Source: Kiloniellaceae bacterium (GTDB lineage Bacteria; Pseudomonadota; Alphaproteobacteria; Kiloniellales; J153). Taken from it: a DNA stretch of 64,000 bases. Numbering within the stretch: the first letter of the stretch is position 1; each line of letters begins with the position of its first letter. The notes under the pieces were generated by a model. It did no database searches and was not told where the DNA came from. It worked only from the letters and a program-made list of their open reading frames with translations. This document shows, piece after piece, positions 1 through 64,000 of this stretch. Position numbers and translations under genes: made by a program. The stretch is taken from NCBI GenBank assembly GCA_021776115.1, contig JAJFGN010000049.1, positions 62,001 to 126,000 on the forward strand, in the 5' to 3' direction.

Positions 1-1
1 C

Positions 2-379
2 GGGCCGGAGATCGAGAGCTTGATCGATAAGGTCGAGGCCGCCGTGAAAGCCTATCCCTTCATGGATACCTACCAGACCTGGCCGGGGCCCAATTCCAAC
101 ACCTTCACGGCCAGCATCGCCCGCGCGGCGCCCGAACTCGGTCTCGACCTGCCGCCAACCGCGATCGGAAAGGACTATCTCGGCATCACCCGTTTTGTGG
201 CGTCATCGCCCAGCGGCACCGGCTTTCAAGTTTCCGTTCTGGGCGTTCTTGGTTTCATGGTGGGGTTAGAAGAAGGCCTGGAAGTGAACGTATTGGGCCT
301 CAGCTTCGGCCTTGATCCTCTCGGTCTCGCCATCAAGCTGCCGGGGATTGGCCGCCTTGGCGCGGAGCGTTCCCCCTAA
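2..379 (+). CDS. DUF3750-like conserved protein, C-terminal part (5' end outside window)
   Basis: Frame is open to the window edge (GPEIESLIDKVEAAVKAYPFMDTYQTWPGPNSNTFTA...); the WPGPNSNTF motif resembles the DUF3750 family. Confidence 0.65.
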   Translation, partial: GPEIESLIDKVEAAVKAYPFMDTYQTWPGPNSNTFTASIARAAPELGLDLPPTAIGKDYLGITRFVASSPSGTGFQVSVLGVLGFMVGLEEGLEVNVLGLSFGLDPLGLAIKLPGIGRLGAERSP

Positions 380-495
380 GGTGAATTCGCCCTAGGCGCC
401 GCTTGCCCGCCACTTCATCGCGTGGAATAACGGCCTCGAGGGCGAATCGCACCACGCTTACCGCGTCGGCGGCCAAAGGTAGTTGTGACAAGACC

Positions 496-1227
496 ATGAG
501 TGTTTGGGGCAAAATTCTTGGGGGCGCCGCTGGCTTCGCTTTGGGCGGGCCGCTTGGGGCGTTGATCGGCGCCGCCGCTGGACACGCGGTCGATAAAATG
601 CGTGCGCCTGAGCAAGAGGGCGGCGAGGACGACGCCACCAAAAAAGTCGCCTTCACGATCGCGGTGGTCGTACTCGGCGCCAAGATGGCCAAGGCCGACG
701 GCAAGGTCACGCCCGACGAGATAAGTGCTTTCAAAGAAGTCTTCCGGGTCCCGCCCGACGAAATGAAGAACGTCGGCCGCTTGTTCAACAAAGCACGCAA
801 CGATGCGTCCGGGTTCGAACCTTATGCCTGGCAGATCGGGCGCATGTTCAAGAACAACCCGGCGGTCCTGGCCGAATTGCTGGACGGCCTGTTCCACATC
901 GCCCGTGCCGACGGCGCGGTCACCGACGACGAGTTGACTTTCCTGGAGCAGATCGCGCGGATCTTCGGGCTGGATGCGGCCGAGTGGGACCGGATCCGCG
1001 CCGCGAACTTGGGGCCGGACAAGTCCGATCCTCACGTCATTCTGGGCGTTACCCGTGACGCGAGCCGCGATGAGATCAAGTCGGCGTACCGAAAACTCGT
1101 GCGCGAGAACCATCCCGACCGCCTGGTCGCCCAAGGCATGCCGCAAGAATTCGTCGACCTGGCCAATGAGCGCCTGGCAACGATCAATGCCGCCTATGAG
1201 AAGGTCCGCCCACGGGCCGGTACGTGA
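496..1227 (+). CDS. DjlA-like protein: glycine-zipper N-terminus, TerB domain, C-terminal J domain
   Basis: Starts MSVWGKILGGAAGFALGGPLGALIGAAAGHAVDKM; TerB-like middle; C-terminal DPHVILGVTRDASRDEIKSAYRKLVRENHPDRLV with the HPD motif of DnaJ. Confidence 0.85.
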   Translation: MSVWGKILGGAAGFALGGPLGALIGAAAGHAVDKMRAPEQEGGEDDATKKVAFTIAVVVLGAKMAKADGKVTPDEISAFKEVFRVPPDEMKNVGRLFNKARNDASGFEPYAWQIGRMFKNNPAVLAELLDGLFHIARADGAVTDDELTFLEQIARIFGLDAAEWDRIRAANLGPDKSDPHVILGVTRDASRDEIKSAYRKLVRENHPDRLVAQGMPQEFVDLANERLATINAAYEKVRPRAGT

Positions 1228-2114
1228 TTTCCGTGCCTATCCGCCCGCTTCACCTGGCCGCCCTGGTTTTTGTCACCCTTGTTTGGGGCATGAACTTCGC
1301 CGCTGCGAAGATTGGCTTGGCGCAACTGCCACCACTCCTGATGATGTCTTTGCGCTGGGCCCTGGTCGGCCTGATGGTGGCGCCCTTCGTGCCGATGCCT
1401 CGCGGGCGTTGGCGCGAAACCTTCTTGGTTTCTTTCACCTTGGGGTTCGCACACTTTTCCCTAATGTTTTCGGGCTTGCGGGACCTCGATGCCGCCACCG
1501 CCGCGATCGCAATTCAACTGCAGGTGCCTTTCGCCGCCTTGCTGGCCGCGGTTATCTTCAAGGATACTTTGGGCTGGCGGCGGGCCTTGGGAATGGCGGT
1601 CGCGTTCGCCGGCGTCGCAATCATCGCCGGGGAGCCGAAGCTCGACGGTCACTACGCCGCCTTGGCGATGGTAATCGCGGCGGCCTGCATATGGTCGGTC
1701 GCGAATATGCAAATCAAGCTGATGGGCGAGATCAACGGCATGGTTTTTAACGGGTGGATCGGGATCTTCGCAGCGCCGCAACTGGCGCTAGGGTCTTGGC
1801 TACTCGAAGAAGGTCAACTCGCGGCGCTCTCGGCGGCCGATTGGCGGGCCTATGTCTCGATCCTGTATCAAGCCGTCGTGGTTGTGATCGTAGGGTACGG
1901 CCTTTGGTTCTACCTGCTGCGTAAGTACGAGGTAAATCAGGTGATGCCGTTTATCCTGTTGGTCCCGCCCTTCGGGGTTCTGTCCGGCATACTCCTGCTC
2001 GGGGAAACCATATCGCTCACCTTTATCCTGGGCGGGTTGCTGACCGTGGTTGGCGTCGGGATCATTATCCTGCGGTGGCCGAGGCTCGTCGCCCCCGAGG
2101 CGGAGCGCGTGTGA
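1224..2114 (+). CDS. EamA/DMT family transporter
   Basis: About 10 hydrophobic segments with duplicated EamA-like architecture; overlaps the upstream stop codon by 4 nt. Confidence 0.9.
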   Translation: MISVPIRPLHLAALVFVTLVWGMNFAAAKIGLAQLPPLLMMSLRWALVGLMVAPFVPMPRGRWRETFLVSFTLGFAHFSLMFSGLRDLDAATAAIAIQLQVPFAALLAAVIFKDTLGWRRALGMAVAFAGVAIIAGEPKLDGHYAALAMVIAAACIWSVANMQIKLMGEINGMVFNGWIGIFAAPQLALGSWLLEEGQLAALSAADWRAYVSILYQAVVVVIVGYGLWFYLLRKYEVNQVMPFILLVPPFGVLSGILLLGETISLTFILGGLLTVVGVGIIILRWPRLVAPEAERV

Positions 2115-2827
2115 TGAATCCGTTTTACGAACGCCCGTCGCCCAATTTCGACGCCCGCCCGGCCGGGCAGGCGGTCGACATTCTGCTCTTGCATTATACC
2201 GGCATGCGCGACGGCGAGATGGCGTTGACTCGCTTGTGCGACCCAGCGGCCAAGGTCAGCGCGCACTATTGTGTCGGCGAGGATGGCGGCGTGACGCGCC
2301 TGGTGGCCGAAGCGGCCCGCGCCTGGCATGCCGGGGCCGGATGCTGGGCCGGCGCCAGCGACATCAACGCCCGCTCGATCGGCATCGAAATAGTCAATCC
2401 TGGGCATGAGTTTGGCTACCGCGCCTTCCCGGATGCTCAGATCGTGGCGGTTATCGAGCTTTGCCAGGATATTTTAAGCCGCCACCGCATCCCGGCTGGG
2501 CGCGTCCTGGGTCATTCCGACGTCGCGCCCCTGCGCAAGGAAGACCCCGGCGAGCTTTTTCCTTGGTCCCGTTTGGCGGCGGCGGGCATAGGGCTCTGGC
2601 CTGGGCGCGCCGAAGCGGCGGCGTCGGATCCCAGTCAGGCCCAAATCAAACACCGCCTGGGCAGGTTCGGCTATGGATATCTGGAAGACGACTTCGGCGC
2701 TGTCGTGCGGGCCTTTCACCGCCACTTCCGCCCGGAAGCCGTAACCGCCGGCGCCGATGCCGAGACCGCGGGGATTCTCGATGCCCTCTTAGCCTGCTCG
2801 ATTGACGGCGCCGGGCCGCGCCCCTAG
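2114..2827 (+). CDS. N-acetylmuramoyl-L-alanine amidase (AmpD/AmiD-like, Amidase_2)
   Basis: ILLLHYTGM...VSAHYCVGEDGGVTRLVAEAARAWHAG...SIGIEIVNPG...VLGHSDVAPLRKEDPGELFPW, matching Amidase_2 zinc-site motifs. Confidence 0.9.
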   Translation: MNPFYERPSPNFDARPAGQAVDILLLHYTGMRDGEMALTRLCDPAAKVSAHYCVGEDGGVTRLVAEAARAWHAGAGCWAGASDINARSIGIEIVNPGHEFGYRAFPDAQIVAVIELCQDILSRHRIPAGRVLGHSDVAPLRKEDPGELFPWSRLAAAGIGLWPGRAEAAASDPSQAQIKHRLGRFGYGYLEDDFGAVVRAFHRHFRPEAVTAGADAETAGILDALLACSIDGAGPRP

Positions 2828-2836
2828 GTATAAGAA

Positions 2837-3238
<402 letters not shown>

Positions 3239-3492
3239 AATTTATCCAGTTGATATATAACGATTTTTATCTCGAATATCAATCTATAGTTGTATTTTTC
3301 TCAGGCCGGCGCCGGTGCGTGCCACAGAATTGACATCGGCCTCCATAACAAGAACATTACAAGAACAAAGTGTTGGCGCAATCGGCGCAGAGTCTTGTCC
3401 AGCTTGGGCGATGCAAAACCGATGGCTGATTCCAATCACTACAAGGGACGGGCCAATTAATAGCTTCTTAACCACCTCGGTATTACTTGAGT

Positions 3493-3538
3493 CCCATTGA
3501 CTCCCTATTGAAACCCATGCTATCCCGGTCAATCCCAA
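3493..3538. promoter_or_regulatory. Candidate MraZ-box operator: five helically phased CCC(A/T/G) repeats
   Basis: CCC triplets start at 3493, 3503, 3514, 3524 and 3534 (10-11 nt period); on the minus strand TGGGA-N5-CGGGA-N5-TGGGT-N6-AGGGA-N5-TGGGA, about 95 nt upstream of mraZ. Confidence 0.7.
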
Positions 3539-3629
3539 AAATGGGATGGTTTGGCGGCCAAATGAGCGGTGCGGGCGGATACCGGGGAGCGTGGCTCAGC
3601 GGCGCACGCCGTGGGAGGGGCAAGTGGCG

Positions 3630-4091
3630 ATGTTCATCGGCACATTCGAGAATAAAATCGACCGTAAAGGTCGAGTCTCGGTGCCGTACCCATTCCGTCA
3701 AGCCCTTGGCACCCAGGCCTTCAACGGAATTGTCGCCTTCGCCTCGTACCGGGACGAGGCAATCGAGGCCTGCGGCTACGACTTTCTAGAGCGCATCAAC
3801 GACAGCATCGAAACGCTGGACCTCTTCTCCAAGGCACAGGACGACTTGGCCACGAGTATTCTTGGCAGTTCCCGTCCCCTGCCCTTCGATACCGAGGGGC
3901 GCATCAACATGCCGCAGGAACTGATGGAACGCGCCGGATTAACGGACGGCGCCGCCTTTGTCGGCAAAGGGCCAATATTTCAGATTTGGGAACCGGGCGC
4001 CCTGCGCCAGCACATGGAAGAGGCGCGGGCACGCGCCAAGGCCGAAGGGCGCAGCTTGTCGTTACGCAAGCCCGCAGTCATCACGCCGTGA
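3630..4091 (+). CDS. mraZ: Transcriptional regulator / cell division protein MraZ
   Basis: MFIGTFENKIDRKGRVSVPYPFRQAL; position directly before rsmH. Confidence 0.95.
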   Translation: MFIGTFENKIDRKGRVSVPYPFRQALGTQAFNGIVAFASYRDEAIEACGYDFLERINDSIETLDLFSKAQDDLATSILGSSRPLPFDTEGRINMPQELMERAGLTDGAAFVGKGPIFQIWEPGALRQHMEEARARAKAEGRSLSLRKPAVITP

Positions 4092-5116
4092 CCGGGCGCG
4101 AACGAAATCAATCCTCAGGTACGCCCGGCGGGCACACGCCCGTTATGCTGCGCGAGGTCATCGAGGCTCTGGCCCCGCGCGACGGCGCCATCTACGTCGA
4201 CGGCACCTTCGGCGCCGGCGGATACGCGCGCGCCATCGTCGAGGCCGCCCAGACGAAAGTTTACGGTATCGACCGAGACCCCGAGGCGGTCAGCCGCGCC
4301 GCCACGCTCGTACGCCAGTATCCGGGACGTTTGACAGTGATCGCCGGCCGCTTCGGCGACATGGATCGCCACCTGCATGAGCAAGGCATCCAGGCGGTCG
4401 ACGGCGTCGCCCTGGATCTGGGCGTATCGTCCATGCAGATCGACGAGGCGGAACGCGGATTTTCGTTTCGCTTCGACGCCGCGATCGACATGCGTATGGG
4501 CGGGCGCGAACAGGGGTACCCAAGCGCCGCCGACGTGGTCAACGACATGGCGGAAGACGACCTCGCCGACATCATCAAGCGCTTTGGCGAGGAGCGCCGG
4601 GCGCGCCAAGTCGCGCGCGCCATCGTCTCCGCCCGCCAGGACGGGCGGATAGAGCGAACCGGGCAACTGGCCGATATCGTTCGCGGCGCCGTCGCGCGCG
4701 GTGCTCGCGACGCCCAAGGTATCGATAATTCGACCCGCACGTTTCAGGCGCTTCGGATTTACACCAACGATGAGTTGGGCGAGTTGGAGCGTGGTTTAAG
4801 GGCGGCCGAGCGCCTGCTCGCACCAGGCGGGCGGCTCGCGGTCGTCGCGTTTCACAGCTTGGAAGACCGGATAGTCAAAACTTTCCTGCGGCAGCGCAGC
4901 GGTGGGCAATCGCGCGCGCCCCGTCACCTTCCCGAAACACCCAGCGACGCCGCCCCCGACCCCACGTTTAAGCTTCTGTTCAAGGGCCTTTGCCGGCCCA
5001 GCCAGGCGGAGTGTGACGCAAATCCTCGCGCCCGCTCCGCCCGGCTGCGGGCCGCCGAGCGGACTGGGGCGCCGGCTTGGCCATCGAACGACGAGGAACG
5101 CGAATGGGCGGCGTAA
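4088..5116 (+). CDS. rsmH: 16S rRNA (cytosine(1402)-N(4))-methyltransferase RsmH (MraW)
   Basis: HTPVMLREVIEAL...YVDGTFGAGGYARAI...LDLGVSSMQID...GGRLAVVAFHSLEDRIVK; GTG start overlaps the mraZ stop (GTGA). Confidence 0.97.
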   Translation: MTGRERNQSSGTPGGHTPVMLREVIEALAPRDGAIYVDGTFGAGGYARAIVEAAQTKVYGIDRDPEAVSRAATLVRQYPGRLTVIAGRFGDMDRHLHEQGIQAVDGVALDLGVSSMQIDEAERGFSFRFDAAIDMRMGGREQGYPSAADVVNDMAEDDLADIIKRFGEERRARQVARAIVSARQDGRIERTGQLADIVRGAVARGARDAQGIDNSTRTFQALRIYTNDELGELERGLRAAERLLAPGGRLAVVAFHSLEDRIVKTFLRQRSGGQSRAPRHLPETPSDAAPDPTFKLLFKGLCRPSQAECDANPRARSARLRAAERTGAPAWPSNDEEREWAA

Positions 5117-5499
5117 GGCGCATGGCGGTTCCGCTGAGTATCGTTACGACGCTGGCGATCGCTGTGATGCTCTTTCACCTCAAGCAAAGGGTCGGCGGCC
5201 TTGAAAAGGAATTGGCGCAGGTCAACCGCACCATCGGTACCCATCAAGAAACGATCCAGGTCCTGCGAAGCGAGTGGAGCTTTCTGAACCGGCCCGCGAA
5301 CATCGCCGACTTGGCAAAGAAACTTCTAAACATGCAGCGCACGCCGCCTGACCGCGTGATTCGCCTGGAAGACCTCCCGGTTCGTGCGCCTAGCAACAGC
5401 GTTACGCAAACCGCGGGAGCGTCTTCGATCCTGCCAAAGTCAAGCGCCCTGACCGTCCGTACCGGCGGCTTGACCCGTCAGACAGGGAGTCTTCAATGA
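5104..5499 (+). CDS. ftsL: Cell division protein FtsL-like
   Basis: Small single-TM coiled-coil protein between rsmH and ftsI. Confidence 0.8.
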   Translation: MGGVRRMAVPLSIVTTLAIAVMLFHLKQRVGGLEKELAQVNRTIGTHQETIQVLRSEWSFLNRPANIADLAKKLLNMQRTPPDRVIRLEDLPVRAPSNSVTQTAGASSILPKSSALTVRTGGLTRQTGSLQ

Positions 5500-7268
5500 A
5501 AACCGGCGCACCAAGGAACGCGAATGTCCGCGACCGTCAATTGCCGCCGTTGCCGCGCCATCCGCATGCCAGACATTTACTTGCCGGGAACACGGCCGCC
5601 ACCTTGGAAATCGGCCGAACCCGTTTGCTTGTCGCCGGTCTAATCTTCGCCCTGGCCTTCACCGTGGTTGGCGGCCGGCTGATCGAGTTGGCGCTTTGGA
5701 GCGACGGCACGACCCCGCGCCTGGCCCAATCCACCGTGTCGCCGCGCCCCTTCACAGGCCGCGCCGATATCATTGACCGAAATGGCGTGATCCTCGCCGC
5801 CAACGTGCCAACCGCATCGCTTTATGCCGACCCGCGCTTGATCCGGAACCCCGAAAAAGCGGCGGCGGCGCTGGCCAAGATTCTGCCCGACATGTCGGCC
5901 GTCAAAATTCGGGCCAGACTGGCCAGCGATAGCGCCTTCGTGTGGATCAAACGAAATCTGACGCCGCAGGAACACTACGAAATCAACCGACTGGGAATCC
6001 CGGGCCTCAATTTCCGACGCGGGGTTCAGCGTATCTACCCGAATGGGAAGCTGGGCGCTCACATTATCGGTTTCACCGACTTAGATACGGAAGGCTTGGC
6101 TGGCATCGAGCGTTCCTTCAACGATGTCTTGAAAGAAAGCGCCGTACCGGTCCGCTTAAGTTTGGATGTTCGCGTTCAGCACATCTTGACCGAGGAACTG
6201 GCGGCGACGATGAAGGAATTCGACGCGATCGCCGCCGCTGGCGTTGTGATGGATGTGCGTACGGGCGAGACGCTGGCCATGTCGTCCTTGCCGGACTTTA
6301 CACCCGGCGACGCCGGTGCCGCGTCGAACGATGCGCGATTCAACCGCGCGACCCTCGGCCTGTACGAGATGGGGTCGGTCTTCAAGATCTTCACGACCGC
6401 GCAAGCCCTCGATAGCGGCATGGTCACACTGAATGACGGTTACGATACCAGTAAGCCCATCCGCGCGGCGCGTTTTACGATCAACGATTTCAAACCCAAG
6501 AACAGGTGGCAGTCGATCCCTGAAATCTTTATGTATTCCAGCAACATCGGCACCGCTCTCATGGCCAAGGATGCCGGCACGCCGGCGCAGAAGGCCTTTC
6601 TGAGCAAGCTGGGCCTGACGCGAGCATCGAGCATAGAGTTGGGCGAGGTCAGCCCACCAATTCTGCCCTTGCCCTGGCGCGACATCAATACGCTCACGAT
6701 CTCTTACGGTCATGGCATCGCGGTCAGTCCTATCCAAGTCGCGAGCGCGGTCGCCGCGATCGTAAACGGGGGCGAACTGATCCCCGCGACCCTGATAAAG
6801 CGTGAGGTGAATACGCCGGTCGTCGTCCGGAGGGTGATCCGTGAATCGACGTCTCGCGCGATGCGCGACCTGATGCGCCTTGTCGTGCGCCACGGCACCG
6901 GCAGAAAGGCAAATGCGGAAGGACTCTTGATCGGTGGGAAAACCGGCACTTCAGACAAGTTGGTCAACGGCCGCTACGTGCGAGATAAGCGGATCGCGTC
7001 CTTTGTCGGCGCCTTCCCCATGAACGATCCGCGCTATGTCGTCCTGATCATGATCGACGAGCCCAAGGGCACGAAGAAGACCTACAACTACGCGACCGGC
7101 GGTTGGGTCGCGGCGCCGGCCATGCGCAATGTCGTCGAAAGGATCGCACCGATCTTGGGCGTCGCGCCGGCCACCGAGGGCTTTGAAACCGCATCGAGCG
7201 AACGCATCCTGGTACGAACCAAGGCCCGGGCGCAACAAGCAAAGGCGCAACGGATTGCGGTTAACTGA
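5496..7268 (+). CDS. ftsI: Peptidoglycan D,D-transpeptidase FtsI (PBP3)
   Basis: GSVFKIFTTA (SxxK), SSN, KTGTS motifs; single N-terminal TM; ATGA overlap with ftsL. Confidence 0.96.
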   Translation: MKTGAPRNANVRDRQLPPLPRHPHARHLLAGNTAATLEIGRTRLLVAGLIFALAFTVVGGRLIELALWSDGTTPRLAQSTVSPRPFTGRADIIDRNGVILAANVPTASLYADPRLIRNPEKAAAALAKILPDMSAVKIRARLASDSAFVWIKRNLTPQEHYEINRLGIPGLNFRRGVQRIYPNGKLGAHIIGFTDLDTEGLAGIERSFNDVLKESAVPVRLSLDVRVQHILTEELAATMKEFDAIAAAGVVMDVRTGETLAMSSLPDFTPGDAGAASNDARFNRATLGLYEMGSVFKIFTTAQALDSGMVTLNDGYDTSKPIRAARFTINDFKPKNRWQSIPEIFMYSSNIGTALMAKDAGTPAQKAFLSKLGLTRASSIELGEVSPPILPLPWRDINTLTISYGHGIAVSPIQVASAVAAIVNGGELIPATLIKREVNTPVVVRRVIRESTSRAMRDLMRLVVRHGTGRKANAEGLLIGGKTGTSDKLVNGRYVRDKRIASFVGAFPMNDPRYVVLIMIDEPKGTKKTYNYATGGWVAAPAMRNVVERIAPILGVAPATEGFETASSERILVRTKARAQQAKAQRIAVN

Positions 7269-7275
7269 ACTCCTT

Positions 7276-8754
7276 ATGGATGGGACCACCGAAATGCCGG
7301 CCGAAATGGCGGCGTCGCACGATCCGGATATCCTGGGCCTGACCGCGGACAGTCGCGGCGTCATGCCCGGATTCCTGTTCGCGGCCTTGCCGGGCGCTCA
7401 AGCCGACGGCCGCGATTTTGTCGACCAGGCGGTCGCGAAGGGCGCGCTCGCGGTTCTGGCGCCGAGCGGTACCGAACTTAAAGCCTACGACCCGCCGGTC
7501 CGTTTGCTGACCGCCGACAATCCACGCCGCCAACTGGCGCGCCTGGCGGCGCGCTTTCATGGCGCCCAACCGGAAATCGTGGTGGCCTGTACGGGGACGA
7601 GCGGCAAGACATCGGTCGCCAGCTTTGCCCAGCAGATTTGGCGCGCCCTGGGACACAATGCGGCCAGCATCGGAACGCTGGGTCTCATACCGCCCCGTCC
7701 GGGCGCGCCGAAGTCTCTGACCACGCCGGACCCGGTTGAACTGCACGCCTGCCTGGCCGCCTTGGCCCGCGACGGCGTGGACCGTCTTGTCATGGAAGCC
7801 TCCAGCCACGGGTTGGATCAATACCGTTTGGACGGCGTCAAGATCGCCGCGGCCGCCTTCACCAATCTGTCGCGCGATCACTTGGATTACCATGCCGACA
7901 TGGCGAGCTACCTGGCCGCGAAGTTGCGCTTGTTCAGCGAAATTCTCAGCCCCGAGGGTACGGCGGTCATCAACATCGATATTCCGGAAGCACCGAAGAT
8001 TCGCGAAGCCTGCGCCGCACGCGATCTGAAACTCATTACCTTTGGCACCGGCCCGTGCGACCTCCGCCTGGTTCGTCAAACGCCGAACGCGGAGGGCCAG
8101 GACCTCGCGCTGGAGGTGTTCGGCCGCCCCTACGCGCTGTCGCTAAAGATCGCGGGCACCTTTCAAGCCTTCAATGCCTTGGCGGCGCTGGGCCTGGTGC
8201 TGGCTTCCGGCGCCGAAGAGTCCGCCGCGGTCGCGGCGCTTTCGGGCCTGGAGGGCGTGCCCGGCCGGCTCGAGCCGATCGGCGAAACGCTGGCGGGCGG
8301 GCGTGTCTATGTCGATTACGCGCACAAGCCTGGCGCGCTCGAAGCGGTGCTGCAGGCAGTGCGCCCACACACGCGCAACACGCTTTGGGTCGTCTTCGGC
8401 TGCGGCGGCGACCGGGACGAAGGCAAACGCCCCATGATGGGCAAGATCGCGATCCGCCTGGCCGACCGCGTGATCGTCACCGACGATAACCCGCGCACGG
8501 AAGACCCGGCGAAGATCCGCCACGCGGTCATGAGCGCGGCGCCGGGCGCGCTTGAGATCGGCGATCGCGGGAACGCCATCGCCACCGCCATCGCTGGTTT
8601 AGGCCGCGGCGATACCTTGATTATCGCTGGCAAGGGACACGAATCCGGCCAGATCGTCGGCACCGAGGTTTTGCCGTTCGATGACCGGGAGGTCGCCCGG
8701 GCCGCCATCGCCGCGCAAGAAGGCACGGCCGAGTCCGCTGGAGGCGCCCGGTGA
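7276..8754 (+). CDS. murE: UDP-N-acetylmuramoyl-L-alanyl-D-glutamate--2,6-diaminopimelate ligase
   Basis: GTSGKTSVASF, MEASSHGLDQYRL, DDNPRTEDP (the DNPR motif of meso-DAP-adding enzymes). Confidence 0.96.
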   Translation: MDGTTEMPAEMAASHDPDILGLTADSRGVMPGFLFAALPGAQADGRDFVDQAVAKGALAVLAPSGTELKAYDPPVRLLTADNPRRQLARLAARFHGAQPEIVVACTGTSGKTSVASFAQQIWRALGHNAASIGTLGLIPPRPGAPKSLTTPDPVELHACLAALARDGVDRLVMEASSHGLDQYRLDGVKIAAAAFTNLSRDHLDYHADMASYLAAKLRLFSEILSPEGTAVINIDIPEAPKIREACAARDLKLITFGTGPCDLRLVRQTPNAEGQDLALEVFGRPYALSLKIAGTFQAFNALAALGLVLASGAEESAAVAALSGLEGVPGRLEPIGETLAGGRVYVDYAHKPGALEAVLQAVRPHTRNTLWVVFGCGGDRDEGKRPMMGKIAIRLADRVIVTDDNPRTEDPAKIRHAVMSAAPGALEIGDRGNAIATAIAGLGRGDTLIIAGKGHESGQIVGTEVLPFDDREVARAAIAAQEGTAESAGGAR

Positions 8755-10175
8755 GTCGCGAGATCCTATGGAGCGCAACAGAGGCCGCCGAGGCAACGGG
8801 CGGGCGTAATACGGCCAATTGGCGCGCAAGTGGCGTCTCCATCGACACGCGCAGCCTGCAACCGGGCGATCTATTCATCGCCTTGCAGGGACCGAATTTC
8901 GATGGCCACGAATTCATCGGCCAAGCCTTCGCGGCCGGGGCCGCGGCGGTCATGTCGCACAACGAACCGGATGGCCGCGCGCCAGGTCCCATGCTGATCG
9001 TCGACGATACCCTAGCGGCCTTGTGGCGTCTTGGCGCGGCGGCGCGGGAACGCAGCCCGGCCCGCTTCGTCGGTGTGACCGGCAGTGTCGGAAAGACCGG
9101 CACCAAAGAGGCGCTGGTTTTGTGTCTGGGCGCGCAGGCGCCGGTGACCTCCAGCCTTGGCGGCCTCAACAACCATTGGGGGCTACCGCTCAGTCTGGCC
9201 CGCATGCCGCGCCAGGCGGTCTACGGCATATTCGAGATCGGTATGAACCACGCGGGCGAATTGCGCGAACTGAGTCGTCTGCTTAAGCCAGAAGTCGCGT
9301 TGATCACAACGGTGGAAGCCGTCCATATCGGCCACTTCGCTTCGGTGGAAGAGATCGCCGACGCCAAGGCCGAGATCTTCGAGGCTATGACAGCGGACGG
9401 CACCGCCGTCTTGAACCGCGACAACCCGCACTTCGACAGATTGTCCAAACATGCGGGCGCCGCCAAGCTGCGCCGGGTCATCTCGTTCGGCCAGCACGCC
9501 GACGCCGACGTGCGGGCTATCGACGCCACTTTGGGCGCCAACGACAGCAAGGTGCGCGCGGAGGTATTCGGCGCCCCCTTGGAATATACGGTCGCCCTGC
9601 CGGGCGCACACTGGGTCGCGAACTCTCTGGCTGTCCTGGCCACGGTCACGGCATTGGGCGCGGACGTGCAGGCGGCGGCGGCGCAACTCGCCAGGCTCTC
9701 GCCGGTAAAGGGGCGCGGCGCGCGACACAGCGTTCACGTCTCGGGCGGCGAGTTTCTCCTGATCGACGATGCCTACAACGCCAGCCCCGCCTCAATGCGT
9801 GCCGCCATCGATGTCCTGGGGCGGGCCGAGACCGGCCCCGGCGGGCGCCGCATCGCCGTTTTGGGCGACATGTTGGAGCTCGGCGAGATCGCGGCTGAGG
9901 CACATATTGGATTGGCTGACCCGCTGCGTAACGCGGGCGTCGACCTAGTGATCACCTGTGGCCCCGACATGGCCGGCCTGCAGGACGCTCTGCCCCCGGC
10001 AATGCGTGGCGGACACGGCACCGATTCGCGCGCCGCGGTACCCCTGGTTCTAGCCACCGCCGGCGCCGGCGACGTCGTCATGGTGAAGGGATCTCTGGGC
10101 AGCCGCATGGCGCTCGTGGTCGACGCCATTCTCAACAGCGATACGTCCGCGCCCCGCGCGGCCAACGGCGGGTAA
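8751..10175 (+). CDS. murF: UDP-N-acetylmuramoyl-tripeptide--D-alanyl-D-alanine ligase
   Basis: [50 protein letters not shown]. Confidence 0.96.
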
Positions 10176-10186
10176 ACGAGACAGGC

Positions 10187-11275
10187 ATGCTCTATCACTT
10201 TCTAGTCCCGCTGGCCGATGACATTAGTATCTTCAATGTCTTCCGCTACATTACCTTCCGTAGCGGCGCGGCAGTCCTGACGGCGCTGCTTATCAGTTTT
10301 ATCCTGGGCCCCAGAATCATCTCCTGGCTGCGCTCGCGCCAGCGCGAGGGCCAACCGATTCGCAGCGACGGGCCGGCCAGCCACCTGCTAACCAAGCAGG
10401 GCACGCCGACCATGGGCGGATTGATGATCCTTCTGGCGGTCACGATCTCGACCCTGCTTTGGGCCGACCTGACCAACGGTTTCGTTTGGGCGGTTCTGGC
10501 CGTGACCGGCGGCTTCGGTCTGGTCGGTTTTGGCGACGATTATCTGAAGTTGACGCGGCGCAATTCCAAGGGCCTCTCCGGACGCGTCAAATTGATTGCG
10601 CAGGTCGTCATCGCGCTCGGCGCCTCGGCCTGGATCGTGTATCTGGCGCCAAGCGAGATCGAAACGCACCTGGCGATCCCGTTTCTGAAAGACGTGCTGC
10701 TCAATCTAAGCTGGTTCTTTATTCCCTTCGCCATATTCGTCATGGTCGGCGCGTCCAACGCCGTCAACCTCACCGACGGCCTGGACGGACTGGCGACCGT
10801 TCCGGTGATGATCGCCGCCGGTTGTTTCGCCCTCATCGCCTATCTGGTCGGCAACTCGGTCTTCGCAAATTACCTGCAACTGCAATACGTGGCCGGCAGT
10901 GGCGAATTGGCGGTTTTTTGTTCCGCCTTAGTGGGCGCAAGCCTTGGGTTCCTTTGGTTTAATGCCCCGCCTGCCATGGTGTTCATGGGCGACACCGGTT
11001 CGCTGAGTTGCGGCGGCGCCTTGGGAGGCGTCGCGGTCGTTACCAAGCACGAATTGGTCCTGGCTATCATCGGCGGCCTGTTCGTCTTGGAGACGGTCTC
11101 GGTCATCGTTCAGGTCGTATCCTTCAAGTTGACCGGCAAGCGCGTCTTCCGCATGGCGCCGTTGCACCATCACTTCGAGCAGAAGGGTTGGGCCGAACCG
11201 ACCATCGTGATTCGTTTTTGGATCATCGCCTCGATCCTGGCCTTGGCCGGCCTGTCCAGTCTGAAGCTGAGATGA
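10187..11275 (+). CDS. mraY: Phospho-N-acetylmuramoyl-pentapeptide-transferase
   Basis: [68 protein letters not shown]. Confidence 0.97.
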
Positions 11276-11288
11276 AGGGGCGCGGCGC

Positions 11289-12704
11289 GTGATCGACCTT
11301 AGCTTCTTCAACGGTCTTCCGGTGGCGGTTCTGGGCCTCGGCAGGTCCGGACTTTCGGCGGCGCGGGCATTGCACGCGGCCGGCGCCGAGGTTTGGGCGT
11401 GGGACGATAACGAGGATAAGCGCGCCGCCGCGCGGGACAAGGACATACCGCTCGTCGATCTACACACCTGCAATTGGCAGGAGCCGACCTCGCTCATTAT
11501 CTCGCCGGGCATCCCGCATACCTATCCCAAGCCTCACCCCGTCGCCGCCCTCGCGCGCGCTCACAACGCAGAGATCATCGGGGACATAGAACTTCTCGCC
11601 AGAGCCCAGCGTAATGCGCAATACATAGGTATCAGCGGCACGAACGGAAAATCGACCGCGACCTCTCTGATCGGCCATATCTTCCAATTGGCCGGACGAA
11701 GTGTGGCGGTCGGCGGTAACCTGGGCGTCCCGGCCCTAGAGCTTGAAGCTCTGGACACGGGCGGCACCTACGTTCTCGAAATGTCATCGTACCAGCTCGA
11801 GATCACGCGCTCGATCACCTTCGATGTTGCAGTGTTGTTGAACATCTCGCCCGATCATCTCGACCGTCACGGCGGCTTAGAAGGTTACATCACGGCAAAG
11901 CGGCAAATCTTTCACCGCCAGACCAAGCCGCGCACGGCGGTTATCGGTGTCGACGACGATGTTTGCCGCGGCATCTACCAAGACCTGCGCGCCGCCGGCG
12001 AGCAGTTCGTCGTGCCGATATCCGGGCACGCCCATTGCGCCGGCGGTGTCTTCGTCGTGGAGGGTGTCTTGCATGACGACACCGGCGGCAAAGCGGTGCC
12101 GGTGATGAACCTGCGCGAGGTGCCGACCCTGCCCGGCGCGCACAATTGGCAGAACGCGGCCGCAGCCTACGCCGCGTGCAAGGCGGCGGGTATCGAGCCG
12201 CCGGTAATCGCCGCCTGCCTGCGCAGTTTTCCGGGGCTGCCGCATCGCCAGGAGCTGGTGGCCATCGTCGATGGCATCACCTATATCAACGACTCCAAGG
12301 CGACCAACGCCGATGCCGCGGGTAAGGCGCTGTCATGCTACGACCCGATCTATTGGATCGTGGGCGGTCAGGCCAAGCAAGGCGGCCTCGCCGGGTTGGA
12401 GCCCCACTACCCGCGCATTGCCCATGCCTTTCTAATTGGCGAGGCGGAAGCCGCCTTTGCCGAGGCGCTGGACGGCAAGATCGCGGTTAGCCGCTGCGGC
12501 ACCCTGGATCAGGCGGTTCCCTCTGCGCGCAAGCTGGCGCTTGCCGAAGGCAAGACCGGTGCGGTCGTCCTCTTATCTCCCGCCTGCGCGTCATTCGATC
12601 AATTCGGGGACTTCGAAGCACGCGGTGAGGCCTTCCGCACCTTAGTAGAAGGCCTGCCCGGCCAACGCGAGGATCTGAGCGAGTGGGAGGGCGCACTGCA
12701 ATGA
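11289..12704 (+). CDS. murD: UDP-N-acetylmuramoyl-L-alanine--D-glutamate ligase
   Basis: GISGTNGKSTATSLIGH, EMSSYQLE, NISPDHLDRHG, NDSKATNADA. Confidence 0.96.
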   Translation: MIDLSFFNGLPVAVLGLGRSGLSAARALHAAGAEVWAWDDNEDKRAAARDKDIPLVDLHTCNWQEPTSLIISPGIPHTYPKPHPVAALARAHNAEIIGDIELLARAQRNAQYIGISGTNGKSTATSLIGHIFQLAGRSVAVGGNLGVPALELEALDTGGTYVLEMSSYQLEITRSITFDVAVLLNISPDHLDRHGGLEGYITAKRQIFHRQTKPRTAVIGVDDDVCRGIYQDLRAAGEQFVVPISGHAHCAGGVFVVEGVLHDDTGGKAVPVMNLREVPTLPGAHNWQNAAAAYAACKAAGIEPPVIAACLRSFPGLPHRQELVAIVDGITYINDSKATNADAAGKALSCYDPIYWIVGGQAKQGGLAGLEPHYPRIAHAFLIGEAEAAFAEALDGKIAVSRCGTLDQAVPSARKLALAEGKTGAVVLLSPACASFDQFGDFEARGEAFRTLVEGLPGQREDLSEWEGALQ

Positions 12705-13828
12705 TCCAGGTCGCGCGCACGGATACGAGCGTTCTCGGCCGCTGGTGGTGGACCGTCGACCGCTGGACCTTGGCGGCACTGATTACCCTCATGGGCTTTG
12801 GCACCGTCCTTATTATGGCGGTCTCGCCCGCCGCCGCCGGGCGGATCGATGGCTTGGGCGCCTTTCAATTGGCGCAACGCCAGTTCCTTTTCCTCGCCCT
12901 CGGGTTGGCCCTCGTGGTTGCGGTTTCGCTATTGGACGGCCGCAGCGTGCGGCGCTTAGCGGTCCTGGGCTTGGCAGGGTCCTATATCTTCTTGGCGGCC
13001 ACGCTCATGGTCGGGCCAGAGATCAAGGGGGCGACGCGCTGGCTCAACCTGGGCGGCTTCTCAATCCAGCCCTCCGAGTTCGCCAAGCCATGTTTCGCCG
13101 TCGGCGTCGCCTGGATGCTCGCCTGCCAAAAGGCGGAGACCGGTGTTCCCGGTCAATGGATCGCGACCGGGATGTGGTTGCTGTTGGTCGGCCTGTTGCT
13201 CGCACAGCCCGATCTCGGTCAGACTTTCGTCGTCACGGCGATTTGGGGCCTGCAGCTCTTCCTGGCCGGCCTGTCTTTGACGCTGGTCGCCATCCTGGCG
13301 GCGCTGGGCGCGTTCGGCCTCGTCGGCGCTTACTTCATGTATCCGCACGTCGCGGCGCGGATCGACGGCTTTCTGGATGCGGACGCGGGAAACCGCTACC
13401 AGATCGAACGCTCACTCGAGGCTTTCTCGAAGGGCGGCCTGCTCGGCCGTGGCCCGGGTGAAGGGAGCGTCAAGGCACAGTTGCCCGACGCGCATTCCGA
13501 CTTCATCTTCGCCGTGGCCGGCGAGGAACTGGGCTTGATCGCCTGCCTCGTGATTGTCGGTTTGTTCGCCTTCGTGGTGCTGCGCGGTTTCACGCATCTT
13601 CTGCAAGAAGACAACGTTTTTGTTTTGCTGGCCTGCACCGGCTTGCTGGGCCAATTCGGCCTGCAGGCCTTGGTCAACATGGCCTCGACCCTGCATCTCA
13701 TACCCACGAAGGGCATGACCCTTCCGTTCATCAGTTACGGCGGATCGTCCCTGTTAGCGCTGGCGCTGGGCATGGGCATGGTGCTGGCGCTGACCCGGCG
13801 GCGCGCCGTATCCGGAGAGATCCTATGA
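12701..13828 (+). CDS. ftsW: Lipid II polymerase / cell division protein FtsW (SEDS family)
   Basis: GATRWLNLGGFSIQPSEFAK, GRGPGEGSVKAQLPDAHSDFIFAVAGEELG, PFISYGGSS. Confidence 0.96.
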   Translation: MIQVARTDTSVLGRWWWTVDRWTLAALITLMGFGTVLIMAVSPAAAGRIDGLGAFQLAQRQFLFLALGLALVVAVSLLDGRSVRRLAVLGLAGSYIFLAATLMVGPEIKGATRWLNLGGFSIQPSEFAKPCFAVGVAWMLACQKAETGVPGQWIATGMWLLLVGLLLAQPDLGQTFVVTAIWGLQLFLAGLSLTLVAILAALGAFGLVGAYFMYPHVAARIDGFLDADAGNRYQIERSLEAFSKGGLLGRGPGEGSVKAQLPDAHSDFIFAVAGEELGLIACLVIVGLFAFVVLRGFTHLLQEDNVFVLLACTGLLGQFGLQALVNMASTLHLIPTKGMTLPFISYGGSSLLALALGMGMVLALTRRRAVSGEIL

Positions 13829-14970
13829 CGGCGCGGGAGCCGAGGCGCATCGCCCTCGCCGCTGGCGGAACCGGGGGCCACATGTTCCCCGCGCAGGCGT
13901 TGGCGCGCGAATTGCTGGCGCGCGAGATCGGTGTCGCCTTGGTCACGGACCGGCGCGGCGGCGGCTTCGGTCCCGACCTGCCGCAGGTCGAGACCTACCG
14001 CATCAGTGCCGGCGGCTTGGCCGGTCGCGGCCCCCTGGGCAAGGCCGCGAACATCCTGCGCTTGGGTATCGGTTACTTACAGGCGCGACGCTTCATCAAA
14101 GCCTACGGCGCAGGCGATGTTGTCGGCTTCGGCGGCTACCCGTCAGTGCCGACGGTCATAGCCGGATCGCACTTGGGCCTGCGGGTTGTGCTGCACGAGC
14201 AGAATGCGGTTCTGGGCCGCGCGAACCGCTTGCTCGCTAGCCGCGCCAACACCCTGGCCACCTCGTTTGCAGAAGTCGACCGGGTTCCGGGTTCCTGCGC
14301 CGCGAAAATCCGGTTTACCGGAAACCCCGTCCGACCCGCCATAGCGGCGCTGGGCCGCCGGCCCTATGCCCTGCCCGGCGAGACCGAGGCGATCCGCCTT
14401 CTGGTGACGGGGGGAAGTCAAGGCGCCAGCATATTCAACGACGTCGTGCCGGATGCTCTGTGCCGTTTGCCCCAAGAGTTGCGCGCGCGCATCGAAGTTT
14501 GCCAGCAGGTACGCGGGCCCGCGCTGGCGCGCATCGCCGAAGCCTACGACGCTTGCGGCATACGCCACGATCTGCGCGGCTTTATTGACGATATGCCGGA
14601 GCGATTGGCCGCCGCGCACCTGGTTATCTGCCGCGCCGGCGCATCGACGGTCAGCGAGTTAACGGCGGCGGGCCGGCCGGGCCTGCTGGTCCCCTACCCC
14701 ACGGCAACCGACGATCATCAGAGCGCGAACGCGCGGCGGCTGGCCGAGGCGGGCGGCGGCTGGCTAATCCCGCAAGCGGCGTTGAGTGCGCCCTACTTGG
14801 CGGAGCGGCTCAGCTCCTTGTTGTCCAACCCGGCCCTTTTGGGTAAGGCATCGCGCTGCGCCCGCGCGGCGGCACGCGATGACGCAGCGAAAGCCCTGGC
14901 CGACGTTGTCTGCGCACGGGGCGAAGACAATGGCGACACGCGCGCCCATAAAGGAGAGGCCGCGGCATGA
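13825..14970 (+). CDS. murG: UDP-GlcNAc:undecaprenyl-PP-MurNAc-pentapeptide GlcNAc transferase
   Basis: [57 protein letters not shown]. Confidence 0.96.
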
Positions 14971-16409
14971 GACGCCTACCGCTAAACATCGGGACCATCC
15001 ACTTTGTCGGCATCGGCGGCATCGGCATGAGCGGTATCGCGGAGATCCTCCACAACTTGGAATACAAGGTTCAAGGCAGCGACCTAACGGACAACGCGAA
15101 CGTTCAGCGCCTGCGCGCCATAGGGATTCCGGTCGAAGTCGGTCACAAGGCCGAGAACGTGAAACATGTTCAGGCCGTGGTCGTGTCGTCCGCGGTACAA
15201 GCCGATAATCCGGAGGTCGCTGCGGCGCGGGCCCATCTGATACCCATTGTCCGCCGGGCCGAGATGCTGGGCGAACTCATGCGTCTGAAGTGGGCGGTCG
15301 CGGTCGGCGGCACCCACGGTAAGACGACGACGACATCGCTCATCGCCGCCCTGCTGGATGGCGGCGGCGTCGACCCGACCGTGATCATCGGCGGCATCGT
15401 GAATGCCTATGGCACCAACGCACGCCTGGGTCAGGGCGATTGGATGGTGGTCGAAGCGGACGAAAGCGACGGCAGCTTCGTAAAACTGCCTGCGACCATC
15501 ACCGTGGTCACGAATATCGACCCCGAGCACATGGAATTCTACGGCTCGCTCGACGCCTTGCACGATGCCTTCGAGGCTTTCGTCGAGAACATTCCGTTTT
15601 ACGGCCTGGCTGTTCTTTGCATCGATCACCCGGCGGTGCAGTCATTGATCGGCCGGATCGAGGACCGGCGCATCGTCACCTACGGCTTCAGCCCACAAGC
15701 GGACGTGCGCGCGATTAACATGTCTGCCGGACGCGGTGCGCAGAGCTTCGACATAGAGATTGGCGGCCGTGCCGACGAAGCCAATACGAGAATCGAAGGC
15801 GTCAAGTTGCCCATGGCGGGAGAGCACAACGTTCTGAACGCCCTGGCCGCGATCGCGGTCGCGCGCGAGATTGGCGTCGCGGACGACAAAATTCTGACCG
15901 CCATGGCCGGCTTCGCGGGCGTCAAGCGGCGCTTCACCAAGACCGGTGAGGTCCGCGGCATCACCGTCATCGACGATTACGGGCACCACCCGGTCGAGAT
16001 TGCGGCGGTTCTGAAAGCCGCGCGCCAAGCCTCCGACAGCAAGGTCATCGCGATCGTGCAGCCGCATCGCTACAGCCGCCTTGCCGATCTCTTCGAGGAG
16101 TTCTGCTCCTGTTTCAACGATGCAGACCATGTCGTCGTGGCCGATGTCTTTGCGGCTGGCGAGGCTCCGATCGAGGGCGCCGACCGCGATAGCCTGGTCG
16201 AGGGTATGCGCGCGCGCGGACATCGCAACGTCACGGCGCTTACGGACCAGACCCTGCTCGCGCCGCTCGTCTCCGAATTGGCGAGCGCGGGCGATTACGT
16301 CGTCTGCCTGGGTGCCGGCAACATCACCGCATGGGCGCACGACCTGCCAGCCGAACTTGAACAGACCATCGCGACACGCGGCCCAAAATCGGCGGAGATA
16401 GGGCAATGA
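14967..16409 (+). CDS. murC: UDP-N-acetylmuramate--L-alanine ligase
   Basis: [47 protein letters not shown]. Confidence 0.96.
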
Positions 16410-17356
16410 ACGTCATGACCAAGCGCAAGGAAACCACCTTAACCGACCGCCTACCGGCGGTGCGCGGCCGCTACCGCGAGAACGCGCCTCTTGCCGGGGT
16501 CACATGGTTCGGTGTCGGCGGGCCCGCCGAGGTCGTATTCCGGCCGGCGGACATCGAGGACCTGTCGCATTTCCTGCGCGACAAGCCGGCCGACGTACCC
16601 GTGACGGTGATCGGCGTCGGGTCCAACATCCTGGTCCGCGACGGCGGTGTTCCGGGCGTCGTCGTCCGCCTAGGCCGCGCCTTTGCGAATATCGCGGTAG
16701 AGGGCCGGAACATCGTCTGCGGCGCGGCGTGCCTGGATTTGAACGTGGCGACCGCGGCGAAGAACGCAGGAATAGCCGGTTTGGAGTTTTTGTGCGGCGT
16801 ACCCGGAACCATCGGCGGCGCGCTGCGCATGAATGCCGGCGCCTATGGGCGTGAGACCAAGGACATTCTGGTCGAGGCGCAAGCCCTGGACCCGCATGGA
16901 CAAGTCCACGTCCTCAAGGGCGCCGACCTGGGTATGACCTACCGCAAGTCGGCCCTGCCCTGCGATTGGATTTTCGTAGAGGCCCGCCTACACGGTGACC
17001 CCGGCGACCCGGAAACCATTGCCCAGCGCATGGCGGAAATCCGGGCAGAGCGCGGTGGCAGCCAACCGGTCCGCAGCCGAACCGGTGGCTCGACCTTCAA
17101 GAACCCGCCCGGACATAAAGCCTGGGAGCTGATCGACAAGGCCGGATGCCGGGGACTGCGGCGCGGCGCGGCCATGGTTTCGGAACAACACTGCAACTTC
17201 CTTATAAATACGGGGAACGCGACCGCTGCCGATCTGGAATTTCTTGGCGAGGAAATTCGCACGCGGGTCCATCAAGCAAGCGGCATTCGCCTGGAGTGGG
17301 AAATCCGGCGCATCGGCCTGCCCAACGTTCCGCGCGATTGGGGCGGAGGCTTATGA
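16406..17356 (+). CDS. murB: UDP-N-acetylmuramate dehydrogenase
   Basis: [51 protein letters not shown]. Confidence 0.95.
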
Positions 17357-18285
17357 CGCATCAGGTCACCGTACTCATGGGTGGAACCTCGGCCGAACGC
17401 GAGGTCTCCCTGGTTAGCGGCGCGGCCTGCGCCGGCGCCTTGCGCGACGTCGGCTATGACGTGAACGAGGTCGACGTAACCAGCGATGTCGGCGCCTTGC
17501 TGCGCGCCCTCTCAACACCGCCGCCGGATGTCGTGTTCAACGCCCTGCACGGGCGCTGGGGCGAGGACGGCTGCGTGCAGGGTCTGCTTGAACTGCTGCG
17601 CCTGCCCTACACACATTCCGGCGTCATGGCCTCGGCCCTGGCCATGAACAAGCAAATGACCAAGCACTTCGTCGCGGCCCACGGCGTTACCTCGCCCGAA
17701 GGGATTGTCGTACGCCGCGAGGATCTGAACCGCGGCGAAGTGATGGACCCACCTTATGTGGTCAAGCCGTTGCGCGAAGGCTCAAGCGTGGGCGTGCGCA
17801 TTGTGCGCAAGGGTGATAACCGCCCGGTCTTCGACGACACCGAATGGGCTTACGGCGAGGACCTCTTGGTCGAACGCTTCATTCCTGGGCGCGAGTTGAC
17901 CGTTAGCGTCATGGGCGAGCGCGCGCTCGCCGTCACCGAAATTCAGCCGCGCGAGGGTTTTTACGATTACGAGGCCAAGTATACCGAAGAACGCGCCGAT
18001 CACCTGATCCCGGCACCGGTTCCCGAAGCGATTTCCAAGGCGGCCCTGGATGGCGCGTTGAAGGTGCACCAAGCGCTCGGCTGCCGCGGCGTTTCGCGTT
18101 CGGATTTCCGCTATGACGATACCGGCGCCACGAACGGCAAAGCCGGCGACCTTTACTTCTTGGAGGTCAACACCCAACCCGGCATGACGCCGCTCAGCCT
18201 GGTGCCGGAACAGGCCGCGCATTTGGGCATGTCGTTCGCCGAATTATGCAAATGGATGGTGGAGAACGCCGCATGCGACTCCTGA
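17353..18285 (+). CDS. ddl: D-alanine--D-alanine ligase
   Basis: [55 protein letters not shown]. Confidence 0.95.
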
Positions 18286-19172
18286 CGCTGATCGCGCCTT
18301 GGCGCACCGAATCCAGCAGGCGTGGAGCGAAGCGCCGCCCAGGCTCGAAGGCCGGCACGAAACGGCGCCGTCTGCACCGCAATCCCGACTGGCGCTTTCG
18401 CCGGCGGGTCGCCGTCAGTGCGCTTGGGGCTTTAGGTTTCGGCGGCCTGATCGGACTTTGGTCGAACGGCTGGATCGACAAGCAAGCCGATTGGGCCCGG
18501 CGTTCGGCCTTGAGTTCGACGGCCGAGGCAGGATTAAGGGTCGAAGACGTCTTGGTCGAAGGCCGTGACCGTACGGTGCGCAGCCAGATATTAGAGACCT
18601 TGAACGTGGCCCGCGGCGTTCCAATCCTGGGCTTCGACCCGCATGATGCCAAAGAGAAGTTGGAGCGTCTGCCCTGGGTCCGCGAAGCCGAGGTTGAGCG
18701 GCGCTTACCGAATGTCGTGTTCGTGCGTTTGGTCGAGCGGACACCTCTGGCGTTGTGGCAGAACGACGGCAAGCTAGCGGTCATCGATGGACGCGGCGAC
18801 GTCGTTAAAGGAGCATCTCCCGAAGCTTTTGCGTCGCTTCCTTTGCTACTCGGCGAAGACGCGCCGCGCCACGCCCTCAAGCTAATCTCTTTGCTCGATA
18901 GCGAGCCGGAACTGCGTCCACGCGTCGCCTCGGCGGTTCTGATGCGTGGGCGGCGCTGGAACGTGCAACTGGACGGCGGCATCGACATACGCCTTCCCGA
19001 AGACGACCCGCGCGGCGCCTGGGCACAGCTCGCGCGGATGCAACGCGAAAACGGTGTGCTCGAGCGCGATGTGATCGCCATCGACCTGCGCATGCCCAAT
19101 CGCCTGGTCGTGCGGACGGCACCGGGTGCAAAGCCGCAACGCGGCACGTCGCATGACGGCGAAGAAACCTGA
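18273..19172 (+). CDS. ftsQ: Cell division protein FtsQ (POTRA)
   Basis: Position between ddl and ftsA; POTRA-like VEDVLVEGRDRTVRSQILETLNVARGVPILGFDP; LPWVREAEVERRLPNVVFVRLVERTPLALWQ. Confidence 0.92.
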   Translation: MRLLTLIAPWRTESSRRGAKRRPGSKAGTKRRRLHRNPDWRFRRRVAVSALGALGFGGLIGLWSNGWIDKQADWARRSALSSTAEAGLRVEDVLVEGRDRTVRSQILETLNVARGVPILGFDPHDAKEKLERLPWVREAEVERRLPNVVFVRLVERTPLALWQNDGKLAVIDGRGDVVKGASPEAFASLPLLLGEDAPRHALKLISLLDSEPELRPRVASAVLMRGRRWNVQLDGGIDIRLPEDDPRGAWAQLARMQRENGVLERDVIAIDLRMPNRLVVRTAPGAKPQRGTSHDGEET

Positions 19173-19231
19173 GACTGGAACCGAGATTGGATGAGCTTCG
19201 TGACAATGGCGCCTGAGACGGAAAACGACAC

Positions 19232-20539
19232 ATGAAACTGGCAGCCAGTATGGCAAAAACCAAGGGCGGCCTTGTCGCCGCCCTGGATATCGGATGCAGC
19301 AAGGTGTGTTGCTTCATTGCGCGCATCGACGCCGGCGATCAGCCGCGCGTGATCGGCATCGGTCAACAAGCCAGCCGTGGCATCAAAAACGGCACCGTTG
19401 TCGATATGGCTGGCGCCGAGTCGACGATCCTCAATGCGGTCCATGCCGCCGAGCAGATGGCTGGGGAAACCATTGATCGGGTGATCGTGAGTCTGGCAGG
19501 CGGTCATCCGGCGTCGAGTTCCGTCGGCGTCCAGATCGCGCTGAACGGTCACGAGGTCGGCGAAACGGATTTACGTCGCGCATTCGAACATTGTCAGCAA
19601 ACTTATGGCTTGAATGGACGCGGCGGCCTGGACCACAACGGCGGTAGCGACGCAGATAACAGCCGCCAGATGATTCATTCGATTCCTACCGCCTACACGA
19701 TTGACGGCAACCGCGGGGTCCGCGACCCACGCGGTATGTTCGGCGACCGGCTGGGCGTTAACATTCATTTCGTAACCGCCGCGACCAGCGCGGTTCGCAA
19801 CCTGACAACTTGTATCCGGCGTTGCCATCTGGATGTCGCCGGCTATGTCGTAGCGCCCTTCGCCTCCGGCCTGGCCTCGCTCGCAGACGACGAGCTTGAA
19901 CTGGGGGTCACCGTGATCGACATGGGCGGTGGCATCACCAGTATCGCTGTTTTTTACGAGGGCAGCGTCGTTTACACCGATGTGGTGCCCGTGGGCGGTA
20001 ATCACGTAACCAAGGACATTGCCCGGGGCCTGTCGACCACGGTCGCTCATGCCGAGCGCCTGAAGACTCTCTATGGTCACGCCATGTCAACGGATGCCGA
20101 CGCGCGCGAGATGATCGACGTCCCTCAAGTTGGCGAGGATGACGATACCAACGCCCGTCAAGTCCCGCGCTCGCTCCTGGTCGGTATTATTCAGCCGCGC
20201 CTTGAGGAGACCTTTGAACTTGTCCGTTCGCACCTTGAGTCGAGCGGCTTCGACAAACTGGGCGGCCGCCGGGTTGTCTTGACCGGCGGCGCCTCCCTGC
20301 TGCCGGGCATGCGCGAGCTTGGCGGCCTGATTCTGGATAAGCAGTTACGCATTGGCCGACCCACACGAGTCAGGGGCTTGGCCGAGGCGACAGCCGGTCC
20401 GGCGTATGCGACTTGCGCGGGACTGCTGATCTATGGCGCGGCCGAGGACTTGACCGCGCCCGGGAAGACTCCGGCGGTATCGCAAATACCGGAGAGTTTG
20501 TTCGGCCGTGTCGGCCATTGGTTGCGAGAACATTTTTGA
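19232..20539 (+). CDS. ftsA: Cell division protein FtsA
   Basis: GLVAALDIGCSKVCCFIA, VTVIDMGGGITSIAVF, VPVGGNHVTKDIARGL, VVLTGGASLLPG. Confidence 0.96.
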   Translation: MKLAASMAKTKGGLVAALDIGCSKVCCFIARIDAGDQPRVIGIGQQASRGIKNGTVVDMAGAESTILNAVHAAEQMAGETIDRVIVSLAGGHPASSSVGVQIALNGHEVGETDLRRAFEHCQQTYGLNGRGGLDHNGGSDADNSRQMIHSIPTAYTIDGNRGVRDPRGMFGDRLGVNIHFVTAATSAVRNLTTCIRRCHLDVAGYVVAPFASGLASLADDELELGVTVIDMGGGITSIAVFYEGSVVYTDVVPVGGNHVTKDIARGLSTTVAHAERLKTLYGHAMSTDADAREMIDVPQVGEDDDTNARQVPRSLLVGIIQPRLEETFELVRSHLESSGFDKLGGRRVVLTGGASLLPGMRELGGLILDKQLRIGRPTRVRGLAEATAGPAYATCAGLLIYGAAEDLTAPGKTPAVSQIPESLFGRVGHWLREHF

Positions 20540-20633
20540 GGACGGCGAACGGACGCTCCGGCCGGATCGGGGCAGTGGTTTTTTTGAGTCGAGCGATCGG
20601 CTTTATCCATAAAGAGGGGCAATGGAGGACGTC

Positions 20634-22370
20634 ATGACCTTGAACTTAAGTGTACCGAAGACAGAGTATAACCTAGCGCCCAAGATCACCGTGATCGGCG
20701 TCGGTGGGGCTGGCGGCAACGCCGTCAACAACATGATCCAGTCGAACGTCGAAGGCGTCGACTTCTTGATCTCGAATACGGATGCCCAGGCCTTGGGCCT
20801 ATCGCTTTGTGAGCGGCGCATACAGATGGGCCGCAACATCACACAGGGCCTTGGCGCCGGATCGCGTCCGGACATCGGCCGGGCCGCGGCGGAAGAGCAG
20901 CTCGACGACATCCTGGCGGAATTGGATGGCGCCAATATGGTGTTCATCACCGCCGGCATGGGCGGCGGCACCGGGACCGGCGCCGCACCCGTGATTGCCC
21001 GGGCCGCGCGCGAAGCCGGCATCCTAACCGTCGGCGTGGTCACCAAGCCTTTCCAGTTCGAGGGCGTGCACCGGATGCGCATGGCCGAGGCTGGGATCAC
21101 CGAGATGACGCAGTACGTCGATACCCTGATCGTCATTCCCAATCAGAACCTGTTCCGCGTCGCCAATGAGAAAACGACCTTCGCGGACGCCTTTAAAATG
21201 GCCGATGACGTGCTGCGATCGGGTGTGCGCGGAGTCACCGACCTGATGGTCATGCCGGGTCTGATCAACTTGGATTTCGCCGATATCCGCTCGGTCATGA
21301 CCGAAATGGGCAAGGCCATGATGGGCACTGGCGAGGCCGAAGGCGATAGTCGTGCGATCAACGCCGCCGAGGCCGCGATCTCGAATCCCTTGCTCGACGA
21401 AGTTTCGATGAAAGGCGCGCGCGGCGTCTTGATCAACATTTCAGGTGGCATGGACCTCACCCTCTTCGAGGTCGACGAGGCGGCCAACCGGATCCGCGAC
21501 GAGGTCGATCCCGACGCCAATATCATCTTTGGCGCGATCTTCGATCAAAGCCTGGAAGGCCGCATGCGCGTTTCGGTGGTCGCGACCGGGATCGAGGCCG
21601 AGGCGGCGGAAGCGCCACACCCGGCGACGAGGCCGCTCAGCCTGGTTTCCGATCGTGGAACGCCGCATGTCGCCGGATTTAGCGGCGGCCGCTCCAGCGG
21701 TGGTGCGACGATGACCAGTGCCGCGCCGTCTTACGAACCCGCATATGAGACCCAAGGAGAGCCCGTAGCGCAAAGCGAGCCAAGCATGGCCAACGAGGAG
21801 CCGGTGGCGGTAGGCGAAGCAGAGGTCGAGGCCGATTTTCAGGGCAATCGCCTCTTCGCATACTCGCAGACGGCCGCACAAGACGACTCGGAGCAGGCCG
21901 ACGGTCCGGACTCGATCACGGCAGGGCGCCGGCGCGACGTTTTCATAGCGCCCCAGGCCCTCGAGGCGAACATGGAAGCCGGCCTGGAGTCGGCCCAAGC
22001 GGCAGCAGACCCCTTTGCCGCGGCGGCAGTATCCAATGGATCGTCGGCTCAAGGGTTGGATCGGCCAAGTCTCGGCTTCGACCGCAAAAAGGCCCAACGG
22101 TTGTTCGCGAACTTCACCGAAAACGCGGCTCGGGCCCTGTCCTCGACAACCCAGCCGAGCGAGCCACGGAGCACGCGGCGCACAGAGCCGACCTTGGACG
22201 AGGGCAGCCACGAGTCCCGGCGCGCACCGGAGGCCCCCTCGCAGCCGGCGGCGCCTGCCACCGTGCAACCCAGCTTGACCGGACTCGATTCCGTACCGTC
22301 GGCCGAAACCGCGCGCGAGGAAGAGGATTTCCTGGATATCCCCGCGTTCCTTCGGCGCCAAGCCAACTGA
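20634..22370 (+). CDS. ftsZ: Cell division protein FtsZ
   Basis: [31 protein letters not shown] tubulin signature, C-terminal peptide [14 protein letters not shown]. Confidence 0.98.
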
Positions 22371-22424
22371 TACCAAGGGTCGCCTGAACGACTCGGCAAC
22401 AATAACCGTTGCCGAACCTATCTT

Positions 22425-22472
22425 GGCCGCTCGGGGAAGCCCCTCCAAGTCCCCGGGCGGCCATCTATTTTA
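22425..22472 (+). terminator. Putative intrinsic terminator downstream of ftsZ
   Basis: GGCCGCTCGGGGA ... TCCCCGGGCGGCC near-perfect 13-bp stem followed by a short T-rich tract. Confidence 0.7.
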
Positions 22473-22716
22473 AGGCTTTGTTAAGCAACTTTTCCCTGCC
22501 TTTACGCCAGCTCGGCATCAGCAACATACTGTAACAAAGAGTGATTTGATGGCTTTCAGGGATCGTGCTTAAACGGTCTCCTGAGAGATTTAAAACGATT
22601 CATTTGGGGGGACTCCTGCTCAGTCAGCGTATGATCCGGGCGTAAGCCACGGAGCCGCAAAACTTGAGCCTGGAGTCTCGTTTTCCGCCCAATAGATCAG
22701 GGGCCGATTCGGCCCC

Positions 22717-23706
22717 ATGAAAATTGGGCGGACAGAAACGAGGATGAATATGCTGGTGCGTTCGGGCGGCCACGCCATACCGCAAAACACGCTGAAAAAC
22801 TCAATCCAGTGCTCGGGGATAGGGTTGCACAGCGGTGCGAAGGTCAACATGACCCTGCACCCTGGAGCGCCTGACACCGGCATCTTGTTTCGCCGCACAG
22901 GGCTGCCCAGCAGCCCGGTCGAGATTCCGGCGACTTGGGAGTACGCGATCGAGACGCCCCTGTGCACGACGCTGGTCGACCCGGCGGGCGGCGCCAAGAT
23001 TGCTACGATCGAGCACTTGATGTCGGCGTTGCTGGGTTGCGGTATCGACAACGCAGAGATTGAACTCGACGGACCTGAAGTGCCGGTGATGGATGGCAGT
23101 GCCGCGCCCTTCGTGTTCCTGATTGAATGCGCCGGCACGTTGCGGCAGGATGCCCCGCGGCGCGTGATCGAGATCATGAAAGATGTGAGCGTTTCGGAGC
23201 CGGACCGCGCAATCGCCCTGAGCCCCGGGATCAATATGTCGGTCGATTTTGAGATCGAATTCGATAGTCCGGTGGTGGCCCGTCAATCCTGGTCTATGCA
23301 TGTCAACGAAGGGGCCTATAAGCGTGACATCTCGCGCGCCCGGACCTTTGGTTTCTTGCATGAAGTCGATCGTATGCGCGCAATGGGCCTGGCACGGGGC
23401 GGCTCGCTCGACAACGCCATCGTGATAGATGGCGATCAGATCCTGAACCCGGGCGGACTGCGCTATGAGAACGAGTTTGTCCGCCACAAGGTACTGGACC
23501 TGATCGGCGATCTGTTCCTGGCCGGTGGACCTGTAATTGGCCTCACGCGCGGAGTCCGTGCGGGACACGCCCTGACCTTGCGTTTGCTCCAAACGCTGTT
23601 CGCGGATCGCGATGCCTGGCGGTTGCGCGATATGACCGAAGCCGATCTGGCCTACGGCATGGGCGCCGTAACGCCGCCGGCCCGTGCGGTGGCGGCGCGC
23701 GCCTGA
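22717..23706 (+). CDS. lpxC: UDP-3-O-acyl-N-acetylglucosamine deacetylase (start may be internal)
   Basis: CSGIGLHSGAKVNMTLHP, TIEHLMSALLGCGIDNAEIELDGPEVPVMDGSAAPFV, RHKVLDLIGDLFLAG. Confidence 0.96.
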   Translation: MKIGRTETRMNMLVRSGGHAIPQNTLKNSIQCSGIGLHSGAKVNMTLHPGAPDTGILFRRTGLPSSPVEIPATWEYAIETPLCTTLVDPAGGAKIATIEHLMSALLGCGIDNAEIELDGPEVPVMDGSAAPFVFLIECAGTLRQDAPRRVIEIMKDVSVSEPDRAIALSPGINMSVDFEIEFDSPVVARQSWSMHVNEGAYKRDISRARTFGFLHEVDRMRAMGLARGGSLDNAIVIDGDQILNPGGLRYENEFVRHKVLDLIGDLFLAGGPVIGLTRGVRAGHALTLRLLQTLFADRDAWRLRDMTEADLAYGMGAVTPPARAVAARA

Positions 23707-23923
23707 CCGGCAGTCGATCCGGCGCTAAAAACGCGATTTCCTTTATCGGCCGCCAAGTCGGCGGCCTCTCGAGGTACGGCCCTGGAAAGCAGGTCTCCTC
23801 GCGCCTTCCCCCTGTTCTTAGCGGCAACCACTCGGCTTGAGGCGGCCGCGGCCTCCACCTATAATCCCGGCAATCTAGGGCTCTGAAACCGACGACTTCG
23901 CGGTCGTCAGCCAAGTTCAAGGG

Positions 23924-24775
23924 GTGGTCGGGAAAGTGATTCGGCGTCTATATTTCGGCTCCGCGCAGCGGCGCCTTGGCGGCAAGCTTTTGCTCGCCGC
24001 ATGCCTTGCCTTCGCAGTGACGGCATGCGCCAGCAGTGAGCCCGAGTACGTCGAGCTTCCCGTCGAAGATCTGTACAACAGCGCCATGGATGCCATGCTG
24101 AGCGGCGAGTATGAGGAGTCGGCACGCCTGTTCGACGAGGTTGAGCGTCAACATCCCTACTCGGTCTGGGCCTCGAAAGCACAGCTGATGGCGGCGTATG
24201 CGTTCTATCAGAACAACAAGTACGACGAAGCGATCAACGCCCTGGACCGCTTTATACAACTTCATCCCGGCAATCGCGATATCGCCTACGCCCACTATTT
24301 GAGGGCGATCAGCTATTACGAACAGATATCGGACATTGGCCGGGACCAAAAAATGACGCGCATGGCGCTGGAGACGCTGCAAGAAGTCGTCCGGCGTTTT
24401 CCCGACAGCCGCTATGCCCGCGATGCGACGCTGAAAATAGATCTCGCGCGCGACCATCTCGCAGGCAAGTACATGGCGGTCGGCCGCTTCTATCAGGATA
24501 AGGGAGAGTACCTGGCCGCCATCAACCGTTTCCGGGAAGTGATTCAAAACTACCAGACGACCACCCATGCCCCGGAAGCCTTGCATCGCCTCGTGGAAAG
24601 CTACCTGGCCATCGGGGTCACGGACGAAGCCCAAGCCACCGCCGCGGTCCTCGGCTATAATTTTCCGGGAAACACTTGGTATCTCGATAGCTACGCCTTG
24701 CTGACGGGAATCGATCTGCGCCCGGCGGAAAGCAAGGACTCCTGGATTAGCCGGGTCTGGAAATCAATTATCTAA
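23924..24775 (+). CDS. bamD: Outer membrane assembly lipoprotein BamD
   Basis: Lipobox-like VTACASS; TPR repeats with YNSAMDAMLSGEYEESARLFDEVERQHPYSVWASKAQL...SRYARDA. Confidence 0.92.
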   Translation: MVGKVIRRLYFGSAQRRLGGKLLLAACLAFAVTACASSEPEYVELPVEDLYNSAMDAMLSGEYEESARLFDEVERQHPYSVWASKAQLMAAYAFYQNNKYDEAINALDRFIQLHPGNRDIAYAHYLRAISYYEQISDIGRDQKMTRMALETLQEVVRRFPDSRYARDATLKIDLARDHLAGKYMAVGRFYQDKGEYLAAINRFREVIQNYQTTTHAPEALHRLVESYLAIGVTDEAQATAAVLGYNFPGNTWYLDSYALLTGIDLRPAESKDSWISRVWKSII

Positions 24776-25187
24776 TACCAAGGAGCGTTGACAATGACCC
24801 ATAGAGATCGCTTAGGCGATCCGCCGGGTAGACGGGAAGCCGCAAGCGATGCGGTATACGCTCCTAGTGTGGTGGGCCAGAAATTGGTGGCATCTAGGAC
24901 GCCGTTGCAGGGTTCTCGGCTAGGCGCGTGGGTCGCCGTGATGCTGTCGCATCACAAGACCCGCGCAACGACGGCCGAGGGGCCTGCAACGGCGTCCGAA
25001 GGGTCGCTTTCGCGGTCCTCTGGAGGGCGTCACCGCCGCTTGCCGATGCTTCGGCATCGCCGGCGCGACGCTTCCTACCCAGAGAACCGCGAAAGCGATC
25101 CTAGATGCCACCAATTTCTGGTCCACCACACTAGCCGAAAACCGTGGTAAGCCGTCTCTATGGGTCATTGTCAACGCTCCTTGGTAT
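24775..25187. repeat. 413-bp palindromic MITE-like element with long terminal inverted repeats
   Basis: Perfect 33-bp terminal inverted repeat (24775-24807 vs 25155-25187: ATACCAAGGAGCGTTGACAATGACCCATAGAGA); second nested 36-bp arm (24864-24899 vs 25099-25134) with one mismatch; no credible ORF. Confidence 0.9.
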
Positions 25188-25196
25188 GAAGCCAGC

Positions 25197-28960
<3,764 letters not shown>

Positions 28961-29027
28961 AGACAAACACAATATTTACCAGAAGGGGATATGTTGACGT
29001 CTTCTCAACCAGGGGATTCGCCGCACC

Positions 29028-29285
29028 ATGCTTAAAGCCCAAGAGAGCCTCGAATTCATACTGGAGAAGGTCCAGGTCCTAGGCAGCGGCGACCGGCCCG
29101 ATCAAAGGGCGGCCTACCGTGCGCTCATTCACCTGACCCAGCGCTGGGCCGAGCCGACGGACCTCTTTATTTCCGAGGACTTAGCCATGGCCGAGCGGAT
29201 CGGTCAGGACTTGGCTGAGATCTCGCGCCACGTCAACGACCTCCAGCACGCCTACATGAAGGCCCTATTTGGCGACACCGCCTAG
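29028..29285 (+). CDS. Small hypothetical protein (85 aa)
   Basis: Intact ORF with plausible upstream spacing after ligA; no recognised domain. Confidence 0.6.
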   Translation: MLKAQESLEFILEKVQVLGSGDRPDQRAAYRALIHLTQRWAEPTDLFISEDLAMAERIGQDLAEISRHVNDLQHAYMKALFGDTA

Positions 29286-29310
29286 GGCTAAAGCGGCTGG
29301 GTCGCGCTAC

Positions 29311-29372
29311 CGCCGAATTCCCTGTTATTCCCTGTTCGCCATTTTCCCTGTTATTCGCTGATTTCAGGGAAA
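29311..29372. repeat. Short CCCTGTT repeat cluster (shared motif with 61627-61672)
   Basis: CGCCGAATTCCCTGTTATTCCCTGTTCGCCATTTTCCCTGTTATTC...CAGGGAA: three direct CCCTGTT plus one inverted half. Confidence 0.7.
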
Positions 29373-29730
29373 TATAATAATTTAAGAGATGCCGGCGTAG
29401 CCGCGATTTGGGCCCGGATACCGATGGATTCATCGCGTCATCGCTCCATGCTGCACCGTCCTTGGGACCCAAGCTTATCCCGCGCCCCGGCCGATGCAAT
29501 GGATGGGCTGTTGAAAACAGAGAGTCGTGGAGTAGCTGTTGATTCGCTTATCATTGTCCGCGACGCTCCGGCTCCCATCAGAAAGATCGGTGCAGCGCCG
29601 TAGAATCAGGTACTATGTTCGTTGAATTGGCGCTTTAGTCGATTCAGGAATGTTCTCCGTAACTCTCAACACCAACATAACGCAGTAAATCGCAAGTGCC
29701 ATAAATGGAAACTGGGTTAGGGCAAAGGAA

Positions 29731-30780
29731 ATGAAATCCGTGCACTATCCTCCAACGCATACGTACGTGCGATTGGTCCTGGCCGCTCTTTTTGCTTGCC
29801 TTGTTTTCGCTGTTCCCGCCAAGGCCCGGGATCTGCAAAGGTTTCTGTTCATTGGCGACCTGCCCTACTCCAACGGGCAGAAAGATCGCCTGAAAACCAC
29901 TATCAAGGAGGCGATTAGGAAGGGCGGATTTCCATTTCTCGTACATTACGGCGATTTCAAAGGCGGCGGCGTCGCGTGTGGCGACGAAGTGGATATCAAG
30001 GACGCCTTCAAACAAATCAACGACCTTATCATGGATGAGGACGATACAAGTCCACCGCGCCCCGTTTTCTACACGCCCGGTGACAATGAATGGACAGACT
30101 GCGATCGACGGTTCGATAAGGGTGAACCGAAGTCTGAGTTGAAACAACTGGACTCGCTTCGGCAGATATTCTTTTCGGATGCGCCTTTGAAGCTATCCGA
30201 CAAATGGCAATACCAACACCAGCCTCTGTATCCGGAGAATGCCCTATGGCGCTTTGGGGGGGGTCAGTTTGCTACTCTGCATCTGGTTGGCACAAACAAT
30301 GGACGCGTCAATATACTGATGGACGATGTCGCCATGGCCTTGGCTCAAGTCGATGCGCGCGACCAAGCAAATCGGGCCTGGCTCAATAAGGTCTTCGAAA
30401 AAGCGGAGAAGTTTCGCAATCCAGCAGAGGCCGTAATTATTTCCACCCAAGCGGACGTAACCAATCCGAGTGAGGCTGCGCCCTGCACCCCAGCCAACCC
30501 AATATACTGCGACGCCTATGCCGGTTTCCGGGCGCAGCTAATCAAGCATGCGGCGCACTTCAAGAAGCCGGTGCTTTTGGTGCACGGCGACACTACCCCC
30601 TACTGCCTGGACAAAAGCTTCGGCGATGCAATAGCACCCAATCTGTGGCGCCTTAATGCGGGCGGGGATTACCACGAACCGCTCGATGCCACGGTCGTGA
30701 CCTTCCATGGCGGCAAAATGGACCCGCCATTCTCTGCAATCGGCCTAGTAGACGGCGAAAAACCAACGGTAGGATGTTAG
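29731..30780 (+). CDS. Secreted metallophosphoesterase-like protein
   Basis: N-terminal signal peptide (LVLAALFACLVFAVPAKA); motifs FIGDLPYSNG, HYGDFKGG, YTPGDNEWTDC, LVHGDTTPY, GGDYHE. Confidence 0.7.
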   Translation: MKSVHYPPTHTYVRLVLAALFACLVFAVPAKARDLQRFLFIGDLPYSNGQKDRLKTTIKEAIRKGGFPFLVHYGDFKGGGVACGDEVDIKDAFKQINDLIMDEDDTSPPRPVFYTPGDNEWTDCDRRFDKGEPKSELKQLDSLRQIFFSDAPLKLSDKWQYQHQPLYPENALWRFGGGQFATLHLVGTNNGRVNILMDDVAMALAQVDARDQANRAWLNKVFEKAEKFRNPAEAVIISTQADVTNPSEAAPCTPANPIYCDAYAGFRAQLIKHAAHFKKPVLLVHGDTTPYCLDKSFGDAIAPNLWRLNAGGDYHEPLDATVVTFHGGKMDPPFSAIGLVDGEKPTVGC

Positions 30781-30903
30781 CTCGGAGCCCAGATAGGACA
30801 GCTTAACAAGTTATATTTCGCCGTTTGCCGTGTGCGAGTGCACCTTTGATCCCCTGCGGCGCAATTCGATCGTGCTATCGCGCCCAAGAACAATTCAGCA
30901 AAA

Positions 30904-32730
30904 TTAAGCCGTAATCGGCGCCGTCGCCCGATTGAGCCAGGCCGCCGCCGCTCCATCCAGCGTGTCGCGGTGAGCCGCGCGCACGCGGGCATGGTAGGCG
31001 TTCAGCCATTCGAGCTCGTCCGCGACTAGCAAGGCCGGGCCGATCAGTCGCAAATCTATGGGCGCCAGGGTCAGGGTCTCGAAGGCCAGCATGTCCTTTT
31101 CGTCGGCCGACTGGGCCGGGCTATCGACCACGGCCACGAGGTTCTCGATCCGGATACCGTAGGCCCCCGTCTTATAATAACCGGGTTCGTTGGACACGAT
31201 CATGCCGGGCTCCAGGGCGCTCCGGTTCGGCATCTTGGCGATACGCTGCGGGCCCTCGTGGACGTTGAGATAGCTGCCGACCCCATGTCCGGTGCCGTGG
31301 TCGTAGTCCAGACCGGCCTGCCACAAAGAGTACCGGGCCAGCACGTCGAGCTGACTCCCCGTCGTGCCGCGTGGAAAGCGCGCCCGTGCCAGGGCGATAT
31401 GCCCCTTGAGAACGCGGGTGAAGCGATCGCGCGCCTCCTCGCTTGGCGCCCCGATCGCAACCGTGCGGGTCACGTCGGTCGTGCCGTCGAGGTATTGACC
31501 ACCCGAATCGACCAGGAATAGCTCACCCAGGCCCAGGGGCCGGCTGCTGGCCTCCTCGGCGCGGTAATGCACGATGGCGCCGTTTGGACCGGCGCCGGAG
31601 ATGGTGTCGAAGGAAGGGCCTTGAAAGAGCTCGTTCTCGCCCCGGAGCGCCAGGAGTTCCCCAGCCGCCTCAAGCTCGCCAATCGGGTCGCCGGCCTGGG
31701 CGCGCACTTCTGCCTCCCGGTCCAACCAGGCCAGAAAACGGACCAGCGACCGGCCATCGCGCGCGTGCGCCGCGCGCGCGCCCGCCAATTCGACCGGGTT
31801 CTTGCAGGCCTTTGGCAACTGGCAAGGATCGGGGCCCGTTATCAAGGTCGCGCCGGCCGCACGGGACCGCTCGAATATCCATGAGGCAGCAGTAACCGGA
31901 TCGGCCAGGACGGCCTTCCCGGTCGCGCCCAGGTCGTCCAGAACCGGGCCTAACTCGGCGGGATCGTGGATCGTGACGCCATTGCCGATGTGCGCGCGAA
32001 GTTTTGCGGTCACTTTGGCTGGGTCGAGAAACCACTGCACCGCCGCATCGGCGTGCAACACGGCGAAGGACAAGGGCAGCGGCGAATTGGGCACGTCCTG
32101 GCCGCGCACGTTCAACAGCCAGGCAATCGAATCCGGCAAGGTAACGACGGCTGCGTCCGCACCCTGCTTCGCGAGTTCGCCCGCGACTTCCGAGCGTTTG
32201 TCGGCGGCCGTCTTGCCGGCATAGTCAAGCGGGTGGGCCACGACCGGGGATCCCGGCGGCGGTGGGCGATCCGCCCAGATCGAGTCCACGGGGTTGTCGT
32301 CCAAGAGAACCAGAGAAGCGCCGGCCTTTTCAATCGCGGCGCGCAGCGTCTCGATTTGCTGCTCGCTGTGGAGCCAGGGATCGACGCCCAGTGCCTGCCC
32401 CGCCGCCATATGTTGCGCAATCCAATCGCCCGGTGGTTGTTCACTCAGATGGCAATACTCGAAGAGGCCACCCGCAACCTGATCGCGGACCTGAAGCGTA
32501 TAGCGGCCATCCACGAAAATAGCCGCGCTGGCGTCCAACACGACCGCCATCCCGGCCGAGCCGGTGAATCCCGTTAACCATGCCAGGCGCTCGGAATCGG
32601 CGGCCACGTATTCGCCCAAATGCGCGTCCGCGCGTGGGATCACAAAGCCGTCCAGGCTCCGGTGCGATAGCTCGGCCCGGAGCCGCGTCATACGCACCTC
32701 CAGCGGCTCGCTTTCATGACTTTCAGCCAT
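30904..32730 (-). CDS. Aminopeptidase P family protein (M24, Xaa-Pro aminopeptidase)
   Basis: GQYLDGTTDVTRTVAIG, DYDHGTGHGVGSYLNVHEGPQRI, PGMIVSNEPGYYKTGAYGIRIENL metal-binding residues. Confidence 0.95.
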   Translation of the reverse strand: MAESHESEPLEVRMTRLRAELSHRSLDGFVIPRADAHLGEYVAADSERLAWLTGFTGSAGMAVVLDASAAIFVDGRYTLQVRDQVAGGLFEYCHLSEQPPGDWIAQHMAAGQALGVDPWLHSEQQIETLRAAIEKAGASLVLLDDNPVDSIWADRPPPPGSPVVAHPLDYAGKTAADKRSEVAGELAKQGADAAVVTLPDSIAWLLNVRGQDVPNSPLPLSFAVLHADAAVQWFLDPAKVTAKLRAHIGNGVTIHDPAELGPVLDDLGATGKAVLADPVTAASWIFERSRAAGATLITGPDPCQLPKACKNPVELAGARAAHARDGRSLVRFLAWLDREAEVRAQAGDPIGELEAAGELLALRGENELFQGPSFDTISGAGPNGAIVHYRAEEASSRPLGLGELFLVDSGGQYLDGTTDVTRTVAIGAPSEEARDRFTRVLKGHIALARARFPRGTTGSQLDVLARYSLWQAGLDYDHGTGHGVGSYLNVHEGPQRIAKMPNRSALEPGMIVSNEPGYYKTGAYGIRIENLVAVVDSPAQSADEKDMLAFETLTLAPIDLRLIGPALLVADELEWLNAYHARVRAAHRDTLDGAAAAWLNRATAPITA

Positions 32731-33021
32731 AATTTCTCGCGTAAGGTTTCGCCGGGAAAGCTAGGGCTGGACGGTCGATTCGACAAGCCCTGTGGCGCAG
32801 TCAGAATCGACAGTTCCGATCTATTCCCTCCCTAACTCACTGTAAAGCATGATTTTTTAAAGAATTCTTAGGTATGTCGTTTTAACATTGCTGCAGTGCA
32901 ATATGGGCGCTCGAAGGTGACCCAGAAACGTCATAGATACTGACCAGACAGACAGAAATGCGGCCCGGTGACGACGCGTCGAGGACCTGCATAGGAATAC
33001 TTTTTTTGATGGAGATCCTTT

Positions 33022-33669
33022 ATGGCTCAGGCTATCGCTAAACACGCCGGGTCGACGCACAGAGGCCAAAAGCCGGCGTTCACCCAAGGCATCCTCGACG
33101 GCGTTTTCCGCTTTCTCGCTCGCCGCCGGACCCAGCGCGAATTGTCGCGCTTGGACGATCGTATGCTCGCCGACATTGGATTGTCGCGCGGCGACATCCA
33201 CATTGCGGCGGCCCAGGCCGTTGGCACGCGGGCGCAAAAAAAAACTCCGATTTGGGCTAATTGGCTGTCGCTAGTGCAGCGCGCCCGGACGCGCGCGCGG
33301 ATGGTTCGGGATCTCCATCGTTTGCCCAACCATATTCTGGACGATATCGGCATCCAGCGCTGGCAAATCGAGGACGAAGTCGACGGCATCCTGGCCAAGA
33401 ACGACACCAAGGATGAGTCGTTGAAGACCGAGACGGACGGGACGTCGCCGGTTCACGATCTTCTGCGCCGTGTTGAAGCCGCCACTTGGCCGTTCCGGCG
33501 CTGGCAGATGAGCCGCGTCGCAGCCGGTCAGATGGCGCGCCTGAACCGGGATACGCTTGCCGATCTTGGATACGTAAAGGGCGACGTGGATTGGGTGCCG
33601 GAAGTGTTGGCGGAACGCCACCTGAGGTCCGCCGCGAACCGCAATCAAGCGCGTGAGGTCGTCGCCTAA
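33022..33669 (+). CDS. Protein with three DUF1127-like units
   Basis: RELSRLDDRMLADIGLSRGDIHIA; RDLHRLPNHILDDIGIQRWQIEDEV; ARLNRDTLADLGYVKGDVDWV. Confidence 0.8.
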   Translation: MAQAIAKHAGSTHRGQKPAFTQGILDGVFRFLARRRTQRELSRLDDRMLADIGLSRGDIHIAAAQAVGTRAQKKTPIWANWLSLVQRARTRARMVRDLHRLPNHILDDIGIQRWQIEDEVDGILAKNDTKDESLKTETDGTSPVHDLLRRVEAATWPFRRWQMSRVAAGQMARLNRDTLADLGYVKGDVDWVPEVLAERHLRSAANRNQAREVVA

Positions 33670-33717
33670 CAGCGAAACCCAACCGGCTTGTCCCCAAGCT
33701 GCTTGTCAAAGAGACAA

Positions 33718-33753
33718 GGCGGCGGTCCTGAAAAAGACCGCCGTCTTTTTCTT
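33718..33753 (+). terminator. Intrinsic terminator
   Basis: GGCGGCGGTC-CTGAAAAA-GACCGCCGTC-TTTTTCTTT hairpin followed by T tract. Confidence 0.85.
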
Positions 33754-33762
33754 TGGCCCAAC

Positions 33763-34638
33763 TTACCGCGACAAGATCAAGGTCGACCACTCGCCTAGAA
33801 CGATATCGCGTACCAGGCGAAGCGGTCGGTGACTTTCGGCCACGGCCTTCGCTTGCCCAGTAAGGAGGCCGGAGAGAATCGCGAAACCGCCGGGCGCGAG
33901 GTGCCGGATCAGGTCCGGCGCCATGTCGCATAGCGGCCGGGCCAGAATATTCGCGACAACCAGGTCATAGGGCGCGCCCGCCGCCACCGCCGGGCATCGA
34001 TAGCCGTCCCCCAGTTCGGCGCGCACCGTCTCTGCGACCTCGTTGACCCGCGCATTTTCCTCGGTCAGGCGCACGGCGTCCGGATCGTTATCCACGGCCA
34101 GCACCGGCGCGCCCCAAAGCTTGGCCACGGCCAGGGCGAGAATGCCGGTGCCGCACCCCATGTCGAGGGCGCGGGCGACGGCCCGCTCTCGCTTCATCTC
34201 AGCCAGCGCCAGGAGGCAGCCGCGCGTGGTTTCGTGTTGCCCCGTGCCAAAGGCGATGCTGGCTTCGATGCGAATCGGGATCGAGCCGGGCGGCGGTGGC
34301 TCGCTGACGTGGGCGCCAAATACATAGAAGGGTCCAGCGTGGATCGGCGGCAGGGCCTTGCGTCCCTCCGCGACCCAATCGAGATCCGGCAGGCGTTCGA
34401 TCTCGAATTCGGGCGGCTCTATCCCTCCGGCCAGCGCCGCGGCCGCGAGCGGCGCCGCGACCCGGGCCCTGTCAGGCTCCTGCGCCAGGTAAAAATCTAG
34501 GGCAACCCGGTCGTCGGGGTCCGGCAGGCCGCTCGCGACGGCGCCGCCGAGTTGGCCGAGCGCCGCCTCGAAAGCCGGAACGGCCGCGGCCGGGACCGTT
34601 AGGCGTAGGCACCACGCCGAACCCTGGCCACTCACCAT
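33763..34638 (-). CDS. prmA: Ribosomal protein L11 methyltransferase
   Basis: SIAFGTGQHETTRGCLLAL, ALDMGCGTGILALAVAKLWG, YDLVVANILARPL. Confidence 0.93.
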   Translation of the reverse strand: MVSGQGSAWCLRLTVPAAAVPAFEAALGQLGGAVASGLPDPDDRVALDFYLAQEPDRARVAAPLAAAALAGGIEPPEFEIERLPDLDWVAEGRKALPPIHAGPFYVFGAHVSEPPPPGSIPIRIEASIAFGTGQHETTRGCLLALAEMKRERAVARALDMGCGTGILALAVAKLWGAPVLAVDNDPDAVRLTEENARVNEVAETVRAELGDGYRCPAVAAGAPYDLVVANILARPLCDMAPDLIRHLAPGGFAILSGLLTGQAKAVAESHRPLRLVRDIVLGEWSTLILSR

Positions 34639-34645
34639 GCCGTCT

Positions 34646-36946
34646 TCAGCCCGCCTGTTCGGCGGGCAGGACGAAGCTGGCGATGACCTTCTTTCGGCCG
34701 GCCTTTTCGAATTCGATGTCCAGGCGGTCGCCTTCCACCTTCATTATCCGGCCATAGCCGAACTTCTGATGGAACACGCGGTTGCCCTTGCCAAAACCGC
34801 CGCCCGAAGGGGAATCGATCACCCGGGCCGTGACATCGATGAAGCTGTCGCGGTGCATCCCGCGTTGGCGCGCGCGCGCCATACCCGGGCTCCAGCGTTC
34901 GCTGGCCGTACCCTCGGCCTCCGTATTCTGTGAGAAGCCAGAGCCGAAACCGTAACCGCTGGCGGTCGCGCCATAGAGGCCGGAATCGCTTTCCACCTCG
35001 ATGTGCTCCTTCGGCAACTCGTCGATGAAGCGCGACGGAATCGCGGGCGCCCAAGACCCGTGGAGCAAGCGGTTCGCGGCGAAGCTGACGATCGCGCGTG
35101 TGCGGGCCCGGGTCAGGCCGACATAGGCGAGGCGGCGTTCCTCCTCCAAGGCCCGCAGGCCGGATTCGTCCAGCGCGCGTTGACTGGGGAACAAGCCCTC
35201 CTCCCAGCCGGGCAGAAAGACGGTGTCGAACTCCAAACCCTTTGCGGCGTGCAGGGTCATGATGCTGACCATGTCCTGGCCTTCCGCCTCATTCAGCTCC
35301 ATGACCAGGGCGACGTGCTCCAAAAACCCGGCGAGCGTATCGAACTCGGCAATGGCATTGACGAGTTCCTTGAGGTTTTCCAGCCGGCCAGGCGCATCGG
35401 GTGATTTGTCGTTCATCCACATGCCGGTGTAACCGGACTCATCGAGCAGGATTTCCGCGAGCTCCGGGTGCGGCACGGTATCGATCATGCCGCGCCAGCG
35501 CTCGAAATTGGCAAGAAAATCGGCCAAGGACCGGCGCGCGGCGGGGCGCAGCTCGTCGGTTTCCACCAAGCGCCGCGCGGCCTCGTACAAAGGCACACCG
35601 GCGGCGCGCGACAGCATGTGCATGTGGCGCAAGGTCACATCGCCGAGACCGCGCTTAGGTTTGTTCAAGATGCGCTCGAACGCCAGGTCGTGGCTGGGGG
35701 AGTCCAGCACCCGCAGGTATGCGAGCGCGTCGCGCACCTCCAGGCGCTCGTAGAAGCGTGCGCCGCCCACGACCCGGTACGGCAAGCCCAGGGTGATGAA
35801 GCGTTCCTCGAAGGCGCGTGTCTGCGCGCCGGTGCGTACCAGGATCGCGATCTTCGACAGCGCGAGCCCCTTACGCTGACGGTCCTCGATCTCTTCGCCA
35901 ACGAAGCGGGCCTCGGCGTCGCCGTCCCAGAGCCCGCGTACGCGCAGTTTTTCGCCCTCCGCGCCTTCGGTCCAAAGCGTCTTGCCCAAGCGGCCCTTGT
36001 TATGGGCGATCAGGCCCGAGGCGGTCGCGAGAATGCGCCCGGTCGAGCGATAGTTGCGCTCCAGCCGAACCACCTTGGCGCCGGGAAAATCGGTTTCGAA
36101 CCGCAGGATGTTGTCGACCTCGGCCCCGCGCCAGCCGTAAATCGACTGATCGTCGTCGCCCACGCAGCAGATGTTTCGGTGACCTTGCGCCAACAGGCGC
36201 AACCAAAGGTACTGTCCGACGTTGATGTCCTGATACTCATCGACCAGCAAATAGCGAAACCGTCTGTGATAGTCTTCCAGCACATCGGGGCAGGTCTGGA
36301 ACAGGGTCAGGTTGTGGAGCATCAGATCGCCGAAATCGCAGGCGTTCAAGGTGCGCAGGCGATCCTGGTAGGCCCTGTAGAGCGCCAGCAAGCGGCTGCC
36401 CGAGAGCTCCGCCCCCAAGCCGCCGGTTTGCCCAGCCGGCACCTTGTCGGGCGTCAGGCCCCGGTCCTTCCAGCTTTGGATGACGCCCAGAACAGCGCGG
36501 GCCGGCGCTTTCTTATCCTCGATCCCCGCCGCCGCCATAACTTGCTTGAGCAGGCGCAGTTGGTCGTCGGTATCCAGGATCGTGAAGTCGGAGCGCAGGC
36601 CAATCCGCTCGGCATGGCGGCGCAAGATGCGCGCCGCGATCGCGTGAAAGGTGCCGAGCCACCAGCCCTCGACCGGGCGCTGGAGCAGCGCGGCGACGCG
36701 TTCGCGCATCTCGCGCGCCGCCTTGTTGGTGAAGGTCACGGCCAGGATTTGCCCAGGCGTCGCCCGCCCGGTCACCAAGAGATGCCCGAGACGCGTGGTC
36801 AAGGCACGGGTCTTGCCCGTCCCCGCCCCGGCCAGTACCAGGACCGGGCCATCCAAGGTCTCGACCGCCTCGCGCTGAGCCTGATTAAGCTCCGCGAGAT
36901 AGGGGTATTGCGCCCCGGAAGGCTGGGTCTGGATCGGCTCTGGCAT
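34646..36946 (-). CDS. UvrD/PcrA-family ATP-dependent DNA helicase
   Basis: LNQAQREAVETLDGPVLVLAGAGTGKTRALTTR, LLVDEYQDINVGQYLWLRLL, VGDDDQSIYGWRGA, STGRILATA, MTLHAAKGLEFDTVFLPGWEEGLFP. Confidence 0.96.
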   Translation of the reverse strand: MPEPIQTQPSGAQYPYLAELNQAQREAVETLDGPVLVLAGAGTGKTRALTTRLGHLLVTGRATPGQILAVTFTNKAAREMRERVAALLQRPVEGWWLGTFHAIAARILRRHAERIGLRSDFTILDTDDQLRLLKQVMAAAGIEDKKAPARAVLGVIQSWKDRGLTPDKVPAGQTGGLGAELSGSRLLALYRAYQDRLRTLNACDFGDLMLHNLTLFQTCPDVLEDYHRRFRYLLVDEYQDINVGQYLWLRLLAQGHRNICCVGDDDQSIYGWRGAEVDNILRFETDFPGAKVVRLERNYRSTGRILATASGLIAHNKGRLGKTLWTEGAEGEKLRVRGLWDGDAEARFVGEEIEDRQRKGLALSKIAILVRTGAQTRAFEERFITLGLPYRVVGGARFYERLEVRDALAYLRVLDSPSHDLAFERILNKPKRGLGDVTLRHMHMLSRAAGVPLYEAARRLVETDELRPAARRSLADFLANFERWRGMIDTVPHPELAEILLDESGYTGMWMNDKSPDAPGRLENLKELVNAIAEFDTLAGFLEHVALVMELNEAEGQDMVSIMTLHAAKGLEFDTVFLPGWEEGLFPSQRALDESGLRALEEERRLAYVGLTRARTRAIVSFAANRLLHGSWAPAIPSRFIDELPKEHIEVESDSGLYGATASGYGFGSGFSQNTEAEGTASERWSPGMARARQRGMHRDSFIDVTARVIDSPSGGGFGKGNRVFHQKFGYGRIMKVEGDRLDIEFEKAGRKKVIASFVLPAEQAG

Positions 36947-36992
36947 GGCACCTAGATATATAGGGCGGTGCGGGTGTCGTCACGGCGTTCCC

Positions 36993-37778
36993 TTACGCCA
37001 GCCGGCCGTAGAAGGTCATCCGCGCGGATTCGGAGAGGGAAATCCCCGGCGCGGAATTGTATGCCAGCACGACGAGCATGCGGGTGCGTTCCCCCTCCAC
37101 CGGCGCGACCCGGTGAATCGCGTTACGGCCGCGAAACAAGACCAGGGCGCCCGCATCCATGGTCAGGCGGTTCGGCTCGATGTCTCCATCCAGAACCCGG
37201 CCGACGCCCGGAAAATTCATGTCACCCTTGTCCGCATCGCGCATACCCTTGACGTACTCGAAGGCGCCGCCCCGCTCCGGCTCTTGAATCATGAGCGTGA
37301 TCGCGAACGACGAGTTATCGAAATGCCAACCCAGTTCCTGACCCGGCTCCGCATAGTGGATGTTCACTGACGACAGAGGATCGGCGTACTCGTACAAGGC
37401 CATCTCGCCCAAGACCGCGCAGAGGTAGTCGCGGAACTCCGGTGAATTATACAGCGCGCGCAGTTGCGATTCGGGCGGCACGACATCGTCGGTAATGCAG
37501 CCCTTGGAAGAAACGACAATGCGGTTGCGCGGATGATCCGCAAGGTAGTCCGGATCGGGCGGCGTCAGGTAGGCGTTATGCTCTTGCGTGCAAAAGTAAG
37601 CGCGGTGCCGATTGTCCTCCCCTTCGCGCCGGATAGACTCGATCGCACTCGGCCTCAAAAAACCGCGCAAGACCAGCGCTCCCTCCGCGCTCAAGGTATC
37701 GCGGCTGCTTGAGCGGAACGCTGGATCGCTCAAAGGGTACTTTTCGGTATCGACGATCCGATTTAGTGGGACTGACAT
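36993..37778 (-). CDS. Fe(II)/2-oxoglutarate-dependent oxygenase, BesD/HalD-like family
   Basis: GWHFDNSSFAITLMIQEPERGGAFEYV (HxD), AGALVLFRGRNAIHRVAPVEGERTRMLVVLAYN (distal His and Arg). Confidence 0.75.
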   Translation of the reverse strand: MSVPLNRIVDTEKYPLSDPAFRSSSRDTLSAEGALVLRGFLRPSAIESIRREGEDNRHRAYFCTQEHNAYLTPPDPDYLADHPRNRIVVSSKGCITDDVVPPESQLRALYNSPEFRDYLCAVLGEMALYEYADPLSSVNIHYAEPGQELGWHFDNSSFAITLMIQEPERGGAFEYVKGMRDADKGDMNFPGVGRVLDGDIEPNRLTMDAGALVLFRGRNAIHRVAPVEGERTRMLVVLAYNSAPGISLSESARMTFYGRLA

Positions 37779-37946
37779 TCGGCTCCGGTCCTCTTCCTTA
37801 CGCATTTGACAGCCCTTCTCCCATCCGGCACAGAAAATCTCGCACGCTACAGCGGGAAGTCAATACGGCTTATGCCCCTTGACCGCCGCGCCCGGCACCG
37901 CCTTGATTGGCGGCCCAAAGAAAAAACACCGAGGGAGACCAAGCCC

Positions 37947-39089
37947 ATGACCCGGCGTATCGAGCGGCATCGCCTGCACGCCAGCACCCCCGGCACCAGC
38001 CGCGAGGTGATGGTCCGCCGTTACGGCGAGGCGGGCGCGCGGCCCAAGGCCTATATCCAGGCGTCCCTGCATGCCGATGAGATCCCGGCCCTGCTGACCG
38101 CGCACCACCTGACCGGCTTGCTGGACCAGGCCGCCGACCGGGGCGCGATACGCGGCGAGATCGTACTGGTCCCCTATGCCAATCCGATCGGCTTGTCGCA
38201 GTTCGTCGAGAACCACCACCATGGTCGGCGCGAAATCTCCGGCGGCGGCAACTTCAACCGCAACTGGCCCAAGCTGTTAGAGATGCTGGACGACCGGCTG
38301 GACGGCAAGCTGACCGATTCGCCGGCGGAGAACGTGAAGGCGGTGCGCGCCGCCATGATCGAGGCGCTGGCGGCGGAGACACCGCAGAACGAGCTGCACA
38401 GCCTGCGCCTGATCCTGGCGCGCCTGGCGGTCGATGCCGACCTAGTCTTCGATCTGCACTGCGACGACGAAGCCCTGATGCACCTGTTCCTGATTCCAGC
38501 GCACTGGCCCGAGGGGCAAGACATCGCGGCCGAGCTCGGTTGCCGCGCGGTTCTGCTGGCCGAGGATTCGGGCGGCGGCTCCTTCGACGAAACCTTCTCA
38601 ACCCCCTGGACCTATCTGGCCGAGAAACACCCGGACCACCCGATTCCCGCGGTTTGCGTTTCCGGCACCGTCGAGCTGCGCGGGCAAAGCGATGTCGAGG
38701 ACAGCTTGGCCTCGGCGGACGCAACCGCGCTGTTCCGCATCCTGCAACGCCGCGGCCTGATCGAGGGCGATCCCGGCCCGGTGCCAGCGCCGCAGTGCGC
38801 GGCGACCCGGCTGGATGCCTGCGAGGTCCTGCGCGCGCCGGCACCGGGAGTCGTCGCCTATGCCGTCGCCTTGGGCGCGCAGGTGCGCAAAGGCGATATC
38901 GTCGCCTGGATCGTCGACCCGGCGGCCGAGGACCCGGCGCAGGCGCGCCTGCCCGTGTGCGCGGGCACCGACGGCCTGATCCTATCGCGCCGCGACCGCC
39001 GCTACGCCCTGCCCGGCATGACCCTAGCCAAGATCGTCGGCACCGAGACCCTGCCCGCGCGCGCCGGTGGGCCGCTGTTGGAGGACTAA
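37947..39089 (+). CDS. M14-family succinylglutamate desuccinylase/aspartoacylase-like deacylase
   Basis: ASLHADEIPALLTAHHL, NFNRNWP, DLVFDLHCDDEALMHLF; C-terminal biotinyl-like beta-barrel segment. Confidence 0.85.
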   Translation: MTRRIERHRLHASTPGTSREVMVRRYGEAGARPKAYIQASLHADEIPALLTAHHLTGLLDQAADRGAIRGEIVLVPYANPIGLSQFVENHHHGRREISGGGNFNRNWPKLLEMLDDRLDGKLTDSPAENVKAVRAAMIEALAAETPQNELHSLRLILARLAVDADLVFDLHCDDEALMHLFLIPAHWPEGQDIAAELGCRAVLLAEDSGGGSFDETFSTPWTYLAEKHPDHPIPAVCVSGTVELRGQSDVEDSLASADATALFRILQRRGLIEGDPGPVPAPQCAATRLDACEVLRAPAPGVVAYAVALGAQVRKGDIVAWIVDPAAEDPAQARLPVCAGTDGLILSRRDRRYALPGMTLAKIVGTETLPARAGGPLLED

Positions 39090-39181
39090 AAGATTCGGCG
39101 GCCCGAAACCGGGACGTCGGTGTTATGCTTCCCCCATCGCCGGACCGCTTGGTCCGGTTCGACAGGGGAGCATGTCACGCC

Positions 39182-40180
39182 ATGGCAAAGATTTTTATTC
39201 GCCGCGCCGCCGCGACCTTCTGCCTGATCCTTTTGCTCGCCGGCTTGCCGAACGCCGCGATTCCCGCGCGCGCGGCCGGACCACTGGATGCCGTGGTCGG
39301 CGTCTATGCCAGCGTCCCGCGCGATGCGCGCACTGCGGACATCCTTGGCACCGAGCGTCGAGGCTCGGGCGTGGTGATCGACAAGGACGGCCTGGTACTG
39401 ACGATCGGCTACCTGATCATGGAGGCGATCTCGGCGGAACTGGTGCTGCCCGGCAACAAGACGGTGCCGGCGGAGGTCGTGGCCTACGACTACGAGACCG
39501 GCTTCGGTCTCTTGCGCGCCCAATCGCCGCTCGGCATCGAGCCCGTTCCGCTCGGCCAATCGAGCGAACTGAAGGTGGACAGCCAGGTCTTGGTCGCCGC
39601 GGCCTCGGGCGCGCGCCCGCTGGTCGGCGCCGTCGTGGTCTCGCGCCGGGAGTTCGCCGGCTATTGGGAGTATCTGCTGCCGGACGCGATCTTCACCGCG
39701 CCGCCGCACTTTGAATTCGGCGGCGCGGCCCTGCTCGGCCGCGACGGCCGCCTGCTCGGGGTCGGGTCGCTGATCGTGGCCGACGCCGCCGGGCCGGAGC
39801 GCCAAGTGCCGGGCAACATGATGGTGCCGATCGATGCGCTGAAGCCGATCCTGGCCGACCTTATCGCCAACGGCCGCTCCAAGGTGCCGCCCCGGCCCTG
39901 GCTGGGAATCAGTAGCGAGGAGGCGCGTGGGCGGCTGTTCGTCACCCACGTGTCGCCGGACGGCCCGGCGGCCAAGGCCGGCCTGGCCGTGAACGACATT
40001 ATCGTCGGCGTGGCCGGCCAAGAGATAACCGGCCAGGCCGATTTCTACCGCAAGGTCTGGGCCCTGGGCGGCGCCGGGATCGAGGTGCCGCTCACGGTCC
40101 TGAGCCGCGACGGCCTGAGCGAGATAAAGCTCAACTCGGCCAGCCGCTACGATCACCTGAAGCTGAAGCCGAGTTATTGA
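39182..40180 (+). CDS. HtrA/DegP-like S1C protein with PDZ domain, probably catalytically inactive
   Basis: Signal peptide; GSGVVIDKDGLVLTIGYLIMEA; ETGFGLLRA; FEFGGAALLGRDGRLLGVGS; PDZ PRPWLGISSEEARGRLFVTHVSPDGPAAKAGLAVNDIIVGVAGQEI. Confidence 0.8.
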   Translation: MAKIFIRRAAATFCLILLLAGLPNAAIPARAAGPLDAVVGVYASVPRDARTADILGTERRGSGVVIDKDGLVLTIGYLIMEAISAELVLPGNKTVPAEVVAYDYETGFGLLRAQSPLGIEPVPLGQSSELKVDSQVLVAAASGARPLVGAVVVSRREFAGYWEYLLPDAIFTAPPHFEFGGAALLGRDGRLLGVGSLIVADAAGPERQVPGNMMVPIDALKPILADLIANGRSKVPPRPWLGISSEEARGRLFVTHVSPDGPAAKAGLAVNDIIVGVAGQEITGQADFYRKVWALGGAGIEVPLTVLSRDGLSEIKLNSASRYDHLKLKPSY

Positions 40181-40576
40181 AGGGGGATTGGGCAATGTCG
40201 TCATGAACGGAATCGGGCGCGGAGAACCCCAATCTGCCGACTTGAGAATAACCTGGCGAAAATTTGGCGACAAATTGGGAGCCATTGTCTGAGAAACCTG
40301 ATTGAGGCTCACAGACGAGCGTTGCAACTCAATATGCTAACATGGGACGAAGAAGGTGGCGGAGAGTATCGCCACTGGGGGTTGTTGGACGATGGACGGT
40401 CGGTGGTATTTCATTATCTCAGTTGGTGGCTCAAACCGATCATAGTAAGCACCCGCCCGCGCAAGCATAAGATCATGGCTTATACCAAGGAGCGCTTCCA
40501 ACCGTTCGCCGCACCGCGTCTCGAGTGCCCGCTTCATAACAGGGATCGGTGATTCCACGCGCTTCTTGAACGCCCC

Positions 40577-42358
40577 CTAATCCCCACCGCGTTCCTCGCC
40601 GCGAGCGCGGTCTCGGGCGCGGTGATAGGCTAGGACGACCTCGTGCTCCTGCGCGACGCCCATCATCAGCATGGAGTCGCGGTCTTCGACCACGGGCAGG
40701 TTGACCTCTCCGCTGACCGCGAAGGCCTGGAACGCGGTTTCGAGATCGTCGTCCGCGACCAGGACGGTCGGGCGTTTGCGCGCCAGGTTCTCGGCGATCA
40801 GCTCGGCGTCGTGACTGGTGTCGAACGCGGTCTCGTGCAGGTCGGCGAAGGTGATCACGCCGGTCAGGCGGCCGCTTTCATCGACCAGGAACAATTCGCC
40901 CCAGGGCGCGCGCTGCAGGCGTTCGCGCAACTCCGGAATCGGCGTCGCCGGGGCCAGGGCGTCGAAAACCCGGCTCATGATGTCGCGCGCGCACACGGAG
41001 CGGAGCAGACCGATGTCGTGGCCGCCGGTAACCGCAACGCCGCGCCGCCGCAGTTGCTCGGTAAAGAACGATTGGCCGAGCCATTGCTGCGTGATGATCG
41101 CCGCGATCGTGGTCGAGATCATGACAGCGATGGTGATGGCGTAGTCGTTGGTGAGCTCGAAGATCATCAGGATGGTCGAGATCGGCGCCCCGAGCACTGC
41201 CCCCGCGACCGCGCCCATACCGACAATGGTGTAAGCCGAGTGGCCTGAAGAAAGCTCCGGAAACACGCTGGTCGCGATAATGCCGAAGGCGCCGCCCAGC
41301 GCCGCCCCCATCAAGAGGGAAGGCGAAAACACCCCGCCGCCGAACCCCGATCCCAACGACACGGCGGTCGCGGCCATCTTGAGAACCACAAGGGTGAGCA
41401 AAAACCAGAGCTCGTAACGCCCGGACAGGGCGGCGTCGGTCGCCTCGTAACCGACGCCCAGAATTTGGGGAAAGAAAATACCGATGGCGCCAACCGCCAA
41501 GCCGCCAAGGGCCGGATGGGCCCAGCGCGGCAGAGGCAGACGCGAGAAGGAGTCTTCGGTGACCATGGCCGCGCGGATGAAGACAATGGCGGCCGCGGCC
41601 GAGGTAACGCCCAGAAGCGCGAAAGCCGGAAACTCCCAGAACGACGTGATGGTGTGGGTTTCGGGCAGAATGAAGGCCGGGAAGTCGCCGTAGTAGATGC
41701 GGCTGATGATCGTGCCCGTGACCGAGGCGATGACCACCGGCGCCAGCGCGGTCAGCGCATAGTGCCCGATCACCACTTCCAGCGCGAAGAAGGTGCCCGC
41801 GATGGGCGCGTTGAACGACGCCGCGACCGCCGCCGCGACCCCGCAGCCGAGCAAGGTCCGCGATGGCGCGCGGCCCAGGTGCAGCCGCTGGGAAATCCAG
41901 GCGCCCAGCGAGGCGCCAAGGTGCACCACCGGCCCTTCACGCCCGACCGAAGCGCCGCTGCCAATCGAAATGGCGCTGACCACGGCGGCCTTCAGCCCAT
42001 CCGCCACAAACATGCGCCCACCGCGCAAGGCGTTGGCTTCGATCACATCGGCGACGCCTTGCGGCCGCCGGTTCGGCATGAAGGCATGAACGAAGACGCC
42101 GACCGCGAGGCCGCCTATGGCTGGAACCAGAAGCACTTGCCACCAGGGCAGGCCGCTAACGATGGTGATGAGGCCTTCGCCGCCGAATCCGTAGCCCAAG
42201 CCCTGGAAAACGCCGATCGCGTGGCGAAAGGCGATCGCCGCGCCGCCCGCCAAGAGGCCAATGGCGACCGCGAGCGCCGTCAAGATCACCTGATCGTTCT
42301 TGGTGAGGCGTTTGACCGACAGGGCCGGCTTGCCGGCGGATTGGTCCGAAGACGTCAT
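40577..42358 (-). CDS. ClC-family chloride channel/transporter with C-terminal CBS pair
   Basis: GSGASVGREGPVVHLGASLGAW (GxEGP), GSGFGGGVFSPSLLMGAALGGAFG; CBS domains at the C-terminus. Confidence 0.93.
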   Translation of the reverse strand: MTSSDQSAGKPALSVKRLTKNDQVILTALAVAIGLLAGGAAIAFRHAIGVFQGLGYGFGGEGLITIVSGLPWWQVLLVPAIGGLAVGVFVHAFMPNRRPQGVADVIEANALRGGRMFVADGLKAAVVSAISIGSGASVGREGPVVHLGASLGAWISQRLHLGRAPSRTLLGCGVAAAVAASFNAPIAGTFFALEVVIGHYALTALAPVVIASVTGTIISRIYYGDFPAFILPETHTITSFWEFPAFALLGVTSAAAAIVFIRAAMVTEDSFSRLPLPRWAHPALGGLAVGAIGIFFPQILGVGYEATDAALSGRYELWFLLTLVVLKMAATAVSLGSGFGGGVFSPSLLMGAALGGAFGIIATSVFPELSSGHSAYTIVGMGAVAGAVLGAPISTILMIFELTNDYAITIAVMISTTIAAIITQQWLGQSFFTEQLRRRGVAVTGGHDIGLLRSVCARDIMSRVFDALAPATPIPELRERLQRAPWGELFLVDESGRLTGVITFADLHETAFDTSHDAELIAENLARKRPTVLVADDDLETAFQAFAVSGEVNLPVVEDRDSMLMMGVAQEHEVVLAYHRARDRARGEERGGD

Positions 42359-42495
42359 GATGGCTGTGATAACACTGGTCCGCTTAAGTCGCGCTTAACC
42401 TTGTGCCCTTGTCAAGGCCGCCTCGGTTCAGATTGAATGGGACCGGCGCCCGACACAGCGTTCACCCCACGTACATAAGGATACCGGCCCGACTC

Positions 42496-42984
42496 ATGAC
42501 AGCCGCCATCATCCGAGCCGCACAGCGCGAGGACGCCGCGACGATCCTGCGGCTGATCCGCGAACTGGCCGAGTTCGAAAACATGTTGGACCATGTGAAG
42601 GCCAGCGAGGAGGACATCCTGCGCGACGGCTTCGGCCCGACCCCGCGCTTCGAATGCCTGCTGGCGGAGCTGGATGGCGCTGCGGTCGGCCTCGCCTTGT
42701 TCTTCCACAACTACTCGACCTTCGAGGGGCGCGCAGGTTTGTATTTGGAGGATCTCTACGTATCTCCGGCGGCGCGGGGCGCCGGCTTGGGCCGGGCGAT
42801 CATCGCCCGTTTAGCCAGCATCGCGGCCACACGCGGCTTCGTGCGCCTCGAGCTTGGCGTGCTGCACTGGAACCCGGCCTGCAAGTTCTATGAAAAGCTG
42901 GGCTTCGGCCATATGGAAGACTGGCTGCCCTACCGCCTTGACGGCGCGGCCCTCAATAAACTGGCCGGGGAAGACCCGGCCTAA
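42496..42984 (+). CDS. GNAT family N-acetyltransferase
   Basis: LYLEDLYVSPAARGAGLGRAIIARLASIA...NPACKFYEKLGF. Confidence 0.92.
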   Translation: MTAAIIRAAQREDAATILRLIRELAEFENMLDHVKASEEDILRDGFGPTPRFECLLAELDGAAVGLALFFHNYSTFEGRAGLYLEDLYVSPAARGAGLGRAIIARLASIAATRGFVRLELGVLHWNPACKFYEKLGFGHMEDWLPYRLDGAALNKLAGEDPA

Positions 42985-43517
42985 TTACAGCGGCCCAGCG
43001 ATCCCTCGGCGCAGATCCGTTTGCCGTCGACCCAGGTCGCGCCCGACAGGTCCGCGCGGGTAAAATCAGCGCCTCGCAGACGGGCGCCGGTGAAATCGGC
43101 GTTGCGCAAAATCGAATCGAAGAAGCGCGCTCGGCGCAGGTCGGCGTCCGCCAGAGACGCGCCGGTCAGGTCCGCCTTGGTGAAATCGGCCTCGGACAAC
43201 TTCGCCTTATAAAGTTTTACTTCGCGCATGACCGCGTTCACGAATTTAGCGCGGAATCCGCTGACCTCGGACAAATCGCTGCGCGACAGATCGGCACGGA
43301 AAAAGGTGCCGTCTCGCAGGCGCGCGCCTTTCAGATCCACATCGCGAAGATCGAGCCCGTCGAAGGCGCAGCGCTGCCAATTGACCTCGGCCGCCGGCGG
43401 GTCGGTGCACCCCGCGATGGCGTCCGGCGCGCCCGCAGCCAGCGCCATCAGCGTTGCCGCGATCATACCGCCCCAGCGAACTATGCGAGGCCATGTGTGG
43501 TTTCGTCCGAGGGTCAT
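42981..43517 (-). CDS. Secreted pentapeptide-repeat protein
   Basis: Signal-like N-terminus; A(D/N)Lxx repeats: ADFTKADLTGASLADADLRRARFFDSILRNADFTGARLRGADFTRADLSGA. Confidence 0.88.
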   Translation of the reverse strand: MTLGRNHTWPRIVRWGGMIAATLMALAAGAPDAIAGCTDPPAAEVNWQRCAFDGLDLRDVDLKGARLRDGTFFRADLSRSDLSEVSGFRAKFVNAVMREVKLYKAKLSEADFTKADLTGASLADADLRRARFFDSILRNADFTGARLRGADFTRADLSGATWVDGKRICAEGSLGRCN

Positions 43518-44023
43518 TTCGTGTCCGATTCGCGCAAGTGTTTTGGAGGCGACATTCCGATGCCCCGGCCAGCTTCCGGCGGATACGGCAGATTCTTATG
43601 ACACGCGAGGGTTTGGGCCAAGCGCGCCATGACATCTTGCCCGATCGGCGCGACGCGGCGCGCGCCAAGGTCGACATGCAGGCTTAGCCATTCGCAAGTG
43701 GACGCCAAGTAGCCCTCCTCCGCGTGGTGCATCTGATGGAAGTGGTGAATCCTTTTTTCATCGAACGCCAAGAGCTGCGACGTAAATCGTAGCGGATCGC
43801 CCTCGGTCACCTCGCGCCGATAGGTGATATGGCAGTCCGCCGCAAAGGTCGTGCTGCCGGTTCGGGTTCGGTAGCTCCGATCCATGCCGATGAAATCCAG
43901 AAAAGCGTCGCACGCATGGTCGAAAGCCAGAAGGTAGTACGCAACATTCATATGACCGTTGTAATCGATCCATTCCGGACGGACGACCTCTTGATGCAAG
44001 GCTAGCGGCGCAGGAACCTGCAT
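43514..44023 (-). CDS. Hot-dog fold thioesterase (4HBT-like)
   Basis: EWIDYNGHMNVAYYLLAFDHACDAF...TFAADCHITYRREVTEGDPLRFTSQLLAFDEKRIHHFH. Confidence 0.88.
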   Translation of the reverse strand: MQVPAPLALHQEVVRPEWIDYNGHMNVAYYLLAFDHACDAFLDFIGMDRSYRTRTGSTTFAADCHITYRREVTEGDPLRFTSQLLAFDEKRIHHFHQMHHAEEGYLASTCEWLSLHVDLGARRVAPIGQDVMARLAQTLACHKNLPYPPEAGRGIGMSPPKHLRESDTK

Positions 44024-44195
44024 GGTTCTCCCTAAGCATTTGCCAAGAAAGATGGGATTTGCCAGGAAAGATAATGCATTGGCGGCTCCGGGCAAAGGCG
44101 CTAGCGTCGCGGCGTGCATTCGCGTCACGCGCCGCTGGGCCGCACGCGAACGACTTGATCGTAGCGATTCAACGACGCGACCTTGCGGGAGCCCG

Positions 44196-45140
44196 ATGGG
44201 CCGTTTCCTGGGTATCTTCTTCGAGTTTTTGGGCCGCCATGCCGCCTGGACTCTGTGCGGGGGAGTGCTGGTCGGCCTCGTGCTACCCGATTTGGCGGCC
44301 GTGGCGCGCCCGCTGCTCGCGCCCAGCGTGGCCCTGATCCTCACCGCCGCCCTGCTTCGCGTCGACTGGTCGGTCATGGCGGGATATTCCCGGCGCCCGG
44401 CCTTGGTCGGCGGGCTGGCTTTGTGGTGCATGCTAGTCAGCCCCGTCGTCACCTGGATCCTGGTCGGACTCTTGCCGCTGCCTGACTCCCTGGCAACGGC
44501 GATCGTGCTCATGGCGGCGGCGCCGCCAATTCTGGGCGCGACCGGACTGGCCTTCGTCCTGGGTCTTGACGGCGCCCTCGCCGCCGTCGCGGGGTTGGTT
44601 AGCACGCTGGTGACGCCTCTTAGCGTCCCCGCCCTGGCGCTCGTCCTGCTGGGTCTGGAGCTGGAGATCGGCCTGGCCGAATTTATGCTGCGGCTAGGCC
44701 TGGTGATTGGCGGCTCGTTTGGTCTGGCCTTGGTGGTCAAGCGCTTGACCAAACCGGGTTGGTTGCGCGCGCGGGCGCGCCAGTTCGACGGCCTGTTCGT
44801 CCTTTTCATGCTGGTATTCGCGGTCGCGATCATGGACGGCGTAACCGAGGTGATCCTGTCGCGCCCAGGCCACGCGGCGCTTTGGCTGGGCGCCGCGTTT
44901 GTCGCCAATCCGGCCCTGCAAGTGTTGGGCGCCCTGGTCTTCGCGGGACTGGGCCGCCGCCGGGCGTTAACCGCTGGATTGCTAAGCGGGAACTGCAACA
45001 TGGGGGTTTTGCTGGCGGCTCTGCCGCCGGAGGGAAATTTCGATATCGTGCTGTTCTTCGCTCTTGCCCAATTGCCGATGTTCATGCTGCCCGCGCTCAT
45101 GGCGCCCGGATACCGCCGGATCTTGGGTGGATTGCCCTAA
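44196..45140 (+). CDS. Bile acid:Na+ symporter (BASS)-like multi-TM transporter
   Basis: About 9-10 hydrophobic helices; LVLPDLAAVARPLLAPSVALILTAALL...SGNCNMGVLLAAL. Confidence 0.65.
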   Translation: MGRFLGIFFEFLGRHAAWTLCGGVLVGLVLPDLAAVARPLLAPSVALILTAALLRVDWSVMAGYSRRPALVGGLALWCMLVSPVVTWILVGLLPLPDSLATAIVLMAAAPPILGATGLAFVLGLDGALAAVAGLVSTLVTPLSVPALALVLLGLELEIGLAEFMLRLGLVIGGSFGLALVVKRLTKPGWLRARARQFDGLFVLFMLVFAVAIMDGVTEVILSRPGHAALWLGAAFVANPALQVLGALVFAGLGRRRALTAGLLSGNCNMGVLLAALPPEGNFDIVLFFALAQLPMFMLPALMAPGYRRILGGLP

Positions 45141-45381
45141 GAGCACCAGGGCGCGTCGACTTGGCCGACAGTAGCGATATTTTTGCAACAGGCTGAGATT
45201 TGACCGCAAGATGCGTATGTATGGTTACTGGTTACTCAAGAGATTGCATGCTAGTCAGGTCGAAGAACGGCGCCACGGCGGGCCAAAATGACGGGAGGCC
45301 AACTCACGTCGGCGCTTGCCCGTCTAGGGGAACCGCTTATTATTCGCTCGGAGTTCGGATCGACGGGGAGTCTCGGGAAAG

Positions 45382-46299
45382 GTGCTGGGTCGAATGTTGA
45401 GTTGGCGAATCGTGTCGCGGTTCGCGTTGTTTTTGTCTGCCGCGGTGTTAATCGGGGGATGTGCCGCGCAGCCGAACGACGTGGTGTGGGACACTGGCGG
45501 CGCGCTGACCGAAGAGCTGCACGGGGCGGCGCGCATTCAATACGCCCAGCAAAGCGACGATATAAACGATCTGTACCCCGATGTGGACGAGGACTACGAC
45601 GATAATGACCCGCTGGAAATACCCAACCGGTTTATTTTCGCTTTTAATCAGACACTTGACGTCTTTGTTCTGAAGCCCGTCGCCTCTGGATACCGCTTCT
45701 TGCTACCCTCTATGATCCGCGATTCGATCCGAAATTTCCTGCGCAACCTCGCGACACCGGTTGTCTTGATCAACGACTTGCTGCAGGGAGAGCTCGAGCG
45801 CGCCGAAACTACTTTGGCACGTTTCGCGATCAACTCCTCGGGCGGGGTCTTAGGGCTATTCGATGTCGCAACGGACGAAGGTTTCGAATACCATCAGGAA
45901 GATTTCGGTCAGACCCTTGGTTCCCATGGCATTGGCGAAGGAGCCTATTTGGTTCTGCCCCTCTTCGGGCCATCCTCCATCCGCGACGGAGTCGGCCGGC
46001 TTGCCGATATTTTTCTGGATCCTCTGACTTACGTCGGGCAAGCCTACGATCTTGAGACAGAGTTCCTATTGATCCCCGCCGTTAACGGAATCGACACCAG
46101 ATCGCGCAATATCGATACCCTGGAGAACCTGGAACGCGATTCGATAGACTTCTATGCCCGTATCCGGTCGCTGTGGCGGCAGAACCGGCAGAATGAAATT
46201 GATAATGGCCGGGAGGTGGGACCGACGGTGACGCCGGGCCTAAGTGATTTCGATTTCGATACCGAGCCGAAAGATGGACAACTTGGCAGTTCGCAGTGA
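45382..46299 (+). CDS. mlaA: MlaA (VacJ) family phospholipid-transport lipoprotein
   Basis: Lipobox IGGCAAQ; NDPLEIPNRFIFAFNQTLD...FLRNLATPVVLINDLLQGE...GEGAYLVLPLFGPSSIRDGVG. Confidence 0.95.
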   Translation: MLGRMLSWRIVSRFALFLSAAVLIGGCAAQPNDVVWDTGGALTEELHGAARIQYAQQSDDINDLYPDVDEDYDDNDPLEIPNRFIFAFNQTLDVFVLKPVASGYRFLLPSMIRDSIRNFLRNLATPVVLINDLLQGELERAETTLARFAINSSGGVLGLFDVATDEGFEYHQEDFGQTLGSHGIGEGAYLVLPLFGPSSIRDGVGRLADIFLDPLTYVGQAYDLETEFLLIPAVNGIDTRSRNIDTLENLERDSIDFYARIRSLWRQNRQNEIDNGREVGPTVTPGLSDFDFDTEPKDGQLGSSQ

Positions 46300-46951
46300 T
46301 AGTTTGGTTACCCGCCGCCGCGCCCTGCGCTTGGGCGTTTCCGGCCTCCTGGTAGCCGCCGCCGCGCTTAGTGGCCTCTCATCGCCATCCTGGGCAAAGC
46401 CGGAAGACGAGGCAGGGGCTTTCCTGTTGTCGCTCACGACGCGCTCGATTGAGGAATTGACCGATTCATCGGTTCCGGTAGAAGAGCGCAAGACGCGTTT
46501 TCGCAAGTTATTCCGCGACAATTTCGATGTGGCAGCGATCGGGCGCTTTGTCCTCGGCCGCTATGGGCGTGGCACCTCTAAGCCGATCCTGGAGGAATTT
46601 CTCTCGACCTTCGAGGACGTCATGGTCGAGCGCTTTGCCCCCCAGTTTGCCGGTTATGGCGAGACCCGGTTTCGGGTCGGGACGGTCCGTCAGGTGGAGA
46701 AGCGCAATCAGTACATCGTCAGCAGCGCGATTACGCCCCCCGGCAAGGACACCGAGGTCAATATCGATTGGCGTTTGCTCCACAAAGACGGTCACTTCAC
46801 GGTCCTCGACATTATCGGGGAAGGGGTCAGCATGGCCCTTACGCTGCGCGCTGAATACGGCTCGGTCCTAAAGAGCTCCGGCGGTAAAGTCGATCAGCTA
46901 ATCACTTTATTGCGCGAGCGAGTAGGCGCCCAAGCGGCGGCGAGCAATTAG
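46274..46951 (+). CDS. mlaC: MlaC/Ttg2D family phospholipid-binding protein
   Basis: [23 protein letters not shown]...[38 protein letters not shown]. Confidence 0.93.
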
Positions 46952-47002
46952 AGCCTTGTCCAGTTAATCCGACTGGAAGAGACCCTAAACACGCCATCCC
47001 TA

Positions 47003-48676
47003 TCAGCGAGACAGCGGCTTATACTTGATCCGATGCGGTTGATCCGCTTCGGCACCCAAACGGCGGTGCCGGTCCGCCTCATAGTCCTGATAGTTGCCCT
47101 CGAACCAGACTGCCTGGCTGTCGCCTTCGAAGGCCAGAATATGGGTCGCGATGCGGTCCAGGAACCAGCGGTCATGGCTGATGATCAGCACACAACCCGC
47201 GAACTCGAGTATCGCGTCCTCCAAGGCGCGCAAGGTGTCGATGTCCAGATCATTGGTCGGCTCGTCCAGCAGCAGGACATTGGCGCCAGTCTTTAGCATC
47301 TTAGCGAGGTGGACACGGTTACGCTCGCCGCCCGAGAGTTGGCCGACCTTCTTTTGCTGATCTCCGCCCTTGAAGTTGAAGGCGCCGACATAGGCACGCG
47401 ACGGCGTTTCGTACTTGCCCAGGGTCACCGTATCCCGGCCCTCGGCGATCTCTTCCCAGACAGTCTTGTCGGCCGCCAGGGAATCGCGGGATTGATCGAC
47501 ATACCCCAGCTTGACCGTCTCGCCGACCCGCAACGTGCCTTGATCTGGTTTGTCTTGACCGGTGATCATGCGAAACAGGGTCGTCTTGCCGGCGCCGTTC
47601 GGACCGATGATGCCGACGATGGCGTTGGGCGGCACCTTGAAGTCCGCGTTGTCGATCAAGAGACGCTCGGCGAAGCCCTTGCCGAGGCCCTTCGCCTCAA
47701 TGACCAAATCGCCCAGACGCGGGCCCGGTGGGACCACAATCCGGCCCGGCTCGGGCGCCTTGCGGCCGGCCTCCGCCAGGAGCGCCTCATAAGCCTGAAT
47801 ACGCGCTTTCGATTTGGCCTGGCGCGCCTTCGGGCTTTGCCGAACCCACTCCAGCTCGTGCTTCAATTCGCGCTGGCGCGACGATTCGGTCTTCTCTTCT
47901 TGCTTTAGGCGCGCCTCTTTTTGCTCCAGCCAGCTCGTATAATTACCCTTGAAGGGAATGCCGTGCCCGCGATCCAATTCCAGGATCCATCCCGCAACGT
48001 TATCGAGGAAATAGCGGTCATGGGTCACCGCGACCACGGTACCCGTGTAATCGTGCAGGTAACGTTCCAGCCAGGCCACGGATTCGGCATCCAGATGGTT
48101 GGTCGGCTCGTCGAGGAGCAGCATGTCCGGCTTTTGCAGCAGCAAGCGGCAAAGCGCGACCCGGCGGCGCTCGCCGCCCGACAGCTTCGCCACCTCGGCA
48201 TCGCCCGGTGGGCAGCGTAGCGCATCCATCGCGATCTCGACCGTGCGCTCCAAGTCCCAGGCGCCAACGTTGTCGATCTGCTCCTGCAACTCTCCTTGCT
48301 CCGCGATCAGCGCGTCGAAATCGGCGTCCTCCTCGGCGAACTTGGCATTGACCGCCTCGAAGCGGTCTAAAAGCGCTTTGGTTTCGGCGACCCCCTCATA
48401 GACATTGCCCGCGACATCCTTGGCAGGATCGAGCTCCGGCTCCTGCTGCAAATACCCGATGCGTACGCCGTCGGCTGCTCGAGCTTCGCCGTTGATATCG
48501 CCGTCCAGGCCGGCCATGACCCGCATCAAAGTCGACTTACCGGAACCGTTCAAGCCAAGGACGCCAATCTTCGCGCCCGGCAGGAAGCTGAGATTGATGT
48601 CCTTGAGGACCTGCTTACCACCGGGAAAAGTCTTGGAGACCCGGCTCATTTGATAGATGTACTGATACGCGGCCAT
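47003..48676 (-). CDS. ettA: ABC-F energy-dependent translational throttle protein EttA
   Basis: [53 protein letters not shown]; two ABC cassettes; [40 protein letters not shown]. Confidence 0.96.
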
Positions 48677-48800
48677 CGGAACGTTCCTTGGTATTACCTG
48701 CGGATTCCTGGTCCTCGCGCGAGGACCGCGCCCGGGCGGCGTTTCTATCGTATTGATTGGGGGAAGCAAAGCCCCGCATGGGGTTTTGGCCGACCCCAGC

Positions 48801-50168
48801 TTACCAGCCGGCGGCCTTCTGCCTGGCGATCACCGCCTTGGCCCGCTGCGAGAAGCGCAATGCCTCACCATAGGTTTCAACGCCAGCCTCGGCTAGGAAC
48901 GGCAGCATGCGGACATAAACTTCCGCCGTGACCAGCGAATCGCCGAGTGCGGTGTGGCGGCCATGAACGTCGACCGCAAAGTGTTCCGCCAGATCCTCCA
49001 GGGACAAACCTGGCAGTCCGAGGTTGAGCGACGCGGCCAGCAGTAAGGTGTCCAGAACCGCCGGCTCCTCCCAGGGCAAGCCGGCCAGGATACTTTCCCG
49101 GCGCAGCATCGCGACATCGAAGGCGACGTTGTGGCCGATCCATACGGTATCGTGCGCAAGCGGCGCGAAGCTGGCGAAGACCGCCGGGAAGAGGTCGGCG
49201 TCGGCCACCATGGCGTTAGTAATTCCGTGCACGGCGGTTGAGCGCGCCGGTATCGGCACCCCCGGCCGAATCAGACGGTCAAAGCTCAAGCCGCGATACA
49301 GGCGCCCGCCGCACACGCGCACGGCGCCGATCGAAACGACGCGATCCACGGCGGTATCTAGCCCCGTTGTCTCGGTATCCAATACGGTCGCGTGCAAATC
49401 CACGACCCGCGTATTGTCGCTCACGGGCGAGAGCGCCGGCGGCCGATCGTGCAGCGCCAGGTCATGGTCCACTTCGGCCCGGTGTTCGGCGATGCCGTGG
49501 TCGAAAGACAAGACCGCGCCCCCGTGTTCCTCCAGGCTTACGATACGCCCCGATAACTCCACACCGTCGACGGTTCTCAGCCTGGCCTCTACCGCCGCCC
49601 CCTTCCGCCGCGACCGCTCGAGCGCGGCGATCACAGGATCGCGCTCCAGCGCCGCGAAAACCGAGGTTCCGACCCGCACCCTTTCGCTGCCCAGCAGGGC
49701 CTTGCCCGGAAAGTTGACCAAACTAACCTGGCCCTGCTCGGTCATGACGACCAGGGCCTCCGAGACCGACGCGAGGATGGCGCCAAGCCTTTGGTCGGGT
49801 GCTGCACGCTCCTCGGCATAGCGCGCGGATAAGCCTGCCAGCGCACCGCACAGCCGCTGGATCTCGAGGGCGGTGTCGTCCTCTTCGCGCAACGGTAGGA
49901 CTGCGCTTCGATTGCCGGTCAAGGTCACGATAGCGCCGCGCGCGCGCTCGAGATCGCGAAAGTGCCGCCTCACAAGGTCGAAGACGTGCCAGAGCGCGGC
50001 AGCCGCCACGATTGCCGCGCCGCCGGCGGCCACTGCCATCACGCCCAGCTGAGCGCCAGGCGCCCGCGCCGCGAGGGCGAACCAACCTGCTAGGGCGGCG
50101 AGGACGCACAACGCCGCAAGGGCACCAGCCAAGGTCGCCTCGATTGCCTTGCGTACGCTCCTCGTCAT
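48801..50168 (-). CDS. Membrane-anchored PAS-like/DEDDh 3'-5' exonuclease (DnaQ-like)
   Basis: Two N-terminal TM segments; PAS-like middle; VLDTETTGLDTAVDRVVSIGAVRV...GHNVAFDVAML...GRHTALGDSLVTAEV. Confidence 0.88.
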   Translation of the reverse strand: MTRSVRKAIEATLAGALAALCVLAALAGWFALAARAPGAQLGVMAVAAGGAAIVAAAALWHVFDLVRRHFRDLERARGAIVTLTGNRSAVLPLREEDDTALEIQRLCGALAGLSARYAEERAAPDQRLGAILASVSEALVVMTEQGQVSLVNFPGKALLGSERVRVGTSVFAALERDPVIAALERSRRKGAAVEARLRTVDGVELSGRIVSLEEHGGAVLSFDHGIAEHRAEVDHDLALHDRPPALSPVSDNTRVVDLHATVLDTETTGLDTAVDRVVSIGAVRVCGGRLYRGLSFDRLIRPGVPIPARSTAVHGITNAMVADADLFPAVFASFAPLAHDTVWIGHNVAFDVAMLRRESILAGLPWEEPAVLDTLLLAASLNLGLPGLSLEDLAEHFAVDVHGRHTALGDSLVTAEVYVRMLPFLAEAGVETYGEALRFSQRAKAVIARQKAAGW

Positions 50169-50186
50169 TATCAGCGCTTCTTGGTA

Positions 50187-51656
50187 TTAGAAGACATCGC
50201 CCGTGAACTCCCCATGGACGCGCTTCTTCAGGTGATCGATGGCCTTGAGCGAATCGACCAGCATATCCTTTTCACGTTCGGTCAGGTTGTCCGGGTGAAC
50301 GTGATTGCCAACCTTTCCGCCCGCGCGAAAATCGGAAAGCTGCTGACGCAACAACAGAAAGGTGATGTGGTTGAAGGCCCCGCGCAAGTAGTCGGCGTCG
50401 TTGTCGCTCAGCACCCCTGCTTTGTGCAGCGCGCGGATGCGCTTTAGCGTGGCCGTGTCTTCAACCCCCTCGCGCAGCGCCAAGAGGCGAACCGCACCGA
50501 CCAGCGGCAGGGTTCCGGCATGCTTCAGGTTGATCTTGCCAATATGTTCCTTCTTCGCATCCCTACCCGATTCGGTCACGAAGCGGCCGAACCAGCCCAG
50601 CGCGACCCCATATTCGTACAACTCAGCCTCGATCGCCTGCAGATAGGCCGGGTTCTTGCGAACCATTGCGCTGGCGTCGCGGCGCAATTCCCGCGCGAAG
50701 TCGGTGCGCCCATAGCCGCAGCCGAAATCGAAAAAGATGCTGGAAAATTGCACCGCGATGGTGCCGCGCCGGCGACCCCAGATGCCAAGCTGCTCCCGCC
50801 ACTGAGCACGGGTCTTGCGCCATAGCGGGTTGGTCGCCATGACGTATCCGTTGCAGTAAGGAAAGCCGACCGTGTCCAGATCGCGGGTGAAACGCTCTGC
50901 CAATTCTATGAAGAAGGAATCGATCCCGGTGTGCTTCGCGTCGGGATAGTTGTCGAGGATGAAGCCGTTATCCTGATCGGGAAAAAGAAAGTTCTCGCCG
51001 CGGCCGCCAGACCCCATGATGAGCAAGGTGAAGGGCACCGGCGGCGCCCCCCAGCCCGCCGCCTTCATGGCCGCCAATTGGGCTTCGAGTATGCGCCGGT
51101 GAATGCCCCGGTTTATGTCTGTGATCAGGGCCTGGATTTCGGGAACCGGCACATGGTCCCGCAAAAGCTGCGTGGCGATTTCGGCTTGCGCCGCCTTCAC
51201 GTCCCGCAGACCGTCAATGCTGTCGCCCCTGGTGACGAGATCGATCTGATGGATGACCTGCTCGGCGGCTACGGCCAGGGCGTCGCTCAAGAGGATTTCG
51301 CCAACCGGCCGCTCCTCGGCATCGACAACCGGCATATGGCGCCAGCCGAAGCGGCGCATGCGAACGATCGCGCGATACAGAAAATCGTCGGCGCGGACCG
51401 CCTCAACGGGCGACGTCATGACCGAGGACACCGGATCGTCGCCGCCGCTGCGCAACGCGATTCGGCGGGTCACGTCCTGCTCGGTAATCAGGCCCAGGAG
51501 GCGCCCGTCCGGGTCCGTGATCAAAGCCGAGGTCGTACGGACCCCCGACATTCGGCCCAGCATCTCGGCAATGCTGGTGGCCGCCGGAATGACAACCTGC
51601 GCCGGGCGCATGCTATCGCTCACAGGTTGGGAGAAGATCTTCAGTTGGGATTGCAC
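50187..51656 (-). CDS. CBS-domain protein with DUF294 nucleotidyltransferase-like and substrate-binding domains
   Basis: Tandem CBS (LITDPDGRLLGLITEQDVTRRIA; MPVVDAEERPVGEILLSDAL); LLIMGSGGRGENFLFPDQDNGFIL nucleotidyltransferase motif. Confidence 0.92.
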   Translation of the reverse strand: MQSQLKIFSQPVSDSMRPAQVVIPAATSIAEMLGRMSGVRTTSALITDPDGRLLGLITEQDVTRRIALRSGGDDPVSSVMTSPVEAVRADDFLYRAIVRMRRFGWRHMPVVDAEERPVGEILLSDALAVAAEQVIHQIDLVTRGDSIDGLRDVKAAQAEIATQLLRDHVPVPEIQALITDINRGIHRRILEAQLAAMKAAGWGAPPVPFTLLIMGSGGRGENFLFPDQDNGFILDNYPDAKHTGIDSFFIELAERFTRDLDTVGFPYCNGYVMATNPLWRKTRAQWREQLGIWGRRRGTIAVQFSSIFFDFGCGYGRTDFARELRRDASAMVRKNPAYLQAIEAELYEYGVALGWFGRFVTESGRDAKKEHIGKINLKHAGTLPLVGAVRLLALREGVEDTATLKRIRALHKAGVLSDNDADYLRGAFNHITFLLLRQQLSDFRAGGKVGNHVHPDNLTEREKDMLVDSLKAIDHLKKRVHGEFTGDVF

Positions 51657-51722
51657 ATCACCTCCGGGGAAAGGACTGTCCAGGCCCCCGGCCGCGCGCC
51701 AGATAATTTTCCGAGCCTCGGT

Positions 51723-54494
51723 TCACAACGCCTCCTGGCTTTCCATGTCCGGCGCGGCAACGGCCGCTGCACGGCTGACGGGCAGGGTAAAACTGAATGC
51801 CGCGCCCCGGCCAGGCGCATCCTCGACCCAGATGCGGCCCCCAAAATGTTCGACAATCTGGCGTGAGATCGCCAGGCCCAGCCCGGTCCCACGAGGAAGG
51901 TTCGCGAGCGGTTCGCTCGATTCCTGGAATTTCTCGAATATGATTTGACGGTCGTCCAAGGGCACGCCAGGACCGTTGTCGAGGACGCCCAGATAAAAGC
52001 GGCCACCCAGTTGCCCCGCCAAGATGCTGACTTCGCCGTTAGCGTCATCGCAGAACTTTACCGAATTCGCGATCAAATTCACGATAACCTGCATAAGCCG
52101 GTCGCGGTCGGCATAAACGTGCGGAAGCCATGGATCCGCCTCCAGCTTCAGAGAGATCGAGCGGCTGGTGAGCAAACTGCTCGTGGCCGCAAGAGCATCG
52201 TCAATCACGACACGCGGATCGATGTCGATCATATGCCAATCCATGCGCCCGGCCTCCATTTTCGCCAGGTCGAGAATCTCGTTGATGAGCCGGGTCAGGC
52301 GCTCTGTCTCCTTCACGATGATAGTGAGGAAGCGTTCGCGCTCGGTGGTGTCGAGAGCTGGATTGTCGGTCAAAATTTCACTGAAGGACCGGATGGATGT
52401 TAGCGGCGTGCGCAACTCGTGGCTAACGGTCGAGATGAAGTCGTCCTTCATCTTGTCCAGCTCCTTCAACCGTTCGTTCGCGGCCCGCAGCTCTTGAGTC
52501 GTATTTTGAAGCTCTTGCGATTTCTGTTCCAGACGGTGGCTGTATTCGATGACCTGCGAGGTTTCGTCCAGGATCTTCATGACCTCTTCGATCCCAACAA
52601 CCTCTCCCTTGGCGACCGAGGCGACCATGACCCGCGCCGAAGCGGCGCCGATCGCGCCCGCGAGCAATCGCTCCACGAAACTGACGAGAGCGGCGTCCGC
52701 TTCGCGCAGGCGGTCGAGGTTAAGGTCGCGGCTGCGAGCGTAGTCGCCCAGAACCCGGTCGGATTCCCGCGCACCGATAAAGCGGGCCAGCAGGGTCTTC
52801 AAATCCGCCACGGTCGCGGAACCGCGCCAGAAATTGGTCCCGCCAAAAGCGCCGGAACGGCCCGACACGTCAACGAAAAGCGCACCTTGAATTCGCTCTA
52901 TCGCACCCGGCCGGCTCATCAACGAACCCAAGACATAGCCACCGATATTGGCGACCAGGCTCCAGAACATAGCGTGCGACAGACTATCCATGCCGTCCAG
53001 GCCGAACAGGGCGTAGGGCCGCAGCAACCCGATCTCAAATGGCCCATCCTCGACAAAGCCGATGGGCAGCCAACCGGAGAGCGCGAACAAAGGCAGCAGC
53101 AAGGTGTACAGCCAGAGGGCGAATCCTAGGCTGAGCCCCAAGATCGCACCGACGCGCGTGGCGCCCCGCCAATACATGCCGCCGATCATCGCCGGTGCAA
53201 ACTGTGCGACCGCCGCAAAGGAGACTAGACCGATGGTGACCAGAGCGACGGATTCGCCGATAAAACGGAAGTAAGCATAGCCGAGCAACAACACCGTAAC
53301 GATGCTTCCACGGCGTATAGACAACAGCAATCCACTGAGATCGCCCTGCTCCGCCAGATTGCGCCAATTGAGGCGGAGCAAGACCGGCATAATCAAGTCG
53401 TTGCAGATCATGGTGCTCAGCGCAATGGCGGCCACAATGACCATACCTGTCGCCGCCGACAGACCGCCGATAAAGACAAATAGCGCCAAGCCTTCCCGAC
53501 GTTCCGCCATAGGCACGGTCAGAACAAAGGTATCCGCGTCGACAGTTCCGTCGGGAAAATGCAGCATCCCGCCGATCGCGATCGGCAACACGAAGATGTT
53601 GATGATCAGCAGATAGAGCGGGAATAGCCAGACCGCCTTCTTGAGGTGATCCTCGTTTACGTTCTCGACCACCGCGACCTGAAACTGGCGCGGCAGGCAT
53701 ATGATCGCGGCCATGGACAGCAGAATCAGGGTCGGCCAATGACCGTAGCCGCTATCGCTCGATGTAAACAGCGCGGTGATCTGAGGCGAACGCGCGGCGG
53801 CGGCGAACAAATCGCCGAATCCCCCGTACAGGCCGAAAGTGACGTAGACGCCGACGGCCAGGAATGCGACCAGCTTCACGATGGATTCGAAGGCGATCGC
53901 GGCAACCATACCTTCGTGATGTTCGCTGGCATCTATGTGCCGGGTGCCGAAGAGGATGGCGAAAGCCGCCATCAAAAGCGCAACCAAAAACGCCGTGTCC
54001 TTGAGGACCGGAACATTGCTCGAAATCGGCGGCATGACGACATCCGGGTACTGCACCAGGACATTGAAGCTGGTCGACACCGCTTTCAATTGCAGCGCGA
54101 TGTAGGGTGTGATCCCGAGCACGGCGATCAGCGTGACCAAGCCACCCAGGGCAGCGCTCTTGCCGTAACGCGAAGAAATGAAATCCGCGATCGAGGTTAT
54201 CCGGTGCGCTTTGCAGATGCGGATAATCTTGCGCAGCAGGAAACCCCAGAGCACGAAGGTCAGGGTCGGGCCAATATAGATCGGCAGGAAATCCATGCCG
54301 CTGGAAGCGGCGCGCCCGACGCTGCCGTAGAACGTCCATGACGTGCAATAGACCGCGATGGACAACGCGTAAATGTAAGGATTGGCAATGATGCTGCGCC
54401 CGGCATCGGCGCGTTTGTCACCGTAGTAGGCGATCGCGAACAACAGGCAGAGATACGCCAGCGAGACCAAAAGGATGGACCAACTGGCGAGCAT
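51723..54494 (-). CDS. Na+/solute symporter-sensor histidine kinase fusion (CbrA/CrbS-like)
   Basis: About 13 TM SSS domain; HisKA SHELRTPLTSIRSFSEILTDNPALDTTERERFLTIIVKETERLTRLINEILDLAKMEAG; HATPase GTGLGLAISRQIVEHFGGRIWVEDAPGRGAAF. Confidence 0.95.
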   Translation of the reverse strand: MLASWSILLVSLAYLCLLFAIAYYGDKRADAGRSIIANPYIYALSIAVYCTSWTFYGSVGRAASSGMDFLPIYIGPTLTFVLWGFLLRKIIRICKAHRITSIADFISSRYGKSAALGGLVTLIAVLGITPYIALQLKAVSTSFNVLVQYPDVVMPPISSNVPVLKDTAFLVALLMAAFAILFGTRHIDASEHHEGMVAAIAFESIVKLVAFLAVGVYVTFGLYGGFGDLFAAAARSPQITALFTSSDSGYGHWPTLILLSMAAIICLPRQFQVAVVENVNEDHLKKAVWLFPLYLLIINIFVLPIAIGGMLHFPDGTVDADTFVLTVPMAERREGLALFVFIGGLSAATGMVIVAAIALSTMICNDLIMPVLLRLNWRNLAEQGDLSGLLLSIRRGSIVTVLLLGYAYFRFIGESVALVTIGLVSFAAVAQFAPAMIGGMYWRGATRVGAILGLSLGFALWLYTLLLPLFALSGWLPIGFVEDGPFEIGLLRPYALFGLDGMDSLSHAMFWSLVANIGGYVLGSLMSRPGAIERIQGALFVDVSGRSGAFGGTNFWRGSATVADLKTLLARFIGARESDRVLGDYARSRDLNLDRLREADAALVSFVERLLAGAIGAASARVMVASVAKGEVVGIEEVMKILDETSQVIEYSHRLEQKSQELQNTTQELRAANERLKELDKMKDDFISTVSHELRTPLTSIRSFSEILTDNPALDTTERERFLTIIVKETERLTRLINEILDLAKMEAGRMDWHMIDIDPRVVIDDALAATSSLLTSRSISLKLEADPWLPHVYADRDRLMQVIVNLIANSVKFCDDANGEVSILAGQLGGRFYLGVLDNGPGVPLDDRQIIFEKFQESSEPLANLPRGTGLGLAISRQIVEHFGGRIWVEDAPGRGAAFSFTLPVSRAAAVAAPDMESQEAL

Positions 54495-54501
54495 GTTTAA
54501 C

Positions 54502-54747
54502 TCACCGTGTCCGGCCGGTAAGCGGTTTATCGTTCTGGTCAGGCCGCGACGCGGAACCGAGATCGGCTATCCATGCGACCAGGACGATGATCAAACCCCA
54601 TACGGCGAACAGATAAAGATAAAGAAGCGGCAAACCGAACACGAAGACCTCGGCGCCGAAGATAGCGAGAAACGGCGGACTGAACGCGACGCACCCGAAT
54701 AGAAAGGTCGCGACAGAGCCTTCCGCAATCCGCTTGGGTCCCCTCAT
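54502..54747 (-). CDS. Small two-TM membrane protein (81 aa), possible SSS accessory
   Basis: MRGPKRIAEGSVATFLFGCVAFSPPFLAIFGAEVFVFGLPLLYLYLFAVWGLIIVLVAWIADLG; overlaps the RR stop by 4 nt, and its stop lies 7 nt from the kinase start. Confidence 0.75.
   Translation of the reverse strand: MRGPKRIAEGSVATFLFGCVAFSPPFLAIFGAEVFVFGLPLLYLYLFAVWGLIIVLVAWIADLGSASRPDQNDKPLTGRTR

Positions 54748-64000: not shown

What the first reader, a model, noticed from the sequence alone, without database searches (positions are those of the whole stretch)
51723..59035. Possible undescribed signalling module: SSS-kinase, orphan receiver, DHp-containing XRE regulator and SSS symporter
Gene order: SSS-histidine kinase (51723-54494), small TM protein, stand-alone receiver (54744-55124), XRE-DHp regulator, then a divergent SSS symporter (57074-59035). 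CbrA/CrbS-type SSS-kinases normally signal to a response regulator with a DNA-binding output. Here the only linked regulator is a bare receiver, while the adjacent DNA-binding protein carries a DHp-like element that could receive it. Hypothesis: kinase -> receiver -> XRE-DHp -> symporter (short-chain acid, acetate-like or amino acid uptake).
Basis: inference. Interest (0 to 1): 0.85.

Follow-up and report, generated by a model that had tools for sequence, protein, structure and literature searches.

The report
Acyl-CoA regulator wired to a kinase
A bacterial gene-control protein that senses acetate-type metabolites carries a spare piece of a sensor kinase, always keeps that piece's reactive histidine when it sits beside a transporter-like sensor kinase and a small relay protein, and probably takes orders from both to switch on nutrient uptake; such a circuit does not appear to have been described.

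Summary
The XRE protein (55223-56797) is an ScfR/RamB-family acyl-CoA regulator (HTH, M78-like, ScfRs, C-X2-C-X4-C) with a HisKA DHp hairpin, but no ATPase domain, inserted between HTH and sensor parts. XRE(DHp), stand-alone receiver, 2-TM protein and SLC5-type kinase form a conserved cluster in many Alphaproteobacteria. A receiver lies within 700 nt of 64 of 81 DHp-type ScfRs and of 0 of 32 ordinary ones. The DHp histidine is kept in 64/64 with an adjacent receiver but in 8/17 without; on a tree these are few independent losses, all in the predicted direction. The divergent neighbour also splits cleanly (66:0 against 0:36): DHp-type ScfRs face a transporter (SSS symporter, as here, or an ABC operon), ordinary ones face glyoxylate-shunt genes; both have TGTAAA boxes. 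Acetate--CoA ligase lies beside the kinase operon in several relatives. Most likely: kinase -> receiver -> DHp of the ScfR, integrating an outside signal with intracellular acyl-CoA to control carboxylate uptake. Phosphotransfer to His142 is inferred, not shown; covariation with the receiver was not detected. Architecture apparently undescribed; parts known.

The parts
55223..56797 (-). ScfR/RamB-family regulator with inserted DHp: HTH 7-63, linker helix 104-132, DHp 135-194 (His142), M78-like 255-381, ScfRs 382-522, Cys506/509/514
   Evidence: Pfam/NCBIfam; PrpR alignment; AF2 pLDDT 87.8; alignment
56216..56395 (-). inserted DHp hairpin (residues 135-194); phospho-acceptor His142 codon 56372-56374, Thr at H+4, Arg instead of Glu at H+1, no ATPase domain
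   Evidence: HisKA 34.3 bits over cut-off; clean insertion against ordinary ScfRs; His conservation
54744..55124 (-). stand-alone receiver (single-domain response regulator), no output domain
   Evidence: Response_reg 101 bits; catalytic Asp, DE pair, Thr and Lys conserved in relatives
54502..54747 (-). small 2-TM protein; same place and likely topology as CbrX, the hairpin peptide that binds the CbrA SLC5 domain; ATGA overlap with the receiver stop
   Evidence: conserved in linked loci; no sequence hit to CbrX; analogy PMC13022988
51723..54494 (-). SLC5 (CbrA/CrbS-like N-terminus) sensor kinase, HisKA His692, HATPase_c, no receiver of its own
50187..51656 (-). CBS-DUF294 nucleotidyltransferase-like protein, probably same operon
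   Evidence: linked in relatives
48801..50168 (-). membrane DnaQ-type 3'-5' exonuclease, short form (no pseudo-DHp), probably same operon
57074..59035 (+). divergent SSS symporter, likely target
   Evidence: SSF 104.7 bits; orthologues (80-93% identical) in the same place in relatives
56849..56892 (-). three TGTAAA boxes (56849-56854, 56857-56862, 56887-56892) in the shared intergenic region: putative ScfR operator

Best explanation
The cluster encodes a mixed one-/two-component circuit for uptake of acetate-like carboxylates. The SLC5 kinase, with its small CbrX-like TM partner, reads an external or transported carboxylate and phosphorylates the stand-alone receiver (inferred from families and adjacency). 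The receiver docks on the DHp hairpin spliced into the ScfR regulator, which resembles the kinase's own DHp, and most likely passes its phosphoryl group to His142 (inferred). This alters the ScfR between its DNA-binding and acyl-CoA/[4Fe-4S] parts, so that regulation at the TGTAAA boxes depends on both the outside signal and intracellular acyl-CoA. The targets are the operon itself and the divergent transporter (SSS symporter here, ABC operon in other lineages).
For: Domain content. DHp a clean insertion gained once on the tree. Receiver within 700 nt: 64 of 81 DHp-type against 0 of 32 ordinary ScfRs at <99% identity, 35 of 49 against 0 of 17 at <70%. His kept 64/64 when the receiver is adjacent, 8/17 when not (9 are Y/F/Q). 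Receiver Asp invariant. Best relative of the XRE DHp in its own genome is the neighbouring kinase; no other kinase there reached 1e-3. Thr at H+4 kept in 98/110 while Glu at H+1 (needed for autokinase, PMC3510030) is kept in only 33/110: suits transfer to or from a receiver rather than from ATP. Divergent gene is a transporter in 66/66 DHp-type and a glyoxylate-shunt gene in 36/36 ordinary ScfRs with a neighbour of one of these kinds. TGTAAA boxes upstream of 69/72 and 39/42. Acetate--CoA ligase beside the kinase operon. Precedent for receiver-to-kinase-His transfer in Alphaproteobacteria: MrrA to PhyK/LovK (PMC5964349).
Against: No biochemistry. His-loss cases are few independent events (2 minimum changes; pairwise sign test not significant), and the unlinked lineages that lost His still have the kinase, and where looked at the receiver, elsewhere. 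Eight unlinked loci keep His. No excess covariation between DHp and receiver columns (effective n 35, underpowered). The receiver-TM-kinase core occurs without DHp-type ScfR in some genomes, so the receiver may have other clients. A histidine as terminal acceptor in a DNA-binding protein fed by a receiver is unusual.
Confidence: 0.55

Rival explanations
1. The DHp is a docking and dimerisation platform: receiver (or receiver~P) binds it and changes ScfR activity without moving phosphate to His142.
For: Glu at H+1 mostly lost and no ATPase domain; lineages with Tyr/Phe/Gln at the His position keep the DHp.
Against: His invariant in 64/64 linked loci; a plain docking surface would not need it. 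Losses occur only in unlinked loci.
Confidence: 0.2
2. The SLC5 kinase phosphorylates or hetero-dimerises with the ScfR DHp directly; the receiver is a phosphate sink or tuner.
For: XRE DHp is most like the partner kinase's DHp; H+4..H+16 on average 66% identical between the pair.
Against: Where only one of the two genes lies beside the ScfR it is usually the receiver (e.g. L079, L085, L119, L120, L134, L180), though L048/L171/L173 show the kinase adjacent. A membrane kinase would have to hold a DNA-bound regulator.
Confidence: 0.1
3. The DHp acts as phosphatase or phosphate drain for the receiver, whose real output is another protein (for example the membrane PAS-exonuclease), and ScfR regulation depends only on acyl-CoA.
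For: Thr at H+4, the phosphatase residue (PMC3510030), kept in 98/110; receiver sits next to the long PAS-exonuclease in genomes lacking DHp-type ScfR.
Against: Does not explain why the DHp is fused to a DNA-binding regulator nor the switch of divergent gene from glyoxylate shunt to transporter with DHp gain. The window's exonuclease is the short form without pseudo-DHp.
Confidence: 0.1
4. Neighbourhood coincidence: a relic DHp with no signalling role, inherited from one ancestor together with the gene order.
For: DHp gained once, so all counts share ancestry.
Against: Insert of 65-70 aa kept, with invariant Glu-Ile at H+14/15 and His in 103/110 dereplicated sequences over a very broad range, while the neighbouring exonuclease's kinase-like part has lost its His.
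Confidence: 0.05

Closest known systems
ScfR/IsaR acyl-CoA regulators: RamB, PccR, MccR, MtPrpR
   Same: HTH, M78-like and ScfRs domains; C-X2-C-X4-C [4Fe-4S] motif; tandem near-identical operator boxes; PrpR structure covers residues 208-521 (PMC6765138, PMC10370305)
   Different: a 65-70 aa DHp inserted between HTH and sensor part; linked to receiver and kinase; divergent gene is a transporter, not a glyoxylate-shunt gene
SLC5/STAC kinases CbrA/CbrB, CrbS/CrbR, RpuS/RpuR
   Same: SLC5 transporter domain fused to kinase; small TM gene upstream as CbrX-CbrA; carboxylate or amino-acid uptake context (PMC13022988, PMC9100948)
   Different: linked regulator is a bare receiver, not a LuxR- or NtrC-type response regulator; kinase has no receiver of its own, unlike hybrid CrbS
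Spo0F-Spo0B and CckA-ChpT phosphorelays; MrrA-PhyK/LovK
   Same: receiver handing phosphate to a DHp histidine that has no working kinase (MrrA: PMC5964349; Spo0B and ChpT from general knowledge)
   Different: here the accepting DHp is built into a DNA-binding acyl-CoA regulator, so the relay would end on His; receiver lacks the FATGUY motif of MrrA

Membership tests
ScfR/RamB/IsaR regulators | HTH + M78-like + ScfRs domains | tested here: met
   Pfam HTH_3 35.3, M78 61.5, ScfRs 175.3 bits, all over cut-off
ScfR/RamB/IsaR regulators | C-X2-C-X4-C cluster motif | tested here: met
   C506, C509, C514 invariant; 84 of 92 DHp loci, 2 exceptions being contig ends and 6 one genus
RamB equivalog | NCBIfam NF038139 cut-off 700 bits | tested here: not met
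   349.5 bits: family member, not RamB itself
ScfR/RamB/IsaR regulators | acyl-CoA binding | not testable with these tools
   fold matches CoA-binding PrpR (TM 0.89 of target); no assay
SLC5/STAC kinase (CbrA/CrbS) | SLC5 domain fused to HisKA-HATPase | tested here: met
   PDB 10ED 262 bits over 6-490; HisKA, HATPase_c
SLC5/STAC kinase (CbrA/CrbS) | STAC domain | tested here: inconclusive
   no STAC model hit; 10ED match ends at 490
SLC5/STAC two-component systems | cognate DNA-binding response regulator | tested here: not met
   linked receiver has no output domain in window or relatives
Histidine phosphotransferase (DHp type) | DHp hairpin with conserved His, no working ATPase domain | tested here: met
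   fragment's top structural matches are kinase DHp regions but E 0.1-0.8, weak
Histidine phosphotransferase (DHp type) | phosphotransfer with a receiver | not testable with these tools
   needs biochemistry
FATGUY single-domain receivers (MrrA/SdrG) | PFxFATG motif | tested here: not met
   window receiver reads KPFSTRDI (motif from PMC5964349)

The most novel reading that the evidence does not exclude
A phosphorelay that ends on a histidine inside a DNA-binding, metabolite-sensing transcription factor: transporter-kinase His -> stand-alone receiver Asp -> His142 of an acyl-CoA regulator, making the regulator a coincidence detector of outside supply and inside acyl-CoA.
Probability: 0.45. Interest if true: 0.87.

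Novelty: new variant of a known kind. Interest (0 to 1): 0.72.

Why it matters
Stand-alone receivers are common in Alphaproteobacteria and their outputs are often unknown; this gives one a genetically linked, DNA-binding candidate client with a testable residue (His142). It would show how a one-component metabolite regulator became wired to a two-component sensor by capturing a DHp, with a switch of target from glyoxylate shunt to uptake. Natural controls exist: ordinary ScfRs without DHp, and lineages that lost the His when the operon was split. Cultured hosts are available (Thalassospira, Tistlia, Nisaea, Magnetovibrio, Pelagibius, Neorhizobium SOG26).

Tried and rejected
Covariation of XRE columns with receiver columns (53 pairs, effective n 35): DHp columns not enriched among top pairs. 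Independent-pair test of linkage against His: only 2-5 usable pairs, not significant. Foldseek of the DHp fragment: kinase DHps on top but no E below 0.1, model pLDDT 74. CbrX homology of the TM protein by sequence: no PDB match up to E 10. Regulon search by TGTAAA-N2-TGTAAA: only the local site in the genome; N1-20 gives one more, no more than the reversed control; acetate--CoA ligase of the own genome has no such pair upstream. Literature searches for a DHp inside an ScfR/XRE regulator found none; the library is open-access only.

Full report
WHAT IS THERE. On the minus strand the window holds, in order of transcription, XRE 55223-56797, receiver 54744-55124, 2-TM protein 54502-54747 (its ATG overlaps the receiver stop), kinase 51723-54494, CBS/DUF294 50187-51656 and a membrane exonuclease 48801-50168, with gaps of about 100 nt or less; a symporter (57074-59035) is divergent. 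The XRE protein is an ScfR/RamB-family regulator: HTH_3, Peptidase_M78 and ScfRs all above Pfam cut-offs, plus HisKA at 34.3 bits against a cut-off of 26.9. It aligns with M. tuberculosis PrpR on both sides of the HisKA stretch (68-125 and 208-521); PrpR has only about 18 residues between. It keeps the C-X2-C-X4-C motif (Cys506/509/514) that binds [4Fe-4S] in PrpR, which also binds CoA derivatives (PMC6765138). AlphaFold2 gives pLDDT 87.8, with a long linker helix 104-132 and a hairpin 135-160/166-194; the best PDB match is PrpR. The kinase N-terminus matches the SLC5 part of CbrA (PDB 10ED), whose partner CbrX is a 2-helix peptide encoded just upstream (PMC13022988); the TM protein here has the same place and likely topology but no detectable sequence similarity.

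CONSERVATION OF THE MODULE. Loci came from GTDB species genomes, relatives and a class-wide sample of 395 genomes, with wider stretches fetched. Gene maps show XRE(DHp)-receiver-TM-SLC5 kinase in Kiloniellales, Thalassospira, Tistlia, Nisaea and many unnamed families; a Neorhizobium plasmid carries XRE, receiver and kinase in a row. The DHp is a clean 65-70 aa insertion absent from ordinary ScfRs and gained once on a tree built without the insert. Among loci with enough flank and under 99% identity, a receiver lies within 700 nt of 64 of 81 DHp-type and 0 of 32 ordinary ScfRs (Fisher 4e-16; at under 70% identity 35 of 49 against 0 of 17, 1e-7). Because DHp arose once these are not independent draws.

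THE HISTIDINE. In 110 dereplicated DHp sequences His is kept in 103 and Tyr stands in 7; Thr at H+4 is kept in 98; Glu at H+1 in only 33. In HisKA proteins the acidic residue at H+1 is needed for kinase and Thr/Asn at H+4 for phosphatase activity (PMC3510030), so this DHp looks built for receiver chemistry and not for autophosphorylation. In the loci set, His is present in 64 of 64 with an adjacent receiver and in 8 of 17 without; the nine others have Tyr, Phe or Gln. On the tree this is at least two losses, both in unlinked clades; the direction fits but the independent-pair test lacks power. The unlinked genomes tested still have the SLC5 kinase elsewhere, and where the surroundings were fetched a receiver lies next to it or close by. 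The receiver's Asp is present in 85 of 85. As a contrast, the exonuclease in some relatives carries a weakly recognisable kinase-like stretch with mostly Glu or Asp where His should be (no Pfam HisKA hit).

PARTNER SIMILARITY. The XRE DHp is 33% identical over 119 aa to the neighbouring kinase, and in the window's genome no other kinase reached 1e-3 with the XRE protein as query. Over H+4 to H+16 the two are on average 66% identical in 63 loci, 85% in the window. Direct covariation with the receiver was not found.

TARGET. The gene head-to-head with the ScfR splits perfectly: under 90% identity, 66 DHp-type ScfRs face a transporter (51 a Peripla_BP_6 ABC substrate-binding protein, 15 the SSS symporter) and none a glyoxylate-shunt gene; 36 ordinary ScfRs face isocitrate lyase or malate synthase and none a transporter; 8 of each had no neighbour of these kinds recognised. 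TGTAAA boxes lie upstream of 69 of 72 DHp-type (shuffle mean 7.1) and 39 of 42 ordinary ScfRs. ScfR sites are known to be two near-identical boxes (PMC10370305). The window has three such boxes within 44 bp between XRE and symporter, and the genome's only exact TGTAAA-N2-TGTAAA is there. Acetate--CoA ligase lies immediately before the receiver-TM-kinase operon in L235 and between the ABC operon and the receiver in L172/L175/L177/L178, which makes acetate-like carboxylates the best guess for the stimulus.

HOW IT MOST LIKELY WORKS. Shown: domain content, gene linkage, conservation pattern, enriched boxes, divergent-gene split. Inferred: the kinase charges the receiver (adjacency, family knowledge); the receiver acts on the ScfR DHp (linkage, DHp similarity, His pattern); phosphate reaches His142 (His pattern, MrrA precedent PMC5964349); ScfR output integrates acyl-CoA (PrpR and RamB knowledge); the boxes are ScfR sites (position, family-wide conservation). 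Rivals are docking without transfer, direct kinase contact, a phosphatase or drain role, and relic.

KNOWN OR NEW. Every part belongs to a known family; the combination was not found in the searched literature. It works like a Spo0F-Spo0B or MrrA-PhyK step but is not a member of those systems; it is an ScfR by membership, with an added DHp. I rate it a new variant of a known kind, with a categorically new reading (a relay ending on a transcription factor's histidine) that the evidence does not exclude.

Noticed in passing
L143:1597-3771, L238:6629-8833, L244-L246, L250:9040-11157 (Paracoccus PD1222 PDEN_RS25415), L252:9092-11293: Long membrane PAS-exonuclease (about 700-900 aa ORFs) with a degenerate kinase-like stretch, its His replaced mostly by Glu/Asp, directly beside the stand-alone receiver in 7 of 8 long forms and 0 of 7 short forms; possibly a second client of the receiver. 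The window's copy (48801-50168) is the short form.
   Followed up: partly
L244, L245, L246 (genomes G013, G392, G089), L250: Receiver, TM protein and SLC5 kinase occur without a DHp-type ScfR, so the kinase-receiver core has other uses.
   Followed up: partly
upstream of DHp-type ScfRs; window about 56905-56925: A palindrome-like CAATA-N-TTG motif is upstream of 24 of 72 DHp-type but 2 of 42 ordinary ScfRs; meaning unknown.
   Followed up: no
L121-L126: In one genus the DHp-type ScfR ends early and lacks the C-terminal cysteine motif, so the [4Fe-4S] cluster is presumably lost while the DHp His is kept.
   Followed up: no
L172, L175, L177, L178, L036, L049, L179, L186, L189: Lineages with Phe, Tyr or Gln at the DHp His position, most of them also changed at H+10 (Arg lost), all with the receiver not adjacent: natural loss-of-function set.
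   Followed up: partly
L235:2484-5050: Acetate--CoA ligase gene directly upstream of receiver-TM-kinase on the same strand.
   Followed up: yes
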